Source: a bacterium (GTDB lineage: Bacteria > JAMOTN01). Taken from it: a DNA stretch of 34,793 nt. The DNA lies in contig JAMOTN010000042.1 of the NCBI GenBank assembly GCA_027062325.1, forward strand, positions 1-34,793. The letters are read 5' to 3'. Shown piece by piece: positions 1 through 34,793 of the stretch; positions within the stretch are counted from its first letter, which is position 1, and each line of letters starts with the position of its first letter. The translations under genes and the position numbers were made by a program. The notes under the pieces were generated by a model. The model was given only the letters and a program-made list of their open reading frames with translations, did not search any database and had not been told where the DNA came from.

Positions 1-362
1 CAAATGGAAGTTTAGTTGATATAGATAACTATACTGATGCGAACGGAAATCCATTAGAGTTGCCAGATACTCTTAATGCAACTATGGAGTTTGCAGGTCC
101 CGGCTCTTCTGGAAATTGCGGTTACATAGATCCAGTAGATCAAAGAGTTATTCACATATTCCTATATATGCATAAGCATAATATAATAGGAAATACCACT
201 CGTATAAATATATGTCCGTCAAGTGCGGTTTCAAATGTGGAAAAGTTAAAGGATCCTAGTCAGCGCAATGCTTTGATGAAAGAGGCTAACCAACAGATAA
301 CGGATTTGTTGGGGCAAGGAGCTCGTATGACTGGAACTGCTGTATTGGTGAAACAGATGTAA
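1..362 (+). CDS. 3' end of an unrecognised gene (5' end outside the window)
   Basis: The reading frame is open from base 3 to the TAA at 360-362, so this is the last ~120 codons of a longer gene. A TTG at 60 is an in-frame codon but has no convincing ribosome site and the frame runs on upstream, so I treat the gene as truncated by the window edge. The visible protein is rich in Asn, Thr, Gly and Ser, unlike the Lys/Glu-rich proteins that follow. It has two Cys (in NCGY and NICPS) and ends in TGTAVLVKQM. Such composition would suit a secreted or surface protein, but that is inference. I recognise no family. It ends 46 bases before the STAS gene start and may share its transcript. Confidence 0.6.
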   Translation, partial: NGSLVDIDNYTDANGNPLELPDTLNATMEFAGPGSSGNCGYIDPVDQRVIHIFLYMHKHNIIGNTTRINICPSSAVSNVEKLKDPSQRNALMKEANQQITDLLGQGARMTGTAVLVKQM

Positions 363-408
363 TTTGTGTCAAAGTGGATGTGATTATTACGGAGTTAAGG
401 AGTGGGGG

Positions 409-726
409 ATGTTGAGTTTAACAGATGTTAAGATAAGAGCAGTAAAAGATAAAGAGACAGGTGTAGTTAATTTGCTGGTAGAAGGAAATTTGCTGTACTC
501 GAATGCTAAACTTTTGGAGGATAAACTTGAGAAACTTGTAGGTCAGGATGTTGTTATAGATTTTTCAAAAACAGGTCTTATAACGAGTAAAGGATTGGCA
601 ATCCTCATAGATTTTTTGAAAAAACAGGAGACTTTGAATAAAAAAGTGAAGATAAAAGTTGGTACAAGTTATGTGAAGAGAGTCCTTGAAATGGCGGGGC
701 TTGTTGATAAAGTTGATGTTATATAA
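409..726 (+). CDS. Small STAS-domain protein (anti-sigma antagonist type)
   Basis: A 105-residue protein made almost entirely of one STAS fold. Proteins of this kind (SpoIIAA/RsbV family) bind anti-sigma factors or partner-switching kinases and are controlled by Ser phosphorylation. The core reads DVVIDFSKTGLITSKGLAILIDFL, split here as DVVIDFSKTG and LITSKGLAIL, and it ends in the usual VKRVLEMAGLVDKV helix. In SpoIIAA the loop is D-S-S-G-L with the first Ser phosphorylated; here it is T-S-K-G-L, so the Ser is kept but the preceding Asp is Thr. I chose ATG 409 because AAGGAG lies at 397-402, six bases away; a TTG at 364 in frame has no such site. No cognate kinase or anti-sigma gene is visible nearby. 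Confidence 0.8.
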   Translation: MLSLTDVKIRAVKDKETGVVNLLVEGNLLYSNAKLLEDKLEKLVGQDVVIDFSKTGLITSKGLAILIDFLKKQETLNKKVKIKVGTSYVKRVLEMAGLVDKVDVI

Positions 727-762
727 GGAGGGAGAAGGAAAAGTATCAGGTTATTTGAAAAA

Positions 763-1329
763 ATGTTCATATTATTAAGATTAAGTTACTTTGAAGGAAG
801 AGATATTAAGTTAGTGAGAGTCCAGTTGGGAGAATGGAGTAAAAATGATGGGGGGATGAAAGTCCCCCCTATTCTCATTTTGAAAGATGAAAATTTTAAT
901 GAGCAGACTATTAAGATGTCTGTAAAATACTTTGATATTACCCATAAAGTGCTTTCTCTACTCGAAAATTATTTTAAGTTAGAGAAAATTAGCTGGGATA
1001 AGTTGGTTGATGTGGCTGACTTTGGAAGAGTACCCCACTTTTCTAAAAGGGTTTATCGCTGGTTAGTTGAAAATACGGACTACGGAGATACAGTGACTTA
1101 TGGTGGTGTAGCAAAAGCTTTGGAGACTCATCCAAGAGCAGTTGCAGTTGCTATGAAGAGAAATCCTTATCCTTTATTGATACCCTGTCATAGAGTTGTT
1201 GGTAAAAATAGTTTGGGAGGTTATTCAGCAGGAGGAAGTGGGATAAATGGCGCAAGACTTAAGAAATTACTACTTCGATTTGAGAGAGAAGGAGCTGTTA
1301 GTGAAGTTATTTTATTCAAGACGCGTTGA
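763..1329 (+). CDS. ogt: O6-alkylguanine-DNA alkyltransferase (Ogt/MGMT)
   Basis: DNA repair protein that moves the alkyl group from O6-alkylguanine to its own Cys. The C-terminal half is a clear alkyltransferase domain: a VTYGGVAKAL start, the DNA-binding helix around PRAVAVAMKRNPYPLL, then the active-site motif IPCHRVV with Cys142 (numbered from ATG 763) and GKNSLGGYSAGG. The Cys is present, so this is not a catalytically dead Trp-type alkyltransferase-like protein. The N-terminus is uncertain. ATG 763 is about 24 bases from the purine-rich site at 726-739. ATG 856 sits inside a strong GC hairpin (850-869), and ATG 916 would give 137 residues. Its 3' end overlaps hemW by 29 bases, implying translational coupling. 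Confidence 0.85.
   Translation: MFILLRLSYFEGRDIKLVRVQLGEWSKNDGGMKVPPILILKDENFNEQTIKMSVKYFDITHKVLSLLENYFKLEKISWDKLVDVADFGRVPHFSKRVYRWLVENTDYGDTVTYGGVAKALETHPRAVAVAMKRNPYPLLIPCHRVVGKNSLGGYSAGGSGINGARLKKLLLRFEREGAVSEVILFKTR
850..869 (+). terminator. GC hairpin near the start of ogt; possible terminator or start-site occluder
   Basis: GGGGGGA (850-856) pairs perfectly with TCCCCCC (863-869) around a six-base loop TGAAAG, and TATTCTCATTTTG follows. Six consecutive G-C pairs stand out in this AT-rich DNA. It could end the upstream STAS transcript (the U-tract is weak), or it could hide the ATG at 856, which is the last base of the left arm plus two loop bases. It lies within the longest possible ogt frame, which is why the ogt start is in doubt. 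Confidence 0.4.
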
Positions 1330-2473
1330 TGAGGAATTTTTTTACTTTCATATTCCGTTTTGTAAAGCACTGTGTGACTACTGCAATTTTTACAAAATAC
1401 CTCAGACTAGGGGCCTAGATCTAAAATTTTACTATGAGCGATTACTAACTTATTTTAAGATCGTATTTGAGAAAGAGATGATAGGAAAAGAGTACAATAA
1501 GCTAAATTTGTACTTTGGGGGTGGAACTCCTTCTGATAGTTTTTATTTTCTAGAGTTCTTGGAGCAGTTGCTAAATTTTTTGGAAGGTTGGGAAGTTAGC
1601 ATTGGTGAGTTGAATCTTGAAATATCGGAGAGCACTTCGTTAACTTGGATAAAAGAGTTAATTAGGCTTGTAGTACATAAATTGAATAAACTTAGAATTA
1701 GCGTTGGAGTTCAAAGTTTTTCAAGTTCAGTCAGAAGATTCATAGGTAGGAAAAGAGAAACTAATTTTGAATTATTGGAATTTTTAAGACAAGCAGATCT
1801 TGAGCGTGTTGCTATCAACCTCGATTTGATATACGTGCCTTATTATGCAAAGTTTTTTTTAGAGGATGTAGAGCAGATTTTTTATTATTTCCCTGATAGT
1901 GTTTCTGTGTATTGGTTGGAAGAAAAACTTGATACTGTGTTTTTCAAAAAAGCTAAAGTGTCCGGATTTTATGCTAAACGTGACATGTTAGAAAATGAAG
2001 ATGTTTTCGATATTTTCTTTACTGGAATGAAACGTTTGAGAGAGAAGTATGCGTGGTATGAATTGTCAAACTTGGCGCGTAGTGTGAAAGGTGTGAGCCT
2101 TTTCAATCTAAATTACTGGATTGGAAATAAGTGGATTGCTTTTGGAGCTGCAGCTTCAGGATTTAGATTGTTAGAAGGTAAAAAGTCAAATTTAAGGGCT
2201 TTAACATTTAAGTCAGGCAATTTGGATGAGTTTATAAAAGGGATAGTTAAGATCGATTATTTAGTCAAGGAAGAGATTGTGTGGTGGTTTTTGACTAATA
2301 GGCTTAGGTTAGCACTCTGGGATAAGGAGGATTGGAAAAATGCTCTGACTCAACTGGAAATAAAAGCCCAACCTTTGTTTTACAAGTTGCTGAAAGAGTT
2401 TTATACTTCTTTTGAAAATAGATTGTTAATTAATTCCTTTGCCACTAAACTGATGGAAAATTTGAAATTTTGA
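1301..2473 (+). CDS. hemW: HemW-like radical SAM protein (coproporphyrinogen III oxidase-like), divergent
   Basis: A 390-residue radical SAM protein of the HemN/HemW group; HemW is a heme chaperone, while HemN acts in anaerobic heme synthesis. Landmarks: FHIPFC then the cluster motif C21-x3-C25-x2-C28, FGGGTPS at 72-78, ISVGVQSFSSSVRRFIGR and INLDLIY, and YELSNLAR followed by NLNYWIGNKWIAFG near the C-terminal third. It departs from the family: the usual GLPG after the LDLIYG strand is absent (VPYY instead), and the His after the GR motif is replaced (GRKRE). GTG 1301 is chosen because AAGGAG at 1289-1294 is six bases upstream; an in-frame ATG at 1247 has no good site. The gene ends one base from the convergent antiporter gene. 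A HemW-type role is likely; exact activity is unsure. Confidence 0.75.
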   Translation: MKLFYSRRVDEEFFYFHIPFCKALCDYCNFYKIPQTRGLDLKFYYERLLTYFKIVFEKEMIGKEYNKLNLYFGGGTPSDSFYFLEFLEQLLNFLEGWEVSIGELNLEISESTSLTWIKELIRLVVHKLNKLRISVGVQSFSSSVRRFIGRKRETNFELLEFLRQADLERVAINLDLIYVPYYAKFFLEDVEQIFYYFPDSVSVYWLEEKLDTVFFKKAKVSGFYAKRDMLENEDVFDIFFTGMKRLREKYAWYELSNLARSVKGVSLFNLNYWIGNKWIAFGAAASGFRLLEGKKSNLRALTFKSGNLDEFIKGIVKIDYLVKEEIVWWFLTNRLRLALWDKEDWKNALTQLEIKAQPLFYKLLKEFYTSFENRLLINSFATKLMENLKF

Positions 2474-2474
2474 G

Positions 2475-4142
2475 TTATATTGTATCATTGTCAACTACTT
2501 TACCTACTGCTCTTATAAATATGAAGGGAATGGCAATTGCCACAGGAATAAGGAGTACTACTGGAATTACGGAGGATAAGATGTAGAGAACTACAGCAGA
2601 TAGTGCAGCAAATAAAGCATATGGGAGCTGTGTTTTTACGTGTTCTATCAGAGAACAACCAGAAGCCATGGCAGAGATTATGGTGGTATCGGAGATTGGA
2701 GAACAGTGATCTCCAAATACACTTCCTGCAAGGCATGCGGAAATAACAGGATACAAGAACTTTGGATCCATCGCAATTATTGCAGGTACTGCCATTGGCA
2801 AAATAACAGCCATTGTTCCCCAGCTAGTGCCTGTTGCAAATGATGTAATTGCAGATGTTATAAATACCACTGATGCAAACAAAAATGGAGGAATTTTGCC
2901 TTTGACAATCTCAACAACGTACTTAGCTGTACCTAGTTCCTGTGTCACTTTGCCCAGGCTCCATGCCAAAGTCATTATAAGGATGGGAGTAACCATTGCT
3001 TGAATTCCCCCAGCGAAACCTTCCATAGCTTCTTTGACACTTAGGGCTCCAGTTAATACCACAAGTGTGAATGCCAGAACTGCGGATAAAAATGAACCCC
3101 ATAGTAGAGCAGAAAAAGAGTCAGCATTTGAGATCGTATCTTTTAAGTTGGAGATGCTCCTAATGGCTTCAAATATACTACGTTTTGTGTTATCGGCTCC
3201 GGTTTTTACTAAGAAAAATATGATTGAAGATATGAGAAAAGCAATAACTATTACACTTATCCAAGCAGCTCCTTTTAAAGATTTACCTTCGAGTTTAGTT
3301 TCCCCTCCAACCTCTACCCAGCCTTTTGTTTTTTTTCCTTCTCTTGCTGTTATTTCAGCTTCATACATTGGTGATACTTCGCGCTGGAGCAAAATGGTTG
3401 CAAGTACTGTGAATAAGGCTACGATTGTGTAAAAACGATAAGGAATTGATTTTAAAAAGGCAATGTAGGGATTTTCTCCCCACCCTGCAACTTGGAAACT
3501 TGTCCCAACGACGCTTAATTCATATCCAATCCAAGTTGATATGATTGCCATTCCAACTACTGGGGCACTGGTAGAGTCGACTATGTAAGCAAGCTTTTCA
3601 CGAGATATTTTAAACTTATCTGTTAGAGGCCGAGATGTGTTACCAACTATTAAAGTGTTGGCATAATCGTCGAAAAATATTCCGACTCCTAATAAAAATG
3701 AGAAAAGTTGGACAGCACGGGGAGATTTTATGCGAGTTGCAAGTTTGTTTACTAGATTCATTACTGATCCACTCTTAGATATTATTCCAACAACGCCCCC
3801 AAGCATCAGGGAGAATACGACTATTTTAACGTGATCTGCATCGCTGAGTACCTTTATTATTACCTTGGCTGGAAAATCCATAAGAGAATTACTAAGAGAT
3901 GTCCAAAAGCTTGCTCCACTTTTCAAGTTTATCAGTACAAGACCTAAAATACTTCCAAGGGTTATGGAAAACAGAGCTTCTTCTAAGCTGAATGCGAGCA
4001 TAATGACAACGATTGGCGGAACAAGTTTAAAGAAGTTTGCATTTTCTTTTGTTGCAGACATGACTGCCCAAATAGAAAGAATAGAAGCGATACTTATACC
4101 CACAAGTTTTTTTAAATAAGCTTTACTTTTAGAAGAAGACAT
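2475..4142 (-). CDS. nhaC: NhaC-family Na+/H+ (or carboxylate/H+) antiporter
   Basis: Integral membrane antiporter of 555 residues with about a dozen hydrophobic segments. NhaC relatives exchange Na+ or organic acids for H+ across the inner membrane. Diagnostic stretches are GVGIFFDDYANTLIVG in the first half and TSFATGTSWGTMAVILP plus GSVFGDHCSPISDTTIISAM in the second; the Asp residues in these motifs are the expected ion-handling residues. ATG 4142 is preceded by AGAGGTGG with suitable spacing; a GTG three codons upstream is less well placed. A charged loop (AREGKKTKGWVEVGGETK) interrupts the middle. It is the last gene after the HU and RdgB-like genes and stops one base from the end of hemW with no visible terminator between them. 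The transported substrate cannot be read from the sequence. Confidence 0.85.
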   Translation of the reverse strand: MSSSKSKAYLKKLVGISIASILSIWAVMSATKENANFFKLVPPIVVIMLAFSLEEALFSITLGSILGLVLINLKSGASFWTSLSNSLMDFPAKVIIKVLSDADHVKIVVFSLMLGGVVGIISKSGSVMNLVNKLATRIKSPRAVQLFSFLLGVGIFFDDYANTLIVGNTSRPLTDKFKISREKLAYIVDSTSAPVVGMAIISTWIGYELSVVGTSFQVAGWGENPYIAFLKSIPYRFYTIVALFTVLATILLQREVSPMYEAEITAREGKKTKGWVEVGGETKLEGKSLKGAAWISVIVIAFLISSIIFFLVKTGADNTKRSIFEAIRSISNLKDTISNADSFSALLWGSFLSAVLAFTLVVLTGALSVKEAMEGFAGGIQAMVTPILIMTLAWSLGKVTQELGTAKYVVEIVKGKIPPFLFASVVFITSAITSFATGTSWGTMAVILPMAVPAIIAMDPKFLYPVISACLAGSVFGDHCSPISDTTIISAMASGCSLIEHVKTQLPYALFAALSAVVLYILSSVIPVVLLIPVAIAIPFIFIRAVGKVVDNDTI

Positions 4143-4203
4143 GATCCCCACCTCTTAATTACCAAGGAATTGACTTGATTAGGAGTGAGTAATTCGATGA
4201 CTT

Positions 4204-5337
4204 TTATTCACTTTTAAGTAAAAATATTCTATCAAAAATTTTACGCATGGCTTTAGAGCGATGAGAGATGAATTTTTTAAGGTGGGGAATTTCAGCAAGT
4301 GAAGGTTTGCTATTTTGTGAAAAGTGAGTATTTACAAGTTGTTCCGGAATGTATTTAAACTCATTTCGATGTGGTGAAAAGATGGGATCATATCCAAATC
4401 CCCCAGCACCTTTAGGTGCGGTGAGAATTTCTCCCATAAGTCTTCCAGTTGTCAATATTGTTGGAGAGATTTGAGCTATGAATGGGTGGGATTTCAAATG
4501 TATGCCCCAACCAGCATTAATTGATATCAAAGTTGCTGCCGCAATAGTTAAAAAGAAGGCAGAAAAGTTGTTAGAGCTTTTGCATTTTTCAATTACTATC
4601 CTCCACCTTTCTTCATCTGTATCACCTATGCGTTTTGCTTTTGGACCAGGAAATGATTGAAAGGCTTGCAGGTATAATCCTGTGTCTTCGCCTATGATGG
4701 ATAAGAGAATGTGAGGAGAATTTAAAGTATTCGAGGATTTGTTGAAAGATGAAGGAGTAGATTTTGCCTTTACAGAGGTTGAAAGAAGTTTTTGTAAAAT
4801 TTTAGAAGTTGCATGTATAGATTTGTTTACTGCATTTACTGAGATATTGTCTCCTTCTTCCACTTCTATAGGAAGATTTGTGAAATGGACAGTTAGGAAA
4901 GAGTTTTGAAAGTTGAGTTGGTAAGATTTTATGTAATTGAGTTTTAAATTTAGTAGTAGAGTTTTTAGCAGTAGTTGGGTGATTGAGTTGTTAGATGAAA
5001 TATAAGGGTGTGGAAAAGATGGAGGTGTGGCATGAGAATTATTTATTTTATTTGAGAGATTTGTTGAATTTAAATTTTTAGCTGTGAAGGTGTTATTAAA
5101 GTGCGACTTGTTGCAGTATGTATTGTTCGATTCATAACGAACAAACGTTTGTTCGTTTAGTAAAAAATTTTTTAAGCGCTGAGCTTGAAGTTCATCTTTA
5201 TCACTTGAGAAGCTGAATTTAAGATTTTGTTCCTCACACCACACCTCCCAATTATCTGTTATCTCAATGACTTTGTGAGGGTTATTTGTTGCTACAACAA
5301 AAATAAATGTATCTGGGTGTAACTCTTTCATTCTCAC
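4204..5337 (-). CDS. rdgB: RdgB/HAM1-type dITP/XTP pyrophosphatase with large low-complexity insertions
   Basis: House-cleaning enzyme family that hydrolyses non-canonical NTPs (dITP, XTP) to the monophosphate. Family motifs appear in order: FVVATNNPHKVIEI (residues 13-26), DNISVNAVNKSI (163-174, the eNA..KA helix), GEDTGL (216-221, the catalytic-Asp loop, usually DDSGL), KGAGGFGYDPIF (309-320) and FISHRSKAMRKI (356-367). The family is usually about 190-200 residues; this one is 377. The excess is mainly residues ~61-155, rich in Asn, Ser, Thr and Leu, and ~186-208. The frame is intact and all motifs are kept, so it is probably a working enzyme. Start is GTG 5337 (GGGGG five bases upstream) or ATG 5331. 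It lies 26 bases after the HU-like gene, likely co-transcribed. Confidence 0.8.
   Translation of the reverse strand: MRMKELHPDTFIFVVATNNPHKVIEITDNWEVWCEEQNLKFSFSSDKDELQAQRLKNFLLNEQTFVRYESNNTYCNKSHFNNTFTAKNLNSTNLSNKINNSHATPPSFPHPYISSNNSITQLLLKTLLLNLKLNYIKSYQLNFQNSFLTVHFTNLPIEVEEGDNISVNAVNKSIHATSKILQKLLSTSVKAKSTPSSFNKSSNTLNSPHILLSIIGEDTGLYLQAFQSFPGPKAKRIGDTDEERWRIVIEKCKSSNNFSAFFLTIAAATLISINAGWGIHLKSHPFIAQISPTILTTGRLMGEILTAPKGAGGFGYDPIFSPHRNEFKYIPEQLVNTHFSQNSKPSLAEIPHLKKFISHRSKAMRKIFDRIFLLKSE
5125..5157. repeat. Three evenly spaced GTTCG/CGAAC half-sites including a 22-bp perfect palindrome
   Basis: GTTCG (5125-5129), CGAAC (5138-5142) and GTTCG (5151-5155) alternate in orientation with exactly 8 bases between neighbours. 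The last two lie in a perfect 22-bp palindrome (5136-5157; half-arm AACGAACAAAC). Bases 5138-5151 match 13 of 14 positions of the Gram-positive LexA/DinR consensus CGAACRNRYGTTYC. The element lies in the coding sequence of the rdgB-like gene, where it encodes NEQTFVR at the start of its low-complexity insertion. A protein-binding role is inference. Confidence 0.45.
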
Positions 5338-5363
5338 AAAGTCCCCCTTGCAGTTTTAGAGAT

Positions 5364-5657
5364 TTATTTTAACTCCTGAGTTAGTTTTTTGCTGGGAATG
5401 AATTTTATTCTTTTGCGTGACGGGACATTTATAATTTTTCCCGTTCTTGGATGTTTGATTTTTCTTGGTTTTGCGTCAACTACTTTGAGAGTACCTACAC
5501 CTCTAATTCTGAATAATCCGTCTTCTTTCAATGCGTTAAATACAGTCAGTTCAAATGCTCCCAAAATGTGTAGAAGCAGCGGGATGGAAATCTTTTTGCT
5601 CAATCCCTTCTCCTGTAGAATCTTCATCACTCTCTTTGCAATTTCTTGCTTTCTCAT
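5364..5657 (-). CDS. hup: HU/IHF-family DNA-binding protein
   Basis: Small (97-residue) histone-like protein that bends DNA as a dimer in the nucleoid. It shows the family plan: an N-terminal helical pair (MRKQEIAKRVMKILQEKG, then IPLLLHILGAFELTVFNAL), the beta turn LFRIRGVGTLKVVDAK (compare V.L.GFGTF), then the minor-groove arm KIKHPRTGKIINVP and the closing RIKFIPSKKLTQEL. PRTGK is the strongest signature. The arm keeps the Pro that intercalates DNA. ATG 5657 is chosen because AAAGGAGGG precedes it by about six bases; the frame stays open upstream to 5750 but without a ribosome site. It is the first gene of a likely operon with the RdgB-like and NhaC genes and has its own promoter upstream. 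Confidence 0.88.
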   Translation of the reverse strand: MRKQEIAKRVMKILQEKGLSKKISIPLLLHILGAFELTVFNALKEDGLFRIRGVGTLKVVDAKPRKIKHPRTGKIINVPSRKRIKFIPSKKLTQELK

Positions 5658-5721
5658 CTCGATCCCTCCTTTCGGGTATGTTATTACTGTTTGATTCAGT
5701 CCCCATTTTCCCAAGACACCT

Positions 5722-5750
5722 ATCTTAACACATAAATTACTTTCAATCAA
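5722..5750 (-). promoter_or_regulatory. Candidate sigma70-type promoter of the HU-like gene
   Basis: On the minus strand TTGATT (5750-5745) and TAAGAT (5727-5722) are 17 bases apart, each matching four of six consensus positions. Transcription would begin near 5715, leaving a leader of about 58 bases that contains the AAAGGAGGG ribosome site. Confidence 0.5.
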
Positions 5751-5822
5751 TAAATTACATCAATTACGCCAGAAAGCACTGACAAGCAAATGTAAGGCTA
5801 ATAAACTAACTAAGACCCAATA

Positions 5823-5852
5823 TTGAATTGAATATTTGCTAAACTTTATAAA
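5823..5852 (+). promoter_or_regulatory. Possible plus-strand promoter in the intergenic region
   Basis: TTGAAT (5823-5828) and TATAAA (5847-5852, five of six matches to TATAAT) are 18 bases apart. The -10 box lies inside the palindrome AACTTTATAAAGTT. It would read into the GCTGAT repeats and the 5939-5970 hairpin, that is, into a possible small RNA. AT-rich DNA yields such pairs by chance, so support is weak. Confidence 0.25.
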
Positions 5853-5938
5853 GTTGAAAACTTACCTTACAAACTAGAAAGTAATGATTTACAAGCCTGG
5901 GCAGCAGCTGATTTTGCTGATAAGCTGATAGCGGTAAT

Positions 5939-5970
5939 AACTTATGCAGGGAATCACCCCTTTATAAGTT
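5939..5970. other. Imperfect hairpin in the non-coding region
   Basis: AACTTAT (5939-5945) pairs with ATAAGTT (5964-5970). Read as plus-strand RNA the stem continues through a G-U pair, one mismatch, an A-U pair and GGG/CCC, closing on a six-base loop (5952-5957). No T-tract follows on either strand, so it does not look like a terminator. It could be a structured small RNA or leader element. Confidence 0.35.
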
Positions 5971-5983
5971 TAAAAATTGTCAG

Positions 5984-6009
5984 AAAAAAAGTCAAATTGA
6001 AGCAATTTG
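5984..6009 (-). terminator. Intrinsic terminator after the HEAT-repeat genes
   Basis: On the minus strand, 14 bases past the stop of the HEAT gene, CAAATTG (6009-6003) and CAATTTG (5999-5993) form a 7-bp stem around a 3-base loop. Two bases later comes a run of seven T (5990-5984). The stem is AT-rich but its position and T-run fit a rho-independent terminator. Confidence 0.6.
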
Positions 6010-6022
6010 GAGCCATACAATT

Positions 6023-8176
6023 CTATAATTGAACCTTTGCTTGCAAATACTTAATAGCTAGTTTTATAAGCTTGTCATACTGAGGGTTTATTTTTGAGAA
6101 AGATAATATGCTTTTGCTATTGGCCCCGCGCATATTTTCAGCAAAGAGCTTTATGAACCACTTTTGCTCTTCTTCTCTTTTTGCTTTTAAAGCAAAATCT
6201 AAAGCCACAATTGCCAAGTCTCTATCTTGAAGACCATGTATTAGATCTAAAAATGCTGTTTTAATTTCGGGATTTGATTTTTTGACAATTTTACATAGAG
6301 CGTTGAATACGTACTCACTTCTGAAATTTTTTACCAATGCCTTAATCGCTTCAAATGCTACTGTTTGATCTTCATCACTTGCTGCTTTTAAAAGAAATTC
6401 AATGCTATCGATTTGTTTCACTTCTGCAAGAAGTTTTACGAGGAAAGCTTTAAGATCTCGATTGGTAATAGTTGAGTAAGATTCTATAGCTGTTATCACC
6501 CAGTTTGATATTACTTTTTCTAAAATTAAAGCTAAGCTGTACATTATGTTCCACTCGGAGGTTTCATTGGCCAGCTTTATCACTTCTTTAACGAATTTGG
6601 GACCTATCTGAGGATGTACTGTATCTAGAAAAGTTGAGAAAAGATGGGATCTATTTTTAATCCATTCTATGAGTTTGTTGAAAAATTCATTGTTCAAACG
6701 GGTAGCTAAGGCGATCATAGAGTTTTTATCCCCCTGTTCAACTTGATTTAGTAGTTCTACCTCGTCAACAGGTACACTTTCTATGATGCGGCAGCTCCAA
6801 AATCTGACATCCGGGTTTGAGGACGAAAGCATTGGAAATACTATGGCAAAAGCAAATTCTTTGAAGGAAGTCTTAAGAGATTGAGCAGCTTCTTTGCGCA
6901 CAAGCCATTCTTCATCAGTGAGAAATTCTGCTACTTTTTCAGCGTGTTCAATAGTTGGTATCTCAGATAAAATCTGTATGAAAAATACTTTGCTCTTTTT
7001 GTCTGCTTCTTCTATAAATTTATCCAATATTTCTCGCCCACCTCTTAGTTTTGAAAGCGTTTTAATGGCCCAGTATCTATCGTTTTCTTCTTCAGACTTT
7101 AATTTTTCGATTATTGGGGATAGGTTTTCTGGATTTATTGATATTATGGCTTCACTTGCTCTTTTTCTGAGTAGCCAACTTTCTGAGTTAAAAAATTCTA
7201 CAAGTTTGGGAACTACCTTTTCAGAGTTTATAGAGGCCATTGCCTGTATACAATAGGATTTAACTTCAACGGATGCTTTTTCTATGAATTTTTCTATTAT
7301 GGGCAAAGCCTCTTCCTTTGCAAGTTCTGCAATTATTTGAATTATCCAAAATTTTGTGTTAATATCGGATTTCTCGTAATATTTCTCAAGAGTTGGAAGA
7401 ATAGACTTGTCGTAATGTTTGACAATTGCTCCTGCAACTTCTACTCTAATTTTCCAGATTTTATCAGAAAGTCCCTTGAGTAATAATGGAAGAATTTTTT
7501 CACTGTTGATCTCGCTTATTGCAGTATAAGCGTAAAAGCGAAGTTTAGGATTATTGGATTTTAGAATTGATGCAAAGACTCCAAGTACCTCTTCTCCCCC
7601 GATTTTTCCCATCAGTTTTATACTCCAGTATTTTACGTCTTCGTTTCCAGTTTTAAAAGCCTTGTTTAAAACAGGGATGGCTTTTTTTCCAAATTTTTCG
7701 ATACTGGATGCTGCAACGTTTCTCACACTCCAAACGGAGTCGGACAGCATGTTTATTAGAGTTGAGAGAGCTTCTGAAGAATGTGTTGCTTTTCCAAGGT
7801 TTATGGCACAGTATTTTCTGAAAGATGTGTTTGGATGGCGGGAAAAAGGAATGATAAATTTGATCAGCTCCTTTATATGAGCTGCAATGTGCATACACCA
7901 AAATAGTTTGTCTTCGTCTATTTGCGAATTGTTGAGCGCTTCTTTGAGTATCTCCTTGATTTTCTCTTTTATATACGGAGATGAATGCTCAATGAGCTTT
8001 TCGGCAATATTTTTTCTTATTCCCCAGTCAGTGTTGGATAGGTTTTCTATAAATGTATCGACGACTTCTTCTTTATCAAGGTGCATAGAGAGAAACCAGA
8101 CAGCGTATAACTTTTCTGAAAAAGAGGCATTTTTTAAAACGTTCTTCAACTCTTCTAGTTTTTTTTCTTGAAGCAT
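6023..8176 (-). CDS. Large HEAT-repeat protein, probably cytoplasmic
   Basis: A 717-residue all-helical protein made of HEAT-type repeats from end to end. Each unit of about 30-40 residues carries a helix with WxxR or WxIRxxxA (DTDWGIRKNIAEKL-like, DSVWSVRNVAASSI, DKIWKIRVEVAGAI, EEWLVRKEAAQSL), and many alternate units carry (K/R)xWxI or RFYAY helices, giving a two-unit periodicity. There is no signal peptide, membrane segment or enzyme motif. Such solenoids act as protein-binding scaffolds; no partner can be read from sequence. ATG 8176 is chosen, with GGTGG upstream; GTG codons four and three codons earlier are alternatives. It begins 22 bases after the HEAT-TM-TPR gene, so the two are almost certainly one operon, and a terminator follows. 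Confidence 0.75.
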   Translation of the reverse strand: MLQEKKLEELKNVLKNASFSEKLYAVWFLSMHLDKEEVVDTFIENLSNTDWGIRKNIAEKLIEHSSPYIKEKIKEILKEALNNSQIDEDKLFWCMHIAAHIKELIKFIIPFSRHPNTSFRKYCAINLGKATHSSEALSTLINMLSDSVWSVRNVAASSIEKFGKKAIPVLNKAFKTGNEDVKYWSIKLMGKIGGEEVLGVFASILKSNNPKLRFYAYTAISEINSEKILPLLLKGLSDKIWKIRVEVAGAIVKHYDKSILPTLEKYYEKSDINTKFWIIQIIAELAKEEALPIIEKFIEKASVEVKSYCIQAMASINSEKVVPKLVEFFNSESWLLRKRASEAIISINPENLSPIIEKLKSEEENDRYWAIKTLSKLRGGREILDKFIEEADKKSKVFFIQILSEIPTIEHAEKVAEFLTDEEWLVRKEAAQSLKTSFKEFAFAIVFPMLSSSNPDVRFWSCRIIESVPVDEVELLNQVEQGDKNSMIALATRLNNEFFNKLIEWIKNRSHLFSTFLDTVHPQIGPKFVKEVIKLANETSEWNIMYSLALILEKVISNWVITAIESYSTITNRDLKAFLVKLLAEVKQIDSIEFLLKAASDEDQTVAFEAIKALVKNFRSEYVFNALCKIVKKSNPEIKTAFLDLIHGLQDRDLAIVALDFALKAKREEEQKWFIKLFAENMRGANSKSILSFSKINPQYDKLIKLAIKYLQAKVQL

Positions 8177-8198
8177 ATGATACACCACCCAAAATTAA

Positions 8199-9605
8199 CT
8201 AAAGATTTATCTTGTTATACAATGATGGATCTTTCGATTTTAAAAATTTTAGAAACTTTCTCTGTTCCTTCGTTGGTTTCATCTTTAGTATCTCTTCGTA
8301 ATCTGAGATGTATAATATCTCCTTAAGTTCTTCGTAATATTTCATTAGCAAATTAACGTTACTTTCATCTATTAGTAACCAAACAATTTCTTCCTTTATG
8401 GTTTTGTCATTTTGAAAGAGCCAAGCTTTAATAAGTTTTTTTAATGCTTCTTCACTATCTCCGGAAAGTCTTAAAGATTGCCCCCAAGAAAGAAAGAGGT
8501 ATGCATAAGTTTTATTGAGTTTTTCTTTTAGGTTGCTAGGAATTTTTTCTCCAACTTCCTGAAGTAAGATATAGGCAGAGTTGAAAGCTTCTTTGTCTAT
8601 AAGTTTTTTTACAGTTTTCAGTTTATTCTTGAGCCAGTTTTCGTAGTTTATACCCAGAACAAACATGAGTTTGTCTCTGATGCTTGGTTTGAAGATTAGT
8701 AAACTTGAACTTATACCAAGGATTAAGACAGTGGCCATTATTATTAATTTTCGAGTTAATGGTTTCTCTGAATTGCTCTGAGTTTGAAATTGAAACTGGT
8801 CGGATGTTATGAATTTACGCTTAGATTTTGTTTTTTGGGTTTGATTGGGAGAATGAATATTGTGAGGCTTTTGAGTTTTAACATTTTTAGAAGATTTTTC
8901 TTGCTCTTTCTTAGAAGAGTTTTCATCTAGTGATCTTGATTTTATAGATGAAGTGGTTGCTAACTCTTTCAGTAGCTGCTTTATTTTAGGGTCTTTTTCT
9001 GCGATCATCACTTTCTCTGCAAACTTTGATATAGTGAATGATTTAAATTTTGATAGAGTTTTTAGAATGGCGAGCTTCCAACCTTTCTCTTTCTTACTGG
9101 CAAATAATCTAAATAACTGCTTGATTATATCGCTTTTTTTTCTGGATTTTGTGTGTTTTAAAAGAAATTCTGCAGCTGTTGTTACTACACGGTGATTTTG
9201 ATGCTCAAGAAGGGAGGAGACCTTTTCAATTACAAATTCCGGGATTTTTGCGCTTATGAGATCTAAAGCTTCTATGGTGTTTGCGACGACACGTGGATCT
9301 GAGTCCGATAGGAACGGTATTATTAGAGGGATTGCTTTATCTTGGAGTGCTACTGCTGCTGCTTTAACGGCGGAGGAAAGAATGAACTTATCGTTGCTTG
9401 ACAACAACTTCTTTATTCGATTTGCGTCTCCAACCTCTTTTCCTGCTATAACATTCTGAAGGTAATTTATATCTTCTTCACGTTTTTTACTTATGTCTTT
9501 AGGTTCACATGTTGCTTCAATCTTTTTTAATACTTGACGTGCTAAAATGGCAATGGAAGGGTTAGGAAAAGAGCAGAGTTTTACTACTTGATCTTTTAGC
9601 TCCAA
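8199..9605 (-). CDS. Membrane protein with N-terminal HEAT repeats and C-terminal TPR-like helices
   Basis: From the TTG at 9605 the protein has 468 residues. Residues ~1-215 are HEAT-like helices (SDSDPRVVANTIEALDLI, HQNHRVVTTAAEFLL). A charged Ser/Lys/Gln linker covers ~216-284. A single membrane helix (KLIIMATVLILGISSSLLIF) spans ~286-305. A helical, TPR-like domain with SWGQSLRLSGDSEEALKKLIKAW runs to the end. The positive linker suggests the HEAT part is cytoplasmic and the TPR part extracytoplasmic. Domains are recognised but no named family. The start is doubtful: the frame stays open to 9713 and the extra residues (RLKKLLESPFESDIEIAL) look like another HEAT helix. A good AAGGAG (9728-9723) precedes an ATT at 9710, not the TTG. 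It is divergent from fliP and co-transcribed with the soluble HEAT gene. Confidence 0.7.
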   Translation of the reverse strand: MELKDQVVKLCSFPNPSIAILARQVLKKIEATCEPKDISKKREEDINYLQNVIAGKEVGDANRIKKLLSSNDKFILSSAVKAAAVALQDKAIPLIIPFLSDSDPRVVANTIEALDLISAKIPEFVIEKVSSLLEHQNHRVVTTAAEFLLKHTKSRKKSDIIKQLFRLFASKKEKGWKLAILKTLSKFKSFTISKFAEKVMIAEKDPKIKQLLKELATTSSIKSRSLDENSSKKEQEKSSKNVKTQKPHNIHSPNQTQKTKSKRKFITSDQFQFQTQSNSEKPLTRKLIIMATVLILGISSSLLIFKPSIRDKLMFVLGINYENWLKNKLKTVKKLIDKEAFNSAYILLQEVGEKIPSNLKEKLNKTYAYLFLSWGQSLRLSGDSEEALKKLIKAWLFQNDKTIKEEIVWLLIDESNVNLLMKYYEELKEILYISDYEEILKMKPTKEQRKFLKFLKSKDPSLYNKINL

Positions 9606-9762
9606 AGTCGGATTGGCGAATAATTCTGTTAGTGCTATCTCTATGTCGCTTTCAAAAGGACTTTCTAAAAGTTTTTTTAAGCGGTTAATATTGGTTGCTT
9701 TGGTGTTAATTTTTTAACCACGCTCCTTACTGCAAATTGATCTATTTTGTATTAAAATTAAG

Positions 9763-9778
9763 ATTGTCAATTGACAAT
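9763..9778. promoter_or_regulatory. 16-bp perfect palindrome between divergent HEAT and flagellar units
   Basis: ATTGTCAATTGACAAT is self-complementary and sits midway between the two divergent transcription units. Each arm contains TTGACA, the consensus -35 hexamer, one pointing each way, though neither has a convincing -10 at 16-18 bases. It could be an operator shared by both units. No specific regulator can be named. Confidence 0.4.
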
Positions 9779-9800
9779 TTAATACCACTGATTGCTCCTA

Positions 9801-9808
9801 GCTGATAT
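9801..9808 (+). promoter_or_regulatory. Sequence resembling a flagellar sigma28/SigD -10 element
   Basis: GCTGATAT matches seven of eight positions of the SigD -10 consensus GCCGATAT and lies 54 bases before fliP. The matching -35 (TAAA at 14-16 bases) is poor: only TAAT, at 17 bases (9780-9783). A flagellar promoter here would make sense, but this is a weak single-element match. Confidence 0.2.
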
Positions 9809-9861
9809 TATATTTTATCTCATTTTGATGCTGAAAGTCTTGGGAGTGGGATGAGGGATTT

Positions 9862-10533
9862 ATGGCAACGCAGGGGGTAGTTTTGAATTTAAACGTTGGA
9901 AATTTAGCAGAATCTTTGAGACTTCTAATAATACTAACTCTTATTGCTGTTTCTCCGCTACTTCTTGCAATGTTTACGTCTTTTACCAGAATAATAGTTG
10001 TACTCTCTTTTCTAAGAAGGGCTTTGGGATTGCAAACTACTCCTTCTAATCAGATACTGATAGCTCTGGCTCTAATTTTGACTTTTTATACAATGGCAGG
10101 TGTTATTGCAAAAATAAATTCGGATTGCATTGAAAAGTATTTAAAAGGAGAAAAAACTTTTCAACAAGCTTTGAAAGATTCTACATTTTACGTAAAAAAA
10201 TTCATGGTAAACAATGTGAGTAAAAAGAGTGTTTTATTCTTTTCAGAACTTGCAAATTTTGATTTGAGTAAGTTGAAAAAAATGGATGATATACCTTGGA
10301 TAATTTTGGCTCCGGCTTTTGTAGTGAGTGAATTAAAGATAGCTTTTCAAATAGGAATAATTATAATGCTACCTTTTTTGGTAATAGACCTTGTTGTTGC
10401 AAGTGTGATTATGGGAATGGGAATGATGATGTTGCCTCCTGCTATGATTTCACTTCCGTTCAAGGTATTGCTTTTTGTGATGATTGACGGATGGCATTTG
10501 GTCATTGGATCACTGGTTAGGAGTTTTTCCTAA
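9862..10533 (+). CDS. fliP: Flagellar type III export gate protein FliP
   Basis: Core membrane protein of the flagellar export gate; with FliQ and FliR it builds the channel through which rod, hook and filament subunits pass. The hallmark stretch AVSPLLLAMFTSFTRIIVVL, followed by RRALGLQTTPSNQILIALAL, is intact, as are the C-terminal PFLVIDLVVASVIMGMGMMM and LPPAMISLPFKVLLFVMIDG segments. Four hydrophobic segments are visible. At 223 residues it is at the short end of the family: unlike enterobacterial FliP it has no obvious cleavable signal peptide, starting MATQGVVLNLNVGNLAESLR before the first helix. ATG 9862 follows GAGGG by four bases. It is the first gene of the export operon; no fliO, fliM or fliN precedes it. 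Confidence 0.95.
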   Translation: MATQGVVLNLNVGNLAESLRLLIILTLIAVSPLLLAMFTSFTRIIVVLSFLRRALGLQTTPSNQILIALALILTFYTMAGVIAKINSDCIEKYLKGEKTFQQALKDSTFYVKKFMVNNVSKKSVLFFSELANFDLSKLKKMDDIPWIILAPAFVVSELKIAFQIGIIIMLPFLVIDLVVASVIMGMGMMMLPPAMISLPFKVLLFVMIDGWHLVIGSLVRSFS

Positions 10534-10563
10534 GGAGTGAGAGGTTAAGGGGGAGCAAAAAAG

Positions 10564-10836
10564 ATGGAGGATGTGTTGGTATTAGAGTTGATAAGAAGTG
10601 CTTTTGAAGCAACACTTATACTGAGTTTACCGTTTCTTTTAACGAGTTTGGTGGTTGGTGTATTGGTTAACATATTTCAGGTTGTATTTTCTGTACAGGA
10701 GCAGACTTTAACTTTTGTTCCAAAGTTCATAGTTGTTGCTATAGTCTTGGCAGTTCTTGGGCCGTGGATGGTTAAGTTTATGACAAATTACACGCAAACT
10801 CTGGTATTGAATGTTAACTACTGGTTGGGTAAATGA
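10564..10836 (+). CDS. fliQ: Flagellar export gate protein FliQ
   Basis: Small two-helix membrane protein (90 residues, the usual size) that packs around FliP/FliR in the export gate. Family features: an N-terminal helix with EATLILSLPFLLTSLVVGVL, the conserved NIFQVVFSVQEQTLTFVPKF loop (family Q-x-T-x-I/V-QEQTL-x-F-x-PK), and a second helix VVAIVLAVLGPWMVKFM. AAGGGGGAG lies about nine bases before ATG 10564. It sits 30 bases downstream of fliP. A short AT-rich inverted repeat lies in the 53-base gap to fliR. Confidence 0.94.
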   Translation: MEDVLVLELIRSAFEATLILSLPFLLTSLVVGVLVNIFQVVFSVQEQTLTFVPKFIVVAIVLAVLGPWMVKFMTNYTQTLVLNVNYWLGK

Positions 10837-10889
10837 GCTATGAGAGAAGAGTATTGAAGGTTTAATAATACTGTTTTTAGGGGGGTAAT

Positions 10890-11741
10890 ATGGGGGGATT
10901 AGCATCACAAATAACAATTAATCCTAAAGCTGTTCTTGCATTTATGGCATACTTTGCGCGTGTTGTGGGCTTCGTGTTTGTAGCTCCGTTTTTTTCAGGA
11001 CAGCTGTTTACTCCTCGTATTAAAATGGCTTTTGCCCTAATGATAGCTTTTATGCTTTACAGTTTGGATGATGTATGGAAGCTTTTGTCAAGTTATGCTG
11101 GAAATAAAGTGTTTGAGCCTAATTTCAAGGTTATGAAAGGGATTGTCATGTCCCACGGTATTGTTAAGTATGTGGATGTGACGTGGTTCAATTTAGGAAG
11201 GGTCGCAATGGAGTTTGTGGTTGGTTGGTTATTTGGTGTGTTTGTAAGAATAATATTTGATGCCTTTATGATGGCAGGAGAGCTTGTTGATCAGCAGGTA
11301 GGGTTTGGGATGATGAACATAATAGATCCTCTTGCGCAGATGAATATTTCTATTCTTTCAAATATGTTTTACCTCTATGCCACGTTTATATGGGTTAGCG
11401 TTGGGAATGGTGTAGAGAAGATAATGAAGTACTTAATAATAAGTGTTGCTTTTTTTCCGCCTATGCATTTTCCTAATTCTCTTTTGAAGATACCAGAGAG
11501 TTTTTCCTTGGTATTACTTGGTGCTATTGAGTTGGCTTTGCCCTTTATTGCAATAATAATGCTTTTGAACTTAGTGTTTGCTTTTATGGCTAAAGAGATG
11601 CAAGGACTAAATCTATTCATGTTCAGTTTTCCGATTAAGCTGATCTTTGGCCTTTTGATGGTTTACTTCGGGGTGGAGTATTTATTTCACTTTGCAAATG
11701 GTTTTATAGATGGTTGGTTTGAGGTGTTGGGGGTAGAGTAG
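10890..11741 (+). CDS. fliR: Flagellar export gate protein FliR
   Basis: Third component of the FliPQR export gate; one copy closes the helical FliP ring. At 283 residues with about six membrane segments it is slightly longer than typical (~250-260). Recognisable parts: FMAYFARVVGFVFVAPFFSG near the N-terminus, RIKMAFALMIAFML, the GELVDQQVGFGMMNIIDPLA motif in the middle (family G..i..q.GfgmA...dP), and ALPFIAIIMLLNLVFAFMAK near the C-terminus. The extra length is mostly a loop at about residues 65-95 (SSYAGNKVFEPNFKVMKGIV). ATG 10890 follows GGGGGGTAAT. Its TAG stop is directly abutted by the GTG start of flhB, a common coupling. Confidence 0.93.
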   Translation: MGGLASQITINPKAVLAFMAYFARVVGFVFVAPFFSGQLFTPRIKMAFALMIAFMLYSLDDVWKLLSSYAGNKVFEPNFKVMKGIVMSHGIVKYVDVTWFNLGRVAMEFVVGWLFGVFVRIIFDAFMMAGELVDQQVGFGMMNIIDPLAQMNISILSNMFYLYATFIWVSVGNGVEKIMKYLIISVAFFPPMHFPNSLLKIPESFSLVLLGAIELALPFIAIIMLLNLVFAFMAKEMQGLNLFMFSFPIKLIFGLLMVYFGVEYLFHFANGFIDGWFEVLGVE

Positions 11742-12920
11742 GTGGTAGGTTTTGAAAGTGTTTTATTAAAGGTTTTTGGAAAGACTATTCAGAATTTTTG
11801 GTTAGGGGATTTTGGTTTACTTGTTCCACCAATATTTTTTGCATTTTTAGATGACAGTGCTGAAGAGAAGAAGTTTGAGGCTACAGAGAGGAAGAGAAGA
11901 CGTGTTAGAGAGAGTGGACAAGTTGCCCGTAGTATGGAATTAAATAACCTTGCTATTTTGGGTGTTGGATTTGCCTCTCTTTTTCTGTCTCTTCAATATG
12001 TTTACAAGGGTTTTAAAAGTTATGTTGAGAGTATATGGGGAGAGTTTGATTTTGATATTGTGAGTCTTGCAGAAAAAACGGCTGCATATTCATTTGGAGT
12101 TATAGTGCCTTTTCTGGTTTTGATGTTTGTTGTGGCATTGGCAGTCAATTTTGCCCAAGTTGGAATTTATTTTTCAGTCCAGCCTCTTACTCCAGATTTT
12201 AATAGGTTGAATCCCGTAAGCGGTTTAAGGAAAATTTTTAATAAAAGAACGATCGTCAATCTTTTGAAAACACTGATTAAATTTGTTATCTTTGCTTTGG
12301 TGCTTTACAAAGATGTTGTAAGTATGCTAGCTTTGATGTTTTCTCAACCATATGATGCCAGTATTCTCATTGGTATAGCGGTGGAGAATGTAATAAAGAT
12401 AACTGCCAAATTTCTTGTGATAATACTAATAATTGCCCTACTGGACTTTTTTTATGAGAGGTGGCAGTTTAACGAGGATATAAAGATGACTTTGCAGGAG
12501 TACAAGCAAGAGATTAAAGACACTGAAGGAAAACCAGAGGTAAAGCAGGAGATCAGGAACAGAATAAGGCAGATATTGTCCCAAAGTTCTAAAGAGAGAG
12601 TTGCACAAGCTGACATGGTTGTGACTAATCCTACTCACTTTGCAGTTGCTTTGCAGATAGTTGAAGATGTTTATGTGCCGGGAGAGGGGAAAAAGACTAC
12701 GATGTTGGTGGTTTACAAGGGGGCAGATGAAGCTGCTGCAAGGATAAGAGGATGGGCAGAAGAATTCGGGGTTGTTATGGTAAGAAGTCCTGCAGTGGCG
12801 CGCTACTTATTTTTTAATGTGCCTGTTGGGGAATTTGTGCCTTCAAGAATGCTTAGAGTTTTGTTTACCTTGTATTACAAGGCAATGGAGGCAAAGAAGG
12901 GGAAACAGCGTGCAGGCTAG
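11742..12920 (+). CDS. flhB: Flagellar export substrate-specificity switch FlhB
   Basis: Inner-membrane export protein whose self-cleavage switches secretion from rod/hook to filament subunits. The 392-residue protein carries the FATERKRRRVRESGQVARSM opening, four membrane helices, and the autocleavage site N296-P-T-H299 in MVVTNPTHFAVAL. The N-terminus is extended by about 30 residues relative to many FlhB proteins (MVGFESVLLKVFGKTIQNFW...), ending in a PPIFFAFLDD segment like the LQFFA start of Firmicute FlhB. GTG 11742 has GGGGG at 11729-11733, eight bases upstream, and immediately follows the fliR stop. The cleavage motif is intact, so switching should be normal. Confidence 0.95.
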   Translation: MVGFESVLLKVFGKTIQNFWLGDFGLLVPPIFFAFLDDSAEEKKFEATERKRRRVRESGQVARSMELNNLAILGVGFASLFLSLQYVYKGFKSYVESIWGEFDFDIVSLAEKTAAYSFGVIVPFLVLMFVVALAVNFAQVGIYFSVQPLTPDFNRLNPVSGLRKIFNKRTIVNLLKTLIKFVIFALVLYKDVVSMLALMFSQPYDASILIGIAVENVIKITAKFLVIILIIALLDFFYERWQFNEDIKMTLQEYKQEIKDTEGKPEVKQEIRNRIRQILSQSSKERVAQADMVVTNPTHFAVALQIVEDVYVPGEGKKTTMLVVYKGADEAAARIRGWAEEFGVVMVRSPAVARYLFFNVPVGEFVPSRMLRVLFTLYYKAMEAKKGKQRAG

Positions 12921-12957
12921 TGAAGATTATTTGTTTGTGTGGGTTGGAGGGGTTTGA

Positions 12958-15126
12958 GTGCCTGAGGTAGAGGGCGTAGTTGAAACTGAAGAGAAGGAAA
13001 AGGAAGGTTTTGATTTTAATAAATTACTTGTTACCTTTCTACAAAAGGTCAAAAATACTCCTATGCAATTTTTGGTCTCCATTGGCTTTGTAATTTTGGT
13101 TGTCATGATAGTTGTTCCCTTGCCTGGATTTATGTTAGATATTTTGCTTGCGGTTAACATATCCTTCTCTGTTATGGTATTCATGACCACTATTTACATA
13201 AAGAAACCAACAGAATTTTCGATTTTTCCGTCAATGCTTTTGATAACGACCCTCTTTAGACTAGCTTTGAATGTTTCATCAACTCGTCTAATTCTATCTT
13301 TAGGGAAGGCTTTTAACTCACAAATTATAAAAGCATTTGGAAGCTTTGTTGTTAGAGGAGATTATGTAGTTGGATTTATCATATTCCTCGTCTTGATAAT
13401 TATTCAGCTGGTAGTTATAACTCGTGGTGCTACGAGAATTTCAGAAGTTGCGGCTCGTTTTGCATTGGATAAAATGCCTGTTGCAAATCTTGCAATCGAT
13501 AGTCAACTTCAGCAGGGACTTATTACTGAAGAACAGGCACGGGCAATGAGAAAAGAGTTAGAAAAGGAAATGGAGTTTTACGGAGCGATGGATGGAGCTT
13601 CGCGATTTGTCCAGGGAGATGCAATTGCAGGATTAATCATAACCATGATTGATATAATTGGTGGATTTATAATCGGCGTTGCTTTTAAAAAATACACCTT
13701 CGCAGAATCAGCTAAGACTTACATGCTTTTGACGGTTGGAGATGGATTAGTATCTCAGGTTCCAGCACTACTTATATCGATTGCTGCGGGTATAATTATC
13801 TCTCGAGGAAGGGCTGAGGAAAAGGCTCTTTCGCAGGAAGTTTTGGAAAATATTGCTTATGATGAGAAGGTCTTGTTTATCGCTTCAGGTTTTGCGGCTT
13901 CGTTTGCTTTAATTCCAGATTTTCCTAAAATACCATTCCTTTTGGTAGCTGGAATTTTAGCATTTGGAGCATGGCAGATGAGAAAGGCAAGGCTTGAGAG
14001 AGAAAAAGCGGAAGAATTGATGGCGAAACAACTTGAAGAGAAGAAAAGGAAGGAAGAACAGGCTAAAAAGGTAAAGATTGCTCCAACTACACCTAAAGAA
14101 GTTGTCAGCTTGGATTTAGTAGAGATAGATATAGGTTACAACTTGATTCCACTAGTGGCTAGGGAGCATGGTGGAGATCTGCCAGAGAGAATAAAGCTTT
14201 TGAGGAGGCAGTTAGCTGAAGAACTAGGATTTGTTATACCCCCTGTTCGTATAAGGGATAATCTCAATCTTCATCCAAACAAGTATGTGATAAAGATAAA
14301 GGGAGTAAAGGTTGTAGAAGGTTTGATTTTTCCGGATAGAATGCTTGCAATTCCTCAGATGCCAGTTGCAGAGATTGAGGGCATAGAAGATGAAGATCCA
14401 GTCAATGGAATAAAGGTTTACTGGATATCTCCGGAAGATGTAGATAAAGCAGAAGAGGCAGGGTATTTGGTTGTGGATCCAACAACTGTGTTTATAACGA
14501 GGTTAAGTGAGGTTTTGAGGAGAAAGGCTTATAAATTGCTGACACTTGAAGATGTTAAAGAGATTGTGGAGGCAGTGCGCGAAAGGTATCCAACTTTGGT
14601 TGGAGAAGTTGAGGCTGAGATTCCTTTAAAAGTTTTACATAAAGTTTTGGTTTACCTTTTGATGGAGCGTGTTTCTATAAAAAATGCTGCGTTAATATTT
14701 GAGGCGATACTAGATACTGTGGAAAAGGGAGATTTTGCCAAAATTCCAGAGGTTCTTGTAGAGTTTATAAGAATTTATCTTGGTCCTCAGATTGTTGATT
14801 CACTTGCCATAAACGGCGTTTTGTACTATACCCAATTGTCAATGCAGACTTACGACGAGCTGGAAAAGTACAAGACGCAAAATCAGTATGGATTGTTAGA
14901 ATATCAATTGCCGCCAGATATTGCTGAAAAGTTCTTGTCAAAGTTCAGCTTAAAGTACACGGATATGGTTTCAAAGTATGGAGTGTTTGTTTTGATAACG
15001 CGTGACTTTATGGTGAGACGTGCCATAAGAATGATGGTGGAGAATTACTATCCGGATGCGAATATCTTGTCTATACAGGAAATTGAGCAGGCTCACGTTG
15101 AGCTACAATTGGTGGATGAAATATAG
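12958..15126 (+). CDS. flhA: Flagellar export gate and cargo-docking protein FlhA
   Basis: Largest export-gate subunit (722 residues); its membrane half conducts protons and its cytoplasmic nonamer ring docks chaperone-cargo complexes. After a Glu-rich leader, about eight membrane segments follow, with signature stretches EFSIFPSMLLITTLFRLALN, VVITRGATRISEVAARFALD (then KMP), IDSQLQQGLITEEQARAMRK and the DGASRFVQGDAIAGLII region. The cytoplasmic domain begins after a Lys/Glu linker near residue 370 and includes ELGFVIPPVRIRDNLNLHPN. GTG 12958 is five bases after GGAGGGG (12946-12952). It is 37 bases downstream of flhB and 29 bases upstream of flhG. Nothing appears missing. Confidence 0.97.
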   Translation: MPEVEGVVETEEKEKEGFDFNKLLVTFLQKVKNTPMQFLVSIGFVILVVMIVVPLPGFMLDILLAVNISFSVMVFMTTIYIKKPTEFSIFPSMLLITTLFRLALNVSSTRLILSLGKAFNSQIIKAFGSFVVRGDYVVGFIIFLVLIIIQLVVITRGATRISEVAARFALDKMPVANLAIDSQLQQGLITEEQARAMRKELEKEMEFYGAMDGASRFVQGDAIAGLIITMIDIIGGFIIGVAFKKYTFAESAKTYMLLTVGDGLVSQVPALLISIAAGIIISRGRAEEKALSQEVLENIAYDEKVLFIASGFAASFALIPDFPKIPFLLVAGILAFGAWQMRKARLEREKAEELMAKQLEEKKRKEEQAKKVKIAPTTPKEVVSLDLVEIDIGYNLIPLVAREHGGDLPERIKLLRRQLAEELGFVIPPVRIRDNLNLHPNKYVIKIKGVKVVEGLIFPDRMLAIPQMPVAEIEGIEDEDPVNGIKVYWISPEDVDKAEEAGYLVVDPTTVFITRLSEVLRRKAYKLLTLEDVKEIVEAVRERYPTLVGEVEAEIPLKVLHKVLVYLLMERVSIKNAALIFEAILDTVEKGDFAKIPEVLVEFIRIYLGPQIVDSLAINGVLYYTQLSMQTYDELEKYKTQNQYGLLEYQLPPDIAEKFLSKFSLKYTDMVSKYGVFVLITRDFMVRRAIRMMVENYYPDANILSIQEIEQAHVELQLVDEI

Positions 15127-15155
15127 AAAATTAAAGGTGGAATGGGGGGAGCTTG

Positions 15156-15923
15156 ATGTTAATTGCTGTTACTAGTGGCAAAGGAGGCGTTGGAAAGACT
15201 CATTTTTCTGTGAATATGTCGCTACTTTTATCAAAGCGCTTTGAAACGGTGTTGGTTGATGCAGATACGGGGCTTGGAAACGTTGATTTGGTTTTAGGAA
15301 AGAAATTTGAAGTGAATTTGATAGATGTATTTGTTTCGGATTTGCCCTTGAAAAAGTTGTTGCCCCAATATGAAGATCTGTGGGTAGTGCCTGCTCCTTC
15401 TGGCGTAGTTGAATTAGCAGATTTAAGTAATAGGGAAAAGAGAGTTTTAGAAACATTTTTAAATGGCCTTGATAGTGAGTTTGATGTAGTTGTTTTGGAT
15501 ACGGCAGCTGGTATTCACAGTGCAGTTCGTTTTTTCTTGGAAAAAGCGGATAAAATAGTGCTGGTAGTTGTTCCTGATCCTGCTAGTCTTAATGATGCGA
15601 TGGGGCTTATAATGAGTAGTAGTGCATCGGAATTTTATCTTGTAGTTAACAGGTGTTTATCTCACAAAGAGGCGAAGATGGTTCATAATTTGCTCATTGA
15701 TTGGGTCAAATATACGGATAAGGTGGTGCACTTCTTAGGATGGTTACCTGAGGATCCAAAGCTTAGAGAGGCTGTTTTTTCAAGAAAGCCGGTGGTGGAG
15801 TATGCACCTGATAGTAGATTTTCCTCGTTGCTTTCAAATATAGTTTCTAAATTGGTTAATCTTAAGGGGGATGGGGATGAAAGAGGTGTTGAGAAATTAT
15901 CGGATGTCCTTTATAAAGGCTAG
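15156..15923 (+). CDS. flhG: FlhG (MinD-like ATPase controlling flagellar number)
   Basis: P-loop ATPase of the MinD/ParA family (255 residues) that works with FlhF to set flagellar number and position. Visible motifs: deviant Walker A GKGGVGKT at residues 9-16 including the signature Lys, VDADTGLGNVDLVLG (switch I region), VVVLDTAAG (Walker B/switch II) and PDPASLNDAMGL. Unlike many FlhG proteins there is no N-terminal extension: the Walker strand starts at residue 2, so the DQA-type helix that stimulates FlhF GTPase in other bacteria is absent. ATG 15156 follows GGGGGGAG by four bases; the TTG one codon upstream is too close. Its last 47 bases overlap flhF. Gene order flhG-flhF is the reverse of the common arrangement. 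Confidence 0.9.
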   Translation: MLIAVTSGKGGVGKTHFSVNMSLLLSKRFETVLVDADTGLGNVDLVLGKKFEVNLIDVFVSDLPLKKLLPQYEDLWVVPAPSGVVELADLSNREKRVLETFLNGLDSEFDVVVLDTAAGIHSAVRFFLEKADKIVLVVVPDPASLNDAMGLIMSSSASEFYLVVNRCLSHKEAKMVHNLLIDWVKYTDKVVHFLGWLPEDPKLREAVFSRKPVVEYAPDSRFSSLLSNIVSKLVNLKGDGDERGVEKLSDVLYKG

Positions 15924-17487
15924 ATCAAGGGAAGAGTTAGAGAAAAAGATCACAGACGAGATAGCTAAAACTGGAGATAGAATTGTTGATAAGGTTGTTA
16001 TAAAGCCAAGTTTAATGAAGAGAATAATTGCTTTCATAAAGGAAAAATTAACAGATGAAGTAGAGGATGATCTTTGGTGCGCACGTGTTACTTTTGAAAA
16101 GAGCAAGAGTAATGAGCAGGAGTTTGAGGAGTTGTCTTCTGAAATAAGAAAAAGATTGAGTAGAAAGTATGGAAAACTTGAGGATATCTTGGTAGATGTT
16201 AAATCCGGTTTGGGAAGATTGAATAAAAATAAAGATAGAGGTATTGCTGATTCAAATGTTTCTCAGTTTAGTAATCGAATGGGGAAGAATGACTTGGAAG
16301 ATGTAGGTAAAGTTTTATCCCCTGAAGTTCTTAAGGTTATTAAAGACGTTTTTGAAAATAGAGGTAAAAATGTTCGCAAAAGAAAAAGTCATATAGAACT
16401 TGGGGCAGAAAATGGTGTTTTGAATTCTCTAAGAACTCTTGAAGGTGCTTTGGTAAGTAATAAGAGTAGTTCAAGCAACAAGGTTGTTAATTCTACTTCT
16501 CCAAATAAAGTTGTTGGGAAAAGTGAAAAAAGTGTGGATGTGAAGAGAGACTCTGATGAAAGCTCTTTGCTGAATGATAGGAATATTAATGCGAGTACTT
16601 TACAAGCTGATGTTAAAAAGCATGATAGTAGAGAACTTACAAAAGCTATAAGCTTAACTGGAGAATTGGAAAAGATAGTTCAGAATCTTGCTGACGTTGT
16701 GAATAGTGTGGAAGTTATCTCAAAATCGAGTGTGTTGGATAAGGATCTGAACTTGACTGTGCTTGAAAAGGAGGTTATCAGAAAAGGATTAGGAAGATAT
16801 GGCTTGAGCGAGGATGAGAAAGGAATAGAATTGTTGCTTTCGCGTGTTGTTAGAAAGCGGCTTATAACTTATCCACCTGTGGCTATGATGTTTGTTGGCT
16901 CAACGGGTGTAGGAAAGACAACAACTATTCAAAAGATTACTTTGAAGTTAAGAGAGATGGATATTGCAGCTTCAAAATTGGTTATTGTAACTTTGGATAC
17001 TTTTAAAATAGGTGCAAATAGGCAGATGGAGGCATTTGGCAAAGCTACAGTTATTGCTGTTAAGCAGTTTGTTGACTTTACGAGTTTTGTAGAGTGGTTC
17101 AGCGATTGGAAAGAACGAGATGGTGGTTGGGTGCTTGTTGATACACCTGGGGTGAATTCATTAGCGGAGTCAGATTGGGGATACATAAATGCTGCTGTTG
17201 AGAGAGATTTGGAGGTTATACTGTGCTTGGCGGCTACCGATAAGTTCTATGTTAATAGAAGTATCATTGACAAAGCAATGGAGAAGTTATCAGGGAAGAT
17301 CGGAGGAGTTATCATTACCAAACTGGATGAGGTTGAAAATTTACTTCAGGTGTTACCGATACTTGTTGAGGTTGATGAAAAGTTGTCAGGAGCTGGAATT
17401 TACATGTTTACAACGGGGCAGTCTTTGCAAGGGGGGATTCTTGTTCCGGACGTAGTTAAACTGAAAAGTTATAAAAAGTTGATTTGA
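15877..17487 (+). CDS. flhF: FlhF, SRP-type GTPase for flagellar placement
   Basis: Third member of the SRP GTPase family (with Ffh and FtsY), marking the pole or site where flagella assemble. Of 536 residues, the first ~250 form a charged, Ser/Lys/Asp-rich, low-conservation region (the B domain). An N-domain helical bundle follows, then the G domain: GSTGVGKTT at 341-349 (G1), VTLDTFKIGANRQMEAFG (the insertion-box DTYRIGA motif), VLVDTPGVN with Asp422 (G3), ITKLDE with T481-KLD (G4), and TGQSLQGGILVPD. The G3 motif is unusual: SRP GTPases have DTAGR, here DTPGV, so the conserved Arg is lost. ATG 15877 is six bases after AAGGGGG; ATG 15871 directly abuts it. The gene overlaps flhG by 47 bases. 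Confidence 0.9.
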   Translation: MKEVLRNYRMSFIKARSREELEKKITDEIAKTGDRIVDKVVIKPSLMKRIIAFIKEKLTDEVEDDLWCARVTFEKSKSNEQEFEELSSEIRKRLSRKYGKLEDILVDVKSGLGRLNKNKDRGIADSNVSQFSNRMGKNDLEDVGKVLSPEVLKVIKDVFENRGKNVRKRKSHIELGAENGVLNSLRTLEGALVSNKSSSSNKVVNSTSPNKVVGKSEKSVDVKRDSDESSLLNDRNINASTLQADVKKHDSRELTKAISLTGELEKIVQNLADVVNSVEVISKSSVLDKDLNLTVLEKEVIRKGLGRYGLSEDEKGIELLLSRVVRKRLITYPPVAMMFVGSTGVGKTTTIQKITLKLREMDIAASKLVIVTLDTFKIGANRQMEAFGKATVIAVKQFVDFTSFVEWFSDWKERDGGWVLVDTPGVNSLAESDWGYINAAVERDLEVILCLAATDKFYVNRSIIDKAMEKLSGKIGGVIITKLDEVENLLQVLPILVEVDEKLSGAGIYMFTTGQSLQGGILVPDVVKLKSYKKLI

Positions 17488-17507
17488 ATTAATCTAGATT
17501 GAATTAA
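17484..17507. repeat. Pair of 9-bp direct repeats around TCTAGA after flhF
   Basis: TTGAATTAA occurs at 17484-17492 and again at 17499-17507, separated by the palindrome TCTAGA. The first copy includes the flhF stop codon. The arrangement could be a protein-binding site or a duplication scar; the sequence is AT-rich and short, so chance is possible. Confidence 0.35.
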
Positions 17508-17533
17508 GAAGTTGTTGGGAGGATGAGGAGAAG

Positions 17534-18307
17534 TTGTTTAGAAATGCGAATGTAAAAACAATTCTGTTAATAGTTTTGATAATGTTGGTTTTTTCATGTT
17601 ATGCGCTTCCTGTGTTGCATGTGAAGATACTTGGAAGGTTTGGCAAAGCAGATATTGTAGAGATTGATGGTTGCTATAGCGTAGGTGTTGATTTGGAGCT
17701 TCAAATTAAAGGGTTTTACAACTCTGCCTTTCTAAACTTTAAGGTGTTTAGAGTTCCATTTGAAAAGGATATTGTGTTGCAGCCGGGAAGGTATATTGTT
17801 TCTGTAGTGAGGAGTAATACTGGGGATTTAATAGCTGAAAAGGTCGTGGAGGTTCCGGCAACTGTTGAATTTGTTGTACCCATTAATGATAAAAAAAAGT
17901 CCTCACTTGCTCCTTTGATTTTGAAAAATTGCAAATATGCGTGGGTTGTAAGTTCGAGAGAAGTAAAGTTTGTTAGAAATAAGGTTTTTTTAGTTCCATT
18001 TGAAAGATATGTTATATATAGTCCCTCTTACCACCCTAAAGTTATTTGGATGCCTGCGGAGACCATGGAAGTTGGGCTGGTAAGAGTTGATATGCCTGTG
18101 AAGTTGACTTTGAGAAATCTTTCAGATAGGGTTATTGATATTTCTGTTGCTTCTAAGCTTATCAGATTAAAGCCTAAAGAGATGAACGATGTTGATGTTA
18201 ATTTTGGGGATAACGTAATTTTGGTAATTGATGCTGATAGTAAGAGGGTTTTGAAGGTAGATAGGGTGTTCATAGATACACCATCATTTTGGTATGATTA
18301 CTATTGA
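17534..18307 (+). CDS. Exported protein of unknown function, possible lipoprotein
   Basis: A 257-residue protein that I do not recognise. It begins with a short positive segment and a hydrophobic stretch (ILLIVLIMLVFSCYAL), a Sec-type signal. VFSC could be a lipobox, but Phe at the -2 position is unusual, so plain signal-peptidase processing is equally possible. The rest is rich in short beta-strand-like stretches with alternating hydrophobics (DIVEIDGCYSVGVDLELQI, GRYIVSVVRSNTGDLIAEKV), suggesting beta-sandwich domains, and it ends in DTPSFWYDYY. The start is TTG 17534, after GGATGAGGAG. It sits between flhF and the purine nucleoside phosphorylase gene, 46 and 42 bases away, and is probably co-transcribed. 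An envelope role is inference. Confidence 0.7.
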   Translation: MFRNANVKTILLIVLIMLVFSCYALPVLHVKILGRFGKADIVEIDGCYSVGVDLELQIKGFYNSAFLNFKVFRVPFEKDIVLQPGRYIVSVVRSNTGDLIAEKVVEVPATVEFVVPINDKKKSSLAPLILKNCKYAWVVSSREVKFVRNKVFLVPFERYVIYSPSYHPKVIWMPAETMEVGLVRVDMPVKLTLRNLSDRVIDISVASKLIRLKPKEMNDVDVNFGDNVILVIDADSKRVLKVDRVFIDTPSFWYDYY

Positions 18308-18349
18308 TTTTGGATTTTATGTAGAAACGAGATTGGGAGGTGTAGTTTG

Positions 18350-19183
18350 ATGAGTGAAATAAGCAAGTTAAGAGCGATGGTAAATGAGACTGCTTCTTAT
18401 TTGAAAGAAAAAGTAGGAGACGGTTGGCAAGTTGGAATAATACTCGGGTCTGGTTTGGGTGGCTTGGTTGACTATATTGATGATAAGAAAGAAGTTCCTT
18501 ACAGTGAGATACTCAACTTTCCTGTGTCCACGGTTGCAGGCCACAGAGGAGAGCTTGTGTTTGGAAAGATCGGTGAGAAAAAAGTTGTGGCTATGAGTGG
18601 ACGTTTTCACTATTATGAAGGTTGGAATATGCAAGAGGTAACGTTTCCAGTACGCGTTATGAAAGCTTTGGGGATAGAGTTGTTGGTAGTGTCAAATGCT
18701 GCAGGTGGTTTGAATAGGGAGTTTGAAGTTGGTGATTTGATGATAATAACGGATCACATAAATGCTATGGGGACGAATCCTCTAATAGGGCCAAATGATG
18801 ATGAGTTGGGGCCACGTTTTCCCGATATGACCAATTTGTACTCAAAGCGTTTGGTAGCTCTTGCTCAAGAGATAGCCCTTGAAGTTGGAGTTAAGACGAG
18901 GAAGGGAGTCTATGTTGCAGTGACCGGCCCTACTTATGAAACGCCTGCTGAGTGCCGCATGTTTAGAATTTTAGGAGGAGATGCGATTGGAATGTCCACT
19001 GTTCCTGAGGTGATTGTTGCGCGTCATTCGGGTATAAAGGAGATATTTGGAATTTCTGTTATAACTGATATGGCTACAGGGGAAGGGCATCCGGAAGTTA
19101 GCCACGAAGAGGTTTTGAAGGTTGCTCGCTCTGTTGAGCCAAAATTTGTTGAGTTGATAAAGAGACTTATTGAAAGAGCGTAA
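18350..19183 (+). CDS. punA: Purine nucleoside phosphorylase, trimeric (PNP-II/MTAP) family
   Basis: Purine salvage enzyme that splits purine nucleosides with phosphate to base and ribose-1-phosphate. The 277-residue protein has the family landmarks: ILGSGLGGL (phosphate loop), [48 protein letters not shown] with base-contacting Glu197, and [13 protein letters not shown]. In [11 protein letters not shown] the residue at 240 is Asp. Human-type PNP has Asn here (Asn243), which selects 6-oxopurines, whereas methylthioadenosine phosphorylase has Asp (Asp220), which favours adenine. The enzyme may therefore accept adenosine or MTA; that is inference. ATG 18350 follows GGGAGGTG by seven bases. prfA starts eight bases after its stop. 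Confidence 0.88.
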
Positions 19184-19191
19184 GGGGTGAT

Positions 19192-20265
19192 ATGGTGGAG
19201 TTTGCAAAATTTTTATCAAAGCTTGATGAAGCTGAAAAACGTTTTGATGAAATAGAAAAAGAGCTTGCTTCAATAACTGATACGGAGCGTATAATAGAGC
19301 TTTCACAAAAAAGGGCTGAACTTGAAGAGGTAGTTATGGCTTATCGAGAGTGGAAAAAGAAAAAGGCAGATTACGAGGAGATGAAAGAGCTTCTAGACGC
19401 GGGTGGTGATCCTGAGCTTGAAGATATAGCTAAAGAGGAGTTACCACAGCTTGAAAGGGAGCTTGAAGAACTTGAACAGCGTCTAAAAATCTTACTACTT
19501 CCTAAAGATCCAAATGATGATAAAAACGTAATAATGGAGATAAGAGCAGGGGCTGGCGGAGAAGAGGCTGCTCTCTTTGCTGCGGATCTTTTCAGAATGT
19601 ATTCACGATATGCGGAGAGAAAAGGATGGAACGTGCGTGTAGCTGATGCGAGTGAGACTGACATTGGTGGTTATAAGGAGATAGTTTTCATAATTGAGGG
19701 AAAGGGAGCTTACAGTCGCTTGAAGTTTGAAGGAGGAGTTCACAGGGTTCAAAGAATTCCCGTTACCGAGTCTGGTGGAAGAATACACACCTCTACAGCT
19801 ACAGTTGCTGTGCTCCCTGAGGTTGAAGAGGTTGAAGTGAAAATTGATCCAAAGGATTTGAAGATCGATACTTATAGAGCAAGTGGCCACGGTGGCCAAC
19901 ACGTGAATAAGGTTGAGACTGCTGTGAGAATTACCCACATTCCCACAGGGATTGTAGTGACTTGTCAGGATGAAAGAAGTCAGCATCAAAATAGAGCGCG
20001 TGCGATGAAGATACTTGCAAGTAAGCTATATGAGCTTGAAATGCGAAAGCAGCAAGCAGAGGTAAGTCAAAAGAGAAAACTTCAAGTTGGTACTGGTGAT
20101 AGAAGTGAGAAGATAAGAACATATAACTTTCCGCAACGTCGTGTTACTGATCACAGAATAGGACTCACACTTTACAAACTTGAAGCAGTTTTGGATGGAG
20201 ATTTAGATGAGATAATTGATGCTCTTGTTGCCTTTGATCAGGCAGAAAGATTGAAGGAGTTGTAA
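19192..20265 (+). CDS. prfA: Peptide chain release factor 1
   Basis: Terminates translation at UAA and UAG. Full length at 357 residues. It carries the RF1 codon-recognition tripeptide P190-V-T192 in [13 protein letters not shown], which separates RF1 from RF2 (SPF), and the peptidyl-hydrolysis motif G234-G-Q236 in [16 protein letters not shown]. The N-terminal part is a long coiled helical domain, and [20 protein letters not shown] opens the core. ATG 19192 is preceded by AAGGGGTGAT, five bases or so away. In many bacteria the methyltransferase gene prmC follows prfA; here a parvulin gene follows and prmC is not in the window. Confidence 0.97.
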
Positions 20266-20299
20266 ATCCATTCACAAATTTACAAAAGGGGTGATTGGT

Positions 20300-23008
20300 G
20301 TGTTTTTGAAAAAGCGTAAAATGGCAATAAAGATTATTGTTTGGGGGGTTGCGGCAATATTTGTTATTTCTCTGTTTGCTATGGCTGGGAACATATTTTG
20401 GGCAAGACATGCTGCTCGTACTGTTCAGCGGCAGTTTGAAAAAGAGATGATAAAATTATCTCCATCTGATGCGGCAAAGTTATTGATGGAGAGTGGAAGT
20501 TATGAGGTTAAAGCAGAAGATGTAGCAGGTGTACTTAACATGATGAAGCCCGAAAAGAGAAGAAATTTTATGAATAAGAAAGGAATTTACAGTGTGGCGT
20601 ATCAGCTGCTGATGGCCAAGTTTGAGAAGGATAGCATGAAGGGGATAGAGGTTTCTACTTCGGAAGTTAAAAAAGCGGTTGATGAATTAGTTAAAGCGAA
20701 TTTTGGAGATTGGAGTACTTACAATCTTTACCTTAAAAAGGATCCTACTATTAAGGAGAAAATAGAAAAAATTGCGAGAAAACAGGTTCAGCAGAAAAAG
20801 TTTATTGAAAGCATAGTTAGAGAGTTCTTTATAACTGATCAAGACATTTTTGATTATTACGCTGCTCATATAAGTGAGTTTAAAGTGAAGAAGGGAACTC
20901 AAGAGGTAGTGCTTCCTTTGAAGGATGTGCGTGATAAGATAATTGAAGAGCTTAAAAACAGCTTTCCAAAGGATAAGCTCAAGAGATTTTACGAAAAGTT
21001 CAAATACGCTTTTCAAGAGCCTGATAAAGTATTACCAGCAGATATTTATATCAATCCTACCTCTCCGAAGCGATTGAAAGAGGCAGAAGCAAAGATAACT
21101 CCTGAGATGCTCAAGAATTTTTATGAGACTCACAAGTTTGATAAGTACGCTACGCCGCGTAAAGCTTTGGTAGAAGTATGGGTGTTTAATCCTGCCAGTG
21201 TTGAGGTAAGAGTGACAGAGAATGAAGCAAAGAAGTATTGGAGAAACAGTACTAAGTTTAACTATTCGAAGGTTGCTGAATTAGGTGGAATTTATGTTCC
21301 TTATGAGAAGTTCAAAAGACCTCTAACGGAGAAAGAAATAGAAAAGATTTACAACTTTCCAGCAGAAGTTTATGCGCGTCACATCCTAGTCAAGAGTAAA
21401 AAGGAGGCTGAGAGGATAAGAGATGAGATAACTACCCAAATTGCACAAAATCCTGAAAAGGCAGCTGATATATTTGCTGAAGCTGCGCGTAAATACTCCA
21501 TTGGACCGAGCGCAAAGTATGGGGGAAGTTTAGGATGGTTTGGTGTTGATGCTATGGTAGCTCCGTTTGAAATTGTGGCCTTTCAGTTAGCTACAGGTGA
21601 AGTTTCAAAGCCTGTTAGAACTCGTTATGGTTGGCACATTGTGTTTGTGGAGAAGAAAAGGGGGAAGCTTTATAAAGAGCCGATTGAAAAAGTACGTGAT
21701 GAAATTGTTAAAAAATGGAGTGAAAAGTTTGCCAAGTATGAAGCTATGCAGCGAGTTGGAGATATGTTGGAGGAGTTGAGGGATAAAAAAGTTGCCGCAT
21801 CTGTTGCCAATCGTTTCGGATTTATCTATGAGAGGTTAGGTAAGATGTATGATACTCTTCAGCCTGAAAATTCAGAGCTTAAAAGAAAGGCACCCCAGTT
21901 GTTTGAGGGAAGAATAGCTCCATATTTGAAGTCAATGGTTTTCAACTATCCCAAAGATTTAATAGGGCCGTTAACTCTAAAAGATGGTATAGAGGTTCTT
22001 GTTAGATTGGATGTTGCGACTCGAGAAGGTAAATTTAACTTTGATCAGGTGAAAGCTGAATGTTTCAAAGCTGTGGAAAAGCAAAAGAGAGAGGATAAGG
22101 CTTATTCGGAAGCCCAGCAAGTTTCCGAAGCTTTGAAGGAAAAGGGAAGTGTTGAGAAGGTTGGTAAGAAGGTTGAGGTTTGGGAGGAAGGAGCCAATCC
22201 TGATTTGAAGGGAGTGGTGTTTTCTTCATCGTACTTGCCGCAAAAGTTTGTGAATAAAGTGTTTAATAGCCGTATTTTCGGACCGGAAAAGTGCGATTAC
22301 GGTTGGGTAGTGGTGCATGTTTTGAAGGTCTATCCTAAAAAACCAAAGAATTTTGAAGAGGTAAAAGATCAGGTAAAGAAAGATTTAGCGGAGAAAATTG
22401 CAAGAAAAGATGCAATGGAGCTTGCAAATAGATTGGCAAAGATTGTGAATTCTGATAACTTCGGAGAATATGCTAAAAAGTACACGGATGGAGCAGGTGC
22501 TACTGAGGAAGGAGTTTTAGATTGGTGTGATGAAAATACTACTCTGTTTTCGCTTAAGACCAAGCGTGCTAAGAGATTGATGCAGCTATTTGATGGTTGG
22601 ACTGTTGCAGAGAAGATTAAAAACTTCTTATTCTACAACAACGTTGGAACGGTTTCTGGAGCCATTGATACAACGAATGGTTGGCACATTCTTAAAATTA
22701 TGGATAGGAAGCACGGCAAAGTAAAGAGTTTTGATAAAGTTAAGTCTGATCTTGAGAAGTTCCTTCCAATAGTTGTGACTGAAAAGGAAGTTGAAGCTCA
22801 GTTGGAGGCATATCGTAAGAAGTACGGTGCTATGATGAGAGCTCAAGATGAAGATAGAATAAGAGCTCTAATAAGAAAAAGTCTTCTTAACCGTAAGATG
22901 ATGGAGATATACAATCTTTGGTTGGATTCTCAGATAAAGAAGGCTGGTTATAAAGTTTATTGGGATAACTTTGATGTGTTTAAGCGCTGGTTAAAGAACG
23001 AGGAATAG
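20300..23008 (+). CDS. Membrane-anchored parvulin-type peptidyl-prolyl isomerase (PpiD/SurA-like)
   Basis: Extracytoplasmic folding factor of 902 residues. An N-terminal basic segment and one membrane helix (IIVWGVAAIFVISLFAMAG, about residues 14-32) anchor it. A helical SurA_N-like chaperone region follows. Residues ~358-457 form a complete parvulin domain: YARHILVKSK, KYSIGPSAKYGGSLGWFG, FQLATGEVSKPVRTRYGWHI. A second parvulin-like unit lies at ~720-820 (FGEYAKKYTDG, GTVSGAIDTTNGWHILKIMD), and YGWVVVHVLKV near 666 looks like the remnant of another. GTG 20300 is eight bases after AAAGGGG; GTG 20291 abuts that site. It overall resembles PpiD, but is longer than the usual ~620 residues, with extra domains. 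It is probably for periplasmic or outer-membrane protein folding. Confidence 0.85.
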   Translation: MFLKKRKMAIKIIVWGVAAIFVISLFAMAGNIFWARHAARTVQRQFEKEMIKLSPSDAAKLLMESGSYEVKAEDVAGVLNMMKPEKRRNFMNKKGIYSVAYQLLMAKFEKDSMKGIEVSTSEVKKAVDELVKANFGDWSTYNLYLKKDPTIKEKIEKIARKQVQQKKFIESIVREFFITDQDIFDYYAAHISEFKVKKGTQEVVLPLKDVRDKIIEELKNSFPKDKLKRFYEKFKYAFQEPDKVLPADIYINPTSPKRLKEAEAKITPEMLKNFYETHKFDKYATPRKALVEVWVFNPASVEVRVTENEAKKYWRNSTKFNYSKVAELGGIYVPYEKFKRPLTEKEIEKIYNFPAEVYARHILVKSKKEAERIRDEITTQIAQNPEKAADIFAEAARKYSIGPSAKYGGSLGWFGVDAMVAPFEIVAFQLATGEVSKPVRTRYGWHIVFVEKKRGKLYKEPIEKVRDEIVKKWSEKFAKYEAMQRVGDMLEELRDKKVAASVANRFGFIYERLGKMYDTLQPENSELKRKAPQLFEGRIAPYLKSMVFNYPKDLIGPLTLKDGIEVLVRLDVATREGKFNFDQVKAECFKAVEKQKREDKAYSEAQQVSEALKEKGSVEKVGKKVEVWEEGANPDLKGVVFSSSYLPQKFVNKVFNSRIFGPEKCDYGWVVVHVLKVYPKKPKNFEEVKDQVKKDLAEKIARKDAMELANRLAKIVNSDNFGEYAKKYTDGAGATEEGVLDWCDENTTLFSLKTKRAKRLMQLFDGWTVAEKIKNFLFYNNVGTVSGAIDTTNGWHILKIMDRKHGKVKSFDKVKSDLEKFLPIVVTEKEVEAQLEAYRKKYGAMMRAQDEDRIRALIRKSLLNRKMMEIYNLWLDSQIKKAGYKVYWDNFDVFKRWLKNEE

Positions 23009-23035
23009 TAGCAGTTGTTGAAAGAGGTGAGGAAC

Positions 23036-23272
23036 TTGCGCCTTGATAAATTTTTGAAGGTGAGTAGAGCTGTTAAGCGACGTACTGTTGCTCAAGAACT
23101 TGCAAAAATGGGGAGAATTATAGTGAATGGAAGGATAGCAAAGCCTTCTTATGAAGTGAAAGAGGGAGATGTGATAGAGGTTGTAGGAGACAGGCTATAC
23201 AGAAAGATTAAAGTTATTGAGGTTGGGGACAAAAAGGCAGTAGTTGAGCTGTTGGATGAGAGGTTTGAGTGA
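23036..23272 (+). CDS. rqcP: S4-domain RNA-binding protein, RqcP (YabO)-like
   Basis: A 78-residue protein consisting of a single S4 domain. It matches the YabO/RqcP pattern closely: RLDKFLKVSRAVKRRT, then AKMGRIIVNGRIAKPSYEVK and EGDVIEV. RqcP binds stalled large ribosomal subunits with RqcH and helps add alanine tails in ribosome quality control. A heat-shock Hsp15 (HslR)-type relative is an alternative, but that is longer with a charged tail. TTG 23036 gives the family-typical start M-RLDKFL and follows AAGAGGTG by six bases; in-frame TTGs at 23015 and 23018 lie before that site. It follows the parvulin gene by 27 bases. Confidence 0.8.
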   Translation: MRLDKFLKVSRAVKRRTVAQELAKMGRIIVNGRIAKPSYEVKEGDVIEVVGDRLYRKIKVIEVGDKKAVVELLDERFE

Positions 23273-23335
23273 GCGGGAGGCTTTGAAAAGGTGAGTTTCA
23301 GTATGTTAAGTTTATTTGGCAATGGGGGTGTTTCT

Positions 23336-24667
23336 ATGTCTGGTAAGATATTTGTTCTTGATACAAATGTGTTGGTGCATGATCCAAATTCCATCTTCAA
23401 CTTTAAGGACAATGATATAGTGATTCCATTTGTTGTGTTGGAAGAGTTGGATCGTCTCAAGACTCGCAGGGATAGCGTTGCAAAGAGTACAAGGCAGGCT
23501 TTAAGAAATCTTGATTCTCTTCGCGAAAAGGGAAATTTAATGAAAGGTGTTGAGCTTGAAAATGGTGGGCGTTTACGAGTTGAGGTGAGAAACCTTGCAG
23601 ATACTTTGAAGGAGCTACCGATAGAAGTGACACCTGACAACTACATACTTGCTGTTGCGTACCAATTGATGAAGGAGAATACTGGTAAGCAAGTGATTTT
23701 AGTTACAAAAGATATAAATATGCGTGTCAAGGCTGATAGTATCGGTTTGAAAGCAGAGGATTACGAGAGTGATAAGGTTAATGTAACCGAAATTCTTAAA
23801 GGTTACGATGTTGTTTACGTTGATGATTCCGTCATAGATGCCTTTTACGAAGCAGGTTCGTATCCTCTTTTAAAACTTCAGGAGTTGTCGGGGAAGGATA
23901 AGGATGGAAAGTGGTTACTTGAGGGATATGAAAACCAGTGTATTCTTCTAAAGGTTGAAAAGAGTGGAAGAAGTGTCCTTGCGAAGGTTAAGGGAGACAA
24001 AGTGGTTCCAATATTCCATCAGGGTGTCAAGCCTTGGGGAATAAGTGCGAGAAACTTAGAGCAGGCGTTTGCACTTGAGCTTTTGATGTGTGATGATGTG
24101 AAGATAGTCTTTTTGATTGGGAAAGCAGGAACTGGTAAAACTTTGCTTGCGTTGGCAACAGGGCTTCATAAAGTTTTAGAGGAAAGAAGTTATACTAAGC
24201 TTTTAGTGGCGCGTCCCGTTATTCCAATGGGGCAGGATATAGGCTATCTTCCGGGTGGTAAAGATGAAAAGCTGCGTTACTGGATGCAGCCGATTACTGA
24301 TAATCTTGAGTTGTTATTCGGTGGTGATATGGAGAATTATGAGATGTGGCATGATAAGGGAGTTATCGAAGTTGAGGCTTTGACGTATATCCGTGGAAGG
24401 AGCCTTCCAAACTGTTTCTTCATCATTGATGAAGCTCAAAATTTGACTCCTCATGAGGTTAAGACTATTATTACGCGTGCTGGTGAGGGATCAAAAATCA
24501 TCTTGACTGGAGATCCATATCAGATTGACAATCCGTACCTTGATGAGATGAGCAATGGCTTGACTTATGCGGCCCAAAAGTTTAAGGGGCAAAAGGTGGC
24601 TGGATTTATAGCCCTTCAAAAGGGAGAGAGAAGTGAGCTTGCCTCTTTAGCTGCTGAGCTTTTGTAG
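23336..24667 (+). CDS. phoH: PIN-PhoH fusion protein (PhoH2-type ATPase/ribonuclease)
   Basis: A 443-residue protein with an N-terminal PIN nuclease domain and a C-terminal PhoH ATPase. The PIN acidic residues are visible: VLDTNVLVHDP (Asp9), VVLEELDRLK, TPDNYILAVA and LVTKDINMRVKA. The ATPase has Walker A GKAGTGKT at 262-269, Walker B FFIIDEAQNLTPHEVKTI and ILTGDPYQID. Characterised PhoH2 proteins act as RNA helicase/RNases, sometimes as toxin-antitoxin modules. Here no small antitoxin gene is paired with it, and the long stand-alone form with housekeeping neighbours suggests RNA metabolism. ATG 23336 follows GGGGGTG by five bases; GTG 23291 would add 15 residues. The start region overlaps nothing. 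Confidence 0.9.
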   Translation: MSGKIFVLDTNVLVHDPNSIFNFKDNDIVIPFVVLEELDRLKTRRDSVAKSTRQALRNLDSLREKGNLMKGVELENGGRLRVEVRNLADTLKELPIEVTPDNYILAVAYQLMKENTGKQVILVTKDINMRVKADSIGLKAEDYESDKVNVTEILKGYDVVYVDDSVIDAFYEAGSYPLLKLQELSGKDKDGKWLLEGYENQCILLKVEKSGRSVLAKVKGDKVVPIFHQGVKPWGISARNLEQAFALELLMCDDVKIVFLIGKAGTGKTLLALATGLHKVLEERSYTKLLVARPVIPMGQDIGYLPGGKDEKLRYWMQPITDNLELLFGGDMENYEMWHDKGVIEVEALTYIRGRSLPNCFFIIDEAQNLTPHEVKTIITRAGEGSKIILTGDPYQIDNPYLDEMSNGLTYAAQKFKGQKVAGFIALQKGERSELASLAAELL

Positions 24668-24711
24668 ATTTGAAGTGGCTTATGTTTGTGTTTGGTAAGG
24701 AGGGGGCTAAT

Positions 24712-27249
24712 ATGGAGATGGAAAAGGAGAAAGTCGGTGAATCTAGGCCCAAAGGATATGAGATGAAAGAGTACGATTTTTCAAAGGTTGAGGAGTACTG
24801 GCGTCAGGAACAGGAAAAAAGCGATATTTTTAAGACAGCTGATTATAGGCAGAATAACAGCTATTATGTTCTTGAAATGTTTCCGTATCCGTCAGGAAGA
24901 TTGCACATGGGGCACTTGAGAAACTACACACTTGGGGATGTCTATGCGCGTTATCTTTGGATGAATGGATATGAGGTACTGCATCCAATGGGATGGGATT
25001 CTTTTGGACTTCCGGCAGAGAATGCTGCTATCAAGCACGGAATTCATCCCAAAAAGTGGACTGAGGAAAATATTGCTTATATGAAAAAGCAGATGAAGAT
25101 GATAGGTTTTTCGTATGATTGGGACAGAGAAGTTGCAACACACACTCCTGAGTATTACCGTTGGTGCCAGTGGTTGTTTATACAGATGTTTAAAAAAGGT
25201 TTGGCTTATCAGAAGGAGTCATACGTCAACTGGTGTCCAAATTGCCAGACTGTTCTTGCAAATGAGCAAGTTATAGGGGGGAAGTGTTGGCGTTGTGATG
25301 CTGAGGTTGAGAAGAAAAAGTTGAAACAATGGTACCTAAAAATTACAGAATATGCGCCCCGACTTTTGAAGGATTTGGAAAAACTTAGTGGGTGGCCAGA
25401 GAAGGTAAAGATCATGCAAAAGAATTGGATTGGAGAGAGTGAGGGGGTCCGTCTTGAATTTTATCTTGAGGAACTTGATGAAAAGATAGAGACTTTTACA
25501 ACGCGTGTGGATACTCTATACGGAGTAACGTATGTTGTGGTTGCACCTGAGCATCCAATTGTTGAAAGAATTGTAGAGTTGCACAAAGAGAATGGTCGCA
25601 ATGAGCTTGCAGATAAGATAGAGGAGTTTGTGCGCAAAGTTTTGGTACAGCCTGAATATGAGAGAACTGCAGAGGAGAAAGAAAAGGAAGGTATTTACAC
25701 GGGATTTGATGTAATGCATCCTTTGACTGGTAAAAAAGTTCCACTTTGGATTGGCAACTACGTTGTGTTTGAGTATGGAACGGGAGCTGTAATGGCAGTT
25801 CCAGCGCATGATCAAAGAGATTTTCTCTTTGCTAAGAAGTATAATTTGCCTCTTGTAGAAGTCATAAAGCCAAGAGATAGGGAATGGGACTTTTCACAGG
25901 GGGCTTACGAAGAGAGAGGAGTCATGCTCAATTCGGAAGAGTTTGATGGAATGGATTCGGAAGAGGCAAAAGTTGCAATTGCCAAGAAACTTGAAAGTAT
26001 TGGTAAGGGAGCACGTATTAAAACCTATAAACTGCGTGATTGGCTCATATCCCGCCAGCGCTACTGGGGGGCTCCAATTCCAATCATTCATTGCCCTAAG
26101 TGTGGTGCTGTTCCGGTTCCGGAGGATCAGCTGCCGGTGTTGTTACCTGATGAGTTCAAGTATGAGAAAGGAAAGAGCCCACTGGAAGTAAGTGAGGAGT
26201 TTGTTAAGGTAAAATGTCCGGTGTGTGGTGCTGATGCAAAGCGTGATACCGATACCATGGATACGTTTGTTGATTCTTCTTGGTATTACTGGAGGTATGT
26301 GGATCCGAAAAATAGTCAAAAAATATTTGATGAGGATAAGGTAAAGAGTTGGAAAAGCGTTGATTGGTACATAGGTGGTGTAGAGCATGCGGTTTTACAC
26401 CTTTTGTACGCGCGATTTATAAATAAGTTCTTATACGATGAGGGGCTTGTTGGAAGTGATGAGCCGTTCAGCGTACTCTTCACTCAGGGGATGGTATTGA
26501 AAGACGGAGCAAAGATGAGTAAGAGTAAAGGGAATGTTGTAGATCCAGAGGAAATTGTATCTAAATACGGTGCGGATACAGCGCGTGTATTTATGATGTT
26601 TGCTGCACCTCCGGAGAGGGATCTTGAATGGAGTGATGATGGAGTTGCTGGAGCCCATAGATTTCTTAAAAGAGTTTGGAGACTTGCGTATTCTGATTTT
26701 GATACTCTCAAGAAGTTTATGGATACTGTGAAGAATGTAAATATAGCTGGCTATAACTGGAAGGATAAAGAATTTGGTGTTAAGGTTAATCGAGTTGTTA
26801 AAGCTGTTACTGAGGATGTTAGGAACTTTGAGCTCAATACGGGTGTAAGTCAGTTAATGATTTTAACAAATGAGCTAGAGGACAAGGTTGGCTCAGCTGG
26901 ATGGGATGAAGATGCCGCTGTTGCATTTATAGCACTTATTAAAATGCTTCATCCTTATGCACCATTTATTACCCAGCAGATATGGGTGGATTTTGGAAAC
27001 AATGATTGGCTTGTGAGGAGCAAGTGGCCAACTTATAACGAGGAAATGTTGGAGTTTGATACTGTTGAGGTTATTGTTCAGGTCAACGGTAAGCTGCGCG
27101 GTAAGATAAAGATAGAAAAGGATGCTTCCAAAGATGCAGTATTGGAAAAAGCTCGTAATTTGGATAATGTTAAGAGGTATCTAGAGGGGAAGAAGATTAT
27201 TAAAGAGATAGTTGTACCGAATAAACTTGTAAACTTTGTTGTTAGGTAG
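24712..27249 (+). CDS. leuS: Leucyl-tRNA synthetase
   Basis: Class I aminoacyl-tRNA synthetase charging tRNA-Leu. Of 845 residues, close to the bacterial norm. The nucleotide-binding HIGH signature is HMGH at 65-68 in FPYPSGRLHMGHLRNYT; KMSKS is at 601-605 in GAKMSKSKGNVVDPEE. The CP1 editing domain carries TFTTRVDTLYGVTYVVVAPE and GTGAVMAVPAHDQRD, both intact, so misacylated tRNA should be cleared. Cys pairs in NWCPNCQTV/KCWRCDAEV and in HCPKCGAV/KCPVCGAD are potential zinc sites. The C-terminal VNGKLRGKIKIEKDASKDAV domain is present. ATG 24712 follows AAGGAGGGGG by five bases. No T-box or leader precedes it; it is read as part of the long operon. Confidence 0.97.
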   Translation: MEMEKEKVGESRPKGYEMKEYDFSKVEEYWRQEQEKSDIFKTADYRQNNSYYVLEMFPYPSGRLHMGHLRNYTLGDVYARYLWMNGYEVLHPMGWDSFGLPAENAAIKHGIHPKKWTEENIAYMKKQMKMIGFSYDWDREVATHTPEYYRWCQWLFIQMFKKGLAYQKESYVNWCPNCQTVLANEQVIGGKCWRCDAEVEKKKLKQWYLKITEYAPRLLKDLEKLSGWPEKVKIMQKNWIGESEGVRLEFYLEELDEKIETFTTRVDTLYGVTYVVVAPEHPIVERIVELHKENGRNELADKIEEFVRKVLVQPEYERTAEEKEKEGIYTGFDVMHPLTGKKVPLWIGNYVVFEYGTGAVMAVPAHDQRDFLFAKKYNLPLVEVIKPRDREWDFSQGAYEERGVMLNSEEFDGMDSEEAKVAIAKKLESIGKGARIKTYKLRDWLISRQRYWGAPIPIIHCPKCGAVPVPEDQLPVLLPDEFKYEKGKSPLEVSEEFVKVKCPVCGADAKRDTDTMDTFVDSSWYYWRYVDPKNSQKIFDEDKVKSWKSVDWYIGGVEHAVLHLLYARFINKFLYDEGLVGSDEPFSVLFTQGMVLKDGAKMSKSKGNVVDPEEIVSKYGADTARVFMMFAAPPERDLEWSDDGVAGAHRFLKRVWRLAYSDFDTLKKFMDTVKNVNIAGYNWKDKEFGVKVNRVVKAVTEDVRNFELNTGVSQLMILTNELEDKVGSAGWDEDAAVAFIALIKMLHPYAPFITQQIWVDFGNNDWLVRSKWPTYNEEMLEFDTVEVIVQVNGKLRGKIKIEKDASKDAVLEKARNLDNVKRYLEGKKIIKEIVVPNKLVNFVVR

Positions 27250-27274
27250 CCAATACTTTAAAGAGGTGCACACT

Positions 27275-28705
27275 ATGAGGGGAGCTACCATTATCGGAAG
27301 TTTTACATTTATATGGGTGGCTCCCCTTCTTGTTTTTATTTGTTTTGTTGCTAGTGAGCCTGTGTATTCTGACAATACTTCTCAACCAGACGTATACTTA
27401 TCTCTTGCACGTTACTTTTACTATGTAAAAAAGATGCCGAGTGTGGCTAAGGAGTATGTGAAGGAAGCTATAAGGAATTTTCCGGAGGATGAAGAGGCAA
27501 TTGAATTTGCGCTAAAATTTTTTACGCCAGCTGAGGTTATGGAGATACTTGCGGTTAAAGAGATTCCCAAGCCGAGTCTAAAAAACCCTATCTACTTGGG
27601 ATGGTGGTGGAATGCTAAACTTGCTTATGAAAGACGTGACTGGAAGGCGTTGAAAGTTTGTGTTGAAAAACTAGAGAAATTTAGAGAAGATGATCCGGTT
27701 ATTGTTTTTTATAAGAGATATTTACGTGTAATTGATGCGATAAAAAAGGTAAAGTCTCGCAAGAAGGAAAGTAAGAGTTTTTCTTTAAATGCTTACTACC
27801 TCCAGATGTTGAATAGCTTGAAAAAGAATCCTAAACATGATTACTTTGGAGCTCAAAAGTGGTTCAGTAAAGGGGTTTATTGGTTGAATAGTGGAAAGCT
27901 TGAATTAGCTCGTTTGTGTTTTGAAATAGCCAGCTTGTTAGGAAAAGATGCTAGGTCTTATCTTGAATACATAGCTTCTGTTTACAAGAAACTTGAAGAA
28001 CGGCGTAAAGTTAGGAAAAAGACTAATGAAGTTAAGGTGAAGATTTACAAAGAAAGGAAGTCAACTTCTGAGGTTAAAGTTGCTTCAACCAAATCTACAA
28101 CAGAAGTTGTTTACTTTAATGTGAAGCCTTTTAAGGTTGAAAAAAAAGTTGTATTTGATGAAAAGTTTGTCACTGTGGAGGTAAAGAGCAAGGATGTTTT
28201 TTTGTTAAGGAAGGTTGAGATAAAAGAGGAAGATAGGAAGCAACTTTTGGCTGAGTATAGAAAACTTTATATTGAAGCTTTGGAAAAGGACAAGAGGGGA
28301 GAGGCGACCTACGATGACTTTATTAATGCGTGGTTGAAATTCATAAGAGTTTATCCTGACGATGTGAGGGCAAATTATGAGCTGTTGATGTTGTATATTT
28401 TGAAAGGAGATGTTGTGAACTCCGTTGAATATTTTAAGAGGTTGCTTTGGATATTGAGTGATTCTAAGGCTAAAGAGAGTCTGTGGTATGATAAAGCAAA
28501 GAAGTTGTGTGATTGGCTACTCTATCTTTTGTTAAAGCGAGCGAAAAGGTTGAATTTAGTAGAAGAGCTGCAGCAGGGATTAGATAGAAAGATTGTTAAA
28601 TTAGAAGTGTTGGGAAAGAAAATAGTTTGGGAGTTCAGCAGTTATCCACCACAGGAGGTTAGGGTACCTGATTGGTGGAGAGATGTTAAGGTAATATTGA
28701 GGTAG
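27275..28705 (+). CDS. Exported TPR-like protein of unknown function
   Basis: A 476-residue protein with an N-terminal signal (TIIGSFTFIWVAPLLVFICF, then VASEPVYSDN, cleavage plausible after YS). Helical repeats follow: SLARYFYYVKKMPSVAKEYVKEAIRNFPED at the N-terminal end, and WFSKGVYWLNSGKLELARLCFEIASLLGKD and ANYELLMLYILKGDVVNSVEYFKRLLWIL later, all resembling TPR helices. Between them, about residues 260-320, is a basic stretch with repeated TNEVKV/TSEVKV. I recognise no named family. ATG 27275 has AAGAGGTG six bases upstream. It follows leuS closely and ends one base before the next exported TPR gene, so the two are probably co-translated and may act together in the envelope; that pairing is inference. 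Confidence 0.7.
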   Translation: MRGATIIGSFTFIWVAPLLVFICFVASEPVYSDNTSQPDVYLSLARYFYYVKKMPSVAKEYVKEAIRNFPEDEEAIEFALKFFTPAEVMEILAVKEIPKPSLKNPIYLGWWWNAKLAYERRDWKALKVCVEKLEKFREDDPVIVFYKRYLRVIDAIKKVKSRKKESKSFSLNAYYLQMLNSLKKNPKHDYFGAQKWFSKGVYWLNSGKLELARLCFEIASLLGKDARSYLEYIASVYKKLEERRKVRKKTNEVKVKIYKERKSTSEVKVASTKSTTEVVYFNVKPFKVEKKVVFDEKFVTVEVKSKDVFLLRKVEIKEEDRKQLLAEYRKLYIEALEKDKRGEATYDDFINAWLKFIRVYPDDVRANYELLMLYILKGDVVNSVEYFKRLLWILSDSKAKESLWYDKAKKLCDWLLYLLLKRAKRLNLVEELQQGLDRKIVKLEVLGKKIVWEFSSYPPQEVRVPDWWRDVKVILR

Positions 28706-28706
28706 T

Positions 28707-31700
28707 TTGAAGTGGAGGTTGTTGCTGGTGGTGAAGAATTGGAGAATTAGGGCACACTTATTTATACTTGGAATTTTTATGGCTTTTACTACTTTGAAGG
28801 CTGAAATTTTGCCACAAAAGGTGATAAAGCTTTCTAAGCAGCTTATATCTCCTATGGTGGACTCTTACTTAGGAGGGAAGTATCCTAAGTTATGGTTTCA
28901 AATAAAGAAATTTTCAATGCGAGGAAGCTGGTATGCTATTACTCTTGCTGACGAGATAGCTTTGAGGGGAACTAAAACGTGCAGTTTAGGGGACAGCCTT
29001 TTGGCAAGAGCTGTGGCTTTGGCTATACTGGAAGGTTGGCCCTATGAATCTTCAATTTACATATTAAAAAATTTGGTAAAAGTGAGAGATATAAAGGCTT
29101 GGCAAGGTTTTCTAGATAAATGGAAAAAGTCGCTGAAGAGCAGAGTTAAGGAGGTTCTTGGATGGAAAGAAGCAGAGTCAAAGGTTTGTGAGGATAAGCA
29201 TTTATCTGAACTTGCAGCGGATGAGCTGATAACACTTATGCTTTATGGTACCGATGTTGAGGCTAGGTTGCTGGCTGCAGTCGAAGCTTACTGTGATGAT
29301 CCGGTATCGTGGCGGTGGAAAGTGCCGGCTGGAAGATTGATAAATTGGAAGGAGATAAAGTTTTTAAAGACTTACTTAGCTGACTCAAAAGTGTTGGAGA
29401 AGTATGATGAAAAGTTGAGTATAATTGCGTTTTTGGATGGAGTTACAACGGATATAAAGGTAAAAACTGATCTTGGAAGATTAGCTAGTCAGTTTGCTAG
29501 GTTGTTGAAAGGGGATTATAAAGGGGTTTTAAAGGAGCGTATAAATAAGAAGTTTTACTCCTGGAGTTGGCTTATCAAGTGTTTCGCTTCTTTTCAGATG
29601 GGGGATAAAGGTGAAGCTAAGAGGCTTTACCACCTCGCTGGTCGTGTTTTAAATTCGATAAAAACTCTTGGTTATTGGTATCTTTATCGAGTATTGCATA
29701 AAAAAAATATCTTGTATGAACTTGTTAGAATTGCAGAAGGTTTGAAGGCTGAAGAAAAGCCTTATTATAAACTTTACGAGGCGAAAAAAGAGCTCGGGGT
29801 ATTAAAAGTTGGCGAGTACGTCATGATGAAGGACAAATTTTCGTATAAGTCTGATTTGTACAGTGAGGCAATATGGTTTGATGAGATGCAGCAATGGGGA
29901 AAAGCTATCAAAGCGTATGAAAAATATTTAAAAGAGGATCCTAATAAAGAACGAGCGGACTTTTGTATGTTTAGAATTGCTCAAATATATGAGGAAAAAC
30001 TGGGATTTGATATAGAAGCTAAAAGGTGGTATGAAAGGCTGTTTAACAAAGGGCACGATCAATTTTGGCGTCTTAAAGCGGCTGTTAAATTGGCTTTAAT
30101 TGATAATAACGAAGATTATATGAAGGCAGCGATTGTTAAATTTCCTGCTGTGCGTGGTGTTGCTTATTACATGTTGGCAACGGGAGAAAGAAAGTTTTTG
30201 TTTTCACTGTTTTCGCTTAAGGAGATGTTTTTCCACAGAGATCAAGTAGAAGCTGTAAATAATGTAAAAGACTTTTTGAAGAGGGAGCAGGTAAGTAGCG
30301 TTGTCAATGCAAGGGAGAAGATTGATGAAGCCTATAAGTTGGGGATGTATCAAGATGTTATAAAGATGTATGAGGATAATCCAGCCTCTTGTGAAAATAT
30401 AATTCCTGTTTTAAATGCATGTCTTAAAACAGGAAATTATGAGAAGATCATTGCTTTTACAAATACAATGTCTTCAATAGAAATTGTTCCTTTTAGAGTG
30501 AAAGCTTTTGCACGTCTTAGTAAGTTTAAGGAGGCGAGAAAAGAACTTAAAAAGTTTGAGAAGTGGGTTGGTTCTCTAAAAGATATGAACAGAGATACAG
30601 CGAGTGCTGAAGTTGAGCTATCTAAATTGAAAGAATATGTTGATTATTACGAATTTGGCGAAGGGGAGATAAAAGAGAGTGTTGAGAAAAAGGCTAAAAG
30701 AATTACTTTAGAAGAGTTGGAAAATGGTGATGAATTTGATAAAGAATTGGCAAGGTTCATAAAAGGAGAATATGATAAATTGCAAAGTCCAACTTTAAAA
30801 AAGGTAGTGCAGTATAAGAAGAGGCTTTTGGAGTATATTAAGAATGATTGTAAGGACACCAGCTTTGAAACGAAGGTTAAGGAGTTTTTAAAGAATTTTG
30901 GATGTTCTGTTAAAGGAAAAGGTGTGATTGCTGTTCCTGATATTGTAGTTTACTTGGATGCTTTTAAGGAAGTTGACCCACTGGCGAGGAAGCAGTTTGT
31001 CAACAAGGGTCTTTTGGCATTTGAGTTGCTGAAGCTTAAGAGTTTTGAGGCTGAGCATCTGTTAAATACCCTATCGACTCAAGAAGCAGAGCTTGTCTTG
31101 AAGAAACTGGGATGGTTACTGTCTGATAAAGAGGCTTTAAAGCTTGCTTATAGACTTCAGTTTACATCCGTTGGATTTTCGTATTTAAAGGATCTCGTTA
31201 GCTGTTCGGATTTTAAGTATTTGAAAAGAGAAAAGTTAAAAGAGGTGGCAAATCTACGTTGTAAGTTGCATCATCTACTTCAAGATTTTGATAAGATGCC
31301 ATCTTTTGAAAAAGCGCTTGAGATAGCTAGGCTTTATCAGAAGTTGGGAGATTCTGCAAGAGCAGTGCTTTACTACTTTAAGGCGTATGGGGATGATAAG
31401 GGAGGTTTGAAGAAAATAGAGAAGATTGCTCACACTGCGGAGAAAAATAAAAATAAAAAACTGGCAAGGTGGATATATATGCGGCTTGCTATGAAAACAG
31501 GAGATTTCAAGTATGCTAAAAAGGCGTATGAGTTTACAGATAGCTGGTTGGAAAAGAAAAAGATGTTGGTGTGGATGGAGAAAAGCTATAGGGGAAGGAG
31601 AGTTCGCCGCTTCTTGAAAAGACAGAAAAAATTGCTCAAAAAGTTGTTTGGAAAAAAAGAAGACTTTTTCAAAATTGAGATACCTTACAAGAGCGCAGAA

Positions 31701-32354
31701 AATATAAAGAGGAGGATTACTTTTTTGGAAAGACAACTACCTGAAAAGTTGGGATTTGATAGAGCGAAAACTTTGTATGAGTTGGCGCTGTTGAACGAAA
31801 AGGTGGGAAATTGGAATAAAGCTTATGAATATTTGGAAAAGTTGAAAGATGATTACTCCGATGAAAAGTTTTATCCGCAAGTTATGGATGAGTTGGCTAA
31901 AGTTTTGGAGCATGTTGAGGATTTGGAAGAGAGAGAACAAGTTTACAAGTATATAATAGAGAGTGGGCGGGCTAGGCCTGATTTGGATAAGATTTTTGCT
32001 CTTTATATAAAGGCACTTCTTGATCAGGGGAAGGCTTTTGAAGCGGGGATGAAGATAGAGGAGTTTGAGCAGAATTTTTCTGATAGCGAATGGTTAGATG
32101 ATGTGTATTACTGGCGGATATTGGCTTATAAAAAAGAGGCTAACTGGGATGAGTTTGAGAAGGCAGTTGTGGATTTTTTGAATAAGTTTTCAGATAGCAA
32201 TTTGATGGATAATGTTTATTATGAATATGGGTTGTATTGGCGCTACATAAAAGGAGATAAGGATAAGGCGCGTGAGTACTTTGAAAAAATTGTAAATGAT
32301 TTTCTTGATAGTGAAGTGCGAGGCGAGGCTGAGGCAGAATTGTCAAAATTGTGA
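28707..32354 (+). CDS. Large exported TPR-repeat protein
   Basis: A 1215-residue, nearly all-helical protein. An N-terminal hydrophobic stretch (AHLFILGIFMAFTTLKAE) after several basic residues indicates export. TPR units are clearest in the middle (AIWFDEMQQWGKAIKAYEKYLKEDPNKERA) and at the C-terminus (AKTLYELALLNEKVGNWNKAYEYLEKL; VYYEYGLYWRYIKGDKDKAREYFEKI). The central third is rich in Lys and Glu helices. The architecture recalls solenoid chaperones or the TPR halves of BamD/YbgF-type and lytic-transglycosylase proteins, but no catalytic domain is seen. The start may be TTG 28707 or GTG 28728, the latter nine bases after TGGAGG. It begins right after the stop of the smaller TPR protein. 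Confidence 0.72.
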   Translation: MKWRLLLVVKNWRIRAHLFILGIFMAFTTLKAEILPQKVIKLSKQLISPMVDSYLGGKYPKLWFQIKKFSMRGSWYAITLADEIALRGTKTCSLGDSLLARAVALAILEGWPYESSIYILKNLVKVRDIKAWQGFLDKWKKSLKSRVKEVLGWKEAESKVCEDKHLSELAADELITLMLYGTDVEARLLAAVEAYCDDPVSWRWKVPAGRLINWKEIKFLKTYLADSKVLEKYDEKLSIIAFLDGVTTDIKVKTDLGRLASQFARLLKGDYKGVLKERINKKFYSWSWLIKCFASFQMGDKGEAKRLYHLAGRVLNSIKTLGYWYLYRVLHKKNILYELVRIAEGLKAEEKPYYKLYEAKKELGVLKVGEYVMMKDKFSYKSDLYSEAIWFDEMQQWGKAIKAYEKYLKEDPNKERADFCMFRIAQIYEEKLGFDIEAKRWYERLFNKGHDQFWRLKAAVKLALIDNNEDYMKAAIVKFPAVRGVAYYMLATGERKFLFSLFSLKEMFFHRDQVEAVNNVKDFLKREQVSSVVNAREKIDEAYKLGMYQDVIKMYEDNPASCENIIPVLNACLKTGNYEKIIAFTNTMSSIEIVPFRVKAFARLSKFKEARKELKKFEKWVGSLKDMNRDTASAEVELSKLKEYVDYYEFGEGEIKESVEKKAKRITLEELENGDEFDKELARFIKGEYDKLQSPTLKKVVQYKKRLLEYIKNDCKDTSFETKVKEFLKNFGCSVKGKGVIAVPDIVVYLDAFKEVDPLARKQFVNKGLLAFELLKLKSFEAEHLLNTLSTQEAELVLKKLGWLLSDKEALKLAYRLQFTSVGFSYLKDLVSCSDFKYLKREKLKEVANLRCKLHHLLQDFDKMPSFEKALEIARLYQKLGDSARAVLYYFKAYGDDKGGLKKIEKIAHTAEKNKNKKLARWIYMRLAMKTGDFKYAKKAYEFTDSWLEKKKMLVWMEKSYRGRRVRRFLKRQKKLLKKLFGKKEDFFKIEIPYKSAENIKRRITFLERQLPEKLGFDRAKTLYELALLNEKVGNWNKAYEYLEKLKDDYSDEKFYPQVMDELAKVLEHVEDLEEREQVYKYIIESGRARPDLDKIFALYIKALLDQGKAFEAGMKIEEFEQNFSDSEWLDDVYYWRILAYKKEANWDEFEKAVVDFLNKFSDSNLMDNVYYEYGLYWRYIKGDKDKAREYFEKIVNDFLDSEVRGEAEAELSKL

Positions 32355-32374
32355 TGCTATTTTGGAGGTATAGC

Positions 32375-33139
32375 ATGAAGGAGTTTATAGATGAGATATT
32401 CTGGAAGACTCTTGAAAGAAAGACGGTGGCGGTTCCAACTCCGCAAAAGTTGAGGTGCAGTGTGTGTGGAGCTGAGTTTTCCCTGAAGATTGTTGATGAT
32501 TTAGTGGTGGGTTTTAAAGGGAATGGAATGCCTATTTTCCGAGGAGAGGATGCAGCTAAGTATATTGTGGCTGTGTGTCCTGAGTGTTACTTTGCTTTTT
32601 TAAGATATGAGGATGTTACAGAAGAGATGGTAGAAGTTGCCAGAAAGTTGTCTTCTTATAGGCGTGAGAATTTTTTAAAGTTTGACTTTTCATCAGAGCG
32701 TGATGATATGCTTGCAGCTGTGTCGTGGCAACTTGCTTTTTACACTTATAAAGATTTTAATGCGACCTTAGTTGCAAGAAGTATTGCCTTTGTCTATTGG
32801 TATTCGCATCCTTTTACAACTTCTCAACAGAAGCAGAGCATAGCAAAGAGCTTTTTTGCTTACTTTAAGAAGGCTTATTCTGAATGGAAGAGTAATAACT
32901 TGGAAGAAGAGAATGCTAAATTGTTAACAGTGGAAAGAATTTTATTTGAGAAAAGTGAGGAAAATGTAGCGATTCGTTTGAGTGATTTTTTAGATAAGTT
33001 TGATTATCAGCTTTTAAAGTTGGCAGACTCTATAACTCAAGATTCAGGATACGTTTATGAATTGAGGTTGCTAAAGGATGTTGAGAGTGAGCTTTCTAAA
33101 TTTATGGATAGGGGTGATGAAAGTGGAGAAGGGGGATAA
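32375..33139 (+). CDS. DUF2225-like protein with two CxxC zinc motifs
   Basis: A 254-residue cytoplasmic-looking protein. Cys28-x2-Cys31 (LRCSVCGAEFSLK) and Cys68-x2-Cys71 (YIVAVCPECYFAFL) fit a zinc ribbon at the N-terminus, with about 36 residues between pairs, as in DUF2225 proteins of Firmicutes and other bacteria. The remainder is helical, resembling TPR-like units (WQLAFYTYKDFNATLVARSI). DUF2225 function is not established. ATG 32375 follows TGGAGG by six bases; longer in-frame starts at 32351 lack a site. It begins 20 bases after the large TPR gene and overlaps the PilZ gene by 23 bases, so the pair is translationally coupled. Confidence 0.75.
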   Translation: MKEFIDEIFWKTLERKTVAVPTPQKLRCSVCGAEFSLKIVDDLVVGFKGNGMPIFRGEDAAKYIVAVCPECYFAFLRYEDVTEEMVEVARKLSSYRRENFLKFDFSSERDDMLAAVSWQLAFYTYKDFNATLVARSIAFVYWYSHPFTTSQQKQSIAKSFFAYFKKAYSEWKSNNLEEENAKLLTVERILFEKSEENVAIRLSDFLDKFDYQLLKLADSITQDSGYVYELRLLKDVESELSKFMDRGDESGEGG

Positions 33140-33569
33140 GGTAATTCTCAAAGTGGGAACTGAAGAATTTGAAGGAGTTATAAGGGAAATTGATTCTGTT
33201 AATAGCATGGTATTAGTAGAGGTTAAAAATTTGTGGAAAAAGATTGAAAGGCGTGTTGAAAATAGATATTACGAGTTCAAGCCTGAGGTGTGGTGTACGT
33301 GGTACGTATGGGATAAGAGTGCAAAAGGTGAACTTAAGGATTTGAGTAAGTGGGGAGTTAGATTTGTCACTAAGCAAAAACCTCCCCTTGTTAATGTAAT
33401 AGAAATAGGGTTTTATCTGAACGGGGAAGAGTTAGACAGAAGAAAGGCTAGGTTGTTGAGAGTTGAGAGAATGAGAAAAGGAGAAGAAGAAATGTACATA
33501 GTTGCAGTTGGATTTTCAGAAGAGTTGCCCCAAAATGTCATTGATAAGTTGGTTAAAAGTGCTTCATAA
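33117..33569 (+). CDS. PilZ-domain c-di-GMP-binding protein
   Basis: A 150-residue protein with a YcgR-like layout: an N-terminal beta domain (VEKGDKVILKVGTEEFEGVIREI) followed by a PilZ domain. PilZ binding motifs are present: R46-x3-R50 in ERRVENRYYEF and D75-x-S77-x2-G80 in DLSKWGVRF, so c-di-GMP binding is expected. In flagellated bacteria such proteins brake the motor or act on envelope targets. Its gene lies within the same long run as the flagellar export genes but 15 kb downstream of flhF. ATG 33117 overlaps the end of the DUF2225-like gene; the GTG two codons later is an alternative. Coupling with that gene suggests a shared pathway. Confidence 0.82.
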   Translation: MKVEKGDKVILKVGTEEFEGVIREIDSVNSMVLVEVKNLWKKIERRVENRYYEFKPEVWCTWYVWDKSAKGELKDLSKWGVRFVTKQKPPLVNVIEIGFYLNGEELDRRKARLLRVERMRKGEEEMYIVAVGFSEELPQNVIDKLVKSAS

Positions 33570-33583
33570 AGAGGTGGGATATA

Positions 33584-34549
33584 GTGGATTTTCCAAAAGT
33601 TGTTGCAATAGGTGGTGGAACAGGGTTATCGACACTTCTTAGGGGGTTGAAACGTCGCACGGATAGGAATGATCGTTTGACAGCTATAGTTACAGTGGCA
33701 GATGATGGCGGAAGCAGTGGTAAGTTGAGGGAAAGTCTCAATATCCCAGCTCCTGGTGATATTAGAAACTGTATAGTAGCTTTGAGTGATGAAGAGGAGA
33801 TAATGAGCAGAATATTTGACTATAGATTTGCGAGTGCTGGCGAGTTGAGTGGGCATAGTGTAGGGAATATTTTAATTGCGGCGGCAACTAAAGTATTGGA
33901 TGGGAATTTTGCAACTGCAGTAAGGGTGATGGATAGAATTTTAAATGTTAAAGGAAAAGTTTTGCCTTCGACTGATGAAAATGTAGTTTTGGTTGCACAT
34001 TACGATGATGGAACAACTGTGACAGGAGAGAGTGAGATAGGCAAAAGAAAGCCTCCTGTGAGGGTTGAACTACATCCAGAAAATGCAATGCCAGCTGAAG
34101 GTGTGCTTGAGGAGATAGGAGAAGCTGATCTTATTGTGTTGGGACCGGGAAGTTTGTTTACAAGTATTATTCCCAATCTTTTAATAAAGGGAATAAGTGA
34201 TGCTATAAATGACTCAAAAGCTGTCAAGGTTTATGTTTGCAATATTATGACGCAGCCTCATGAGACTGATGGTATGGCGGCAGAAGATCACGTTGAGGTT
34301 ATAAGAAGATACGTTGAGCTTGATTGGATAATTGTTAACAATTATATTCCGACGGATGCTTTGCTTTTGAAATACCAGAGGGAAGGGGCGTATCCCGTAG
34401 TATTTGACAATGAACGTTTAACGGGTATGGGTATTAATGTTTACAAGGATGCATTGGCACATGCTGGTGTGTACTTGAGACATGATCCGGATAAGTTAGC
34501 CGAAGCTGTTTTGAGGGTTTATGCTCAGGGAAAGGGGCGGCTTATGTAG
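33584..34549 (+). CDS. yvcK: YvcK/CofD-like gluconeogenesis factor
   Basis: A 321-residue protein of the YvcK family, which binds UDP-sugars, is needed for growth on gluconeogenic carbon sources in Bacillus and influences cell shape. The N-terminus has the Rossmann-type loop VVAIGGGTGLSTLLRGL, then VADDGGSSGKLRE and PAPGDIRNCIVALSD, followed by HSVGNILIAAATKV, LGPGSLFTSIIPNLL and VYVCNIMTQPHETDG. All are family-typical and nothing is missing. GTG 33584 follows GAGGTGGG by about six bases. In Firmicutes the gene sits with yvcJ/yvcL (rapZ/whiA); here it lies between pilZ and queA. Confidence 0.93.
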   Translation: MDFPKVVAIGGGTGLSTLLRGLKRRTDRNDRLTAIVTVADDGGSSGKLRESLNIPAPGDIRNCIVALSDEEEIMSRIFDYRFASAGELSGHSVGNILIAAATKVLDGNFATAVRVMDRILNVKGKVLPSTDENVVLVAHYDDGTTVTGESEIGKRKPPVRVELHPENAMPAEGVLEEIGEADLIVLGPGSLFTSIIPNLLIKGISDAINDSKAVKVYVCNIMTQPHETDGMAAEDHVEVIRRYVELDWIIVNNYIPTDALLLKYQREGAYPVVFDNERLTGMGINVYKDALAHAGVYLRHDPDKLAEAVLRVYAQGKGRLM

Positions 34550-34590
34550 TTGAGAAGACAGGATCACTAAATTATATCTAGAGGTGGCTA

Positions 34591-34608
34591 GTGGGTGTGA
34601 AGGTATGA
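34591..34608 (+). other. Possible five-codon leader ORF overlapping the queA start
   Basis: GTG GGT GTG AAG GTA TGA (M-G-V-K-V-stop) begins six bases after GAGG (34581-34584). Its TGA overlaps the ATG of queA as ATGA. The queA ATG itself has no well-spaced ribosome site, so ribosomes may load at the leader and restart at queA. This is too short to test by codon use. Confidence 0.3.
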
Positions 34609-34793
34609 CTAGTGTTAAGAGAGAGAGAATTGACAATGCTGCTGGTGAGTTGGATTTAGCGGAGTACGACTATGATTTGCCAGAGGATTTAATAGCACAG
34701 TATCCGCGTCCTCGTGGAGAGTGCCGAGTGTTAGTTGTAAGAAGAAAAGAAAGAGATTTTTTTGAGATGGCACTAGATGAAGCTATTGATGTT
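34605..34793 (+). CDS. queA: QueA, S-adenosylmethionine:tRNA ribosyltransferase-isomerase (5' part)
   Basis: The first 63 codons of a gene that runs past the window edge. QueA transfers the ribosyl part of SAM to preQ1 in tRNA to make epoxyqueuosine. After a 19-residue charged N-terminal extension, the family opening is plain: YDYDLPEDLIAQYPRPRGECRVLVV (compare FDYDLPEELIAQ.P...R..SRLLVL). The frame is intact to the window end. ATG 34605 is the only start near the conserved region; the best ribosome site (GAGGTGG) is 17 bases upstream and better placed for a five-codon leader that overlaps it. Confidence 0.88.
   Translation, partial: MTSVKRERIDNAAGELDLAEYDYDLPEDLIAQYPRPRGECRVLVVRRKERDFFEMALDEAIDV

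Follow-up and report, generated by a model that had tools for sequence, protein, structure and literature searches.

A HEAT-repeat gene pair beside flagellar export genes that may encode a membrane-tethered adaptor and a soluble partner

The window, a contig stretch of 34,793 nucleotides from a bacterial genome, carries two co-directional genes whose products contain HEAT repeats (Table 1), gene 2 lying upstream of gene 1. The operon-like layout is directly observed: the genes are only 22 nt apart, and because the gap holds no terminator-like site, we infer that they are co-transcribed. The original prediction of co-transcription thus stands as far as the arrangement goes, the transcript itself being deduced from it. 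As also predicted, the pair is divergent from a flagellar export operon that starts with fliP and continues through fliQ, fliR, flhB and flhA to MinD/FlhG-like and FlhF-like genes. The neighbors on the other side of the pair encode an HU/IHF-like protein, a HAM1 pyrophosphatase and a Na+/H+ antiporter.

Table 1. Positions of the gene pair, its parts, the divergent flagellar genes and two relatives from another phylum. Positions are those of the window except for the last two rows.
Feature	Position	Strand	Description
Gene 1	ORF 6023-8188; start ATG 8176; CDS 6023..8176	minus	HEAT solenoid, 717 aa, without TM helix
Gene 2	8199..9713	minus	HEAT, linker, one TM helix, helical (weakly TPR-like) domain; open frame of 504 residues
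Gene 2, C-terminal helical domain	8202..8678 (residues 346-504)	minus	helices 357-503, block pLDDT 48-84
Gene 2, single TM helix	8691..8747 (residues 323-341 of the 504-residue frame)	minus	mean Kyte-Doolittle 2.56
Gene 2, linker	8763..8948 (residues 256-317)	minus	disordered, Lys/Ser/Gln-rich; pLDDT below 50, no secondary structure
Gene 2, N-terminal HEAT module	8949..9713 (residues 1-255)	minus	from HEAT_2, model and VIA-align
Gene 2, candidate start	ATT 9708-9710	minus	putative, near-cognate; possible RBS AAGGAG at 9723-9728, 12 nt upstream
Perfect 16-bp palindrome	9763-9778		ATTGTCAATTGACAAT; divergent intergenic region
fliP	9862..10533	plus	opens the divergent run of flagellar export genes; FliP E 2.1e-70 (Pfam)
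Rest of the divergent run	fliQ 10564-10836, fliR 10890, flhB 11742, flhA 12958, MinD/FlhG-like 15153, FlhF-like 15871	plus
HEAT-TM-TPR gene of G256	L101 10593-12620		675 aa; HEAT_2 E 5.9e-12, TM 300-318, TPR_1 E 4.9e-27
Pair of G387 (phylum of G256)	L211 1-2787		HEAT_2 E 5.8e-16, CxxC pairs, TM, Ank_2 E 5.1e-30; N-terminus cut by contig end

The ATG of gene 1 is preceded by GGGTGG. Its product was expected to be a soluble HEAT solenoid of 717 residues, and this is confirmed by the match to HEAT_2 (PF13646; E 2.7e-52, 175.4 bits against the curated Pfam cut-off of 27.7) over 10 stretches, by an all-helix model and by the absence of a TM helix. The repeats are of two alternating types, W..R..A and (Y/F)W.I/C, with a like-to-like spacing of 90-98 aa. 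The single-sequence AlphaFold2 model contains 46 helices and no strands, with a mean pLDDT of 68.5 that ranges from blocks of 76-93 across residues 71-340 to values below 50 across residues 423-524. Searches of the PDB with phmmer return mostly alphaRep designs, and no match was obtained against viral contigs. PADLOC reports HEAT-ARM_XIII at E 9.5e-24, but the match covers part of a 1972-position HEAT model; we read it as due to shared repeats, and gene 1 was rejected as a defense gene.

The 5' end of gene 2 had been placed at 9713, which is the limit of the open frame (the preceding stop lies at 9714-9716) and not a start codon. There is no in-frame ATG, GTG or TTG upstream of the TTG at 9605, from which the protein would be 468 aa long. 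Since the residues before this TTG are modeled mostly as confident helices, translation probably begins near the ATT at 9710. The N-terminal module matches HEAT_2 with E 3.7e-8 (34.0 bits against the Pfam cut-off of 27.7), its model reaches block mean pLDDT values of 62-95, mostly above 80, and VIA-align superposes it on HEAT/Arm solenoids with Z 13-14, mainly over residues 72-259. The TM helix is flanked by three positive and one negative charges on each side, and the charge rule therefore does not settle the orientation of the protein. With Foldseek and VIA-align, gene 2 retrieves generic alphaRep, designed Arm, PP2A-A, adaptin and karyopherin structures that barely cover the C-terminal domain, while phmmer against the PDB gives two weak alphaRep matches (E 0.0086 and 0.037). 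Foldseek likewise matches gene 1 to generic HEAT/Arm solenoids. These structural matches give no function for either gene, and NCBIfam yields for both only partial matches far under the cut-offs.

The proposed combination of HEAT repeats, one membrane helix and a TPR-like domain in gene 2 holds for its first two parts, whereas the TPR-likeness is weak. The sole TPR match of the C-terminal domain in Pfam, TPR_15, scores 15.4 bits with a cut-off of 26.2 (E 0.012). The score of this domain against a local TPR HMM was reached by 21 of 500 shuffled sequences, a result that says little: the trained control exceeded all 500 shuffles, and weakly TPR-like proteins of the window on which the HMM had not been trained were not separated from theirs. 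With this insensitive HMM, the score was equaled by 60 of 500 shuffles for a 489-aa window protein, and by 330 (full score) or 4 (best domain) for one of 1215 aa; the corresponding counts are 48 for the HEAT-only gene 1 and, for the C-terminal parts of two HEAT-TM proteins from the same genome described below, 50 (P0004) and 4 (P0003). A TPR-like fold of the C-terminal domain is possible.

The divergent position of the pair raises the question of a flagellar function. The pair could serve the adjacent flagellum, with gene 2 acting as a PflB-like, stator-holding TPR scaffold or as a HubP/FipA-like organizer of FlhF and FlhG, gene 1 as a cytoplasmic extension, and the shared intergenic region co-regulating them with the export genes. 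We consider this unlikely. It would fit the presence of FlhG-like MinD and FlhF-like genes downstream of flhA, and the palindrome lies, as predicted, in the region shared with fliP. Such a perfect 16-bp palindrome is expected 0.004 times in the 148-bp gap, but the window holds three of them. It was rejected as the operator of a regulon, as its 14-mer core is not repeated perfectly anywhere else in the genome; with up to two mismatches allowed, the core occurs at 17 sites on one strand, counting the perfect site, and the reversed control at 8. Scanning the gap with a consensus revealed no promoter of the sigma70 type.

The gene-neighbor surveys mostly speak against this flagellar role. A constant link between such a pair and the flagellum is not supported by the fliP neighborhoods of other genomes, where a HEAT gene is present in 1 of 77 and was not found in the other 76; the HEAT protein in the single positive neighborhood has its closest counterpart in the window's genome in a HEAT protein other than gene 1, which ranks fourth. 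For the six rod/hook and eight MCP places found in the window's genome, no HEAT match lies on the same contig at a distance of up to 5 kb, and no flagellar gene was recognized beside those HEAT-TM relatives whose neighbors were read. On the supporting side, a genome other than the window's carries, at locus L133, a HEAT gene immediately behind the sigma70-family gene that ends its flhA-flhF-flhG run. A flagellar role is possible and hinges on one adjacency.

Partial precedents come from the literature. In the motors of Campylobacter and Helicobacter, PflB joins a short cytoplasmic part through one TM helix to a periplasmic TPR domain (PMC11392913, PMC7990780). Compared by description, it shares with gene 2 a solenoid scaffold character and a single TM helix followed by a helical repeat domain, but in H. 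pylori it has 61 cytoplasmic residues, a TPR domain of about 700 aa and PflA as partner, with no HEAT arm in these descriptions (PMC11392913, PMC7990780). The layouts disagree: gene 2 has about 320 residues before and about 160 after its TM helix, whereas PflB of H. pylori has 61 before and about 760 after it (PMC11392913). FipA (PMC11620751) and HubP (PMC8789113) are membrane organizers of FlhF/FlhG. The Vibrio polar landmark HubP resembles gene 2 as a single-pass protein with a solenoid domain and is linked to FlhG, but is described with periplasmic LysM, acidic cytosolic repeats and a C-terminal cytosolic TPR and without HEAT repeats (PMC8789113); Pfam gives no LysM match in gene 2 at E up to 0.1. 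The haloarchaeal HEAT_PBS protein OE2401F, encoded in che/fla regions and needed for flagellar switching, is like gene 1 a HEAT-only protein next to motility genes; it differs from the pair in being archaeal, adjoining a DUF439/CheF protein and being described without a HEAT-TM partner (PMC2666748). It seems doubtful that the pair is a lineage-specific flagellar accessory in which the HEAT-TM-helical-repeat protein ties the HEAT solenoid to the flagellar base, as a third solution for the motor or assembly site beside PflA/PflB and the spirochaete TPR collar. If a flagellar role were true, the pair would represent a new kind of motor accessory.

HEAT proteins number 22 in the window's genome, and their genes stand in many different contexts. 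Among them, two HEAT genes lie side by side in three cases, more than random placement would give (P ~0.002 for ~1700 genes). Two further proteins, P0004 (contig C67, 783 aa) and P0003 (contig C14, 577 aa), combine HEAT repeats with one TM helix, at residues 326-344 and 204-222, respectively. Neither gene has a directly adjacent HEAT gene, although C14 carries one at a distance of two genes; flagellar genes were recognized beside neither. The TM helix of P0003 is preceded by two and followed by six positive charges, so that the charge rule points the opposite way; as this rule is undecided for gene 2 and reversed for P0003, the HEAT-TM paralogues of this genome need not share one topology and may differ in it. 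The best matches of gene 2 inside its genome are HEAT proteins without a TM helix rather than the other HEAT-TM proteins.

The host phylum is represented by one genome in the genome sample, and single-sequence searches of the genome contigs were uninformative, with 58 pattern matches and no relatives for gene 2 and 205 pattern matches and no relatives for the FlhA search intended for the neighbor survey. In the 386-genome sample, the non-self matches of gene 2 are confined to residues 40-284, and neither a homologue of its C-terminal domain nor a full-length relative was found. P0004, however, finds a protein in genome G256 of another phylum at E 1.3e-8, and in BLASTP this protein matches P0004 at E 2e-10 and gene 2 at E 6e-7 (each E for a single comparison). 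Like gene 2, it has an N-terminal HEAT part, a linker, one TM helix and C-terminal helical repeats, and the pairwise similarity lies over the HEAT part; unlike gene 2, it has clear TPRs and 675 residues, and its gene adjoins a zinc ribbon-cyclase-AAA-TPR gene, with a 4-nt overlap, and has neither an adjacent HEAT gene nor a recognized flagellar gene beside it. It is matched in 39 of 39 genomes of its phylum, the match including the HEAT part in at least 38 (G392 being the remaining one). In genome G387 of this phylum, the HEAT-TM layout is accompanied by a second HEAT gene: as in the window, the gene for the HEAT arm, one TM helix and C-terminal repeats comes first, and a HEAT gene that lacks a TM helix follows in the same direction 18 nt behind. 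The membrane protein of this pair carries a zinc ribbon. The pair differs from ours in having ankyrin in place of TPR-like repeats and a partner of 269 aa whose HEAT type matches that of the arm, versus a 717-aa solenoid.

All elements of the G256/G387 architecture, namely an N-terminal HEAT part, a linker, a single TM helix and a further helical domain, are present in gene 2, the last domain being possibly built of repeats. The significant similarity among the HEAT-TM proteins is confined to the HEAT parts, and the layout could consequently have arisen more than once. The comparison of the G387 pair with the HEAT-TM genes of C67, C14 and G256 indicates that the HEAT-TM design is modular and that its pairing with a soluble HEAT gene recurs but is not constant. 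The predicted two-gene HEAT/HEAT-TM system accordingly finds a counterpart in G387, but not in the three HEAT-TM genes that have no directly adjacent HEAT gene. These data also bear on the view that the pair merely reflects a lineage-specific HEAT expansion which placed two genes side by side without joint function. The 22 HEAT proteins in many contexts, the lack of a full-length relative of gene 2 and the lack of a match between genes 1 and 2 in searches of their own genome would agree with it. Yet the genes are near-contiguous and co-directional, G387 has a similar pair, and adjacent HEAT pairs exceed chance in the genome, although local duplication could also cause the latter. We regard the absence of a joint function as improbable.

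A sensory or signaling module is also conceivable, in which the outer domain of gene 2 senses and the HEAT parts relay to a response regulator, cyclase or other regulator, as in the Myxococcus Cpc7 system or the G256 operon. Two HEAT proteins of Myxococcus, Cpc7 and PomY, act together with a CheY-type protein and a ParA/MinD ATPase, respectively (PMC11514114, PMC13170346); Cpc7 binds CheY7 (PMC11514114), and the HEAT part of PomY alone gave no measurable ATPase stimulation (PMC13170346). As described, their architectures differ from those of the pair (PMC11514114, PMC13170346). The cyclase-containing neighbor of the G256 gene is in line with signaling. So is the setting of several other HEAT genes in the window's genome, which adjoin an NtrC-type regulator or a GAF-HD protein, or are separated by one ORF from a response regulator. 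Beside the pair itself, however, no regulator was recognized, the adjacent genes include no response regulator, and Pfam finds no sensory domain. The signaling reading appears quite unlikely, and the initial description of gene 2 as a receptor receives no positive support.

Taken together, these observations seem to favor a membrane-tethered HEAT adaptor (gene 2) encoded with a soluble HEAT partner (gene 1) as one form of a modular HEAT-TM design, to which we assign a probability of roughly 0.53. Gene 2 would be a single-pass inner-membrane adaptor whose HEAT arm, held by a flexible linker, reaches into the cytoplasm, while the helical C-terminal domain lies across the membrane. In this design, a HEAT arm of this kind is coupled via one TM helix to differing domains, such as TPR or ankyrin repeats or others. 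The soluble HEAT scaffold made together with it would be gene 1. We infer both this topology and any contact between the two proteins. In the likely mode of action, the membrane arm would gather the soluble solenoid together with its clients at one place on the membrane, perhaps when the outer domain binds a ligand. The directly observed part, a bacterial HEAT arm with one TM helix and exchangeable TPR, ankyrin or other parts, recurs in two phyla, with at least one more instance in which a soluble HEAT gene lies behind. Should these proteins act as membrane adaptors, solenoid arms would be a means by which bacteria recruit cytosolic scaffolds to membranes. In the literature covered, mostly without subscription journals, few bacterial HEAT proteins have a described role, and a HEAT-TM-TPR protein is described in none of the titles and abstract openings listed.

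The HEAT-TM genes of other genomes vary in their surroundings. As far as the stretches reach, those of G118 and G409 stand without another HEAT gene directly beside them, while G407 carries two HEAT-TM genes in tandem and G408, part of which reads N, has HEAT genes with and without a TM helix in tandem. Separately, the C-terminal part of P0004 has two weak matches, in G187 (E 3e-4) and G159 (E 6e-4).

Analysis of gene 1 with Pfam revealed HEAT repeats over its whole length (10 stretches, HEAT_2 2.7e-52), and no membrane helix was found in a hydropathy scan, in agreement with its original prediction as a soluble HEAT protein. The gene is built of two alternating repeat types with a spacing of 90-98 residues between like repeats: those of the W..R..A type begin at residues 48, 146, 238, 331 and 421, and those of the (Y/F)W.I/C type at residues 183, 276, 368 and 459. 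The closest paralogue found is a 910-aa HEAT protein on contig C72 of the same genome (E 8.5e-56). Its gene lies directly upstream of that for a Big_5 (Ig-like) protein of 1199 aa, which has a single hydrophobic helix at its N-terminus; the two genes together span L028 2508-8845.

In gene 2, the HEAT repeats (HEAT_2 3.7e-8, Pfam) are followed by a disordered linker, then a single hydrophobic helix and finally a C-terminal domain of helices, as seen from hydropathy and the structure model. The HEAT and membrane parts of the proposed HEAT-TM-TPR protein are thus retained, but the TPR label of the C-terminal domain, assigned from sequence, is weak, its TPR_15 match (E 0.012) being below the Pfam cut-off. 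With a local TPR model, the score of this domain was matched by 21 of 500 shuffles; the model's own training control exceeded all 500. Since the model does not set two further window proteins with weak TPR resemblance apart from shuffles (60/500 and 330/500 reach their scores), this test decides little. No in-frame ATG, GTG or TTG precedes position 9605, and the residues ahead of it are mostly predicted as confident helices in the structure model. We infer that the start is likely the near-cognate ATT at 9710, the alternative being a sequence error hidden in the A6 run close by. Because gene 2 lacks an N-terminal hydrophobic segment, as judged by a hydropathy scan, and has about 320 residues before the helix, HEAT-in would be its default topology. 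The charges flanking the helix are equal in gene 2, and point to HEAT-in for P0004 and HEAT-out for P0003, the two other proteins of the genome with N-terminal HEAT repeats and one membrane helix.

Features of the window and of two other contigs of the same genome
Feature	Position	Strand	Description
RdgB/HAM1-type pyrophosphatase	4204-5337	-	377 aa
HU/IHF-like DNA-binding protein	5364-5750	-	same strand as gene 1, downstream after a 272-bp gap
gene 1	6023-8176	-	HEAT; 22 nt behind gene 2, same strand
gene 2	8199 to about 9710	-	HEAT, linker, one TM, helical C-terminal domain
AAGGAG and ATT of gene 2	9708-9728	-	AAGGAG 12 nt before ATT 9710
fliP	9862	+	first of run divergent from gene 2
fliQ	10564	+	next in divergent run; then fliR, flhB, flhA
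MinD/FlhG-like ATPase, then FlhF-like GTPase	15153-17487	+	after flhA; the FlhF-like ORF overlaps the preceding ORF by 53 bp
P0004	C67:16440-18788		783 aa; N-terminal HEAT and one membrane helix
P0003	C14		577 aa; N-terminal HEAT and one membrane helix

Using gene 2 as a query, matches were obtained in 10 other genomes (386 searched), all within residues 40-284 only. P0004 matches 7 other genomes, the best being G256, from a different phylum. The full G256 gene encodes HEAT, linker, TM and TPR parts, with HEAT and TPR both above cut-offs, and over HEAT its product aligns with P0004 (E 2e-10) and with gene 2 (E 6e-7). When at most 30 candidates were scored per genome, the G256 protein was matched in all 39 genomes of its phylum in the sample (15 to 34 matches each), and among the matches listed, which do not include those of G392, its HEAT part was matched in 38 of 39. 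At 6 of 30 loci from 30 genomes, HEAT repeats precede a single internal membrane helix that is followed by another part; other frames are cut or have helices close to a cut end. In G256 the protein has TPR as this part, and in G387, of the same phylum, the protein has CxxC pairs and ankyrin repeats; the other four (L193, L194, L195 and L200, two of them read by eye) have the helix near residue 560-590 and then a tail. What lies behind the helix is therefore exchangeable. Gene 2 is one variant, anchored in the membrane, of a modular layout that another phylum shares.

The window's genome (1.65 Mb, 84% complete) is the sole one of its phylum in the sample. Using a HEAT model built from this genome itself, 22 HEAT proteins were counted in stretches around Pfam HEAT places (25 ORF rows at an E of 1e-3 or lower, minus 2 fragment rows and 1 marginal row), 19 of them without a membrane helix. 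Their contexts are varied, with neighbors including a ClpX/ClpB-type AAA ATPase, an NtrC-type regulator, a GAF-HD protein, a penicillin-binding protein and an NAD(P)H-hydrate dehydratase. Two are very large: a 1488-aa protein on C3 (L031 7048-11514), whose N-terminus, read by eye, begins like a CxxC zinc ribbon, and one of at least 1910 aa on C44 (L030 8705-14434) that runs into the contig end. HEAT genes are direct neighbors in three cases (the window's pair, C2 and C44), compared with a mean of 0.27 under random placement (P about 0.002, assuming 1700 genes).

For eight HEAT-TM genes besides gene 2 (C67, C14, G256, G387, G407, G408, G118 and G409), the neighbors were read. Of the arrangements found, the one most like the window's pair is in G387, where a 269-aa HEAT gene without TM lies 18 nt behind the HEAT-TM-ankyrin gene on the same strand. 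G407 has a tandem pair of HEAT-TM genes, each about 1000 aa long, and G408 has HEAT genes with and without TM in tandem, on a stretch partly read as N. At the G256 locus no HEAT neighbor was found, and a zinc ribbon-cyclase-AAA-TPR gene overlaps the HEAT-TM-TPR gene by 4 nt; the stretches examined in G118 and G409 likewise hold no HEAT neighbor. A directly adjacent HEAT gene stands beside 3/8 HEAT-TM genes (without TM in 2 of these), so that the pair recurs without being constant. Given the one close parallel in another phylum, a partnership of the two proteins appears plausible.

Adjacency to the divergent flagellar run makes a flagellar role of the pair possible, although neither conservation nor anything beyond adjacency itself supports it. 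FliP is present in 170/386 genomes, including the window's. Among hand-picked fliP neighborhoods from 77 further genomes (between 10 and 20 kb long, 19 kb in most cases; FliP ORF recovered by the ORF caller in 67), the HEAT model from the window's genome, which detected HEAT in 3/3 known carrier regions (L101, L103, L105), found a single HEAT gene, in L133, at a distance of 7.2 kb from fliP; in a permissive run the runner-up scored E 0.023. In L133, flhA-flhF-flhG is followed by a sigma70-family gene and then the HEAT gene, which among the proteins of the window's genome matches the 1488-aa one of C3 best, with gene 1 ranking fourth. Within the reach allowed by contig ends, no HEAT match lies within 5 kb of the 6 rod/hook and 8 MCP places found in the window's genome. 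In the parts of the literature available to us, the closest working analogues of the gene 2 membrane protein are PflB, HubP and FipA, and OE2401F comes nearest as a HEAT protein encoded next to motility genes. The MinD/FlhG-like and FlhF-like ORFs of the window score well under the curated NCBIfam cut-offs.

The noted 16-bp palindrome upstream of both gene 2 and fliP was found by sequence check in their 148-bp gap, where 0.004 palindromes of this kind would be expected for the same composition; 3 occur in the window as a whole. A search across the genome for its perfect 14-bp core gave no second copy. The palindrome may act as a local operator, with nothing to indicate a regulon.

In the phylum of G256 (39 genomes), many copies of HEAT modules carry the motif D.RV.AN.IE.L (L039, L069, L101, L182, L212, L213), with TPR, ankyrin, membrane parts or (by eye) zinc ribbons fused to them; in G407 and G408 they occur in tandem genes. 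In the window, the RdgB/HAM1-type protein has its family match at residues 208-368 (profile 61-184), and a long Asn/Ser-rich stretch separates this match from an N-terminal ATNNPHK, as if by a large insertion.
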